A stretch of DNA of 37,405 nucleotides, from the IMG/VR virus record IMGVR_UViG_3300020197_002660, positions 1 to 37,405 of that record; one strand, given 5' to 3'. Both the position numbers and the translations under genes were made by a program. This document shows positions 1-37,405 of the stretch, in pieces (position 1 is the stretch's first letter; each line of letters starts with the position of its first letter). The stretch comes from a virus. The notes under the pieces were generated by a model. That model had not been told where the DNA came from and did not search any database. It was given only the letters and a program-made list of their open reading frames with translations.

Positions 1-1
1 A

Positions 2-118
2 GACATTGATGAAACAAAATCAAAAAATCCAACAAATGTAACAAATGCACTTTTTGTTGGATCAACATCGGATCTTTTAAAACTCATAAAACAAAATAAA
101 AATATTGAAGATAAATAG
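2..118 (+). CDS. C-terminal fragment of a phage protein, possibly gp16 (small terminase)
   Basis: An open frame enters from the left edge and runs 38 codons to a TAG at 116-118. The readable part is hydrophilic, with a short hydrophobic stretch (N-A-L-F-V-G-S-T) followed by a leucine/lysine-rich tail ending I-E-D-K. I cannot assign it firmly. In T4-like phages gp16 lies just upstream of gp17, and cyanophage accessory blocks are inserted in this neighbourhood, so a small-terminase C-terminus is a reasonable guess from position only. A late promoter overlaps its stop codon. Confidence 0.5.
   Translation, partial: DIDETKSKNPTNVTNALFVGSTSDLLKLIKQNKNIEDK
111..117 (+). promoter_or_regulatory. T4-type late promoter motif ATAAATA
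   Basis: ATAAATA overlaps the stop codon of the left-edge gene and lies 54 nt before the start at 171. It matches seven of the eight bases of the T4 late consensus TATAAATA, preceded here by G. The same motif recurs before many genes in this window. Confidence 0.5.
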
Positions 119-170
119 TTAAAAAAATGGTGGTAGTAAGTTCAGTAAATCTCACAATTCATAACCACAA

Positions 171-503
171 ATGACAATTCCAACAGTCAATATAACAATT
201 GAAAAAGGTACTTATTTTGAAAATACTTTTACAATTAACAATTCTGATGGAACTCCATTCAATTTAACTGGTTATTACGCTGTTGCTAAAATTAAAAAGC
301 ACCATTCTTCCCTAACATCACATCCTTTCAGTATAACTATTACCGCAAATACTGGTAAAATACAGGTTTCAATGGCACATACTACAACTGCAAGTTTGTC
401 GGAAGGAAGAAACTATTATGATATAGTGATTACATCTGGAAGTGGAATAAAATCTAGAGTTATAGAAGGTATGGCATTAGTAACACCATCAATATCGGTA
501 TAA
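171..503 (+). CDS. Small Ig-like / BppU-N-like virion protein
   Basis: This 110-aa protein is entirely beta-strand-like and has no signal peptide or membrane segment. It contains G-T-x-F-E-N-T-F near residue 13, N-L-T-G-Y-Y near 31, an alternating strand region, and a late R-N-Y-Y-D-I-V-I-T segment. This layout matches the short N-terminal-type domain of phage baseplate upper proteins (BppU) that marine phages often encode as stand-alone proteins next to fibre genes. It is the first gene of the fibre block and lies 4 nt before the next gene, so the two are probably co-transcribed from the late promoter at 111. A structural role as adaptor or baseplate accessory is inferred from fold and context; I know no defined function. 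Confidence 0.65.
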   Translation: MTIPTVNITIEKGTYFENTFTINNSDGTPFNLTGYYAVAKIKKHHSSLTSHPFSITITANTGKIQVSMAHTTTASLSEGRNYYDIVITSGSGIKSRVIEGMALVTPSISV

Positions 504-507
504 TCTA

Positions 508-849
508 ATGAGTAATTCAATAACAAACGGAATCCAGTATACTGTTAAGTTTGCACCAAAATCTTCTTTTAAAGTCACTAGGGAGACGACAATGCCTTCA
601 AACTATTTCCAAGAACTTGTTGATGTAAGTGTTCCTGACATCTCAAAGATTACACCAAATCCACAAAAAGAAAATTATGTTGTTGCATACAACAGTAATT
701 TAAATAAATTTGTGATTGTTGATCCAGACGCAGTTCTTTCTGCAGCATCAACTACAGTAAGTGCTCAACCAGGTCTTCCAGGAGACTTTGTTAATACTCT
801 CGATGTTGATCTTGATAGTAGAATAGATTTAGATGGCGGAACTTTTTGA
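508..849 (+). CDS. Small virion/fibre-associated protein, function unknown
   Basis: The product is 113 aa, polar and beta-rich, with no catalytic motif, signal peptide or membrane segment. Its C-terminus reads D-L-D-S-R-I-D-L-D-G-G-T-F and resembles the C-terminus of the next gene's product (I-T-I-D-A-G-T-F). That may reflect a shared assembly or polymerisation motif. It starts 4 nt after the preceding gene and is followed by a late promoter and the first large fibre gene, so a virion role is likely. The family is not one I can name. The ATG is preceded by weak purine-rich sequence only, which suggests translational coupling to the upstream gene. Confidence 0.6.
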   Translation: MSNSITNGIQYTVKFAPKSSFKVTRETTMPSNYFQELVDVSVPDISKITPNPQKENYVVAYNSNLNKFVIVDPDAVLSAASTTVSAQPGLPGDFVNTLDVDLDSRIDLDGGTF

Positions 850-852
850 TAG

Positions 853-859
853 ATAAATA
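853..859 (+). promoter_or_regulatory. T4-type late promoter motif ATAAATA
   Basis: GATAAATAT lies just after the stop at 849 and 26 nt before the fibre gene at 885. A Shine-Dalgarno-like AAGGAATAAG follows at about 872. Spacing fits a late promoter with a short leader. Confidence 0.6.
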
Positions 860-884
860 TTAATACAAGACAAAGGAATAAGAA

Positions 885-2363
885 ATGGCAGCACCAGTTC
901 TTCAGTTTAAGAGAGGTTCTGCTGGGGCAGCGGGAACAGTACCTGCACTTAGACCCGGAGAACCTGCTCTTTCTTTAAACAACTTTGACTTTTTTATTGG
1001 ATTTGACACTTCTGTAAGCGGTAATAAATTTCTTGGTTCTCATCGTTATTGGCGAAGAGAAGATGGAACATCATCTTTGCGATTGTCTTTAGTTGATAAA
1101 GATGGAACCAACAATATTCAAATTAAATCACCTGATACTCTTGTAGGAGTTACAACTTATACTTTACCTGAAACTCCTGTTAACACTTTTCTTTTAGCAA
1201 CAAATGCAACTGGTAATTTAAGTTGGACCAATTCTCTCCCTGCTAGCACTGTTCTCCCAGGAATTACATCATTTACTGATACAACAGATAACACTTTAGG
1301 AAATCCAGATACTGGTTCTGTTCAGATTGATGGTGGTCTTGGTATCAATAAAAATGTTTCAATTGGTGGAAGTTTTTATGTAGGGGGAACATCAGAATTT
1401 GTCGGTGTAGTAACTTTTAGGGGTGGTACAATTAATATTGGTGATTCTAACACCGATAATATTAATGTTGGAGGAGAATTTGTATCTAACTTAGTTCCAA
1501 ATGATGATAATAGTTATGATATTGGCATTTCGACTCAGAGGTGGAGAAATTCTTATTTTTCTGGAAAAATAGTTCCATCTGTTGGTTATGGAATAACAAA
1601 TGGATATGGAATTGTTTGGCCTTCAGATCCAGGCGGTGGTTCTGGAGATGTTGCTTTTATTCAATATTATGTAGAAAGTGGAGAGAATGCTAGACTTCAC
1701 ATTGGAATTAGAAATGATGATGGAACTACTGCAGCAGGACCAGATGATTTGTATCTTGAATCATCATTAACAACTATAACAGGAAACATGGTTGTTAATG
1801 GTAGCAGCACAATGGGGCAGGCTACAATTGACAATATACAAATAGGTGTTACCGATAATAACACTATTGATACAAATACTGGTCCACTGACTTTGGATTC
1901 TGGCAACGGAAATACCATTATTAATGATGACTTAACAGTTACTGGAAATCTATTTATAAATGGATCTACAACTCAAGTTAATACTGCAGCATTAACTATT
2001 GAAGATCGCACAATTGAACTTGGAAGAGTTGATGGAAATGCACCAAGTTCTGCCACAACTTGGGACTTGGGTGTTCTTTTTAATTATTATGATGGTTCTG
2101 CTAAAAAATCTGCAGTTGTATGGGAATCTGCAGATGCTGGTAAGTCAAATATTTCAATCTTTAAATTTGCTACTGTTCTTGCAGCAGATACTGATGGAAC
2201 AACAGTAGGAACTCCACAACTTTCAGTGACGACATATGCACCTATTGAAATTGGTGCATTATGGGTGAACAATACTTGTACTGGCGGGGCTCAAGAAGTT
2301 ATTGGGTGTATTGGGGCAGAACTCAATCTTCAAAATATAACCATAGACGCTGGAACATTCTAA
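885..2363 (+). CDS. Tail fibre protein with Mtd-like N-terminal domain
   Basis: This 492-aa protein begins with L-Q-F-K-R-G-S-A and P-A-L-R-P-G-E-P-A-L-S (residues 6-30), the pattern of the major-tropism-determinant-type N-terminal domain seen on many phage fibres. The middle is glycine/threonine/asparagine-rich beta repeat. It includes N-D-D-N-S-Y-D-I-G-x-x-x-x-R-W-R-N-S-Y-F (about 205-225), a module common in cyanophage fibres. Residues about 345-380 carry the V-T-G-N-L-F-I-N-G-S-T-T-Q-V-N / I-E-D-R-T-I-E-L-G module, which recurs in the giant fibre downstream. There is no S74 chaperone tail; it ends in I-D-A-G-T-F. It is likely a trimeric fibre or fibre-adaptor subunit of the virion. The exact receptor role cannot be read from sequence. 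Confidence 0.8.
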   Translation: MAAPVLQFKRGSAGAAGTVPALRPGEPALSLNNFDFFIGFDTSVSGNKFLGSHRYWRREDGTSSLRLSLVDKDGTNNIQIKSPDTLVGVTTYTLPETPVNTFLLATNATGNLSWTNSLPASTVLPGITSFTDTTDNTLGNPDTGSVQIDGGLGINKNVSIGGSFYVGGTSEFVGVVTFRGGTINIGDSNTDNINVGGEFVSNLVPNDDNSYDIGISTQRWRNSYFSGKIVPSVGYGITNGYGIVWPSDPGGGSGDVAFIQYYVESGENARLHIGIRNDDGTTAAGPDDLYLESSLTTITGNMVVNGSSTMGQATIDNIQIGVTDNNTIDTNTGPLTLDSGNGNTIINDDLTVTGNLFINGSTTQVNTAALTIEDRTIELGRVDGNAPSSATTWDLGVLFNYYDGSAKKSAVVWESADAGKSNISIFKFATVLAADTDGTTVGTPQLSVTTYAPIEIGALWVNNTCTGGAQEVIGCIGAELNLQNITIDAGTF

Positions 2364-2380
2364 AAATTATAGACCTATTC

Positions 2381-2387
2381 ATAAATA
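2381..2387 (+). promoter_or_regulatory. T4-type late promoter motif ATAAATA
   Basis: ATAAATA lies 26 nt before the small gene at 2413. It is followed by a 5-bp hairpin AGGAG-TTTAT-CTCCT (2390-2404), whose left arm is the only good ribosome-binding sequence present. Confidence 0.5.
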
Positions 2388-2412
2388 AGAGGAGTTTATC
2401 TCCTATTATTTT

Positions 2413-2598
2413 ATGTCTGATGATGACTTAAAATCAGTTATAGCAACATATCAACAAAAAGCATTTGAATTGTTTAATCAAAATATAGTTTTAGAAACTC
2501 AAGTGAGTCAATTAAATAAAAAAATTGATTTACTTGATACTGAATTAACAAAACTCAAAAATAAAAAAGCACCAAAAGTTGAAGAAGATTTTACTTAA
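2413..2598 (+). CDS. Small coiled-coil protein, function unknown
   Basis: The 61-aa product is predicted helical throughout. Residues about 25-50 show leucine/isoleucine heptads (L-x-x-x-V-x-x-L-x-x-x-I-x-x-L-x-x-x-L-x-x-L), typical of a parallel coiled coil, followed by a Lys-rich and then acidic tail. There is no signal peptide. It sits alone between two large fibre genes, with its own late promoter upstream and a palindromic terminator-like element downstream. A role as an oligomerisation or assembly partner of the neighbouring fibres is possible but unproven. Its AGGAG lies 18 nt before the ATG, farther than usual, inside a small hairpin. Confidence 0.6.
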   Translation: MSDDDLKSVIATYQQKAFELFNQNIVLETQVSQLNKKIDLLDTELTKLKNKKAPKVEEDFT

Positions 2599-2605
2599 AT
2601 AAATA
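2599..2605 (+). promoter_or_regulatory. T4-type late promoter motif ATAAATA
   Basis: AATAAATAATAA overlaps the stop codon at 2598 and lies upstream of the palindrome at 2614. It is 59 nt from the ATG at 2664, farther than its counterparts. Confidence 0.4.
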
Positions 2606-2613
2606 ATAATAAC

Positions 2614-2631
2614 ACCGAATATATATTCGGT
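2614..2631 (+). terminator. 18-bp perfect palindrome, probable weak terminator or RNA hairpin
   Basis: The 18 bases from 2614 to 2631 equal their own reverse complement (ACCGAAT-ATAT-ATTCGGT). As RNA they form a 7-bp stem with a four-base loop. The U-tract after it is poor (TCTTGCGG), so it may act as a processing site or 5' stem of the next mRNA rather than a strong intrinsic terminator. Confidence 0.45.
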
Positions 2632-2663
2632 TCTTGCGGTATATACCATCAATGAGGGGTTGA

Positions 2664-4523
2664 ATGGCAGCACCAATAATCAGAATTAAACGATCAGCAG
2701 TTCCTGGTAAGAAACCAACGGTAGAACAATTACCATTGGGGGAATTAGCTCTTAATACACATGATGCCGAACTCTACATCCAAAGGAACCGTGCAGGAAT
2801 TGGTTCCGATATTGTAAGAGTCAGTGCAGGAACAACAATTACTAATATTCTATATGTCACAGCAGACGGAATCGACACCAATACAGGAAAAAAAATTGGA
2901 GACGCAAAAAGAACAATCGGAGCAGCACTTACAGAAGCAACAACAGGAACAGTTATTAAAGTTAGTGCTGGATCTTATGTAGAGAATAATCCACTCATTA
3001 TTCCAGAACAAGTTTCAATAGTTGGTGATAGTCTAAGAGAAGTATCTGTAAGTCCTCAAAATGCAGATGAAGATTTGTTTTATGTTTCTCCTGGAAATTA
3101 TATTGCAGAAATGTCTTACACAGGAACATTAAATTCTGGAAAGGCCATATTTACATTTAATCCAAATGAGGTTAAGTATTTTGCACAATCACCATATATT
3201 CAAAATTGTACCAACTTTATTTCTAATAGTATTGGATTAAAAGTTGATGGTTCTAAAGCAATTGGACCACTCAAATCAATGGTTCTGGATAGTTATACTC
3301 AATACAATCAAAATGGTATTGGAGCATCAATTACTCATGAGGGATATGCTCAGTTAGTATCTATGTTTACTATTTGTGATGATATTGCTGTATATTGTGG
3401 AACTGGTGGTGCATGTGATTTAACTAACTCCAATTCATCATTTGGTAATTATGGATTAGTTGCTGATGGTGTAAGTCCTTTAAAATTTACTGGAATTGTT
3501 ACAAGTTCTGCTGCTGCTGATTCTGATGTATTTACTTTAGATTTAAACACACCAACCTATAATGTTACAAATGCAGTTTATGATAATGCAACTGGTTTAA
3601 CTACAATTACTGTAAATTCTAATCATAATTTTAATGTTGGAATGGGTCTTACAATCGCAGGTCTTGCTTTTACTTGTACATCTGGACCTGGAATTGTAAC
3701 TTATCCATCAGGAAGTGGAGGATATATTTTTGAAATTCAATCTGTTCCATCATCAAATTCTTTCTCGGTTTATGTTGGTGCATCAACTCTTCCTCATACA
3801 TATCAATCTGGTGGAACAGTAAAAATTAATACTGTAAGACCTTTCGATGGTCAAGTTTTATACTTTGGTGAACTTTATTACACAATTAAAAAAGTTACTG
3901 TTGGATCTGGTGGAACTGGATATACTAGTCAACCAATTGTAACAATTTCTGATCCTCTCACTTCTTGGGGTGTTGCTGCACAATCAGTTGCATCTGTATC
4001 AAATGGTTCAATAACAGAAATTGATTTAGTTTCTAGTGGAAGAGGATACTCAACCACACCAACCATTACTATTTCTGCTCCGAATGTTGGATTTAATACT
4101 GCTACAGCAACATTAACAATGATACCTACATATTATTTTATTCAAAATTCAACACCAGTTATTTCTGGAATTTGCACAATTACTCTTTCTGAGAACGTTC
4201 CATATGCCGTTGGTGTTGGGACAACAGTTCCTATATTTAAACAAAGTAGAGTGTTAGCATCTGGACATTCATTTGAATACATTGGTTCTGGAACTCAAAT
4301 TGCGTCTGCTCTTCCATCAACAGGAGGAGTTCCTATTCAAGAAAATGAAACTGACGCTCGCAATGGAGGATTAGTTGTTTATACAGGTACAGACCAATCA
4401 GGTAACTTCCGAATTGGTGATGGTGTTGTGATTAACCAACAAACTGGAACTATTTCTGGAAACTTCTATTCCAAGAGTTTATTCGCAAATGTGACACCAT
4501 TCATTCTCGCACTAGGAGGTTAA
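2664..4523 (+). CDS. Fibre/virion protein with Mtd-like N-terminus and parallel beta-helix
   Basis: The 619-aa product opens with I-I-R-I-K-R-S-A and L-P-L-G-E-L-A-L-N-T-H-D (residues 5-33), a second copy of the Mtd-like N-terminal module. Residues about 60-300 read as a right-handed beta-helix: I-L-Y-V-T-A-D-G-I-D-T-N-T-G, then G-T-V-I-K-V-S-A-G-S-Y-V-E-N, then turns rich in Asn, Gly and Ile. Two copies of a G-x-G-Y-x-x-x-P-x-(V/I)-x-I-S motif occur near residues 412 and 453. A strong AGGGG stands 8-10 nt before the ATG. Homologous architectures are conserved virion proteins of marine T4-like phages. Some beta-helix fibres cleave polysaccharide, but I see no defined catalytic residues. It is followed after 6 nt by the next gene. 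Confidence 0.75.
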   Translation: MAAPIIRIKRSAVPGKKPTVEQLPLGELALNTHDAELYIQRNRAGIGSDIVRVSAGTTITNILYVTADGIDTNTGKKIGDAKRTIGAALTEATTGTVIKVSAGSYVENNPLIIPEQVSIVGDSLREVSVSPQNADEDLFYVSPGNYIAEMSYTGTLNSGKAIFTFNPNEVKYFAQSPYIQNCTNFISNSIGLKVDGSKAIGPLKSMVLDSYTQYNQNGIGASITHEGYAQLVSMFTICDDIAVYCGTGGACDLTNSNSSFGNYGLVADGVSPLKFTGIVTSSAAADSDVFTLDLNTPTYNVTNAVYDNATGLTTITVNSNHNFNVGMGLTIAGLAFTCTSGPGIVTYPSGSGGYIFEIQSVPSSNSFSVYVGASTLPHTYQSGGTVKINTVRPFDGQVLYFGELYYTIKKVTVGSGGTGYTSQPIVTISDPLTSWGVAAQSVASVSNGSITEIDLVSSGRGYSTTPTITISAPNVGFNTATATLTMIPTYYFIQNSTPVISGICTITLSENVPYAVGVGTTVPIFKQSRVLASGHSFEYIGSGTQIASALPSTGGVPIQENETDARNGGLVVYTGTDQSGNFRIGDGVVINQQTGTISGNFYSKSLFANVTPFILALGG

Positions 4524-4529
4524 TATAAA

Positions 4530-4871
4530 ATGGCATTAGCACTTAATGTATTTAAAACAATTACAAAAGTAGCAACAACAAATCCAGTTGGAATTTATAC
4601 AGCACCTGTAGGTTATTCTGGAGTTGTTTTGTTAGCTCAAGTAGCAAACATTGATTCTGCATCTCATAATGTGACAGTTTCTCATCAAAGATCTGTTTCT
4701 GGTATTGCAGTAACAACTGAAATTGTTAAAAATTTTGCAATTGCAGGAAATGACACTGCAAGTATACTTGATGGAAAATTAGTTCTTGAAACTGGTGATG
4801 TATTAGTATTATCTGGAAGCGATAACACTAATTTGAAATTCATCGGTAGCATCTTAGAAACACTTAACTAA
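4530..4871 (+). CDS. Small beta-sandwich virion protein
   Basis: The product is 113 aa, beta-rich and hydrophobic/Thr-rich, without a signal peptide. Residues 35-60 (L-L-A-Q-V-A-N-I-D-S-A-S-H-N-V-T-V) resemble the repeated unit in the C-terminal half of the protein at 12310-13245 (L-L-T-N-I-D-S-A-A-D-V-K-A-T-V). Both probably share a small jelly-roll-like fold with an A-N-I-D-S-A turn. GGAGG at 4516-4520, inside the end of the preceding gene, serves as ribosome-binding site. It lies 6 nt after one fibre gene and 8 nt before the giant fibre gene, so co-expression is near certain. It is probably a structural connector or head-fibre-type protein; no enzymatic motif is seen. Confidence 0.65.
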   Translation: MALALNVFKTITKVATTNPVGIYTAPVGYSGVVLLAQVANIDSASHNVTVSHQRSVSGIAVTTEIVKNFAIAGNDTASILDGKLVLETGDVLVLSGSDNTNLKFIGSILETLN

Positions 4872-4879
4872 TACGAAAA

Positions 4880-7800
4880 ATGCCAAGGTTCCTGAGCGGT
4901 AGACAAAAATATTCTAGAATTGGTGTAAGTTCTTATACTGAGAACCAACCGTCACTATATGTAATAGGTGATAGCGAATTTACTGGCATCTTAACTGCAA
5001 AACAAATAAACGCACAAGTTTTAACTGCAAGTGTTGCATTTGCCGGTATTGCGTCTACTGCCAGATCGGTATTACCAAATTCTGTTGGATTGGGTACTGA
5101 TACTTTTGGTGATTATGTAGAGACTATTACCGGTACAGAAAATCAAATCGTTGTTACTGGGGGAATTGGAGAAAGGTCAAATCCAACTGTTGGATTTGTT
5201 ACAAATCCAACACTTCCTGGAAATGTAACTATTGGAAATGATCTCCAAGTTAATAATAATTTAAATGTAACAGGAAATATTACAGTTGGTGGAACAACTG
5301 GATACCTTATTACAGAAGATTTTAAGGTCAAAGATGCAGATATAATTCTTGGATTTACAACTGATTCATATGGCAATGATGTTTCAACCGACACAACATC
5401 AAATCATGGTGGTGTTGCTATTGCTTCGACTGAGGGGACTCCACTAGTTAATTTAACTGTTGTTGGTATTGAAACTTTACCACCAACATATAAAAAATTC
5501 ATGTGGTTTAAGACCAATGCATTTGCAGGTCTTAACACTGATGCATGGTTAAGTAACTATGCGATTGGGATTGGTTCAACTCAACTTAATTATGGCACAA
5601 GACTTGCAGTAGGTAACATACAATTTACAGATAATGATATTTTTAATTTAAAAAATGTTAGTGCATCTGGAATTATTAGTGCTACGGGTGGATTTGTAGG
5701 AAATCTTACTGGTATTGCATCAACTGCAGCGTCTGTACAACCAAATAGTGTTGCTCTTGGCACAGATACTTACGGCAATTATGTTGCTACAATTTCAGAT
5801 TCTGGTTTTTCTGACATTGTAGTTAATAATTCTGGTGTAGAAACTGCAGCAGTTATTTTAGGTCTTTCAACCACAGGCGTAACTTCTGGAACCTATGGAT
5901 CTACAACGCAGATTCCAACATTTACTGTTAATTCTAGAGGTCGTTTAACATCTGCAGGAAGTACTGCTCTTGCAACAACATTGAATATTGCCGGCAATAC
6001 TGGTACAGATGCAATATCTCTTCTTACCGATACATTAAATATTGTTGGTGGAACTCATATATCAGTTGCAGTTACTGATAATTATATTACAGTTAACACT
6101 GACGCAACTTCAACAAACACCGCAGGAACTTTAGTATCTAGAGATGCATCTGGAAACTTTAATGCTGGTATTATTACAGCATCTCAATTTTCTACTGGTG
6201 TTATCGGTTCTGCAATAAACATTACCGCAAATACAATCAGTGGTCCTTCAGAAATCACTATCGATCCCTCTGGAGTTAGTGATAATACTGGTGCCGTCAG
6301 AATTAAAGGTGATCTATTTGTAGATGGAACACAGACCATCATTAATTCTGCAACGATTGAACTTGCTGATTTTATTGTTGGTATTGCATCCACCGCAACG
6401 ACTGATTTACTTGCTGATGGTGCTGGAATTAAAATTGGACCAGACAATACCTTATTATATGATCACACGAATACCGCACTAAAATCAAGTGAGAACCTCA
6501 ATCTTTCCTCTGGTAAAACTTATAAGATTAATGGCACCGATGTATTAAGTTCCACAACTCTTGGATCTGGTGTTACTATATCTTCTCTAACTTCAGTTGG
6601 GACTCTTAATGAATTAAATGTAAATGGTATCACAACGATAGGTACTGTTTCTATCTCGACAACAGGTATCATCACATCAACTAATCCTGGTGTTACAACT
6701 GTAGTTTATTATGGAGATGGTAGTAAATTAACTGGAATTTCTGCAACATCAATAAATGCGGCTGGTATTGATGGGCAGTTTCAATATAATAATAATGGAA
6801 TAATTGGGGGTTCTTTAAATCTTTATTATGATGATACGACAAATAGAGTTGGTGTTGGAACAACTACCCCAACACAATTATTGGATGTTAATGGTAATAT
6901 AAGAATTCGTAGTCGTTTATATGATTTTAATAATAGTCCAGGTGCACTTGGTCAAGTAGTAAGTTCTACAGCAAATGGAATTGTATGGGCTAATGCTGCT
7001 CCATCAAATGCTATTACAGGTCTTTCGATTTATGACGAAGGTAATTTAATAGGTTCTCCTAATGAATTTAATATTTTAAATTTTATTGGTAATAATATTA
7101 CAGCATCATCTAGTGTTTTTGGACAAGCGACAATTGAACTAACAGACAATCCATCATTTAATAATTTAAATGTAACTGGAATTTCTACACTAGGAAAAGT
7201 ATCAATTAGTACTGTTGGTATTATAACAGCAACTTCTGGAATTATAACTTATTATGGAGACGGTCAATATTTACAAAATATAATTACTGGAGTTGGATTA
7301 GGAATTAATTCTACTTTTGTAGGAACTGGAGCAACTACTCTAGATTTCAGAGGAAGTGGAATTGCTTCAGTTGTTATTGAAAATAATACAGGTATTATCA
7401 CAATTGAAGGTGGAGCAGCAGAATCTGCAGTCAGTTACAATAATATTTTAGTTAGTACTGCCACAACTACTTTTAATTTCACTGGTGGTGGCATATCTAC
7501 AATTTATTCTACTACTAATTCTGGAATAACTACAATTAATATTCCAGGAACATCGAGAGTAATTTATACTTATACTTCTGCTGCAGGTCAAACTACATTT
7601 GCTGCTACTTATAGTATTGGGTATGCTGATGTATATTTGAATGGTATAAAATTAAGTTCTTCTGATTTTACCGCCACTAATGAAACATCTGTCATTTTAA
7701 CTGAAGGTGCATCTGAAGGAGACATTATTGAAATTATTACATATACTCTCAATATCATTAGAGTAGATCCCGTATGGGGGCAACCTGGTGAAGGATCTGG

Positions 7801-9532
7801 GATATCTACTATTTCTCCAGTAACAATTGGAAGTCCATCAATAAATTCTTCTTTAACTGTATATGGAAATACCTATATTAGTGGAATTTTAACAGCAACA
7901 ACTATTTACGGTGATTTAATAGGAACTGCTTCTACTGCAACTAAACTTCAAAATTCAAGAAATTTTAATATTACTGGACCGATTACTGCAACCGCAGTAT
8001 CTTTTAATGGTACAAATAATGTTTCTCTTGCTTCTTCAATTACTGCAAATTCAATTTCTCTCGGAGATCATACATCCGGAGATTATGTACATTCTTTAAG
8101 TGGAACATCAAATCAAATTATCGTTAATAATGGCACTGGAGAAGGTTCAACTCCTCAAGTAGGATTGACAAGTTATGTAACTATTTCGTCAGGACTCACA
8201 GTTACAAGTGGAATTGTTACTGCTACATCATTCTCTGGAAGTGGATCCAATTTAACTGGAATTGTAACTGCGATTAAGGCTGGAACTAATATAACTATTA
8301 GTCCTATAAATGGAACCAATGGAGAAATAACAATTAATGCAGTGGCTTCTGTTGCACCATATGCAGATATAGCAGGAATTGCTACATATGCACATTCCGC
8401 AGGAATAGCAACAGCATTAAATTCAAATTCCAATGTTAATACAACAGGAATTGTTACTGCATCAAGATTATCCACGGGCAATTCTGGTACAGGAATTAAT
8501 ATTACTAATAATACAATTACTGGACCATCAGAAATTGTAATTGATCCTGCAGGTATAGGAGATAATACCGGTGTATTGCGAATTAAAGGCGATTTGTTTA
8601 TTGATGGATCTCAAACATTTATCAATTCTACAACTATAGAACTTGCAGATTTTGTTATTGGTATTGCTTCTACAGCAACAACTGATTTACTTTCAGATGG
8701 AGCTGGTATTAAAATTGGACCAAATAATACATTTTTATATGACTATACTAATACTGCTTTTAAATCCAGTGAAAACTTAAATATTTCATCTGGCAGAACT
8801 TATAAAATTGATGGGGTAGATGTTTTATCATCCACATCTCTTGGTTCTGGTGTTACTATATCTTCTTTAACTTCTGTTGGAACTCTCAATTCATTAAATG
8901 TTGGTAATGTCAATTCCACAGGAATAGTAACTGCTAATTCTTTTGTGAAGAGTTCAAATAGTGGTGGATTCTTAAAAGCAAATGGAACTGAAGATACCAA
9001 CACATACTTAACATCATACACTGAAACTGATACTTTAAACTCAGTTACTGGAAGAGATAATACAACTTCTAATGGTATTTCTGTTGGTGTTTTAACTGCA
9101 ACAAGTTTTAATATTGGGGTCGGCGGAACTATAATTACTACAGTTTCTAATTACGTCGGTATTGGAACATTGGTGCCAACAGCAAAACTTGATGTTTATG
9201 GTGATGCAATTGTAAGTGGAATCGTAACAGCAACTGATTTTAATTCTTCTTCTGACATTAATTTAAAGAAAAATATCGCTCAGATTGAAAATCCATTAGA
9301 AAAACTTCTTCAAATCACAGGAGTTACTTTTGATTGGAAGAGTGATGATAGATCTTCAATGGGCGTTATTGCTCAAGAGGTTGAAAAAGTTCTTCCTAAT
9401 ATTGTTTCCAACAAAGAAACAAAATCCGTCAATTATAATGGATTGATTGCATTATTAATTGAGTGTGTTAAAGAACAACAAAATGAAATTAAAATGTTAA
9501 AACACCAAATTTTAGGTGAAATAAATAGTTAA
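4880..9532 (+). CDS. Giant tail fibre with Peptidase_S74 intramolecular chaperone
   Basis: This 1550-aa fibre is a long array of beta modules. It has repeated T-G-I-V-T-A-T type linkers and several G-D-G-x-x-L or G-S-G-S-N-L-T-G-I motifs. About 142 residues (441-583) are duplicated at 1200-1343. The last ~93 residues are a Peptidase_S74/endosialidase-type chaperone: S1458-D1459-I-N-L-K1463 supplies the Ser/Lys dyad used for self-cleavage in that family. Then follow F-D-W-K, G-V-I-A-Q-E-V-E-K-V-L-P and the N-Y-N-G-L-I-A-L-L-I helix. In this family the tail guides trimerisation and cuts itself off before the Ser. The C-terminal helix has coiled-coil character. This is probably a long tail fibre or side fibre; the receptor is unknown. 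A late promoter overlaps the 3' end. Confidence 0.9.
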   Translation: MPRFLSGRQKYSRIGVSSYTENQPSLYVIGDSEFTGILTAKQINAQVLTASVAFAGIASTARSVLPNSVGLGTDTFGDYVETITGTENQIVVTGGIGERSNPTVGFVTNPTLPGNVTIGNDLQVNNNLNVTGNITVGGTTGYLITEDFKVKDADIILGFTTDSYGNDVSTDTTSNHGGVAIASTEGTPLVNLTVVGIETLPPTYKKFMWFKTNAFAGLNTDAWLSNYAIGIGSTQLNYGTRLAVGNIQFTDNDIFNLKNVSASGIISATGGFVGNLTGIASTAASVQPNSVALGTDTYGNYVATISDSGFSDIVVNNSGVETAAVILGLSTTGVTSGTYGSTTQIPTFTVNSRGRLTSAGSTALATTLNIAGNTGTDAISLLTDTLNIVGGTHISVAVTDNYITVNTDATSTNTAGTLVSRDASGNFNAGIITASQFSTGVIGSAINITANTISGPSEITIDPSGVSDNTGAVRIKGDLFVDGTQTIINSATIELADFIVGIASTATTDLLADGAGIKIGPDNTLLYDHTNTALKSSENLNLSSGKTYKINGTDVLSSTTLGSGVTISSLTSVGTLNELNVNGITTIGTVSISTTGIITSTNPGVTTVVYYGDGSKLTGISATSINAAGIDGQFQYNNNGIIGGSLNLYYDDTTNRVGVGTTTPTQLLDVNGNIRIRSRLYDFNNSPGALGQVVSSTANGIVWANAAPSNAITGLSIYDEGNLIGSPNEFNILNFIGNNITASSSVFGQATIELTDNPSFNNLNVTGISTLGKVSISTVGIITATSGIITYYGDGQYLQNIITGVGLGINSTFVGTGATTLDFRGSGIASVVIENNTGIITIEGGAAESAVSYNNILVSTATTTFNFTGGGISTIYSTTNSGITTINIPGTSRVIYTYTSAAGQTTFAATYSIGYADVYLNGIKLSSSDFTATNETSVILTEGASEGDIIEIITYTLNIIRVDPVWGQPGEGSGISTISPVTIGSPSINSSLTVYGNTYISGILTATTIYGDLIGTASTATKLQNSRNFNITGPITATAVSFNGTNNVSLASSITANSISLGDHTSGDYVHSLSGTSNQIIVNNGTGEGSTPQVGLTSYVTISSGLTVTSGIVTATSFSGSGSNLTGIVTAIKAGTNITISPINGTNGEITINAVASVAPYADIAGIATYAHSAGIATALNSNSNVNTTGIVTASRLSTGNSGTGINITNNTITGPSEIVIDPAGIGDNTGVLRIKGDLFIDGSQTFINSTTIELADFVIGIASTATTDLLSDGAGIKIGPNNTFLYDYTNTAFKSSENLNISSGRTYKIDGVDVLSSTSLGSGVTISSLTSVGTLNSLNVGNVNSTGIVTANSFVKSSNSGGFLKANGTEDTNTYLTSYTETDTLNSVTGRDNTTSNGISVGVLTATSFNIGVGGTIITTVSNYVGIGTLVPTAKLDVYGDAIVSGIVTATDFNSSSDINLKKNIAQIENPLEKLLQITGVTFDWKSDDRSSMGVIAQEVEKVLPNIVSNKETKSVNYNGLIALLIECVKEQQNEIKMLKHQILGEINS
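6199..6624 (+). repeat. Internal duplication of the giant fibre, copy 1
   Basis: Codes for residues about 441-583 of the giant fibre, beginning G-S-A-I-N-I-T-A-N-T-I-S-G-P-S-E. It aligns with copy 2, 2280 nt (760 codons) downstream, without an obvious gap. Protein similarity is high, while DNA differs mainly at third positions except for short identical runs such as GGTGTTACTATATCTTCT. Confidence 0.85.
8479..8904 (+). repeat. Internal duplication of the giant fibre, copy 2
   Basis: Second copy of the ~142-residue module, residues about 1200-1343 (S-G-T-G-I-N-I-T-N-N-T-I-T-G-P-S-E onward). Divergence in silent positions suggests the duplication is old and kept for function. Confidence 0.85.
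9521..9527 (+). promoter_or_regulatory. T4-type late promoter motif ATAAATA
   Basis: AATAAATAG covers the last codons of the giant fibre gene, 48 nt before the ATG at 9575. Confidence 0.45.
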
Positions 9533-9574
9533 AATATTATTTGTCACTAAAAAAATGTAGGGAAATATGAAGTA

Positions 9575-10165
9575 ATGGCAGGTAAAAACAGGCAAAGTGC
9601 TAATCTAGTTTCTGATAATAATATTTTTGTCGATATTATTAATGATAGAGTTGGTATTGGCACAACTACACCGACCACTAAACTTCATGTAAAGGGTAGT
9701 GGAATCTTTAATGGAAATGTTACCGCCAATTATTATTATGGAGATGGATCTAACTTAACTGGAATAGACGTTGGAATTCAATATGATAGTAATAATGTAG
9801 GAACTGGGGCATCTATTCTCAACTTTAAAGGGACTGGAATTTCTACGGTTACTGTCTCTGCGGGGATTGCTACCATTAATATTGAAGGTGGATCTGGTGG
9901 AATTTCTGGTATTAATATTCAAGATGAAGGAGTTTTAGTTGGCACCGCTGTAACTATATTAAATATAGTTGGTGCTCAAATATCAGCAGCATCTACTCTT
10001 GGAATTGCAACTATTTCTTTATTAATTGATACTTTCCCAACTGGAGATTATGGAAATTTAAATCAAACCACTGATGCATTCGGAATTCCTTTGATCCCTT
10101 CTTTCGATTGTTTAACACAACCAGCAGGAAGTATTGCTTCTTACGACTTTGAAGTCCTAACTTAA
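9575..10165 (+). CDS. Short tail fibre-like protein
   Basis: This 196-aa protein contains I-N-D-R-V-G-I-G-T-T-T-P-T-T-K-L-H-V near residues 26-43, the 'VGIGTTxPxxKLxV' turn found in fibres before chaperone domains. Y-Y-Y-G-D-G-S-N-L-T-G-I follows near 60-70. Residues 80-110 (F-K-G-T-G-I-S-T-V-T-V-S-A-G-I-A-T-I-N-I) are nearly the same module as in the product at 11462. It has no S74 tail and ends in a unique region with two cysteine-flanked hydrophobic stretches. It is probably an accessory fibre or adaptor that forms trimers with its neighbours. It lies between two S74 fibres in the same orientation. Confidence 0.7.
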   Translation: MAGKNRQSANLVSDNNIFVDIINDRVGIGTTTPTTKLHVKGSGIFNGNVTANYYYGDGSNLTGIDVGIQYDSNNVGTGASILNFKGTGISTVTVSAGIATINIEGGSGGISGINIQDEGVLVGTAVTILNIVGAQISAASTLGIATISLLIDTFPTGDYGNLNQTTDAFGIPLIPSFDCLTQPAGSIASYDFEVLT

Positions 10166-10172
10166 ATAAATA
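10166..10172 (+). promoter_or_regulatory. Possible late promoter motif ATAAATA
   Basis: AATAAATAGAGG overlaps the stop at 10165 and lies only 13 nt before the ATG at 10186. That is closer than other copies, so the leader would be very short. It may instead be chance overlap of a stop codon with the ribosome-binding site. Confidence 0.3.
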
Positions 10173-10185
10173 GAGGAAAAAACTC

Positions 10186-11427
10186 ATGCCAACTATAGTT
10201 CAATTTAGAAGAGGGACTGGGACACAAAATAACAATTTCCAGGGAGCTGCTGGTGAGTTGTCTGTTAATTCCTCTACAAACTCTTTGAGGGTACATGATG
10301 GTTCTCAAGTTGGTGGTTACGAATTAGCAAGAGCAGATTTATCAAACTTAACAAGTACTTCTCTATCCTCATTGTCTATTGGAAGTACTCAAGTGATAAG
10401 CAGTGGCAGACAATTAAAAAATATAACAAGTATAGATACTACAACGGAAACAAATTTTAGATCTGCTTTAGTTGATAATTTATCATCGACAGTTAATATA
10501 AACACTATAGGAATTATTACTGCAACTTCTTTTAAGGGTAGTGCAGTTGGATTAACCAGTGTTCCATCATCTTCACTTTATGGAGCACTTCCTGCTCTTG
10601 ATGGGTCTGCGTTATTTGGAATTGTTGCCACTTCTAGCGCAGGAATTCCAATTTTAATTAATAATAGTCCACTTGGAACTGCAAGTACAATAAATTTTAC
10701 CAGTAATTTTTCTGGTTTTTTTGGTGCAGGTCAAGCAACTATTGGAATTAGTACTTTAACATCTTTTATTGTAAAAGATGTTATTTCTCCAGTAAACAAC
10801 ACTGGAAATGTGGGAAGTTCTAGTACATATTGGTCTAATGGTTATTTTAATGTTTTAAATGTAAATGAAGCTATAGATTTATCTGATTCCGATGTTCTTA
10901 GACTCGGAACATCAGATGATGCTCAACTTTCTTATAATGGGGGATCTAATAAATTAGTATTGGATTTGCAAACTGATTGCACTAACTTTGTAATTAGTTC
11001 TTCATCTACGCCAAAATTTACCTTTGAGAAAGCAAATGGTAGATTAGGAATTGGTTCAGATGTTCCTACTGAATTATTAGATGTATCTGGAAATATTAAG
11101 AGCTCTGGCACAGTAAGTGCTTCAGACTTCAATTCAACCTCAGATATTAGTTTAAAAACCAATATTTCTAGAATAGATACTGCTTTAAATTTAGTATCGC
11201 AACTTGAAGGTGTTAGATTTAATTGGATTACTGATGGAAAACCATCTGTTGGCGTAATAGCACAAAATATTGAAGAGGTAATACCAGAACTGGTATCCAC
11301 CGAAGAAATAAAAAGAGTTAATTATAATGGTATTGTTGCTGTTTTAATTGAAGCAATTAAAGAATTAAAAGAAGAAGTTGTAGAACTTCAAGAAGAAGTT
11401 AAACAATTAAGAAATAAAAATTTATAA
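10186..11427 (+). CDS. Tail fibre with Mtd-like N-terminus and Peptidase_S74 tail
   Basis: The 413-aa product joins three parts. Residues 1-50 are an Mtd-like N-terminal domain (I-V-Q-F-R-R-G-T, G-A-A-G-E-L-S-V-N, L-R-V-H-D-G). Residues about 60-300 are fibre beta repeats, including I-S-P-V-N-N-T-G-N-V-G-S-S-S-T-Y-W. The last 95 residues are an S74 chaperone: S319-D320-I-S-L-K324, G-V-I-A-Q-N-I-E-E-V-I-P and N-Y-N-G-I-V-A-V-L-I, then a strong Glu/Lys/Leu coiled coil to the end. This is the most complete canonical fibre here, with virion anchor, shaft/tip and removable trimerisation tail. Ser and Lys of the self-cleavage dyad are both intact. AGAGGAAAA precedes the ATG. Confidence 0.88.
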   Translation: MPTIVQFRRGTGTQNNNFQGAAGELSVNSSTNSLRVHDGSQVGGYELARADLSNLTSTSLSSLSIGSTQVISSGRQLKNITSIDTTTETNFRSALVDNLSSTVNINTIGIITATSFKGSAVGLTSVPSSSLYGALPALDGSALFGIVATSSAGIPILINNSPLGTASTINFTSNFSGFFGAGQATIGISTLTSFIVKDVISPVNNTGNVGSSSTYWSNGYFNVLNVNEAIDLSDSDVLRLGTSDDAQLSYNGGSNKLVLDLQTDCTNFVISSSSTPKFTFEKANGRLGIGSDVPTELLDVSGNIKSSGTVSASDFNSTSDISLKTNISRIDTALNLVSQLEGVRFNWITDGKPSVGVIAQNIEEVIPELVSTEEIKRVNYNGIVAVLIEAIKELKEEVVELQEEVKQLRNKNL

Positions 11428-11430
11428 ATA
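11423..11430 (+). promoter_or_regulatory. Perfect T4-type late promoter TATAAATA
   Basis: TATAAATA overlaps the stop codon of the fibre gene ending at 11427 and lies 31 nt before the ATG at 11462, with GAGTGGAGA between as ribosome-binding region. Confidence 0.65.
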
Positions 11431-11461
11431 TTAAAAGATACAGCCGAGTGGAGACACGAAG

Positions 11462-12004
11462 ATGGCTATTAAGATAGGAGGAACTACTGTTGTAGACAAC
11501 AGTAGGAATATTGTTGATGTAATTAACATCAACAGTTCAGGCATCTCTACACTCGGAACTGTTGTCGTTAACAGTGGTGTAGTTACAGCAACTTCTGGTG
11601 TTGTAACTTACTATGGTGATGGTCAATATCTTCAAAATGTAAAAGGCGTTGGAATTAGTAGTTCTGGCAGTCTTGTTGGAACAGCAGCAACTCTTATCGA
11701 CTTTAGAGGTCCTGGAATTTCTACAGTCACTGTTGCTGCGGGAATTGCCACTATTAACATCACCGGCGGTGGTGGAGGTGGTGGAACAGGTGAAGTTGGT
11801 GTTTCTTCTGCTGGTGTTTCTCAAGGAAACTTTACTAGTTTGAATTTTGTTGGAGCTGCAGTCACTGCCCAAGGTTCTACAGCAAATGTTACTGTGAACA
11901 AAACATTTACAATCGGATTAAGATCTGGCGCACAAAATTTGAATGTGACTTCTGGAATTGCCACGATTCAACTTCGTGATGGTATAGGTTCAATCTATTT
12001 TTAA
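11462..12004 (+). CDS. Short fibre-like structural protein
   Basis: The product is 180 aa. It begins M-A-I-K-I-G-G-T-T-V-V-D-N-S-R and continues with the fibre linker pattern V-V-T-A-T-S-G-V-V-T-Y-Y-G-D-G-Q-Y-L-Q-N (about 39-58). The module F-R-G-P-G-I-S-T-V-T-V-A-A-G-I-A-T-I-N-I (about 80-100) follows, then a poly-Gly hinge. The same Y-Y-G-D-G-Q-Y-L-Q-N segment occurs inside the giant fibre near nucleotide 7250, so the two genes have exchanged or inherited a common cassette. It has no chaperone tail, signal peptide or catalytic motif. It is likely a virion fibre accessory. Confidence 0.7.
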   Translation: MAIKIGGTTVVDNSRNIVDVININSSGISTLGTVVVNSGVVTATSGVVTYYGDGQYLQNVKGVGISSSGSLVGTAATLIDFRGPGISTVTVAAGIATINITGGGGGGGTGEVGVSSAGVSQGNFTSLNFVGAAVTAQGSTANVTVNKTFTIGLRSGAQNLNVTSGIATIQLRDGIGSIYF

Positions 12005-12022
12005 TAAAAGGAGTTAAAATTC

Positions 12023-12295
12023 ATGGCTGAAAGAATTCCATTAATATATAATACCACCGCAAACCAAATACAAGAATTACCACAAAGTGATACATTGGAT
12101 CTCTCTGGTTCTAATGTATCTGTTGGCATTGTCAGTGCAACAATTTACACACACCCATCTACTGTACAGAGTACAGTTGTGTTAGATCAAGTTGGAAACA
12201 CATATGCTCATTTTGGCGAAGTATCTGTTTCTGCTGGAGCAACTGTTGCAGTGGGATCGAGTGTTACATATATAATTTTAAGTAATCAAACCTAA
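12023..12295 (+). CDS. Small fibre-associated protein
   Basis: This 90-aa protein starts with A-E-R-I-P-L-I-Y-N-T-T-A-N-Q-I-Q-E-L-P, an N-terminal module that I associate with marine phage fibre proteins. A short beta domain follows (V-G-I-V-S-A-T-I-Y and later V-S-V-S-A-G-A-T-V-A-V-G-S-S-V-T-Y). AAGGAG at 12008-12013 is a good ribosome-binding site. The gene lies between two other fibre-type genes with short gaps (18 and 14 nt) and is surely in their transcript. It may be a stand-alone anchor domain to which fibre tips bind; this is inference. Confidence 0.65.
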   Translation: MAERIPLIYNTTANQIQELPQSDTLDLSGSNVSVGIVSATIYTHPSTVQSTVVLDQVGNTYAHFGEVSVSAGATVAVGSSVTYIILSNQT

Positions 12296-12309
12296 TTTAA
12301 AGAAGAAAA

Positions 12310-13245
12310 ATGTCACAGTTAAAAGTTAACACTATTGTAAACTTAGCGGGAAATGGTGCTCCAGAACTTACCGAAGGTGCTACTTTACCAGCAGGAAAAC
12401 TAATTACTGGTGCAGGTGGAATTAGAGTCACAGGACCATCAAGTGTTGGTGTATTAACGGCAACCTCTATTACTGCAGATAGTATTAATGTTGTTTCAAG
12501 CGGCAACCTTAATGTAACTGGTGTTGTAACAGCAACTGGTGGTTTTGTTGGTAATGGTGCCGCAATTACGAACCTTCCATCTGCAGGTGCATATCTTTTC
12601 AATACTGGACTCAGTAGTGCAGTTGGATATGCTATAACCACAGGATTTAGTACAGCATATAGTGCAGGAGTTACAGCATCATCAACGTATCTTGTTCAAT
12701 CTATTCAGGTTAGCAATATAACAGGAGAGCATAACTGCATTGTTGATGCAAGATTATATTCTAATAATATTTTTATTGCTGATAATATTCCAGTACCACC
12801 TGGAGCAACTGTAGAATTGTTAAGAAAACCAAAAGTTTTAGTGACTGGTCAAAATCTACAGTTAAGAAGTAATAATGCAACTGCTCTGCACGCAACAATT
12901 TCTGTTGAAGAAGTTTTAAGTAACACTACTTTTGTTGGGGTCGGAACTTCTGTCTCATTAGCAAATACTTATACCGACATTTATAGCAATGCTTCAAAAT
13001 ATATGGTTGAGAGTCTTCTATTGACTAATATTGATTCTGCTGCTGATGTAAAGGCTACTGTTGTTTGGACAAATGCCTCTAATACAATCCAAGGATACTA
13101 TACTTTTGACATGATTATTCCATATGCTGCTACCGTTGAAGTTTTAGATAGACCTAAGTTTGTCCCTGCAGGATTTAAAGTAAGAGTTTCTGCAAGAGAT
13201 GCAAATAGACTCAATGCAACAATTGCTGCAAGAACCCTTGCATAA
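12310..13245 (+). CDS. Fibre-type virion protein with two C-terminal beta-sandwich repeats
   Basis: The 311-aa product begins S-Q-L-K-V-N-T-I-V-N-L-A-G-N-G-A-P, an N-terminal module I associate with cyanophage structural proteins. Fibre linkers follow: V-G-V-L-T-A-T-S-I-T and V-T-A-T-G-G-F-V-G-N-G-A-A-I-T-N-L. From residue ~95 there are two tandem domains of ~100 aa. Each opens with a Y-x-V-Q-S/V-E-S-(I/L)-x-(V/L)-(S/T)-N-I motif and contains an A-T-V-E-(L/V)-L-(R/D)-(K/R)-P-K turn. These resemble the small protein at 4530. It is likely a receptor-binding or connector protein. GGAG precedes the next gene, the first RCC1 propeller, by 7-10 nt, so adjacent assembly is plausible. Confidence 0.7.
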   Translation: MSQLKVNTIVNLAGNGAPELTEGATLPAGKLITGAGGIRVTGPSSVGVLTATSITADSINVVSSGNLNVTGVVTATGGFVGNGAAITNLPSAGAYLFNTGLSSAVGYAITTGFSTAYSAGVTASSTYLVQSIQVSNITGEHNCIVDARLYSNNIFIADNIPVPPGATVELLRKPKVLVTGQNLQLRSNNATALHATISVEEVLSNTTFVGVGTSVSLANTYTDIYSNASKYMVESLLLTNIDSAADVKATVVWTNASNTIQGYYTFDMIIPYAATVEVLDRPKFVPAGFKVRVSARDANRLNATIAARTLA

Positions 13246-13281
13246 TTAATAATTTAAAGTTTCATCTAACAGGAGTAACAA

Positions 13282-14514
13282 ATGGACTCATTTGAAAATA
13301 TTTCTATCTCGTATAAAAGATATGAAGGGACAAAGGGTGCATTGTCTTTGTCAAATATGACAGAAAAATATTATCTATCGGATGATGATACAGAACCTCA
13401 AAGTAAATATGAAGAAATTATTTCATCTGGCGAATTATATACTTGTGGTCTTAATAATTATGGGCAATTAGGGTGTGTTGATTTATTTAATAGAAGTTCT
13501 CCTGTACAAATTCCAGGTTCTCAATGGATTAAAACAACATGTGGGCATGAGTTCACACTAGGATTAAAATCTGATGGAACTTTGTGGTCATGGGGAAGAA
13601 ACGACGTTGGACAACTTGGTCTTGGTGATTCAATTCATCGTTCTTCACCAACACAAATTCCAGGAACAACATGGAAAGATATTTTATCACCTTCAGGAAA
13701 TACTTCTGGACACACTCTTGCTCTTAGGGAAGATGGAACTCTCTGGACATGGGGGGATAATCAATTTGGACAACTGGGATTAAATGATAAACTGACAAGA
13801 TACTCACCCACTCAAATTGTGGGATATGGATGGAGAGATCTCAGTATTGGATTTGGTTGGTCTGGTGTTATGAAAGAAGATAACACGATTTGGTTATGGG
13901 GTCTCAATGATCATGGGCAATTAGGTCAAAATGATTTGAATAATCGTTCTTCACCAACACAAATTCCAGGTGCAGATTGGAGAAAAATTGGAGCTTTTGG
14001 TGGAAAATCTTGTGCTGCTATAAAAGAAGACACAACTCTTTGGACATGGGGGCATAATGGACATGGAGCTCTTGCACAATATTTTGGACCATATGGATCT
14101 ATAAATTTATCTTCACCAACTCAAGTTGTTGGTCACAGAGATTGGAATTTTGTAGGTGGTGGAGAGCATCACATGTTTGCCATGAAGAATGATAATACTT
14201 ATTGGGGATGGGGGCACAATAATCATGGACAGTCTGGATTATTGACTTCCCCAAGCACTTTAGAATACCCACTCCAAGGAAGGAACTTTAATGTTCGATA
14301 TGCTTCTGGTGGACGAATTGCTACTTATTTACAAGAAGATGGTTATTCCTTAAGATCCGTTGGTTATAATCATGATGGAAATCTTGGAGTTTTTGATAGA
14401 AGCTCTAGAAATTCTCCCGTTCAACTTCCAGGTTCTGGATGGGCTTCCGGTGGGGGACAACATGTTGCTCTCGTGAATTATTATAGATATAATCAACCCA
14501 AGCAAACATTATAA
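13282..14514 (+). CDS. RCC1-type beta-propeller adhesin, 7 blades (one propeller)
   Basis: The 410-aa product has a ~49-residue leader, then seven repeats of ~50 aa with the RCC1 signature G-T-L-W-(S/T)-W-G-x-N-x-x-G-Q-L-G, a R-S-S-P-T-Q-I-P-G strand and a closing K-x-D. The repeats begin at G-E-L-Y-T-C-G, G-T-L-W-S-W-G, G-T-L-W-T-W-G, N-T-I-W-L-W-G, T-T-L-W-T-W-G, N-T-Y-W-G-W-G and Y-S-L-R-S-V-G. Seven is the number needed to close one RCC1 propeller. The last two blades are the most divergent. There is no signal peptide or enzymatic residue. Position after the fibre genes indicates a virion adhesin; RCC1 folds generally bind proteins or ligands on their faces. The eukaryotic nucleotide-exchange role of RCC1 should not be transferred. 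Confidence 0.85.
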   Translation: MDSFENISISYKRYEGTKGALSLSNMTEKYYLSDDDTEPQSKYEEIISSGELYTCGLNNYGQLGCVDLFNRSSPVQIPGSQWIKTTCGHEFTLGLKSDGTLWSWGRNDVGQLGLGDSIHRSSPTQIPGTTWKDILSPSGNTSGHTLALREDGTLWTWGDNQFGQLGLNDKLTRYSPTQIVGYGWRDLSIGFGWSGVMKEDNTIWLWGLNDHGQLGQNDLNNRSSPTQIPGADWRKIGAFGGKSCAAIKEDTTLWTWGHNGHGALAQYFGPYGSINLSSPTQVVGHRDWNFVGGGEHHMFAMKNDNTYWGWGHNNHGQSGLLTSPSTLEYPLQGRNFNVRYASGGRIATYLQEDGYSLRSVGYNHDGNLGVFDRSSRNSPVQLPGSGWASGGGQHVALVNYYRYNQPKQTL

Positions 14515-14520
14515 TTTAAC

Positions 14521-14527
14521 ATAAATA
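14521..14527 (+). promoter_or_regulatory. T4-type late promoter motif ATAAATA
   Basis: CATAAATAA lies 21 nt before the ATG at 14549, with AAGAGG between as ribosome-binding site. Confidence 0.5.
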
Positions 14528-14548
14528 AAACAAAGAGGTTTCATAAAG

Positions 14549-15175
14549 ATGGCTAAATTTTTTAAATACCAACAAGTAGATTCTGTAACTGGAGTTTCTG
14601 TAGGACTACAACCAGCAGTTAATGGGCTGACACATCCCAACCTCCCAGAATTAAAAGTAATTACTTTTTCAAAAGACGGACAATGGGTTTATGCTGAAGC
14701 AGGGGAGACTGCAACTGCCGATGAAGACAATAATATTTTTGAAATTTCAAAGGGAACATTTGCTTTTGAAATTAAAACGAAAATTGACCAAATAACCGAA
14801 GAAAGAATTGCAAATCTTGAAGAGCACGTATCTGCATTTGTAGAAAGAGAATCTGAAAGAATCGCGCCCGAAGATCCATATAGACCTTATTCAGTATCTT
14901 TAATAGAAAAAACTGTTACTACTTTAAAAAATAAGATTATTGAACAATTGCAAAATTTTGTTTTTGATGATACTGATCCTATTGAAAGTTATAACTTGTG
15001 GGATAATAGAATGGAAGTTCTTTCTTTTGCAGGATCAGAATTAAGAGTTCCTTATTATAATTTAAGTTTCTCGTCTAGATGGGAATGGTTTAGTTATATT
15101 GAAAAAGAAAGAATTAAAGAAACCGGAACAGATGAAGAAAAAATTGGACTTCGTTTGATGGAAGTACCAACCTAA
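14549..15175 (+). CDS. Conserved-looking 208-aa protein between RCC1 genes, function unknown
   Basis: I do not recognise a family. The N-terminal ~75 residues are beta-like (F-F-K-Y-Q-Q-V-D-S, L-K-V-I-T-F-S-K-D-G-Q-W-V-Y). Residues ~80-140 are charged and helical (I-T-E-E-R-I-A-N-L-E-E-H-V), with Glu/Lys-rich coiled-coil character. The C-terminal part is rich in aromatic residues (F-S-S-R-W-E-W-F-S-Y). There is no signal peptide or transmembrane segment. It has its own late promoter and lies between the 7-blade and 14-blade propeller genes. It could be an anchor linking propellers to the tail, or a dedicated assembly chaperone; both are guesses from position. Confidence 0.6.
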   Translation: MAKFFKYQQVDSVTGVSVGLQPAVNGLTHPNLPELKVITFSKDGQWVYAEAGETATADEDNNIFEISKGTFAFEIKTKIDQITEERIANLEEHVSAFVERESERIAPEDPYRPYSVSLIEKTVTTLKNKIIEQLQNFVFDDTDPIESYNLWDNRMEVLSFAGSELRVPYYNLSFSSRWEWFSYIEKERIKETGTDEEKIGLRLMEVPT

Positions 15176-15223
15176 AAACATATTATATTAAACAACTCCC
15201 ATACGTTCAGAGAATAAAATCCT

Positions 15224-17467
15224 ATGTCATATTACTACAGTAAAAAAGGAGTCTGGGCACTCAATGAAGTAACCGATAAGATAAATCTCAATTCTTGGGA
15301 TGAATCCAAAGGAAGATCTCTTTATTCTTTTGGATTTGATGTAAATGGAAGTCTTGCAAATGGGTTAAGGCAATCCAAAAATTCTCCAACACAAATAGGT
15401 AGTGAGTTATGGGATAATTTTAGTGCTGGTGATGGATATTGTTTAGCGACAAAATCAGATGGTTCTCTCTGGGTGTGGGGAAGAAATAATCATGGGCAAC
15501 TTGGAACAAAAGATACTAGATCGTATTCTTCTCCAACACAAATTGTTGGTAGTGACGTTTATTGGAGATACCTTTCCGCATCCAAAGAAGGAGGAAATCA
15601 TTCTTTGGCAATTAAGCACAATGGAACTCTTTGGGCATGGGGACTTAATGATTATGGACAATTGGGATTATCTGGAGATGCAGACGCACAAGACTATTTC
15701 AGCAGAACAAATATTTCTGCACCTATTTCAATTTTTGGTTCCGATTGGTCTTTATGTTCTGCTGGTGCATGGTCATCCCTAGCAATAAGAGGAGAGGGAT
15801 CTTTATACACTTGGGGAAGAAATGACTCCGGACAACTTGGGTCTATGGAAAATACAACTCACTATTCATCCCCAGTTCAAGTTCCTGGAAGATGGAAATT
15901 TGCCCAAATGTATGGAGAGTCAACTTTAGGCATCACTGTACAAAATAATGCTTTATATTGTTGGGGTAGCAATAGTAGAGGGCAATTAGGAAGAAATAAT
16001 ACTACAAATGCTGCATCTCCCATATTCATTTCACCAGGATGGAAGCAAGTAAAGGGTGGTGGATCCGTAGTAGTCGGTATTAAAACTGACGGAACAATGT
16101 GGGCATGGGGAAATGGAGTTTATGGAACATTAGGACAAGATTTAATTGTTAGAAAAACTTCTCCCGTAGGAGTTCTTGGTACAGCATGGGCTTCTGTTAG
16201 TGCCTCAAAGTTTGGAAGTCATGTACTAGCACTAAAAAATAACAATACACTATTCCATTTTGGTTCTAATGCCTTTGGACAAAGTGGATTAAATTATTCT
16301 GGAGATGTTTCGACACAAAGTTCACCTACACAAATAATCGGTTCTGATTGGGCAATTGCCGGTGCTGGATTAAGTAATTCTTATTGCGTAAAACAAAATG
16401 GAACTTTGTTTGCATGGGGAGCAAATGTTTTTGGGCAAATAGGAAATAATGGTGGAGTTGGAATCAATTCATCTTCACCTGTTCAAATTCCAGGAACTTC
16501 TTGGGCTTCAGTTTTTGCTAATGGAGATAGTGGAGTATTTGCACTAAGAAATGATGCATCTCTGTATGCTTGGGGTAGAAATGATCTTGGTCAAATTGGT
16601 GTAGGTGATACTGCAAATAGATCTTCACCAACACAAATTCCCGGAACAACATGGGCAGGTGTTGCTCCGGGACGATATCATACTCTTCTACTAAGATCAG
16701 ATTCTTCTCTCTTTGCGGTTGGAATTAATACTAACGGAGAACTTGGAACAAATAACAGAACTAATGGTATTGGTCCAGCTTTAGTTTTAGGTACTGGTTA
16801 TGATAACCCATCTGCAGGAGACGGATTTAGCGTTTCAAAGAGAACTGATGGAACTCTCTGGGCATGGGGTAATAATGATGCCGGACAATTAGGTCAGTCT
16901 GACAGGATGGCAAGATCATCACCCACACAAATTCCAGGTGCAGATTGGAGAAGAGTTGAAGCAGGTCCTACATATGTGGTTGCAATTAAAAATGACGGAA
17001 CTTTATGGGGATGGGGAGATAATACGAATGGGGTATTTGGCATTTCAAATGACACTACATTATTCTATTCTTCACCTGTTCAAATTGCATCTGGATCAAC
17101 TGGATGGGACTTCACTTCAAATACAAAAATTTCCTCTGGTGCAGGAAAAATCTTCGTAACAAAAACTCAAGATAGTGAATTATACTTTATGGGAATAGAA
17201 TTAAATCCAGGATTTAATCTTTCACAAAATCATTCATCTCCTGTTCAAATTCCAGGTACAACTTGGGAAAGTTTTGATATGAGTGAAACTACAGTTGTTG
17301 CCAAAAAAACTGATGGAACAGTCTGGAATTGGGGAAATATTAATTTCCCTCTTAGTGGTTCTAGAACATCTTTACCAGAGTTTATCTCGTCTCCAGTTCA
17401 AATTACCGGAAATGCTTGGGTTAATGTTTCTGTTGGAAAGAGTTTTGTTGTCGGAACCAAGTATTAA
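15224..17467 (+). CDS. RCC1-type beta-propeller adhesin, 14 blades (two propellers)
   Basis: This 747-aa protein has a ~29-residue leader (S-Y-Y-Y-S-K-K-G-V-W-A-L-N) and then, by hand count, fourteen RCC1 repeats, equal to two closed seven-bladed propellers. Blade starts include G-S-L-W-V-W-G, G-T-L-W-A-W-G, G-S-L-Y-T-W-G, G-T-M-W-A-W-G, N-T-L-F-H-F-G, G-T-L-W-G-W-G and G-T-V-W-N-W-G. Blades 1, 10 and 13 are the most degenerate; 13 begins S-E-L-Y-F-M-G. Stretches of its DNA closely match the 7-blade gene: 28 identical bases at 16925-16952 and 13957-13984. Tryptophan is strongly enriched. It has no signal peptide. It is likely a tail adhesin, followed by a late promoter and an operon of hydroxylases and glycosyltransferases. 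Confidence 0.87.
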   Translation: MSYYYSKKGVWALNEVTDKINLNSWDESKGRSLYSFGFDVNGSLANGLRQSKNSPTQIGSELWDNFSAGDGYCLATKSDGSLWVWGRNNHGQLGTKDTRSYSSPTQIVGSDVYWRYLSASKEGGNHSLAIKHNGTLWAWGLNDYGQLGLSGDADAQDYFSRTNISAPISIFGSDWSLCSAGAWSSLAIRGEGSLYTWGRNDSGQLGSMENTTHYSSPVQVPGRWKFAQMYGESTLGITVQNNALYCWGSNSRGQLGRNNTTNAASPIFISPGWKQVKGGGSVVVGIKTDGTMWAWGNGVYGTLGQDLIVRKTSPVGVLGTAWASVSASKFGSHVLALKNNNTLFHFGSNAFGQSGLNYSGDVSTQSSPTQIIGSDWAIAGAGLSNSYCVKQNGTLFAWGANVFGQIGNNGGVGINSSSPVQIPGTSWASVFANGDSGVFALRNDASLYAWGRNDLGQIGVGDTANRSSPTQIPGTTWAGVAPGRYHTLLLRSDSSLFAVGINTNGELGTNNRTNGIGPALVLGTGYDNPSAGDGFSVSKRTDGTLWAWGNNDAGQLGQSDRMARSSPTQIPGADWRRVEAGPTYVVAIKNDGTLWGWGDNTNGVFGISNDTTLFYSSPVQIASGSTGWDFTSNTKISSGAGKIFVTKTQDSELYFMGIELNPGFNLSQNHSSPVQIPGTTWESFDMSETTVVAKKTDGTVWNWGNINFPLSGSRTSLPEFISSPVQITGNAWVNVSVGKSFVVGTKY

Positions 17468-17475
17468 TACGCATA

Positions 17476-17482
17476 ATAAATA
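17476..17482 (+). promoter_or_regulatory. T4-type late promoter motif ATAAATA
   Basis: AATAAATAG lies 27 nt before the first gene of the modification operon at 17510. It directly follows a 10-bp palindrome GTATTAATAC at 17461-17470; the same palindrome recurs at 20710-20719 next to another late promoter. Confidence 0.55.
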
Positions 17483-17509
17483 GTATTTTAAATAATGCAG
17501 TATGATTAA

Positions 17510-18103
17510 ATGTTTAATCCTTATGATTTGATTGTAATTGTACCTAATTACATTCCAAGTAAAAATATTAATATTTTGCGTGAATTAACAAATCAAGAAC
17601 CTTCTTCAGCTACAGTTGGTAATAGTTCTAGTGACGCTGAAAGTGTTAAATTAAAAGATAGAAATACTCTTTGGTATCCAATTCCTGAAGATTTACGGAA
17701 TAAACTAAATTTTACAATTTATCAAGCTCACGAAAGATTTTTAAAGCCAAAATATAACTCAACTCTAATTGATATAGAACCTCCTCAATTTCTAGAATAT
17801 CCTGTAGGAGGACACTATATTGAACATAATGATTCTGAATTTTTTAAAAATGGTGTCTGGGAAAGAGTTGTTCCAAGAGATATTGCAGTATTGTATTATT
17901 TAAATGATGATTATGAGGGAGGTGAAATAGAATTGACTAGTTTGGGGATAAAATTTAAACCCAGAGAGGGAACTTTGTTGGCATTTCCTGCTTACAAAGA
18001 ATATCCACATAAAGTTCATCCCGTAACTTCGGGAGTCAAGCACACAATTGTTTCATGGATAATAACGGAGAAGAAAGTATATGAAACACTTAGATTATCT
18101 TAG
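17510..18103 (+). CDS. 2-oxoglutarate/Fe(II) oxygenase, prolyl-4-hydroxylase type
   Basis: The 197-aa product matches the catalytic core of P4H-like oxygenases, which use 2-oxoglutarate and O2 to hydroxylate a substrate, often Pro or Lys in a protein. Visible ligands are H106-N-D108 (in G-H-Y-I-E-H-N-D-S-E), the distal His at H167 (Y-P-H-K-V-H-P-V), and a basic residue ten positions on (K177, where Arg or Lys binds the 2-oxoglutarate carboxylate). V-L-Y-Y-L-N-D-D-Y-E-G-G-E-I (127-140) is the usual strand-turn between them. It has no signal peptide and is cytoplasmic. It overlaps the next gene by 23 nt. It heads an operon behind the 14-blade adhesin, so a virion adhesin is the natural candidate substrate (inference). 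Confidence 0.85.
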   Translation: MFNPYDLIVIVPNYIPSKNINILRELTNQEPSSATVGNSSSDAESVKLKDRNTLWYPIPEDLRNKLNFTIYQAHERFLKPKYNSTLIDIEPPQFLEYPVGGHYIEHNDSEFFKNGVWERVVPRDIAVLYYLNDDYEGGEIELTSLGIKFKPREGTLLAFPAYKEYPHKVHPVTSGVKHTIVSWIITEKKVYETLRLS

Positions 18104-18668
18104 AGATGGATATGTTGTCATTAAAAATTTTATACCAAAACCATTTGCACTTTATCTTGCAAATTATTTGGACTTATTGAATAAAAATGAACAACTTGAA
18201 AATGGGGATGGGCAAGTTGATAAATCAAAATCAATTTATGGAGACCCTGCATTTGACACTCTCTTATCCATGTGCTGTGGTTCTTTAACAGAAACAATTC
18301 AAGTAGATTTGTTTCCAACATATACTTATGCTAGAATATATTTGAATGACTCTGAATTACTTCCTCATGTCGATAGACCAGAATGTGAACATTCAGTATC
18401 TGTGTGCTTATTCAAAGAAAAAAATATTGAATGGCCACTTTATATTCAAAATGAAGGTAACGAAATTGTTGGTATCAACCTAGAAATAGGTGATGCAGTA
18501 GTTTACAAAGGAAATAAACTATCTCACTGGAGAGAGAAATATGATGGAAAAGAACATTATCAATTGTTCATGCATTATGTAGATGCTCAAGGACAATTCA
18601 AAGATAATCTTTTTGATACTAGACCAAATTTAGGACTTCCTTCTGACACAAAAACAAAATGGAACTGA
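18081..18668 (+). CDS. Second 2OG-Fe(II) oxygenase-like protein
   Basis: The 195-aa product has a double-stranded beta-helix pattern. It carries Y-A-R-I-Y-L-N-D-S-E-L-L-P-H96-V-D98-R-P-E-C-E-H, which supplies the HxD pair, then G-D-A-V-V-Y-K-G-N-K-L-S-H149-W-R as distal His. The residue for the 2-oxoglutarate carboxylate is less clear (R151 or K157). It begins inside the end of the preceding oxygenase gene (23-nt overlap) and overlaps the next gene by 10 nt, so the three are translationally coupled. The L-P-H-V-D-R-P segment with a following E-H-S-V-S-V strand is reminiscent of phage and bacterial enzymes that hydroxylate small molecules or proteins. The substrate is unknown. Only ATG 18081 gives the full fold. 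Confidence 0.72.
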   Translation: MKHLDYLRDGYVVIKNFIPKPFALYLANYLDLLNKNEQLENGDGQVDKSKSIYGDPAFDTLLSMCCGSLTETIQVDLFPTYTYARIYLNDSELLPHVDRPECEHSVSVCLFKEKNIEWPLYIQNEGNEIVGINLEIGDAVVYKGNKLSHWREKYDGKEHYQLFMHYVDAQGQFKDNLFDTRPNLGLPSDTKTKWN

Positions 18669-19984
18669 TTAGAGAATTAATTTTTGATCTGACTGATTCA
18701 AATGAGCCAAAGGCATCCAAAGAACTTGCAAAAGTTTATTTGAAAAAACATAAAGATCCCAATATTTTACACGCATTATCCAAGAATTATTTCGACTTAA
18801 AAAAGTTTGATAAATCTTTAGATTGTCTTAATGAAATTTTGAGATATTATCCACATGAAGAAACATATCATTTAAACAGAGCGCGTTGTTTTTATTATTT
18901 GAGAGAAGCTAATAAAGCAGAATGGATTTTAGAAAACAAAATATCCAAAGAATTTTTGAATACTCCAGATAATCAGGTCGACCTCTTTCTTTACAAAACT
19001 GCTCAAGGAAAGTTTGAAGAAACATATGAAGGACTTGGAAAACTAGTAGACATTTCTCCGCAAGCAAGATTTAACTATGGTTGGCATTGTTTAGGTCACA
19101 ATAGGTTTAAAGATGGATTTAAGTATATTGTAAGTGGTGCAGATCTACATGTTTGGGGAAATGAGTGGATTCTTGAAAGAGACTATGGTATTACAAAAGA
19201 AAGACGATGGAATGGAGAACATGTAGATACAATAGCATTTACTCTTGAAGGTGGTCTTGGCGATGAGATGATATTCATTCGTTATGCGGAATGTTTTAAA
19301 AAATATGCAAAAAATGTAAAAATATTCGCAGATAAAAATCTTGTTGCATTTTTTCATGATTGTGGATATGAAAACATTTATTGCATTAAAGAAATTTTAA
19401 AGGAAAAATGGGACAAATTTGTTCCTGCAATGTCTGCACCGTATTTACTGGAATTAGATTCTCCTGTAGTCAATGACCATAAACCTTATCTTATAAAAGA
19501 ATCAAAATATATTCCAGAACTGGACGAGATCGCAAAAGGCAAGAAAAAAATATGTATAAAATGGAAGGGAAATCCTCAATTTGAGCACGATCAATTTAGA
19601 AGTTTTCCCCTAAAACCATTATTAAAATTACAAGAACATGGTCAGTTATTTTCAATTCAAATTGATGATAAAGAAGATTTGAAAAAGAATGAAAATGTTT
19701 GGGATTTGAGACATCTTATTAGAAACTGGTCAGATACTTATGATGTTTTTTCTCAGATGGATTTGATTGTAACTTCTTGCACATCAACAGCTCATTTAGC
19801 AGCTGCTATGGGTAAAAAAACTATTGTTTTAGTCCCATTAGTTCCATATTTTATTTGGGCATCTGATGATATAAAATGGTATGGTGATAATGTAACTGTA
19901 ATAAGGCAAACAAAATATAACGATTGGTCGGAGGCAATAAATAAATTGTTCAAACTAGTACCTGAGTTGATTCAAGACTCATAA
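18659..19984 (+). CDS. TPR protein with GT9/heptosyltransferase-like glycosyltransferase domain
   Basis: This 441-aa protein has two parts. Residues ~15-150 are tetratricopeptide-like helices (F-D-K-S-L-D-C-L-N-E-I-L-R-Y-Y-P, R-F-N-Y-G-W-H-C-L-G). Residues ~190-435 form a GT-B-type domain: G-G-L-G-D-E (198-203) at the start of the first Rossmann half, K-G-N-P-Q-F-E-H-D-Q-F-R-S (303-315), and S-C-T-S-T-A-H-L-A-A-A-M-G (373-385), the nucleotide-sugar site typical of GT9 ADP-heptose transferases and relatives. TPR plus GT fusions often glycosylate proteins, the TPR holding the acceptor. ADP-heptose synthesis genes lie about 7 kb downstream, so transfer of heptose to a virion protein is an attractive inference. 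It overlaps the upstream oxygenase by 10 nt. Confidence 0.78.
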   Translation: MELIRELIFDLTDSNEPKASKELAKVYLKKHKDPNILHALSKNYFDLKKFDKSLDCLNEILRYYPHEETYHLNRARCFYYLREANKAEWILENKISKEFLNTPDNQVDLFLYKTAQGKFEETYEGLGKLVDISPQARFNYGWHCLGHNRFKDGFKYIVSGADLHVWGNEWILERDYGITKERRWNGEHVDTIAFTLEGGLGDEMIFIRYAECFKKYAKNVKIFADKNLVAFFHDCGYENIYCIKEILKEKWDKFVPAMSAPYLLELDSPVVNDHKPYLIKESKYIPELDEIAKGKKKICIKWKGNPQFEHDQFRSFPLKPLLKLQEHGQLFSIQIDDKEDLKKNENVWDLRHLIRNWSDTYDVFSQMDLIVTSCTSTAHLAAAMGKKTIVLVPLVPYFIWASDDIKWYGDNVTVIRQTKYNDWSEAINKLFKLVPELIQDS

Positions 19985-20004
19985 TTACATTTCTATAAAA
20001 TTCA

Positions 20005-20697
20005 ATGAAAAAAGCAATTTTTACTTACTATAATTTTCAAGTTGATCCGGAACTAGTAAAGCATCAAAAAAAGATTATTGATAAATTTAATACACTAGAA
20101 GATTGTACATTTGAACCATTAATGTACAATGCTAGTGAATATGAAATTAGTCCAGATAAAGTTATGGACTATGCAGTGTCTCATCTGTTTTATGATAAGG
20201 AATATGATGTTATTCTTGTCTTAGATGTGGATTGTATTCCCCTAAGTACAGAGGCACTCCAATATACCTTTGAACAAGCTGAAAAAGGGATTTTGGTTGG
20301 TAATGTTCAGAGATCATGTCACATTAAAAACGATGAACACTTATATGTTGCACCATCATGTTTTTGTATATCTAAAGAAACATTTTCAAAATACAATAGA
20401 TTAAAATTTGCCATTACTGATAGGGGAGATATTGGAGAAGAATATACATATCTTGCTGAAGAAAAAGGAGTAAAAATTGAAATGTTTATGCCTTCTTCTT
20501 TTGTGCGAAGACCTAGACATGGAACTATTTGGAATTTAGGAGAAGGTAAAACAGAATTTGGAATAGGAACTACGTTTTCTAGAGAAAATGGTGAAGAAAT
20601 GTTTTTTCACTTGTTTGAATCTAGATTATCAATCTGGAATTCCATTTTTTATGACAAGTGCGAAGAGATTATATCTAAAGATGAATTTTTTAGTTGA
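20005..20697 (+). CDS. Small GT-A-fold glycosyltransferase-like protein
   Basis: The 230-aa product carries a D74-V-D76 motif in V-I-L-V-L-D-V-D-C-I-P, the metal/nucleotide-sugar site of GT-A transferases, preceded by an alternating beta/alpha pattern starting K-K-A-I-F-T-Y-Y-N-F. Later segments G-D-I-G-E-E-Y-T-Y-L and a C-terminal W-N-S-I-F-Y-D-K are not diagnostic. It has no signal peptide. It lies 20 nt after the TPR-glycosyltransferase and closes the first enzyme operon. A late promoter overlaps its stop codon and drives the 21-blade adhesin. The donor sugar and acceptor cannot be told from sequence. Confidence 0.65.
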   Translation: MKKAIFTYYNFQVDPELVKHQKKIIDKFNTLEDCTFEPLMYNASEYEISPDKVMDYAVSHLFYDKEYDVILVLDVDCIPLSTEALQYTFEQAEKGILVGNVQRSCHIKNDEHLYVAPSCFCISKETFSKYNRLKFAITDRGDIGEEYTYLAEEKGVKIEMFMPSSFVRRPRHGTIWNLGEGKTEFGIGTTFSRENGEEMFFHLFESRLSIWNSIFYDKCEEIISKDEFFS

Positions 20698-20703
20698 TAA
20701 ATA
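20697..20703 (+). promoter_or_regulatory. T4-type late promoter motif ATAAATA
   Basis: GATAAATAA overlaps the stop of the glycosyltransferase gene, 31 nt before the ATG of the 21-blade adhesin. AAAGAG occurs closer to the start. Confidence 0.55.
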
Positions 20704-20734
20704 ATAAAAAGTATTAATACCAAAGAGTAGTATA

Positions 20735-23700
20735 ATGCCAAAGAGTTATCACAAGAGAAATTCTTTTAGTTTGTCAGGACACTATAACAAAACTTTGAAT
20801 GACGATTTCGGCGTATTTAATGTATATACTTCCGGAAGTAATTCACATAACCAATTAGGAAGGCAAAGTCAAGAAGGAGATTCCTCTTCTCCTGTTCAGG
20901 CATTTGGACTTAGTTCTCCAAGTTGGAAAATAATTACCAACTCTGGTTATCATGCACAATTTGGAATTAAAAATGACAATACTCTTTGGGCATGGGGACA
21001 TGATGGACTTGGTATAACTGGACAATCCAGCATGGGGCAAAAAAGAACTTCTCCAGTTCTTGTATTTTCTGATTATAATTGGTTAGACGTTGCCACAACA
21101 AAAGATCATAATGCAGTTGCATCAGCAGGAGTGGGAATTAAAACTGATGGAACTCTTTGGACATGGGGATCTAATAACCATGGTGTTGGTGGAGTAGATT
21201 CAAACTACTCACAAATAAAGTTTTCATCACCTGTTCAAGTAGGTATTGATACAAATTGGGCATTTGTAAAGAGACATGAGGGGTATTCGGACGATTTCTC
21301 TGCTTCTTGGATGTTGGCAGGTAAAACTGATGGAACTTTATGGGGATGGGGAGTTAATAACCATGGGCAATTGGGAGACGGCACAACAACGCCAAGATCT
21401 TCACCTGTTCAAGTTACTGGACTCAACTGGTCCGACAAATTAGCATCTTTCTATACAGGATTTGTTGGTGTTAAAACTGATGGAACTCTTTGGACATGCG
21501 GTTACAACGGCCATGGAGAATTAGGTCAAAATGATACAACTAGCAGAAGTGCTCCATCTCAAGTAGGTACTCTTTCCAATTGGAGTAAATGTTCTGCAGG
21601 GTCGCATGCATGTTATGCAATAAAAACCGATAATACTCTATGGGCATGGGGACATAATCCTGTAGGAGAAATTGGAAATAATTCCACATCAAATAGTGTT
21701 GCATCACCAGTGCAAGTATCAGGAAGTTGGATTGATATTGTAGGTGCTGGAAGATGTGCTTTTGGTATTAAAACTGGTGGAACTTTATGGGGATGGGGGC
21801 ATGGAGGTAGAGGATATGAACATGTTAATCTTGGAATTAATAACACTGCCAACGCTTCTTCTCCACAACAAATTGGTGCTGACACTTGGACTAATGTTTG
21901 GGGAAGCGCTACTAATGTGTGGGCAAGAAAATCAGATGGTAGTATTTGGGGATGGGGTAGAAACGGCGGAAGACTTCTTGGTTCGGGTCATAGTTACCCA
22001 GCAGGTGCTGTCGTAACTCCAAATAGAGAGTACGAAGAATATATTAATTATTCTTCTCCAGTTCAAGTTATGGCACCTGGAGGAACTAACAACTGGCCTA
22101 AAATTTCAATTTCTCCTAGAAGAGTATACTTAATTAATAGTAATAATCGTCTCTATGGTATGGGTTGGGATGAAAGTCTAGATGTTTTCTCTGAAAGCAG
22201 AAGTTCTCCAATTCAAATTCCTGGATCTTGGAGTTTTATTACTAGTGGTCTTTACAGCACTTTTGGCATAAGAACTAACGGAACCCTGTGGCACTGGGGA
22301 ACCGGTGGATGGGGACAAGGTGGAAATAGATATAATGTCGATACTTCTTCTCCAATTCAAATCGGATCTGATACTGATTGGGATACTGTTTCAACTAATT
22401 ATCATGGAGTCTATGCAAGAAAAACAAATGGATCCTTATATAGTTGGGGTCACAATGCCCATGGGCACTTAGGTCAAAATGATACAACTTCACGATCATC
22501 ACCGAATCAAATTCCAGGGACATGGAAAACAGTAGGAACTTCTTATGGACATGAAGGATGGAATGGAAATCATGGTACTGTGTATCATGTTTTAGCAACA
22601 AAGTCTGATGATAGTCTTTGGGCATGGGGGCATAATGATCATGGTCAAGTTCGTGGTGACTGGGCAAGAAAGAACTCATCTCCAATACAAATGAATTCTG
22701 ATTTATGGCAATCTGTAGCAGCAAGTCATCGTGGAAACATGTATGCCGTAACATCTGGTGGTTCTCTATGGTCTTTCGGTGGAGCAAATCAACATGGGCA
22801 ATTGGGAATGAATGACACTATACCCAGATCATCACCCACACAAATTCCAGGAAGTGGATGGGAACAAGTTCAAGCAGCTGGTCATCATTGCTCCGCATTG
22901 AAGACTGACGATACCTTATGGATGTGGGGACATAACAACCATGGACAACATGGTTTCGGTGATGCTTCTGATAGATCCACCCCCCACCAAACAAGAAGTA
23001 ATGTAAGAATGTGGAATGTATGGAGAGATAACTCAATTGTCGTACAGAACGACAGTAATATGTTTACCGTTGGAAGAAATAACCACGGTCAACTTGGACT
23101 TAATAACACAACACTCCATTACGGCTGGCAACAAGTAGGTAGTAACCAATGGAGAAATGCTTCTATTGGTCATAATCACGCTGCTGCGGTAAGAAATGAT
23201 GGAACCCTTTGGGCATGGGGGCACAATAATCTTGGTCAAGTTGGAAACAATACTGCCACCAATTATTCTTCTCCAATCCAGATAGGTTCTTTATCAACTT
23301 GGTCACAGGCACATTGTGGATATAATCAGACCTGGGCTCTTAAAAATGATGGAACTCTATGGGCATGGGGACAAAATAATGATGGACAACTTGGAGTTGG
23401 AAATACCGTATCCTATTCATCTCCCGTACAACTTTCAGGTACTATTTGGTCAAACATGACAATTACCGACATGTATCAATCCGATGATAATGACAGAGGA
23501 CACTTTGGAGTCATTCAAGTTTATGGTTCTCAAACTAATGGTACTCTCTGGGCATGGGGTAAGGGATACAATTACCAGTTAGGTCAATCTTTAAATGTTA
23601 ATTATTCATCTCCTGTACAAATTCCAGGGACATGGAAAATGGTAGGTGATCTCACTGGTGCTGAAAATAACACCAACTTCATCTCAAGAAAACCATTTGC

Positions 23701-24286
23701 GGTAAACTGGCAAACTGGATTTGCAATTAAAAATGATAATACCCTTCAGCAAATGGGTATGCATCCAGATGATCATCATATCCCAAATTATTCAACAACC
23801 TCAGGTGTGGGTACTGGTGCCGCTAATGGAAACTTATTCCATACTGCGGGTGGTCAACCTGCAGTTGGTAATGATGCATCTTCTCCAATTCAAATTATGC
23901 CTGGAACTTGGATCAGTGGAAAAGCTGGTAGATATCGTGTTTCAGTAGCTTTAAGATCAGATAACACTCTTTGGACATGGGGGTATAACCATTACGGACA
24001 AACAGGAAGTGGTGATAGAGCGAATCGTTCATCTCCAATTCAAGTTCCAGGAACAGGATGGTTATCTGCGGAACTTGGTTCATATGGATCTATAAATGGA
24101 ATTAGATCTGATGGAACATGGTGGGGAATTGGTTATGATGGTCATGGTGCTCTTGGATGGGGAAGAAATTTAAGCACATCTTCTCCAGTTCAAGCACCTG
24201 GTTCAAATTACACAGTCTTTGATAATCAACAACATTATAATGTTTCTGGGTATCATTGTTTCCATGGAGCAAAAGAAAAAAGATAA
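20735..24286 (+). CDS. Giant RCC1-type beta-propeller adhesin, 21 blades (three propellers)
   Basis: This 1183-aa protein has a ~26-residue leader (P-K-S-Y-H-K-R-N-S-F-S-L-S-G) and, by hand count, twenty-one RCC1 repeats, which fits three closed seven-bladed propellers. Typical blades read G-T-L-W-A-W-G-H-N-N-x-G-Q-x-G and S-S-P-(V/I)-Q-I-P-G-(T/S)-W. Insertions of 10-25 aa occur in blades 3, 8, 11, 17, 18 and 19. I count about 63 tryptophans (~5%), far above normal. There is no signal peptide, membrane anchor or catalytic motif. Blade 19 (N-T-L-Q-Q-M-G) is the least canonical. It is likely the largest receptor-binding or decoration protein of the tail. It is followed at once by a late promoter and the second enzyme operon. 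Confidence 0.88.
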   Translation: MPKSYHKRNSFSLSGHYNKTLNDDFGVFNVYTSGSNSHNQLGRQSQEGDSSSPVQAFGLSSPSWKIITNSGYHAQFGIKNDNTLWAWGHDGLGITGQSSMGQKRTSPVLVFSDYNWLDVATTKDHNAVASAGVGIKTDGTLWTWGSNNHGVGGVDSNYSQIKFSSPVQVGIDTNWAFVKRHEGYSDDFSASWMLAGKTDGTLWGWGVNNHGQLGDGTTTPRSSPVQVTGLNWSDKLASFYTGFVGVKTDGTLWTCGYNGHGELGQNDTTSRSAPSQVGTLSNWSKCSAGSHACYAIKTDNTLWAWGHNPVGEIGNNSTSNSVASPVQVSGSWIDIVGAGRCAFGIKTGGTLWGWGHGGRGYEHVNLGINNTANASSPQQIGADTWTNVWGSATNVWARKSDGSIWGWGRNGGRLLGSGHSYPAGAVVTPNREYEEYINYSSPVQVMAPGGTNNWPKISISPRRVYLINSNNRLYGMGWDESLDVFSESRSSPIQIPGSWSFITSGLYSTFGIRTNGTLWHWGTGGWGQGGNRYNVDTSSPIQIGSDTDWDTVSTNYHGVYARKTNGSLYSWGHNAHGHLGQNDTTSRSSPNQIPGTWKTVGTSYGHEGWNGNHGTVYHVLATKSDDSLWAWGHNDHGQVRGDWARKNSSPIQMNSDLWQSVAASHRGNMYAVTSGGSLWSFGGANQHGQLGMNDTIPRSSPTQIPGSGWEQVQAAGHHCSALKTDDTLWMWGHNNHGQHGFGDASDRSTPHQTRSNVRMWNVWRDNSIVVQNDSNMFTVGRNNHGQLGLNNTTLHYGWQQVGSNQWRNASIGHNHAAAVRNDGTLWAWGHNNLGQVGNNTATNYSSPIQIGSLSTWSQAHCGYNQTWALKNDGTLWAWGQNNDGQLGVGNTVSYSSPVQLSGTIWSNMTITDMYQSDDNDRGHFGVIQVYGSQTNGTLWAWGKGYNYQLGQSLNVNYSSPVQIPGTWKMVGDLTGAENNTNFISRKPFAVNWQTGFAIKNDNTLQQMGMHPDDHHIPNYSTTSGVGTGAANGNLFHTAGGQPAVGNDASSPIQIMPGTWISGKAGRYRVSVALRSDNTLWTWGYNHYGQTGSGDRANRSSPIQVPGTGWLSAELGSYGSINGIRSDGTWWGIGYDGHGALGWGRNLSTSSPVQAPGSNYTVFDNQQHYNVSGYHCFHGAKEKR

Positions 24287-24289
24287 ATA
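24283..24289 (+). promoter_or_regulatory. T4-type late promoter motif ATAAATA
   Basis: GATAAATAC overlaps the stop codon of the 21-blade gene and lies 31 nt before ATG 24321. It would drive the seven-gene operon ending at 27996. Confidence 0.55.
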
Positions 24290-24320
24290 CTCCTGAGTTT
24301 TGATTTATTCTTTATTCTTT

Positions 24321-25025
24321 ATGCTCAATTATAGCAATTCGTATGATTTAAATATAGAAAGTGCATATATTATAAGTTTGAAAGATAATGAAATCTCGCA
24401 GGGTTTGACAAAAAGATGTGCCAAATCCTGTGAGTTCGTTGGTCAACCTTATAAGATTTTTAATGGATTTGATGGAAGTAGTGGAGAAGTAATTGTTCCG
24501 GAAGAATTAAAAGGACAGTCGTGGTTAAAGTGGTTAAGACTTCACGATTGTACATTAACTCCAACTCAAATTGGATGTGTTTATAGTCATTTTGCTCTTT
24601 GGACAAAGTGTTTAGAATTAGATAGACCGATCATAATACTAGAACATGATAGTATTATGGTAGAAAAATTTGTGTTTCATCCAGTTTTTAATTCTATTGT
24701 TTATTTGGGAAGTAGGGAGCAATATTCGGGATCTCCAATCTATCCTACTCCTCCACATGGATCTGACAACAACGGTCTTTATAGATTTATATGTAGGGCT
24801 CATGCATATTCTATAGATCCAACCGTAGCAAAGAATATGATTTCATATGTACTAAAGATGGGAATTCATACATCTTTAGATGTTATGCTTCGTTCTGATA
24901 TAATTCCAATGTGTCAAATTGGATTTTATGCTTATGATTCTCCAGATATATCAACGATTCACAAAGAAGAATGGGTAAATAGATTATTTCATAGAGGAAT
25001 AGAATATGGCACAAATCAACTGTGA
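24321..25025 (+). CDS. GT25-family-like glycosyltransferase
   Basis: I start at ATG 24321 (234 aa). A TTG 21 nt upstream is possible but would fall too close to the promoter. The order A-Y-I-I-S-L-K-D (15-22), then G-C-V-Y-S-H-F-A-L-W (85-94), then P-I-I-I-L-E-H-D (103-110) is the hallmark of GT25 enzymes, which include bacterial LPS galactosyltransferases and animal collagen hydroxylysine galactosyltransferases. The usual E-D-D is E-H-D here, a conservative-looking departure at the metal site. There is no signal peptide, so it is cytoplasmic. It overlaps the next gene, a 2OG oxygenase, by 20 nt. The pairing of hydroxylase and GT25 recalls hydroxylysine glycosylation (inference). Confidence 0.78.
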   Translation: MLNYSNSYDLNIESAYIISLKDNEISQGLTKRCAKSCEFVGQPYKIFNGFDGSSGEVIVPEELKGQSWLKWLRLHDCTLTPTQIGCVYSHFALWTKCLELDRPIIILEHDSIMVEKFVFHPVFNSIVYLGSREQYSGSPIYPTPPHGSDNNGLYRFICRAHAYSIDPTVAKNMISYVLKMGIHTSLDVMLRSDIIPMCQIGFYAYDSPDISTIHKEEWVNRLFHRGIEYGTNQL

Positions 25026-25536
25026 TTTTGTAGAAAAATTAATCCCTATTTTTACTACAAAATTAGAAAACTATGAAGGAAAAAATACTTTCCTTCTTCA
25101 TCTAATATCAGAATTAAAAAAACAAAATCCAGATTCTGATGTGAGTAATGTTAAAGCATGGCATAAATGGTTGACAAATGAAAATGTGGGATTTGAATCT
25201 ATTGTTTCTGAAATTGTCGCTGCGTGTAATTTTATTGGATCGGAATTTTCTAAAGAATCAAAAGAAAAAATAAAATTTAAATCACATAATCTTTGGGTTA
25301 TAGAGTATGAAGAAGGAGATTATACTAAAATACACACTCATTTTCCTTCAGATTTTTCGTGTGTTTACTATATTGACGTTGCCGAAGATTCTTCTCCAAT
25401 GATTATTGAAGGAAGAATAAAAATAAAACCCGAAAATGGACTTTTAGTTATATTTCCAGGAATTTTAGATCATGAAGTTCCAAAAACAAAAGGAAAAAGG
25501 ACAGTCTTATCTTTAAATGTTATTAAAGATTATTGA
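25006..25536 (+). CDS. Putative 2OG-Fe(II) oxygenase (HxH variant)
   Basis: The 176-aa product has the layout of the small phage 2OG-FeII_Oxy_5-type oxygenases. It shows W-V-I-E-Y-E-E-G-D-Y-T-K-I-H110-T-H112-F-P, then C-V-Y-Y-I-D-V, then I-K-I-K-P-E-N-G-L-L-V-I-F-P (138-151), then the distal H156 and R165 in a final strand. The metal-binding pair reads HxH instead of HxD, which occurs in some of these families, so activity is plausible but not certain. The N-terminal ~90 residues are helical and contain W-H-K-W-L. It overlaps the GT25 gene by 20 nt and precedes another glycosyltransferase by 9 nt. The substrate is unknown. Confidence 0.68.
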   Translation: MAQINCDFVEKLIPIFTTKLENYEGKNTFLLHLISELKKQNPDSDVSNVKAWHKWLTNENVGFESIVSEIVAACNFIGSEFSKESKEKIKFKSHNLWVIEYEEGDYTKIHTHFPSDFSCVYYIDVAEDSSPMIIEGRIKIKPENGLLVIFPGILDHEVPKTKGKRTVLSLNVIKDY

Positions 25537-25545
25537 GGTAAATAA

Positions 25546-26181
25546 ATGAAAAAAATTTTACATGTAGTTAATATTAATAATTTTTTCCCAGAATTATTTG
25601 CTTATACTTTTCCAACAATAAAAAAATTCGCAAAAAGACATGGTTGGGAAATAAATTTAATTACTGAAAGAAAGTTTCCAGAATGGCATATTAATTATGA
25701 AAAAATGCAAGTTTGGGAAGATGGAAAAAATGCAGACATTAATCTTTTGGTAGATGCTGATGTTTTAATTCATCCCCAATTCCCATGCGCCTCTGATATT
25801 GTCCCAAATCACTATGTTGGTTTTAATGATAATTATCATGCTAGTAAAAAATTTTTACTAAATGATTATTTCATTAGAGATGGAAGAGATGTTGGAATAG
25901 CATCAAATTTTGTTGTTACGCATAAATCAACTCATGAATTATGGAAACCATTAAAAAATATAACTCCAGATCAAGGAAAAGAAATTACTTTTATTAGAGA
26001 AGGTGATATTGACGAATATTGCCTATCTTGCAACATGGCAAAATATGGGTTAAAATATTGCGGCATTACTTGGGAACCTTGGATGAGAAAATTTTTGGTA
26101 CACACTGGTACGGGTGATAAAGAACTTGCACTTCAAATGGCAAAAAAAGCAACAGAAGAATGGAAAATGTTTGAAGTATGA
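25546..26181 (+). CDS. Small glycosyltransferase-like protein (DxD)
   Basis: The 211-aa product begins K-K-I-L-H-V-V-N-I-N and has I-N-L-L-V-D70-A-D72-V-L-I-H-P (65-76), a DxD motif of GT-A transferases of the GT8-like kind, after an alternating beta/alpha N-terminus. Later parts (G-I-A-S-N-F-V-V-T-H, D-E-Y-C-L-S, I-T-W-E-P-W) fit the acceptor half of such enzymes but are not diagnostic. It has no signal peptide. AGG-T lies just before its ATG, and its stop overlaps the next start in ATGA, so translation is coupled to the heptose nucleotidyltransferase. It may transfer a sugar made by this operon; that is inference. Confidence 0.62.
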   Translation: MKKILHVVNINNFFPELFAYTFPTIKKFAKRHGWEINLITERKFPEWHINYEKMQVWEDGKNADINLLVDADVLIHPQFPCASDIVPNHYVGFNDNYHASKKFLLNDYFIRDGRDVGIASNFVVTHKSTHELWKPLKNITPDQGKEITFIREGDIDEYCLSCNMAKYGLKYCGITWEPWMRKFLVHTGTGDKELALQMAKKATEEWKMFEV

Positions 26182-26579
26182 AAAAAATTTTTGTAAATGG
26201 AACTTTTGATGTTCTTCATGTTGGACACTTAAAGTTATTGAACTATGCAAAATCTCTAGGTGACTATTTAATTGTTGGTATAGATGTTGATGAAAGAGTG
26301 GCGGAAAAAAAAGGTTCATCTAGACCAATCAATAAAATAGATGAACGAGAATTAATGTTATTAAATCTTAAAGCAGTAGATGAGGTTCGTTCATTTTCCA
26401 GCGATGAGGATCTAGAAAATATGGTAAAATCTATAAAACCTGATATAATGGTTGTTGGATCTGATTGGAAAGACAAAAGCGTCATAGGTTCGTACTATGC
26501 CTCTGAATTAAAATTTTTTGATAGGATAAATGAATACTCAACAACAAAAATTATTCAAGATATTATTAATAGGAGATAG
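26178..26579 (+). CDS. rfaE2: D-glycero-beta-D-manno-heptose 1-phosphate adenylyltransferase-like nucleotidyltransferase
   Basis: This 133-aa protein has F-V-N-G-T-F-D-V-L-H14-V-G-H17 (5-17), the HxGH nucleotide-binding motif of the cytidylyltransferase superfamily, followed by R-P-I-N, then I-M-V-V-G-S-D-W-K and Y-S-T-T-K-I-I (the S-T-T-x-I signature) near the end. This pattern fits the C-terminal half of HldE, which joins heptose 1-phosphate and ATP to ADP-heptose. The next gene encodes the matching kinase half, which supports this over glycerol-phosphate cytidylyltransferase (TagD), the main alternative. The order is reversed relative to fused HldE, and the two frames overlap by 50 nt. The enzyme is cytoplasmic. 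Confidence 0.8.
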   Translation: MKKIFVNGTFDVLHVGHLKLLNYAKSLGDYLIVGIDVDERVAEKKGSSRPINKIDERELMLLNLKAVDEVRSFSSDEDLENMVKSIKPDIMVVGSDWKDKSVIGSYYASELKFFDRINEYSTTKIIQDIINRR

Positions 26580-27279
26580 TTGTATTGATGAATATGTATA
26601 TGGAACATGTGATAGATTGAATCCAGAAGCCCCCGTACCTGTTTTAAATTATATTAAAAAAGTAACAACTAAAGGTATGGCTTGGAATGTTTATAATAAC
26701 TTAAAAGTTTTTGATGTGGACATTCATTTTATAACTAATTCTGAAGAGATAATCAAGACAAGATTTATAGATCAAAAATCCAATCAACAAATTTTGAGAT
26801 TGGATTTAGAAACTAATGTAAGTCCTTTATCAGAAGAAATACCGGACATAGAATGGGATGGGATTGTAATATCAGATTACAATAAAGGTTTTATACAAAA
26901 AGAAAAAATATTTGAAATAACTAAAAAATATAATTGCCCTATTTTTATTGACAGCAAAAAAGATGAACTTCCGTTAGAGAATTGTTTTATTAAAATCAAT
27001 AATATAGAAGCAAAAAACTTAAAAAGTAAAAATAAAAATGTAATTGTAACTATGGGATCCAAAGGAGCAATGTATAATAATACACTCTATCCAGGAGAAA
27101 ATGTGAATGTATATGATGTAGTTGGTGCCGGAGATACTTTTCTAGCAGCAGTTTCCTATGGATACATAAAAACTAAATCTATCGATTATGCGATACAATT
27201 TGCAAATAAATGTTCTTCTATTGCTGTACAGCATAGGGGAACTTATGTATTAAGTAAAGAAGATATAAATTATGAATAA
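26530..27279 (+). CDS. rfaE1: D-glycero-beta-D-manno-heptose-7-phosphate kinase-like PfkB protein, shortened
   Basis: The 249-aa product has L-L-I-G-D-S-C-I-D-E-Y-V-Y-G, then L-N-P-E-A-P-V-P-V-L-N (30-40), a close match to the HldE kinase N-terminus. Q-Q-I-L-R-L-D-L-E and the PfkB signature V-G-A-G-D202-T with the catalytic Asp follow. HldE kinase domains are usually ~310-320 aa. The loss appears to lie after residue 40, where the G-G-A-A-N-V-A segment is replaced by K-G-M-A-W-N-V-Y and ~35 residues are missing. It may be a minimal or altered kinase. Its start lies 50 nt inside the preceding gene; this ATG is needed for the first beta strand. Role inferred: phosphorylation at C1 of heptose 7-phosphate. 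Confidence 0.78.
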   Translation: MNTQQQKLFKILLIGDSCIDEYVYGTCDRLNPEAPVPVLNYIKKVTTKGMAWNVYNNLKVFDVDIHFITNSEEIIKTRFIDQKSNQQILRLDLETNVSPLSEEIPDIEWDGIVISDYNKGFIQKEKIFEITKKYNCPIFIDSKKDELPLENCFIKINNIEAKNLKSKNKNVIVTMGSKGAMYNNTLYPGENVNVYDVVGAGDTFLAAVSYGYIKTKSIDYAIQFANKCSSIAVQHRGTYVLSKEDINYE

Positions 27280-27329
27280 GTCTTTGCATCGTATTTTAAT
27301 TTCTTTTAATATCCACAAATATATTTAAA

Positions 27330-27659
27330 ATGGCAACATATGTAATTGATATTGATCACACTATCTGTAAGAATGGGAAATGTAGTGCTTGTAAATATGA
27401 ACATAGTGTTCCATATCTAGATAGAATCAAAAAAATTAATGATTTATATGACAGTGGACATACAATCAAATACTTTACAGCAAGAGGTATGGGTAGATAT
27501 AATGATGATGCAAATAAATCCCGCGAAAAATTTTATTCTTTAACCAAAATGCAATTGGATTTATGGGGATGTAAATATCATGAACTAATTTTGGGTAAGC
27601 CCTCTGCAGATTACTACATAGATGATAAGGCAATAAATTCAAATGACTTCTTCACTTAA
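27330..27659 (+). CDS. Small HAD-superfamily phosphatase-like protein
   Basis: This 109-aa protein starts Y-V-I-D7-I-D9-H-T-I-C, the HAD nucleophile motif DxDxT, followed by Y-F-T-A-R-G (48-53, HAD motif II region) and Y-Y-I-D-D-K-A-I-N (95-103, the acidic motif). A C-x-x-C pair sits at 18-21. This compact family is common in polysaccharide gene clusters of bacteria and phages. In the heptose pathway a HAD phosphatase (GmhB, ~190 aa) removes the 7-phosphate. This protein is much shorter, so equivalence is possible but unproven. It overlaps the cupin gene by 17 nt and lies 50 nt after the kinase. Confidence 0.72.
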   Translation: MATYVIDIDHTICKNGKCSACKYEHSVPYLDRIKKINDLYDSGHTIKYFTARGMGRYNDDANKSREKFYSLTKMQLDLWGCKYHELILGKPSADYYIDDKAINSNDFFT

Positions 27660-27996
27660 ATTTGTTCCCAAAGGATGGGGATTTGAAAAATGGATTGTTA
27701 ATACTGAGCAGTATTGCGGCAAACTTTTATATTTTGCTAAAGGGAGGAAGTGTTCTTGGCATTATCATAAAATAAAGGATGAAACCTTTTATATTCAATC
27801 AGGAAAACTGATATTGTTTTATGGAAATGATGATGATATAAATTTGGCACAAAAAAAAGTCCTACGAAAAGGAGACAAATTTCATGTTCCTGTAGGACTT
27901 AGACATAGAATGTATGCTCTTGAAGATACCGAAATGTTTGAGTTTTCAACAGAACATTTTGAAGAAGATAGTTATAGAATTATTAGTGGAGATTGA
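27643..27996 (+). CDS. Cupin-domain protein
   Basis: This 117-aa single-domain cupin shows C-S-W-H40-Y-H42-K-I-K-D-E47-T-F-Y-I-Q-S-G-K-L (motif 1 with metal ligands His, His, Glu) and G-D-K-F-H-V-P-V-G-L-R-H88-R (motif 2 with the final His). It resembles the sugar-phosphate isomerase-type cupins in polysaccharide operons, and could act as isomerase, epimerase or binding protein for a sugar phosphate. It ends the seven-gene plus-strand operon. Its stop is 14 nt past the stop of the opposing hldD-like gene. Its own coding DNA contains the probable terminator of that minus-strand operon (27851-27900). Confidence 0.75.
   Translation: MTSSLKFVPKGWGFEKWIVNTEQYCGKLLYFAKGRKCSWHYHKIKDETFYIQSGKLILFYGNDDDINLAQKKVLRKGDKFHVPVGLRHRMYALEDTEMFEFSTEHFEEDSYRIISGD
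27851..27900 (-). terminator. Intrinsic terminator for the minus-strand hldD/halogenase operon, inside the cupin gene
   Basis: Read on the minus strand: a 9-bp stem arm AAGTCCTAC (27900-27892), a 26-nt interior that can itself pair AGGA with TCCT, the second arm GTAGGACTT (27865-27857), then U residues continuing to 27851, a run of eight with the stem. It lies about 83-130 nt after the hldD stop. On the plus strand the same stem has no T-run after it. Confidence 0.72.
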
Positions 27997-28768
27997 GATA
28001 ATCTTCAATTGTAATAAATTTATAGTCATCTAACCAAGACATATCTGCACAAGTGTATGTTTGGTATTTACCTTTTAAATGATCTGGAAAGGGAACGGTA
28101 TTAATAGTACCGTTCTCTTTTTTTGCAACTAACTCTGCTACATGTTGGAATGATACTGGAGACCCTGTTCCAAGGTCATAGATGCCGCTTCCAACTTTGT
28201 TATAAAGAACAATATTAACAACATCATCAACACATACAAAGTCTCTTAGGAAGCGATCAGAACCCTCAAAAAGATTTAATTTACCTGTTTCTTTAATTTC
28301 TTCTGCAAATTTACTTACAGGGCTTGCTTGATTACCTTTGTGTTTTTCTCCATTACCATATACATTGAAGTATCTGAATCCTTGTATAAAAGAAAATTTT
28401 TCCAAATTATCTAAAACCCAATAATCAATTTGAAGTTTAGATATTGCATATTGATTTAATGGATTAATTTCTCCCAAACTATTTCCATATACAGAAGCAG
28501 ATGAAGCATATTTAATTGGGATTTGATATTGAATTGCTTTTTCTAAAAGGCAAAGGGTAAACTCAACATTATTTTGATATATTTTGCGTATATCCTTTTC
28601 AATTGTAGATGAGATTGCTCCCTGATGAACAATCAAATCTACCTTATCCCACTCATCAAATGTTTCTAAAAAATGAAAGGCATTATCTTTTTCTATTAAT
28701 AACACATCATTTAAGTGTTTGATAAATTTTTTTCCAATAAATCCAGAATAACCAGTCAATAAAATCAT
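27983..28768 (-). CDS. hldD: ADP-L-glycero-D-manno-heptose 6-epimerase-like protein
   Basis: The 261-aa SDR-fold protein has T-G-Y-S-G-F-I-G (5-12) for NAD(P), S-S-A-S-V-Y-G (89-95) and Y107-x-x-x-K111 as catalytic residues. Strings typical of HldD include F-R-Y-F-N-V-Y-G (131-138), H-K-G-N-Q-A-S, F-E-G-S-D-R-F-L-R-D-F-V-C-V (167-180) and F-P-D-H-L-K-G-K-Y-Q (227-236). HldD converts ADP-D,D-heptose to ADP-L,D-heptose, the donor used by heptosyltransferases. It is ~50 aa shorter than most HldD, mainly near the N-terminal half and the end. Its ATG overlaps the halogenase stop (ATGA). It converges with the kinase/nucleotidyltransferase operon, so this phage carries most of an ADP-heptose pathway. 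No GmhA isomerase is visible here. Confidence 0.87.
   Translation of the reverse strand: MILLTGYSGFIGKKFIKHLNDVLLIEKDNAFHFLETFDEWDKVDLIVHQGAISSTIEKDIRKIYQNNVEFTLCLLEKAIQYQIPIKYASSASVYGNSLGEINPLNQYAISKLQIDYWVLDNLEKFSFIQGFRYFNVYGNGEKHKGNQASPVSKFAEEIKETGKLNLFEGSDRFLRDFVCVDDVVNIVLYNKVGSGIYDLGTGSPVSFQHVAELVAKKENGTINTVPFPDHLKGKYQTYTCADMSWLDDYKFITIEDYLNLH
28093..28124 (+). terminator. Intrinsic terminator for the plus-strand enzyme operon, inside the antisense of hldD
   Basis: GAACGGTA (28093-28100), a 7-nt loop, TACCGTTC (28108-28115), then TC and seven T (28118-28124). A G-U and a G-C pair can extend the base of the stem. It is a textbook rho-independent structure for plus-strand transcripts, about 97-128 nt after the cupin stop. 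Confidence 0.8.
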
Positions 28769-30399
28769 TCTTCTATGTAATCCTCTCCATCATGAAAATT
28801 ATCTCTAACATATTCATAGAGTGTTGGTGATTTGTCTGCAATTTTTTGCCATTCTTTTTGCTTTTCTTTCCACTTTTCTATAACATTGTCTATAGAAGAT
28901 TTCATGACTTCTATAGGGGGAAGGAAATTTAAATAAGATGCATGCATTATATCTTGATAGTCAAATATACTATAGTTCATTCCAGGGCAAATGCAGTGCA
29001 TTCCACCTTTTTCTTCCTGATTATTTTTTATGAACAATCTAGAAATAGCATCTTCAGATGAACCAGAAGAGTAAATTAACTCTTTGCCCATCAAATCGCC
29101 AACATAACTTCTGTTACGTGTAATATCTTTCCAGTATTGAGTATCATCACGCTGTGACAATGGATAATGAAGGGCAACAAACTTACACATTCCATCGAAT
29201 AATGTATTTGTTATGAGATTATATGAATCAATGTCAAATCTATTGAAATTATCTCTTTCCAATGCACGAACTAATTTAAATAAGAATTCGTGTACAGTTA
29301 AAAGACCTGTACTTTCAAGAGGTTCTATAAATCCTGCAGCAAGTCCTATTGCAACAACATTTTTAACCCATGTTCTCTTGTGAATACCAATTCTCATTGA
29401 AATATCCTTATAATCAAGTTCATCGGGATTAAAATCTTCCCCTCTTTGAACTGCTAATTTATCCGATTTCAAATATTCTTTAAATTCTTTTAGTGCATCT
29501 TCTTTGCTAATGTACTTATCAGAATAAACATATCCAGTACCAATTCTACTCCACAGAGGAATATTCCAAACCCACCCATTACCAAGTGCTGTGCAGTTGG
29601 TATAGGGTTCCATTTCTTTTTCTTTATCCACATACTTTATTTTTGTGGCCCAAGCCTTATTATTTGGAATTAAGTGATCATATGAAATGAATTCCTCACC
29701 CATTGCTTTTCCAAGAAGAAGACTCTTCCATCCCGTACAATCGACAAATAAATCTGCAGTTACTGATTTACCATTATCGAGAATTAATTTTTCTACACCA
29801 TCTTTACCAACTTTAACATCTGTGACTTCTGCCGAAATATGCTTAACACCTCTAGGAATACAATACTTCTCACGAAGATAACATCCAAACTTAACTGCAT
29901 CAAAATGGAAAGATGAAGAGTGATTAAAATTAAATTGTTCAAGAGATCCATCCTCATTTTTGAACAATTTATTTCCCTCAATAATAGGCATTTGTGGGTA
30001 ATATGTCCTGCAATAATCTTCAGGAGGAGTTTCTGGATAAAATAATTTTTTAAAATACCATGCTCTCAACTTCTCTTCTCCAAAAAGTTCTTGATTCTCA
30101 TACACTCTTCCAAATGGATAATGGAAGGATCCGTAATCTTTTTTATAGAAATCTGTAAATTTGATACTTAATTTATATGATGCATCAGCATACTTGAATA
30201 AGTCTTTTTCATCAATGCCTAATGCACGAATAAAATACGTAAATTGACCTAAAGTACTTTCACCAACTCCAATAATTGGAGTATTTGGACTTTCTATAAC
30301 TGTGATGTCTTTGTACGGAAAAAATCTAATTAAAGTAGCTGCGGTCATCCATCCAGCAGACCCTCCGCCAACTACTGCAATCTTATTGGAACTATACAT
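28765..30399 (-). CDS. Flavin-dependent tryptophan halogenase
   Basis: The 544-aa product has the full signature of FAD-dependent halogenases: G11-G-G-S-A-G-W-M (FAD-binding GxGxxG region), I-G-V-G-E-S-T (43-49), K76 in S-Y-K-L-S-I-K-F (matching the catalytic Lys79 of PrnA), W276-V-W-N-I-P281 (the diagnostic WxWxIP) and E362 in P-L-E-S-T-G-L (matching Glu346 of PrnA). These enzymes use FADH2, O2 and a halide to make HOX, which is led to the substrate by the Lys. From memory, a related cyanophage enzyme (VirX1) was shown to iodinate indole-type substrates. No flavin reductase gene is visible here. The gene is first of a two-gene minus-strand operon. Free or peptide-bound aromatic substrates are both possible. 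Confidence 0.92.
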   Translation of the reverse strand: MYSSNKIAVVGGGSAGWMTAATLIRFFPYKDITVIESPNTPIIGVGESTLGQFTYFIRALGIDEKDLFKYADASYKLSIKFTDFYKKDYGSFHYPFGRVYENQELFGEEKLRAWYFKKLFYPETPPEDYCRTYYPQMPIIEGNKLFKNEDGSLEQFNFNHSSSFHFDAVKFGCYLREKYCIPRGVKHISAEVTDVKVGKDGVEKLILDNGKSVTADLFVDCTGWKSLLLGKAMGEEFISYDHLIPNNKAWATKIKYVDKEKEMEPYTNCTALGNGWVWNIPLWSRIGTGYVYSDKYISKEDALKEFKEYLKSDKLAVQRGEDFNPDELDYKDISMRIGIHKRTWVKNVVAIGLAAGFIEPLESTGLLTVHEFLFKLVRALERDNFNRFDIDSYNLITNTLFDGMCKFVALHYPLSQRDDTQYWKDITRNRSYVGDLMGKELIYSSGSSEDAISRLFIKNNQEEKGGMHCICPGMNYSIFDYQDIMHASYLNFLPPIEVMKSSIDNVIEKWKEKQKEWQKIADKSPTLYEYVRDNFHDGEDYIEE

Positions 30400-30433
30400 A
30401 ATTAATACAATAATAACTTTTGTATTTAGTGAT

Positions 30434-30490
30434 AATGAAAAATAACTTTTTGACTGATGAGAACAACAATTTTAACGATGAAATCATTTT
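30434..30490 (+). repeat. 57-bp direct repeat, left copy
   Basis: Covers the start of the 2OG oxygenase gene at 30435. It matches 33178-33234 at 54 of 57 positions (spacing 2744 nt), starting one base before the ATG. Confidence 0.93.
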
Positions 30491-31004
30491 CATGCAAGAT
30501 AATTTTTTGCCCAACTGTGACCAAATAAGGCAAATAGCGTTATCTCAAAATTATGAATGTAAAAACACTGGTAATGACTGGAGAGGTTGTAGAAGCAGAG
30601 AATTAATATCTCAAAATCATTCAGTCTTGAATGATATGAGTTTAAAAATTTTCTCTGAATTAATTAAATTTTATGATTTATATGATCTCTACATTGGCGT
30701 TCAAACTTTTTTTCATTATAGCACAGAAGAAACAAAAAAATACTGTCTTCCATCATTTGATGTGTTTAAATTACATAAAGATTCTAAAAATGTTTTGTTA
30801 GCTGGAGTGATATATTTACATCCAGAACCTAAAAGTGGTTGTGGAACAGTTTTAATAAATGAGTTTGGTGGGGAGAATAAATACTTTGAGAATGTTTATA
30901 ACAGAATAATATGTTATCCAGGTGTAATTTTGCATGGACCAAATGATTTATTTGGGGATTCGTTGGAAACTGGAAGAATGACCGTTACATTTTTTATTGG
31001 ATGA
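30435..31004 (+). CDS. 2OG-Fe(II) oxygenase-like protein
   Basis: I start at ATG 30435 (189 aa), because the downstream repeat copies the sequence from this codon on; a TTG at 30420 would add five residues. F-K-L-H114-K-D116 gives the HxD pair, V-I-L-H167-G-P-N the distal His and G-R181-M-T the 2-oxoglutarate-binding Arg. The intervening strands G-V-I-Y-L-H-P-E-P-K-S-G-C-G-T-V-L fit a double-stranded beta-helix. Such proteins are frequent in cyanophages, often annotated only as hypothetical. It is divergent from the halogenase operon and ends 13 nt before the permease gene. The substrate is unknown. Confidence 0.72.
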   Translation: MKNNFLTDENNNFNDEIIFMQDNFLPNCDQIRQIALSQNYECKNTGNDWRGCRSRELISQNHSVLNDMSLKIFSELIKFYDLYDLYIGVQTFFHYSTEETKKYCLPSFDVFKLHKDSKNVLLAGVIYLHPEPKSGCGTVLINEFGGENKYFENVYNRIICYPGVILHGPNDLFGDSLETGRMTVTFFIG

Positions 31005-31017
31005 TTTTTTAACTATC

Positions 31018-31803
31018 ATGAATTTAGAATACTGGTATATTTTTCCTTTAGCGATATGTGTCTGTATATTGTGTAATGCTTCTGGGTTTTCTGGAAGTGT
31101 TTTATTTCAACCATTCTTCAACTTTATTCTTCAAGTCCCGATTGCACAATCAGTTGCCACTGGTATTGCTACCGAAACAATTGGCATGAGTAGTGGTGCT
31201 TTTAGATATTGGAGAATCGGTAATAAAATTGATCTTAAAGCAGTCAAAAAAGTATTCCCATATGTGTATGCTGGTATTTCTTCTGGTATTTTCTTGTTTA
31301 TTTTTCTTCCTAAACTTTGGTTGAGACTTTTAGTTGGTTTAGTTATTTTTACAATCGCTAGTTACCAACTGTACCTTGCTTATCGCGGTAAATTTGGAAC
31401 TGCCGATAAAGCAGATTTAAAAATACTTAGTAGTTTAAAATGTAGAATTAAACAATTCTTTGCTGGTGTTGCTTCTGCTTCAACTGGTACGGGTGTTGCT
31501 GAAATCCATCAACCGATGTTTGAACAGGATGCTGGTCTTGATACAAAAAAAGCAAATGCATCTGCTATTTTAATTGAAGCACTTGGTAACTGGTTTATTA
31601 CTTTGTTGAATATTAAACTTGGCAATATCAATTATGAAATTCTTATTTTCAGTGCTTGTGGTGTTCTTATCGGTGGACAGATTGGACCTTATGTAGCAAA
31701 TTATATTCCACAAAGAATATTAAAAACTATGTTTGGCGTTTCAGTATCTACAATTGGACTGATCTATATTTTCACATCCTTGCAAAAATTAAATTTAATT
31801 TAA
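31018..31803 (+). CDS. TauE/SafE-family anion permease
   Basis: I start at ATG 31018 (261 aa); a TTG at 30997 lies inside the preceding gene and seems unnecessary. There are about seven to eight hydrophobic segments, in two halves separated by a polar loop near residue 135 (G-T-A-D-K-A-D-L-K). The first half has a G-F-S-G-S-x-L-F-Q-P motif with A-x-x-T-G-I-A-T-E, and the second G-V-A-S-A-S-T-G-T-G-V-A-E-I-H-Q-P, the paired pore motifs of TauE/SafE (TSUP) carriers. Known members move sulfite, sulfonates and other organic or inorganic anions. A membrane carrier in this otherwise virion-centred cluster, flanked by halogenases, raises the question of halide or sulfur-compound transport in the infected cell (inference). 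Confidence 0.85.
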   Translation: MNLEYWYIFPLAICVCILCNASGFSGSVLFQPFFNFILQVPIAQSVATGIATETIGMSSGAFRYWRIGNKIDLKAVKKVFPYVYAGISSGIFLFIFLPKLWLRLLVGLVIFTIASYQLYLAYRGKFGTADKADLKILSSLKCRIKQFFAGVASASTGTGVAEIHQPMFEQDAGLDTKKANASAILIEALGNWFITLLNIKLGNINYEILIFSACGVLIGGQIGPYVANYIPQRILKTMFGVSVSTIGLIYIFTSLQKLNLI

Positions 31804-31806
31804 GTT

Positions 31807-32997
31807 ATGAAAGTAGCAATTATCGGAAAAGGAACTAGTGGTATCATAAGTGCATTAGTCTGCATAATCAATGGATTTGATGTTGAAATCTTTTATGACC
31901 CAGATGCACCACATATATCAATCGGAGAATCTACAACTCCACACATATCACAAATAGTAAAAACAGTCTTTAATCATTTAACTTTAGACAGGTTAATTGA
32001 TAAAAATATAGTTTCTTTAAAAAAAGGCATAAAATTTGTAGGTTGGGGTGTTGGAGAAACATTTTCCCACTCATTTACAGATAATAATAATTCTTTTCAC
32101 TTTGAAACATCAAAGTTTAATCCCGTAATTCATTTTGAATTTGAAAAGATAGGGGTAAAATATCATGGAGAAAAAGTTAATGGATATAAGATTGAAAATG
32201 AAAAAATCATATTAAACGAAAAGTCTTATGATTTTGTCATAAATTGTACAGGATGGAATGATAATCCAGATTATGTTTATCCATTTTTAGAAACTGTAAA
32301 TTCAGCTGCCATTTATATAAAAGATTCGGTAGATCCCGAAATAGGAAATTATACGATACATACGGCGACCGAAGACGGATGGGAATTTGGTCTACCATTC
32401 CCCAAAGACAATATAACAAAACATGGATATTTGTTTAATAAACATTATATTAGTCAAGAAGAAGTAAGCAAAAAACTTAACAAAGAAAACTTAAGATTTA
32501 TTTCATGGACTCCGAGATATGCAAGAAAATTAATCACTAATCCTTACATTGCACATAATGGAAATAGTTTATTTTTTGCAGAACCATTACAAGCTCTTTC
32601 ACTTTTATACTACTATCACTTTGCAAAATTGTTGTGTGAATTTATAAAAAATAAGAGTTATTTTTCAATGAATAAAGTAAATCATGATTATACTTCAGAA
32701 GTAGCAACTTATTTTTATTCTTTGGCATATCATTATCAGTTTGGTTCAATATACAAAGACTCTAAATTTTGGAACAATATTTCCGAAAAATCAAAAAATA
32801 TAATATCTTTCTTACCACAATTGGAATTCAATAACTTAGCGGATTTTATAGTCGCTGCGGAAAAAACAAATCAAGAAAACTTTGCAAAAATTGGAGTTTT
32901 TGAACCATGGGATTTAAAAACATTACAATGTGGATTTTTAAATATACCTTTTGATGAAATTATTAAGAAAAAATCAGAAAGTTCTTTTATTTTATAA
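31807..32997 (+). CDS. Second, divergent flavin-dependent halogenase-like protein
   Basis: The 396-aa product is homologous in layout to the upstream halogenase but shorter. It has I-I-G-K-G-T-S-G (5-12) for FAD, S-I-G-E-S-T-T-P (38-45), K72 in S-L-K-K-G-I-K-F at the catalytic lysine position, and I-N-C-T-G-W. The WxWxIP motif is changed to W192-E-F-G-L-P197. The halogenase P-L-E-S-T-G becomes P-L-Q262-A-L-S, so the assisting Glu is replaced by Gln. It may have altered halide or substrate use, or act as a flavin hydroxylase instead. It starts 3 nt after the permease gene, indicating one transcript, and ends 3 nt before a truncated gene. Confidence 0.8.
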   Translation: MKVAIIGKGTSGIISALVCIINGFDVEIFYDPDAPHISIGESTTPHISQIVKTVFNHLTLDRLIDKNIVSLKKGIKFVGWGVGETFSHSFTDNNNSFHFETSKFNPVIHFEFEKIGVKYHGEKVNGYKIENEKIILNEKSYDFVINCTGWNDNPDYVYPFLETVNSAAIYIKDSVDPEIGNYTIHTATEDGWEFGLPFPKDNITKHGYLFNKHYISQEEVSKKLNKENLRFISWTPRYARKLITNPYIAHNGNSLFFAEPLQALSLLYYYHFAKLLCEFIKNKSYFSMNKVNHDYTSEVATYFYSLAYHYQFGSIYKDSKFWNNISEKSKNIISFLPQLEFNNLADFIVAAEKTNQENFAKIGVFEPWDLKTLQCGFLNIPFDEIIKKKSESSFIL

Positions 32998-33000
32998 AAA

Positions 33001-33189
33001 ATGATTCAAGTTATTGACAATTTTCTTTCCAATAAAGAATATGAATTAGTAATTCAAAAATGTTTTAATTGCAAATATTCTTTTGGAGAAAAAGATAAAC
33101 CAGAATTTCTGCCGACAGGAGTTATATCGAATATAGATAAAAGTGAAGAAATATATAAATTATTTTCTTCCAAAATAAATGAAAAATAA
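33001..33189 (+). pseudogene. Truncated N-terminal fragment of a phage oxygenase-like gene
   Basis: Sixty-two codons (M-I-Q-V-I-D-N-F-L-S-N-K-E-Y onward) look like the beginning of a phage 2OG-oxygenase-type protein: 'I-D-N-F-L-S' opens many P4H-like sequences, and L-P-T-G-V-I-S-N-I follows. None of the metal ligands is reached. The frame ends at TAA 33187-33189 inside the right copy of the 57-bp repeat, so the gene seems to have been cut by the recombination that placed the repeat. It could still be made as a small protein, since it starts 3 nt after the halogenase-like gene. Confidence 0.6.
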
Positions 33190-33234
33190 CCTTTTGACTG
33201 ATGAGAAAAACAATTTTAACGATGAAATTATTTT
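33178..33234 (+). repeat. 57-bp direct repeat, right copy
   Basis: Matches 30434-30490 with three mismatches. The copy is cut off shortly after, leaving only the first ~19 codons of the oxygenase reading frame. Confidence 0.93.
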
Positions 33235-33250
33235 AAATGAAAACCTTTAA
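33179..33250 (+). pseudogene. Remnant of the start of the 2OG oxygenase gene
   Basis: ATG at 33179 opens 23 codons (K-N-N-L-L-T-D-E-K-N-N-F-N-D-E-I-I-L) that repeat the N-terminus of the protein encoded at 30435 (K-N-N-F-L-T-D-E-N-N-N-F-N-D-E-I-I-F). They then run into unrelated sequence and stop at 33248-33250. It overlaps both the truncated gene before it and the small gene after it. Confidence 0.75.
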
Positions 33251-33389
33251 GAAATTTCAAGAAGAGTGGACGAATAAATATAAAAAGAGTATTGATTGCT
33301 CAAATCCAAAAGGATTTTCTCAACGTGCTCATTGCGCGGGAAAAAAAAGAGCAAAAGGTGAAAGTACTAAGTCAAAACCAGTTGAATGA
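33237..33389 (+). CDS. Small Cys/Lys-rich phage protein (50 aa)
   Basis: This short reading frame encodes 50 residues: a charged helical start (K-T-F-K-K-F-Q-E-E-W), then I-D-C-S-N-P-K-G-F-S-Q-R-A-H-C-A-G-K-K-R. I recognise the C-S-N-P-K-G-F-S-Q-R-A-H-C-A-G-K-K-R string as a motif that recurs in proteins of marine T4-like phages; its function is unknown. The Cys/His spacing (C-x11-C with a His) might bind a metal. Its TGA overlaps the ATG of the next gene (ATGA), so the two are translationally coupled. Confidence 0.65.
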   Translation: MKTFKKFQEEWTNKYKKSIDCSNPKGFSQRAHCAGKKRAKGESTKSKPVE

Positions 33390-35080
33390 AGAAAAACGGT
33401 CGCTGTCCTAAAGGAGAATATTATTGCTACACTAATAAGATGTGTAAACCAATTCCCGCTGGTTTTATGGTAGATCCAGCTGGAATGCTTCGTAAAGAAA
33501 ATGGTGCTTCTATTAGTGAAGAAGGTCTCCGTGACTGGTTTGGTAAGTCCAAATCAAAGGATGGTAAAGGTGGTTGGGTTAATGTTGTAACTGGTGGTAC
33601 TTGTGCGAGTGATGAACCTGGAGAGGGAACACCAAAATGTGTCTCCTCTGCAAAAAGAGCAAGTATGACAAAATCGGAAAGATTGTCTGCCGCGAGAAGA
33701 AAGAAAGCAGCAGATCCTGGACAACAAATGAAGACCGGTGCTGCAAAACCAACATATGTTTCCACAGATTCACCTAAAAAGAAAACACGTGAAGAAGAAA
33801 TAAATTTATCTGATTATTTTGAACTAGTAAATGATATAGTTTTGACTTATAAGGTAGGAAAAAATTCAGAGAATAATTTGATGGAAAAAAATAATTGCAA
33901 TCACACCAAAGAGGGTGTTAAATGTCCGTGTCACGGAAAAAAGAGGTGTCCCGTAGTGTTAGAAGCAAAAGATCACGAGTACTCTATGGCTCGCTCAGAA
34001 CTCTCTACAATCATGAGTGCCGCTAAAAGACTTAAAACTAAAATGGCAAAGGGTGAGGGTAATGTAGAAGCATGGGTACAATCAAAAATTACGAAAGCTG
34101 CTGATTACCTAGATAGTGCAGCAGACTACGTTGACAGTGGAGAGATGAACGAAGAGTCCGATAAAAAAGGAAAGGGTAGCGGCACAAAAGATGCTTGCTA
34201 TCATAAGGTTAAGTCAAGATATAGTGTCTGGCCCTCTGCATATGCCTCTGGAGCACTTGTAAAATGTCGCAAGGCAGGTGCTGCCAATTGGGGAAATAAA
34301 TCTGAAGAAAAAATAACAGATAGAATTCTAAATGATATTTTATCCGAAAAGTGTTGGCCTGGTTATAAAAAGAAAGGTATGAAAACAATGTTTGGAAAGC
34401 GTTATCCAAACTGCGTAAAAAAAGAGGATGTGACAATTGAAGATGCAGAAGGAAATACTTTTGCTGAAGTCGTTGATCTGATTAAACCAGAACCAATCAA
34501 AGGATTTAAAACTCAAGTTGAGGAAGCAACAAAATTACAATCTCAAACTGGAAACGTTGTAATGGTAACAGTCTCTTGGAGAGGCAAATATTACGCATTA
34601 AAAATCTTCTTCCCACAAGTTAAATTACCATCTCGCAAAGAAATTAGTGATGAACTTCAAAAGGTTTATCCTGGTTCAACTGTCGTTCATCACGCAGTTT
34701 CGGAAATTCAACCAGGACAACCATTAGTTCAATCAGTTGGTCCTCACGGTGGCAGTTTTGCTGCTGCTGGACCATCTAAAAAATATGTAAAACCTTATGG
34801 AGAGCAAGTTGAAATTGAAGAAGACTGGCAATCAGTGAATCGTAAAGACAAAACTGATGGATTGAGTCAAGCAGCAGTGAATGCTTATCGTCGTGAAAAT
34901 CCAGGATCAAAACTCAAAACTGCAGTAACTGAAAAGAATCCAACAGGTAAAAGAGCATCTCGTCGCAAGTCATTCTGTCGCAGAATGAAAGGAATGAAAT
35001 CAAAGTTAACTTCAGCAAAAACAGCACGAGACCCAGATAGCAACATTAACAAGGCACTTCGTCGTTGGAATTGTAATTAA
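33386..35080 (+). CDS. Cys- and Lys-rich modular phage protein, probable virion or DNA-packaging accessory
   Basis: The 564-aa product is mosaic and basic. Residues ~3-20 have C-P-K-G-E-Y-Y-C-Y-T-N-K-M-C-K-P-I-P. Residues ~50-120 have G-W-V-N-V-V-T-G-G-T-C-A-S-D-E-P-G and A-D-P-G-Q-Q-M-K-T-G-A-A-K-P. A Cys/His cluster at ~170-195 reads C-x-H...C-P-C-H-G-K-K-R-C-P. Next come C-W-P-G-Y-K-K-K-G-M-K-T-M-F-G-K-R-Y-P (around 330) and a ~100-residue globular part. The end carries A-Y-R-R-E-N-P-G-S-K-L-K-T-A-V-T with R-R-K-S-F-C-R-R-M-K-G-M-K and a final R-R-W-N-C. These modules recur in marine phage proteins of unknown function. It precedes gp17 by 8 nt. A nucleic-acid or head-associated role is conceivable but not shown. 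Confidence 0.65.
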   Translation: MKKNGRCPKGEYYCYTNKMCKPIPAGFMVDPAGMLRKENGASISEEGLRDWFGKSKSKDGKGGWVNVVTGGTCASDEPGEGTPKCVSSAKRASMTKSERLSAARRKKAADPGQQMKTGAAKPTYVSTDSPKKKTREEEINLSDYFELVNDIVLTYKVGKNSENNLMEKNNCNHTKEGVKCPCHGKKRCPVVLEAKDHEYSMARSELSTIMSAAKRLKTKMAKGEGNVEAWVQSKITKAADYLDSAADYVDSGEMNEESDKKGKGSGTKDACYHKVKSRYSVWPSAYASGALVKCRKAGAANWGNKSEEKITDRILNDILSEKCWPGYKKKGMKTMFGKRYPNCVKKEDVTIEDAEGNTFAEVVDLIKPEPIKGFKTQVEEATKLQSQTGNVVMVTVSWRGKYYALKIFFPQVKLPSRKEISDELQKVYPGSTVVHHAVSEIQPGQPLVQSVGPHGGSFAAAGPSKKYVKPYGEQVEIEEDWQSVNRKDKTDGLSQAAVNAYRRENPGSKLKTAVTEKNPTGKRASRRKSFCRRMKGMKSKLTSAKTARDPDSNINKALRRWNCN

Positions 35081-35088
35081 ACTAAATT

Positions 35089-36738
35089 ATGTTTGATAAT
35101 GTTTATCTTGGCAATCCAAATCTTAAAAAGGCAAATACTCCAATTGAGTTTACTCAAGAACAGATTGAGGAGTTTATCAAGTGCAAAGACGACCCCGTAT
35201 ATTTTGCAAACAACTACGTAAAAATTGTTTCTCTTGATGAAGGATTAGTTCAATTTCATCCATATAAGTTTCAAAAAAAGTTAATTAGAAACTTCCACAA
35301 ACACAGATTTAATATCTGTAAGATGCCACGACAGACTGGTAAGTCTACAACTGTAGTATCTTTTTTGCTTCATTATGCAGTTTTTAATGACAATGTAAAT
35401 ATTGGTATTCTCGCAAACAAAGCAGCGACGGCAAGAGAATTGCTTGATCGTCTGCAAACAGCTTACGAAAATCTTCCCAAGTGGATGCAGCAGGGTATTA
35501 TAGCTTGGAACAAAGGTTCTCTTGAATTAGAAAATGGAAGTAAAATTTTAGCCGCATCAACCTCAGCATCCGCAGTCCGAGGAATGTCATTTAATATTAT
35601 CTTCCTGGACGAATTTGCGTTTGTTCCAAATCATATTGCAGATGAATTTTTTAGTTCAGTATATCCTACAATTTCCTCAGGTAAATCAACAAAGGTAATT
35701 GTGGTTTCTACACCAAAAGGTATGAACCATTTTTATAGAATGTGGCACGATGCCGAAAAAGGTAGAAGTGAATTTGTTACGACGGATGTTCACTGGTCAG
35801 AAGTTCCTGGAAGAGATGCTAAGTGGAAAGAACAGACAATTGCAAATACTTCAGAACAACAATTCAAAGTTGAGTTTGAGTGTGAATTTTTAGGTTCTGT
35901 TGATACTCTTATTAGCGTTACAAAACTCAAAAACTTAGTTTATAGTGAGCCACTTAAGAAAAATAAGGGACTATCAATTTACGAGCAACCAAAAGAAGAT
36001 AATAATTATTTAATATCTGTTGATGTAGCTCGTGGAATTGGAAATGACTACTCCGCATTTGTTGTTTATGATATCACTACTATACCTTACAAAGTTGTAG
36101 CAGTTTATAGAAACAATGAAATAAAACCAATGCTTTTTCCTAACATAATTTGGGAAATGGCAAAGTCATATAATAAAGCATATACCTTAATAGAGGTTAA
36201 TGATATTGGCGATCAAGTTGCTTCTATTCTGCACTATGATTTAGAGTATGAAAATGTTTTAATGTGCTCTATGAGAGGTAGAGCTGGTCAGATAGTTGGT
36301 TCTGGTTTTTCTGGAAAAAGATCTCAACTTGGAGTTAGAATGACCAAGGCAGTTAAGAAACTTGGATGTTCTAATTTAAAACTTTTAATAGAGGATGATA
36401 AACTTCTTACTTGTGATTATGATATTATCAGTGAATTAACAACATTTACTCAAAGAAATCAATCTTTCGAAGCAGAAGAGGGTTGTAACGATGACTTAGC
36501 AATGTGTCTTGTAATTTTTGCCTGGTTAGTAGCACAAGACTATTTCAAAGAGATGACTGATAATGATGTTCGTAAAAGAATTTATGAGGAGCAAAAAAAT
36601 CAAATCGAACAAGACATGGCTCCTTTTGGTTTCATATTAAATGGTGTAGACGATGAAAAGGAATTTGTAGATAAAGATGGAGATCGTTGGTTTGTTGATG
36701 AATATGGAGATAGATCTTATATGTGGGATTATGCGTAA
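35089..36738 (+). CDS. gp17: Terminase large subunit (T4 gp17 homologue)
   Basis: This 549-aa protein is the DNA-packaging motor ATPase/nuclease. Walker A is P-R81-Q-T-G-K85-S-T. Walker B is N-I-I-F-L-D174-E175-F-A-F. The coupling region reads V-V-S-T-P-K-G (205-211). The nuclease half has the RNase H-like acids D312 (S-V-D-V-A-R-G), E369 (L-I-E-V-N-D) and D468/D469 (C-N-D-D-L-A). It is shorter than T4 gp17 (610 aa), mostly at the N-terminus, as in cyanophages. It overlaps the next gene by one base (TAATG). It anchors the window as T4-like and marks the return to core virion genes after the accessory block. Confidence 0.97.
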   Translation: MFDNVYLGNPNLKKANTPIEFTQEQIEEFIKCKDDPVYFANNYVKIVSLDEGLVQFHPYKFQKKLIRNFHKHRFNICKMPRQTGKSTTVVSFLLHYAVFNDNVNIGILANKAATARELLDRLQTAYENLPKWMQQGIIAWNKGSLELENGSKILAASTSASAVRGMSFNIIFLDEFAFVPNHIADEFFSSVYPTISSGKSTKVIVVSTPKGMNHFYRMWHDAEKGRSEFVTTDVHWSEVPGRDAKWKEQTIANTSEQQFKVEFECEFLGSVDTLISVTKLKNLVYSEPLKKNKGLSIYEQPKEDNNYLISVDVARGIGNDYSAFVVYDITTIPYKVVAVYRNNEIKPMLFPNIIWEMAKSYNKAYTLIEVNDIGDQVASILHYDLEYENVLMCSMRGRAGQIVGSGFSGKRSQLGVRMTKAVKKLGCSNLKLLIEDDKLLTCDYDIISELTTFTQRNQSFEAEEGCNDDLAMCLVIFAWLVAQDYFKEMTDNDVRKRIYEEQKNQIEQDMAPFGFILNGVDDEKEFVDKDGDRWFVDEYGDRSYMWDYA

Positions 36739-36965
36739 TGGAAGTAGACGAACATTTTGAACTTGAACACCTTTATCTTACAGAAAGAACTTGTAGAACT
36801 TGTGGGCAAACAAAAGATTTGATTGATGGATTTTATCTTTCAAGAAAAAATAAATATCAATTATCATCTTATTCGTATGAGTGTAAAGAGTGTACAATCA
36901 AAAGAATAACTGCTAAAAGAAAAGACTTAAATGTTGATGTAAACTGGGTTTATCCAGATTGGTAA
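36738..36965 (+). CDS. Small zinc-finger protein between gp17 and gp18
   Basis: I start at ATG 36738 (75 aa), which overlaps the gp17 stop as TAATG; a GTG at 36723 could add five residues. T-C-R-T-C-G-Q-T-K (C-x-x-C-G) and, ~25 residues later, Y-E-C-K-E-C-T-I-K-R (C-x-x-C) form a four-cysteine zinc site with the F-Y-x-x-(R/K) spacing of HNH-like or zinc-ribbon proteins. No HNH catalytic His-Asn-His is evident. It is translationally coupled to gp17. It may help packaging or be a homing-endonuclease relic; undetermined. Confidence 0.7.
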   Translation: MEVDEHFELEHLYLTERTCRTCGQTKDLIDGFYLSRKNKYQLSSYSYECKECTIKRITAKRKDLNVDVNWVYPDW

Positions 36966-37005
36966 ATGTTCGTGCGCTGTTTCCTCAATTGAAAGAAATC
37001 CTTTT

Positions 37006-37013
37006 TATAAATA
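37006..37013 (+). promoter_or_regulatory. Perfect T4-type late promoter TATAAATA before gp18
   Basis: TATAAATA lies 36 nt before the gp18 ATG, in the 84-nt gap after the zinc-finger gene. It is the clearest late promoter of the window. Confidence 0.8.
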
Positions 37014-37049
37014 ATTTTTAGAGAATTTGAGACTTCTTCGGAGAAAAAA

Positions 37050-37405
37050 ATGGCAGTAGCTCTTGTTTCACCTGGAGTATTGGTCAGAGAGGTTGATCTG
37101 ACCGTAGGGAGAGCAGATAATTTTGGAGTAAGTGCTGGCGCAATTGCCGGTCCATTCCAACAAGGACCTGTAGATTTTCCAATTACTATTACCAACGAAC
37201 AGGAATTACTTTCTGTTTTTGGTAAACCACTTTCAACCGACAATCAGTACGAATACTGGATGTCCGCATCTTCATTCCTTTCATATACAGGAATTTTACA
37301 GGTCGTAAGAACAGATGGTAGTAGTTTAAATAACGCAAATGTCGGTGTAAGCATTGCTAGCACTACAAGTGCAAAAATTAAAAATTATGACGACTATATT
37401 CAAAA
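37050..37405 (+). CDS. gp18: Tail sheath protein gp18, N-terminal part (runs off the window)
   Basis: The open frame from ATG 37050 continues past the right edge (118 codons seen). It starts V-A-L-V-S-P-G-V-L-V-R-E-V-D-L-T, the classic contractile-sheath N-terminus, followed by G-A-I-A-G-P-F-Q-Q-G-P-V and F-G-K-P, as in T4 gp18. The sheath surrounds the tail tube and contracts during DNA injection. GGAG lies 6-7 nt before the ATG, and a perfect late promoter lies upstream. The right end is cut by the window, not by a mutation. Confidence 0.95.
   Translation, partial: MAVALVSPGVLVREVDLTVGRADNFGVSAGAIAGPFQQGPVDFPITITNEQELLSVFGKPLSTDNQYEYWMSASSFLSYTGILQVVRTDGSSLNNANVGVSIASTTSAKIKNYDDYIQ

Follow-up and report, generated by a model that had tools for sequence, protein, structure and literature searches.

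A predicted VirX1-type halogenase gene and a compact halogenase-fold flavoprotein gene lie in two separate units of a cyanophage-like virus fragment

The window analysed here is a stretch of 37,405 nucleotides (IMG/VR record IMGVR_UViG_3300020197_002660), a fragment of a Kyanoviridae-like myophage; the virus is marine and cyanophage-like. The genes of interest form two separate units, whose boundary is at 30.4 kb. On the minus strand lie HalA (28765-30399, 544 aa), a putative VirX1-type flavin-dependent halogenase (FDH), and an HldD-like nucleotide-sugar epimerase (27983-28768; PF01370 and phrog_540), whose genes overlap by 4 bases. On the plus strand, the genes for a predicted DUF6445-type Fe(II)/2-oxoglutarate (2OG) oxygenase (30435-31004, 189 aa, or slightly longer if translation starts at the TTG at 30420), a TauE/SafE-family permease (30997-31803, 268 aa) and HalB, a compact halogenase-fold flavoprotein (31807-32997, 396 aa), are spaced by -8 and +3 bases and form one tight operon. 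HalA does not belong in one group with the permease, because its gene runs on the other strand and shares bases with the epimerase gene, while the oxygenase, TauE and HalB genes abut. An earlier note, made from the sequence alone, had placed HalA, TauE and HalB correctly; the oxygenase gene between HalA and TauE is absent from it. HalA is homologous to PF04820 over its full length (342 bits) and HalB in two pieces (75 bits), and the TauE/SafE carrier named in that note matches PF01925 with 103 bits over profile positions 2-235 of 237. Chance does not account for the Pfam profile matches of the three gene families (E 8e-102, 2.5e-29 and 8.9e-21), and all three are under purifying selection among their relatives (dN/dS ~0.04-0.2). 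Sigma-70-like promoter sites occur at chance frequency, and the T4-late TATAAATA is not enriched, with none close to the HalA, oxygenase, TauE or HalB genes.

The plus strand also carries an RCC1 repeat adhesin (20735-24286, 1183 aa), a GT25 glycosyltransferase (24300-25025) and a second 2OG oxygenase (25006-25536), both assigned from Pfam, and a conserved unassigned protein (25546-26181). These are followed by a nucleotide-heptose-type cassette, assigned from Pfam and PHROGs, of a nucleotidyltransferase (26178-26579), a PfkB kinase (26530-27279), a small DxDGT (HAD-like) protein (27330-27659) and a cupin (27643-27996). The ADP-heptose biosynthesis genes seen are the kinase, the nucleotidyltransferase and the epimerase. 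The protein at 27330 carries the PHROGs label phosphoheptose isomerase; it resembles a small HAD protein (DIDGT), the Pfam match of a relative being sub-cutoff at best. The three genes at 24300-26181 occur in identical order in the marine virus AG-345-E08, and a cassette of the nucleotide-heptose type is also found in P-SSM2, S-CAM1 and S-CAM3.

HalA has all the sequence diagnostics of the PrnA/RebH/PyrH tryptophan halogenases (PF04820), as had been claimed before: the FAD motif GGGSAG, K76, GWVWNIP and E362 within PLESTG can all be identified in an alignment with VirX1 of cyanophage Syn10. This VirX1 (PDB 6QGM) is its best PDB match (E 8e-108), far stronger than the match to MibH (E 3.5e-47). 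Judged by these features, HalA is a halogenase-family enzyme, probably of the VirX1 type. VirX1 itself has been characterised: this FDH accepts a broad range of substrates, its site is open, and its halide preference is I > Br > Cl (PMC8407142). HalA resembles it in fold family, length, the Lys, WxWxIP and Glu motifs and the cyanophage setting. However, identity across the aligned part is ~43%, and the surroundings differ: HalA is part of a heptose/RCC1 island, its gene overlapping that of the epimerase, whereas the VirX1 gene stands in tandem with another halogenase gene. By analogy with the characterised family, FADH2, probably supplied by host flavin reductases, would react with O2 to give a flavin hydroperoxide; this would oxidise the halide to HOX, which would be handed to K76, and an electron-rich aromatic held in the open site would then be halogenated with the assistance of E362.

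The pair of HalA and epimerase is kept in related loci (L007-L012 and L038), and wherever the contig extends far enough, the unit recurs with its sugar island around every HalA relative of 60% identity or more. In Sf-FS3, S-SSM7 and P-SSM2, the slot beside the epimerase is held by DUF6445-like or other 2OG genes. One reading, advanced for VirX1, is that HalA is the product of an auxiliary metabolic gene and acts on a small aromatic metabolite of the host during infection. In vitro, many small aromatics are substrates of VirX1 (PMC8407142), and proposals for cyanophage FDHs include the alteration of host metabolites (PMC10452541) and protection against antibiotics (PMC2984593). Set against this, genes of aromatic pathways are absent nearby; the genes conserved around HalA are those for sugar nucleotides, glycosyltransferases and 2OG enzymes. 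Genes of the 2OG kind adjoin HalA-type genes in 19 of 62 cases against 10.8 expected, which is more often than the remaining genes of these loci do (P ~0.001, for loci that are not independent). We regard the host-metabolite reading as a serious contender, somewhat short of an even chance. A proximity of HalA to Gly-rich tail proteins, seen in three isolates, was set aside on finding no enrichment across loci.

A second reading concerns the adhesins. The earlier note counted about 63 Trp residues in the 1183-residue RCC1 protein and suggested that HalA might halogenate them. The count is right (63 Trp, 5.33%, with 13 W-x-W-G units), and 20 SPxQ blade motifs agree with the ~21 blades that it gave; the suggestion of halogenated adhesin Trp fared badly, W-x-W-G being common RCC1 repeat sequence and a two-way co-occurrence test going against it. 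RCC1 proteins of similar Trp content (3.9-5.4%) occur without a halogenase in BUCT-ZZ01, a complete phage, and in AG-345-E08, a fragment that is halogenase-free as far as it extends; W-x-W-G units number 4-6 per RCC1 protein in the latter and 0 in the former. Conversely, the RCC1_2 repeat was not found in 28 of 30 records with a HalA relative, among them the complete Syn10, Sf-CH11, P-TIM40, S-B64 and S-CREM1, and one more record gave a sub-cutoff match. It is true that RCC1 arrays accompany HalA in the window, and likewise all six of its relatives that share at least 60% identity and lie on contigs of 10 kb or more, so that the HalA-RCC1 neighbourhood is conserved in the near subclade, but this is linkage, not substrate evidence. 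Halogenation of peptide Trp does exist, in MibH, a lanthipeptide tryptophan 5-halogenase that is a structural match of HalB, and the VirX1 site is open (PMC8407142); HalA is nevertheless much nearer to VirX1 than to MibH. Halogenation by HalA of exposed Trp (or Tyr) of the RCC1 adhesins is thus highly improbable. HalA may have a role in surface decoration more generally, because its nearest relatives share the heptose cassette and the RCC1 adhesins. The heptosylation of autotransporter adhesins by TibC/Aah (PMC4358343) offers an analogy only, in that ADP-heptose-type genes adjoin adhesin genes; in contrast to that system, a TibC-type transferase was not found in the island.

HalB is a different case. 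The second enzyme that the earlier note saw beyond the carrier is where it was said to be and has a halogenase fold; most of the diagnostic residues, which had never been claimed for it, are lacking. Its AF2 model (pLDDT 92, pTM 0.90) matches tryptophan halogenases with Z ~30-38, more than 350 residues being aligned to most of them. It shares the fold and the catalytic Lys (K72) with PrnA/RebH/PyrH but is more than 100 residues shorter, has GWEFGLP in place of WxWxIP and PLQALS, with Q262, in place of PLESTG, and lacks a segment that HalA and VirX1 have between the FAD motifs. A single-sequence search of viral contigs returned no match to HalB, whereas an alignment search did find relatives; the tree separates them as a compact phage clade of their own (100/100 support), under purifying selection (dN/dS ~0.07-0.17 in close pairs). 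The closest named relatives are proteins of S-SCSM1 and P-TIM40, both annotated tryptophan halogenase; the S-SCSM1 protein has Glu at the catalytic position. A bacterial origin was considered and rejected: the sole close bacterial match (Nonlabens, 38%) has cyanophage flanking genes and looks like a phage contig.

Among 38 unique sequences of the compact clade, the catalytic Lys is present in all, the second Trp of WxWxIP is Phe in all, and the halide loop has Ser replaced by Ala in all and Thr by Leu in 37. At the Glu position, 26 of the 38 (HalB included) have Gln, 11 Glu and one His; the E/Q split follows clades, one HalB subclade still having Glu, and so reflects few events. Elsewhere the catalytic Glu is kept, in 61 of 64 members of the HalA set and in all 21 bacterial relatives, although the Gly-to-Ser change in the halide loop is also seen in 19 of those 21, which look intact. 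Loss of the Glu alone is compatible with halogenation, because halogenases of the CndH type also have no known equivalent of this residue. That HalB has remained a halogenase despite the changes in its site, as conservation of the whole fold and the Lys and retention of Glu in one subclade might suggest, appears rather unlikely to us: the second Trp and the Ser, Thr and Gly are altered in nearly all members, and a Glu-to-Gln mutant of one indole halogenase is inactive according to a review (PMC8407142). An intact Trp motif is believed to keep these enzymes from acting as monooxygenases (PMC8407142). Since the flavin fold and Lys are kept but neither the second Trp nor the catalytic Glu nor a halide loop of the usual kind is left, we infer that HalB has moved from canonical halogenation towards another flavin-dependent oxidation. 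On its motifs, HalB does not merit a halogenase annotation.

This bears on annotation. HalA and HalB both fall into the class called 'tryptophan halogenase' (phrog_2928) or cyanophage prnA (T4-GC 212). In this class, true halogenase sequences stand next to a compact clade that lacks their signature yet is maintained by selection, so that many phage annotations probably overstate function. About 15 years after genes so named became known in cyanophages, no agreed role for them is known.

The oxygenase gene, through its pairing with halogenase-family genes, provides the useful lead. The match of its product to PF20043 is a marginal pass (24.7 bits against a cut-off of 24, over the C-terminal part only). 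H114, D116, H167 and R181 are invariant in seven sequences, giving the HxD...H triad and distal Arg, and the top Foldseek rows for the AF2 model (pLDDT 85) are 2OG oxygenases, prolyl hydroxylases among them (E 1.7e-6 to 3e-4, TM ~0.5-0.65). The model thus points to a DUF6445-type Fe(II)/2OG oxygenase with a double-stranded beta-helix fold. Bacterial members of DUF6445 lie directly after FDH genes, as in three Undibacterium loci where DUF6445 is directly 3' of the FDH gene, and phage members are shorter and divergent. An FDH-family gene lies within 4 kb in 20 of 39 phage DUF6445 clusters and is abutting or fused in 7; these loci are related rather than independent, and directly abutting pairs are a minority of the phage cases. 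Fusions of FDH and DUF6445 occur in two contigs (L206 and L207). DUF6445 is present in 10 of 12 genomes selected for FDH; in a sample of 190 genomes from one class, 9 have it. A phage control scan with the other 2OG gene (25006) yielded only 5 loci, too few for a background rate. The FDH-DUF6445 pairing is recurrent, and sometimes fused, in phages and bacteria. A literature search found no paper naming DUF6445 and none on FDH-TonB-SapC loci. The operons and fusions in phages and bacteria provide this uncharacterised family with a probable fold class, 2OG oxygenase, and a partner, the halogenase-family flavoenzymes.

Taking the locus as a whole, we consider it about an even chance that it comprises two units, a VirX1-type HalA with its epimerase and the sugar cassette, and a DUF6445-TauE-HalB group with a non-canonical HalB, whose two oxidases act in turn. 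HalB and the DUF6445 oxygenase would then act sequentially on one shared substrate, and both units may provide tailoring oxidases for decoration of the virion or the cell surface. It is unlikely that, more specifically, the flavoenzymes and DUF6445 form a two-oxidase post-translational modification system that decorates virion adhesins together with the heptose nucleotides and glycosyltransferases, the step of the HalB clade being non-halogenating.

Six relatives of TauE (74-87%) were found in viral contigs, and none in the annotated phage genomes searched. The oxygenase, TauE and HalB occur together, in a different order, in three further loci (L088-L090); in three others (L127, L104 and L134) no TauE gene was found next to HalB and DUF6445, and in one (L091) TauE stands alone between replication genes. 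The part of TauE in the trio is weak, because it also occurs away from halogenase genes. The earlier proposal that the permease moves halide or an anionic precursor found no support, TauE sitting with HalB, which has no usual halide loop, and elsewhere among replication genes. A related possibility, which we hold to be doubtful, is that the trio handles a small organic anion, imported or exported by TauE and processed by the two oxidases. TauE abuts both oxidase genes in the window and adjoins them in L088-L090, it is under purifying selection, and a TonB-dependent receptor gene lies beside one bacterial FDH locus (L179); the loci in which TauE was not seen next to them or stands alone argue against it, as does the DUF6445 fold, whose nearest matches include peptidyl prolyl hydroxylases in addition to small-molecule 2OG enzymes. 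For the bacterial locus with the TonB receptor, surface decoration is no better a fit than small-molecule metabolism.

The terminase large subunit encoded in the window, a linear fragment of 37,405 bases in IMG/VR, is 82% identical to those of Synechococcus phages Sf-CH5 and Sf-CH8; since T4-type tail-fibre and baseplate genes are also encoded, the stretch is, by sequence, Kyanoviridae-like. All of the genes named in an earlier note on this DNA were found. HalA, a halogenase-family protein of 544 residues (28765-30399, minus strand), overlaps an HldD-like epimerase (27983-28768, minus) by 4 bases. A separate plus-strand operon consists of a 189-residue gene at 30435-31004, which had gone unmentioned, a TauE/SafE-family permease (TauE, 30997-31803) and HalB, a 396-residue flavoprotein (31807-32997), with junctions of -8 and +3 bases; the gap between the two divergent units is 35 bases.

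HalA has the diagnostic halogenase residues reported for it (K76, GWVWNIP and E362). Its top sequence match in the PDB is VirX1 of cyanophage Syn10 (E 8e-108), compared with 4e-76 for the best bacterial tryptophan halogenase and 3.5e-47 for MibH. VirX1 is a characterised, trimeric flavin-dependent halogenase (FDH) with an open active site and the halide preference I > Br > Cl (PMC8407142), and it is on this closest match that HalA is assigned to the already known VirX1-type FDHs. Relatives in cyanophages are common, being found in 67 records of annotated phages and in at least 593 stretches of viral contigs. From what is known of the family, HalA would use HOX/Lys chemistry, with reduced flavin probably supplied by a host flavin reductase; no flavin reductase was identified in the window. 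VirX1-like genes at three loci (L028, L042 and L049) have PLQSSG, with Gln for the catalytic Glu, and an intact WxWxIP; at L028, a second copy upstream retains the Glu. In Syn10 (L093) and P-TIM40 (L100), two different halogenase-family genes form overlapping tandem pairs of VirX1 type, and CPUG_00132, the tandem partner of VirX1, retains the motifs. Control genomes not known for halogenases, those of E. coli and Methanocaldococcus among them, score above the threshold of the Trp_halogenase profile PF04820, so that a match to it is insufficient on its own to identify a halogenase.

The six nearest relatives of HalA (60-63% identity; contigs of at least 10 kb) have the same island as the window: HalA and the epimerase on one strand and, on the other, a cupin, a small HAD-like protein, a PfkB kinase, a nucleotidyltransferase and GT25. 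The heptose cassette itself (26178-27996 in the window) was already known from P-SSM2, S-CAM1 and S-CAM3. Upstream of the reverse-strand epimerase, the window has HalA where S-CAM1 and S-CAM3 have nothing, P-SSM2 has a 2-oxoglutarate (2OG) oxygenase, and Sf-FS3 and S-SSM7 have a 2OG oxygenase resembling those of DUF6445 type. In S-SSM7 (L312, 107,510-113,847), a different halogenase-family gene adjoins the nucleotidyltransferase at the opposite end of the cassette, a second halogenase-heptose association.

It had been suggested that HalA halogenates tryptophans of the RCC1 adhesin. The count behind this is correct (63 Trp in 1183 residues), and the protein has 13 W-x-W-G units. Specific support is lacking, as RCC1 proteins are about as rich in Trp in two records without a halogenase: the complete phage BUCT-ZZ01 (3.9%) and AG-345-E08 (5.2-5.4%, with four to six W-x-W-G units each), a fragment syntenic with the window over ~17.5-28.8 kb that ends at the epimerase. 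Moreover, among the 30 HalA-relative records searched first, RCC1_2 exceeded the cut-off in one (the near relative L007) and fell below it in another. RCC1 was found in five other near relatives; RCC1 genes accompany the heptose island.

The second enzyme, HalB, had also been described as halogenase-type, which holds for its fold and its catalytic Lys. Its AF2 model has high confidence (pLDDT 92, pTM 0.90) and matches tryptophan halogenases throughout (Z ~30-38). A 43-sequence tree places the compact proteins in a clade of their own with 100/100 support, apart from HalA and VirX1, and HalB lies inside a 100/100 subclade of 25. Across 38 unique members of the compact clade, the Lys is invariant (38/38), the second Trp of WxWxIP is Phe in every case, as in ten further compact phage proteins, and Ser-Thr-Gly has become Ala-Leu-Ser in 37 or 38. 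At the position of the catalytic Glu, 26 have Gln, 11 keep Glu and one has His; Glu is retained by 61/64 sequences of the HalA set and by all the bacterial relatives compared (21/21). Loss of this Glu is tolerated in other halogenase types. A review (PMC8407142) reports that WxWxIP is believed to keep these enzymes from acting as monooxygenases and that a Glu-to-Gln change inactivated one indole halogenase. On these motif losses and precedents, we infer that HalB, despite its fold, does not belong with the halogenases, and that a flavin-dependent oxidation other than halogenation is the likelier activity. Close pairs of HalB-type genes give dN/dS of ~0.07-0.17, indicating that compact-clade genes are maintained by selection. 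A HalB relative in Nonlabens xiamenensis (NZ_RMVE01000006.1; L174, 188,235 b) has the same flanking genes as P-TIM40-like phages, and this record looks like a cyanophage genome within a bacterial assembly.

The product of 30435-31004 scores marginally against DUF6445; it has the invariant H-x-D...H...R pattern, and its model folds like a 2OG oxygenase, some of the best matches being prolyl hydroxylases. Viral contigs gave 80 DUF6445-type loci, which were clustered to 39; by raw count, a halogenase-family gene lies no more than 4 kb away in 20 of the 39, and in seven of the 20 the genes abut or are fused. Two phage contigs (L206:2480-4525 and L207:2480-4525) encode a 681-residue ORF in which a Trp_halogenase domain (312-325 bits) is fused to a C-terminal DUF6445 domain; a second halogenase gene follows immediately. 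In Undibacterium, DUF6445 directly follows or overlaps a halogenase-family gene at three loci. In L088-L090, as in the window, a HalB-type gene occurs with both DUF6445 and TauE; at L127 it sits next to DUF6445, and at L104 and L134 the two are near each other. P values for adjacency are indicative, because the compared loci are related to each other. DUF6445 is present in 10 of 12 genomes picked only for FDH against 9 of 190 sampled from one class, a contrast between taxonomically different, unmatched groups that is supporting rather than decisive. This linkage and fusion suggest that the oxygenase and the FDH-family enzyme would share one substrate and act on it in sequence. At 18081-18668, a gene labelled 'ferrochelatase' by PHROGs, with no Pfam match, may encode a divergent 2OG-type protein; it lies near 2OG oxygenases and halogenase genes in 18 loci.

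Evidence as to the class of that substrate leans in two directions. A TonB receptor gene adjoining a bacterial FDH locus, together with the phage TauE, would point to a small molecule. TauE matches PF01925 over its full length, is 74-87% identical to six viral copies and is under purifying selection; no relatives were found in annotated phages at the search sensitivity used. Nothing indicates that its cargo is halide, one of the possibilities suggested earlier. In L091 (6001-6780), a TauE-family gene stands alone between T4-type replication genes in the clamp-loader neighbourhood, an insertion that marks the permease gene as mobile and accessory. What leans instead towards a virion or cell-surface glycoprotein is the presence of GT25 and 2OG genes next to tail genes, together with a glycosyltransferase of GT25/PLOD type in Synechococcus phage S-8S55. 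This S-8S55 protein (L194:4920-6785, WLW37668.1; 621 residues) has GT25 and PLOD-type glycosyltransferase domains and is annotated as a 2OG oxygenase. Its gene follows closely on two more 2OG oxygenases that come after a tail fibre gene, a layout that resembles the arrangement for hydroxylysine glycosylation in collagen.
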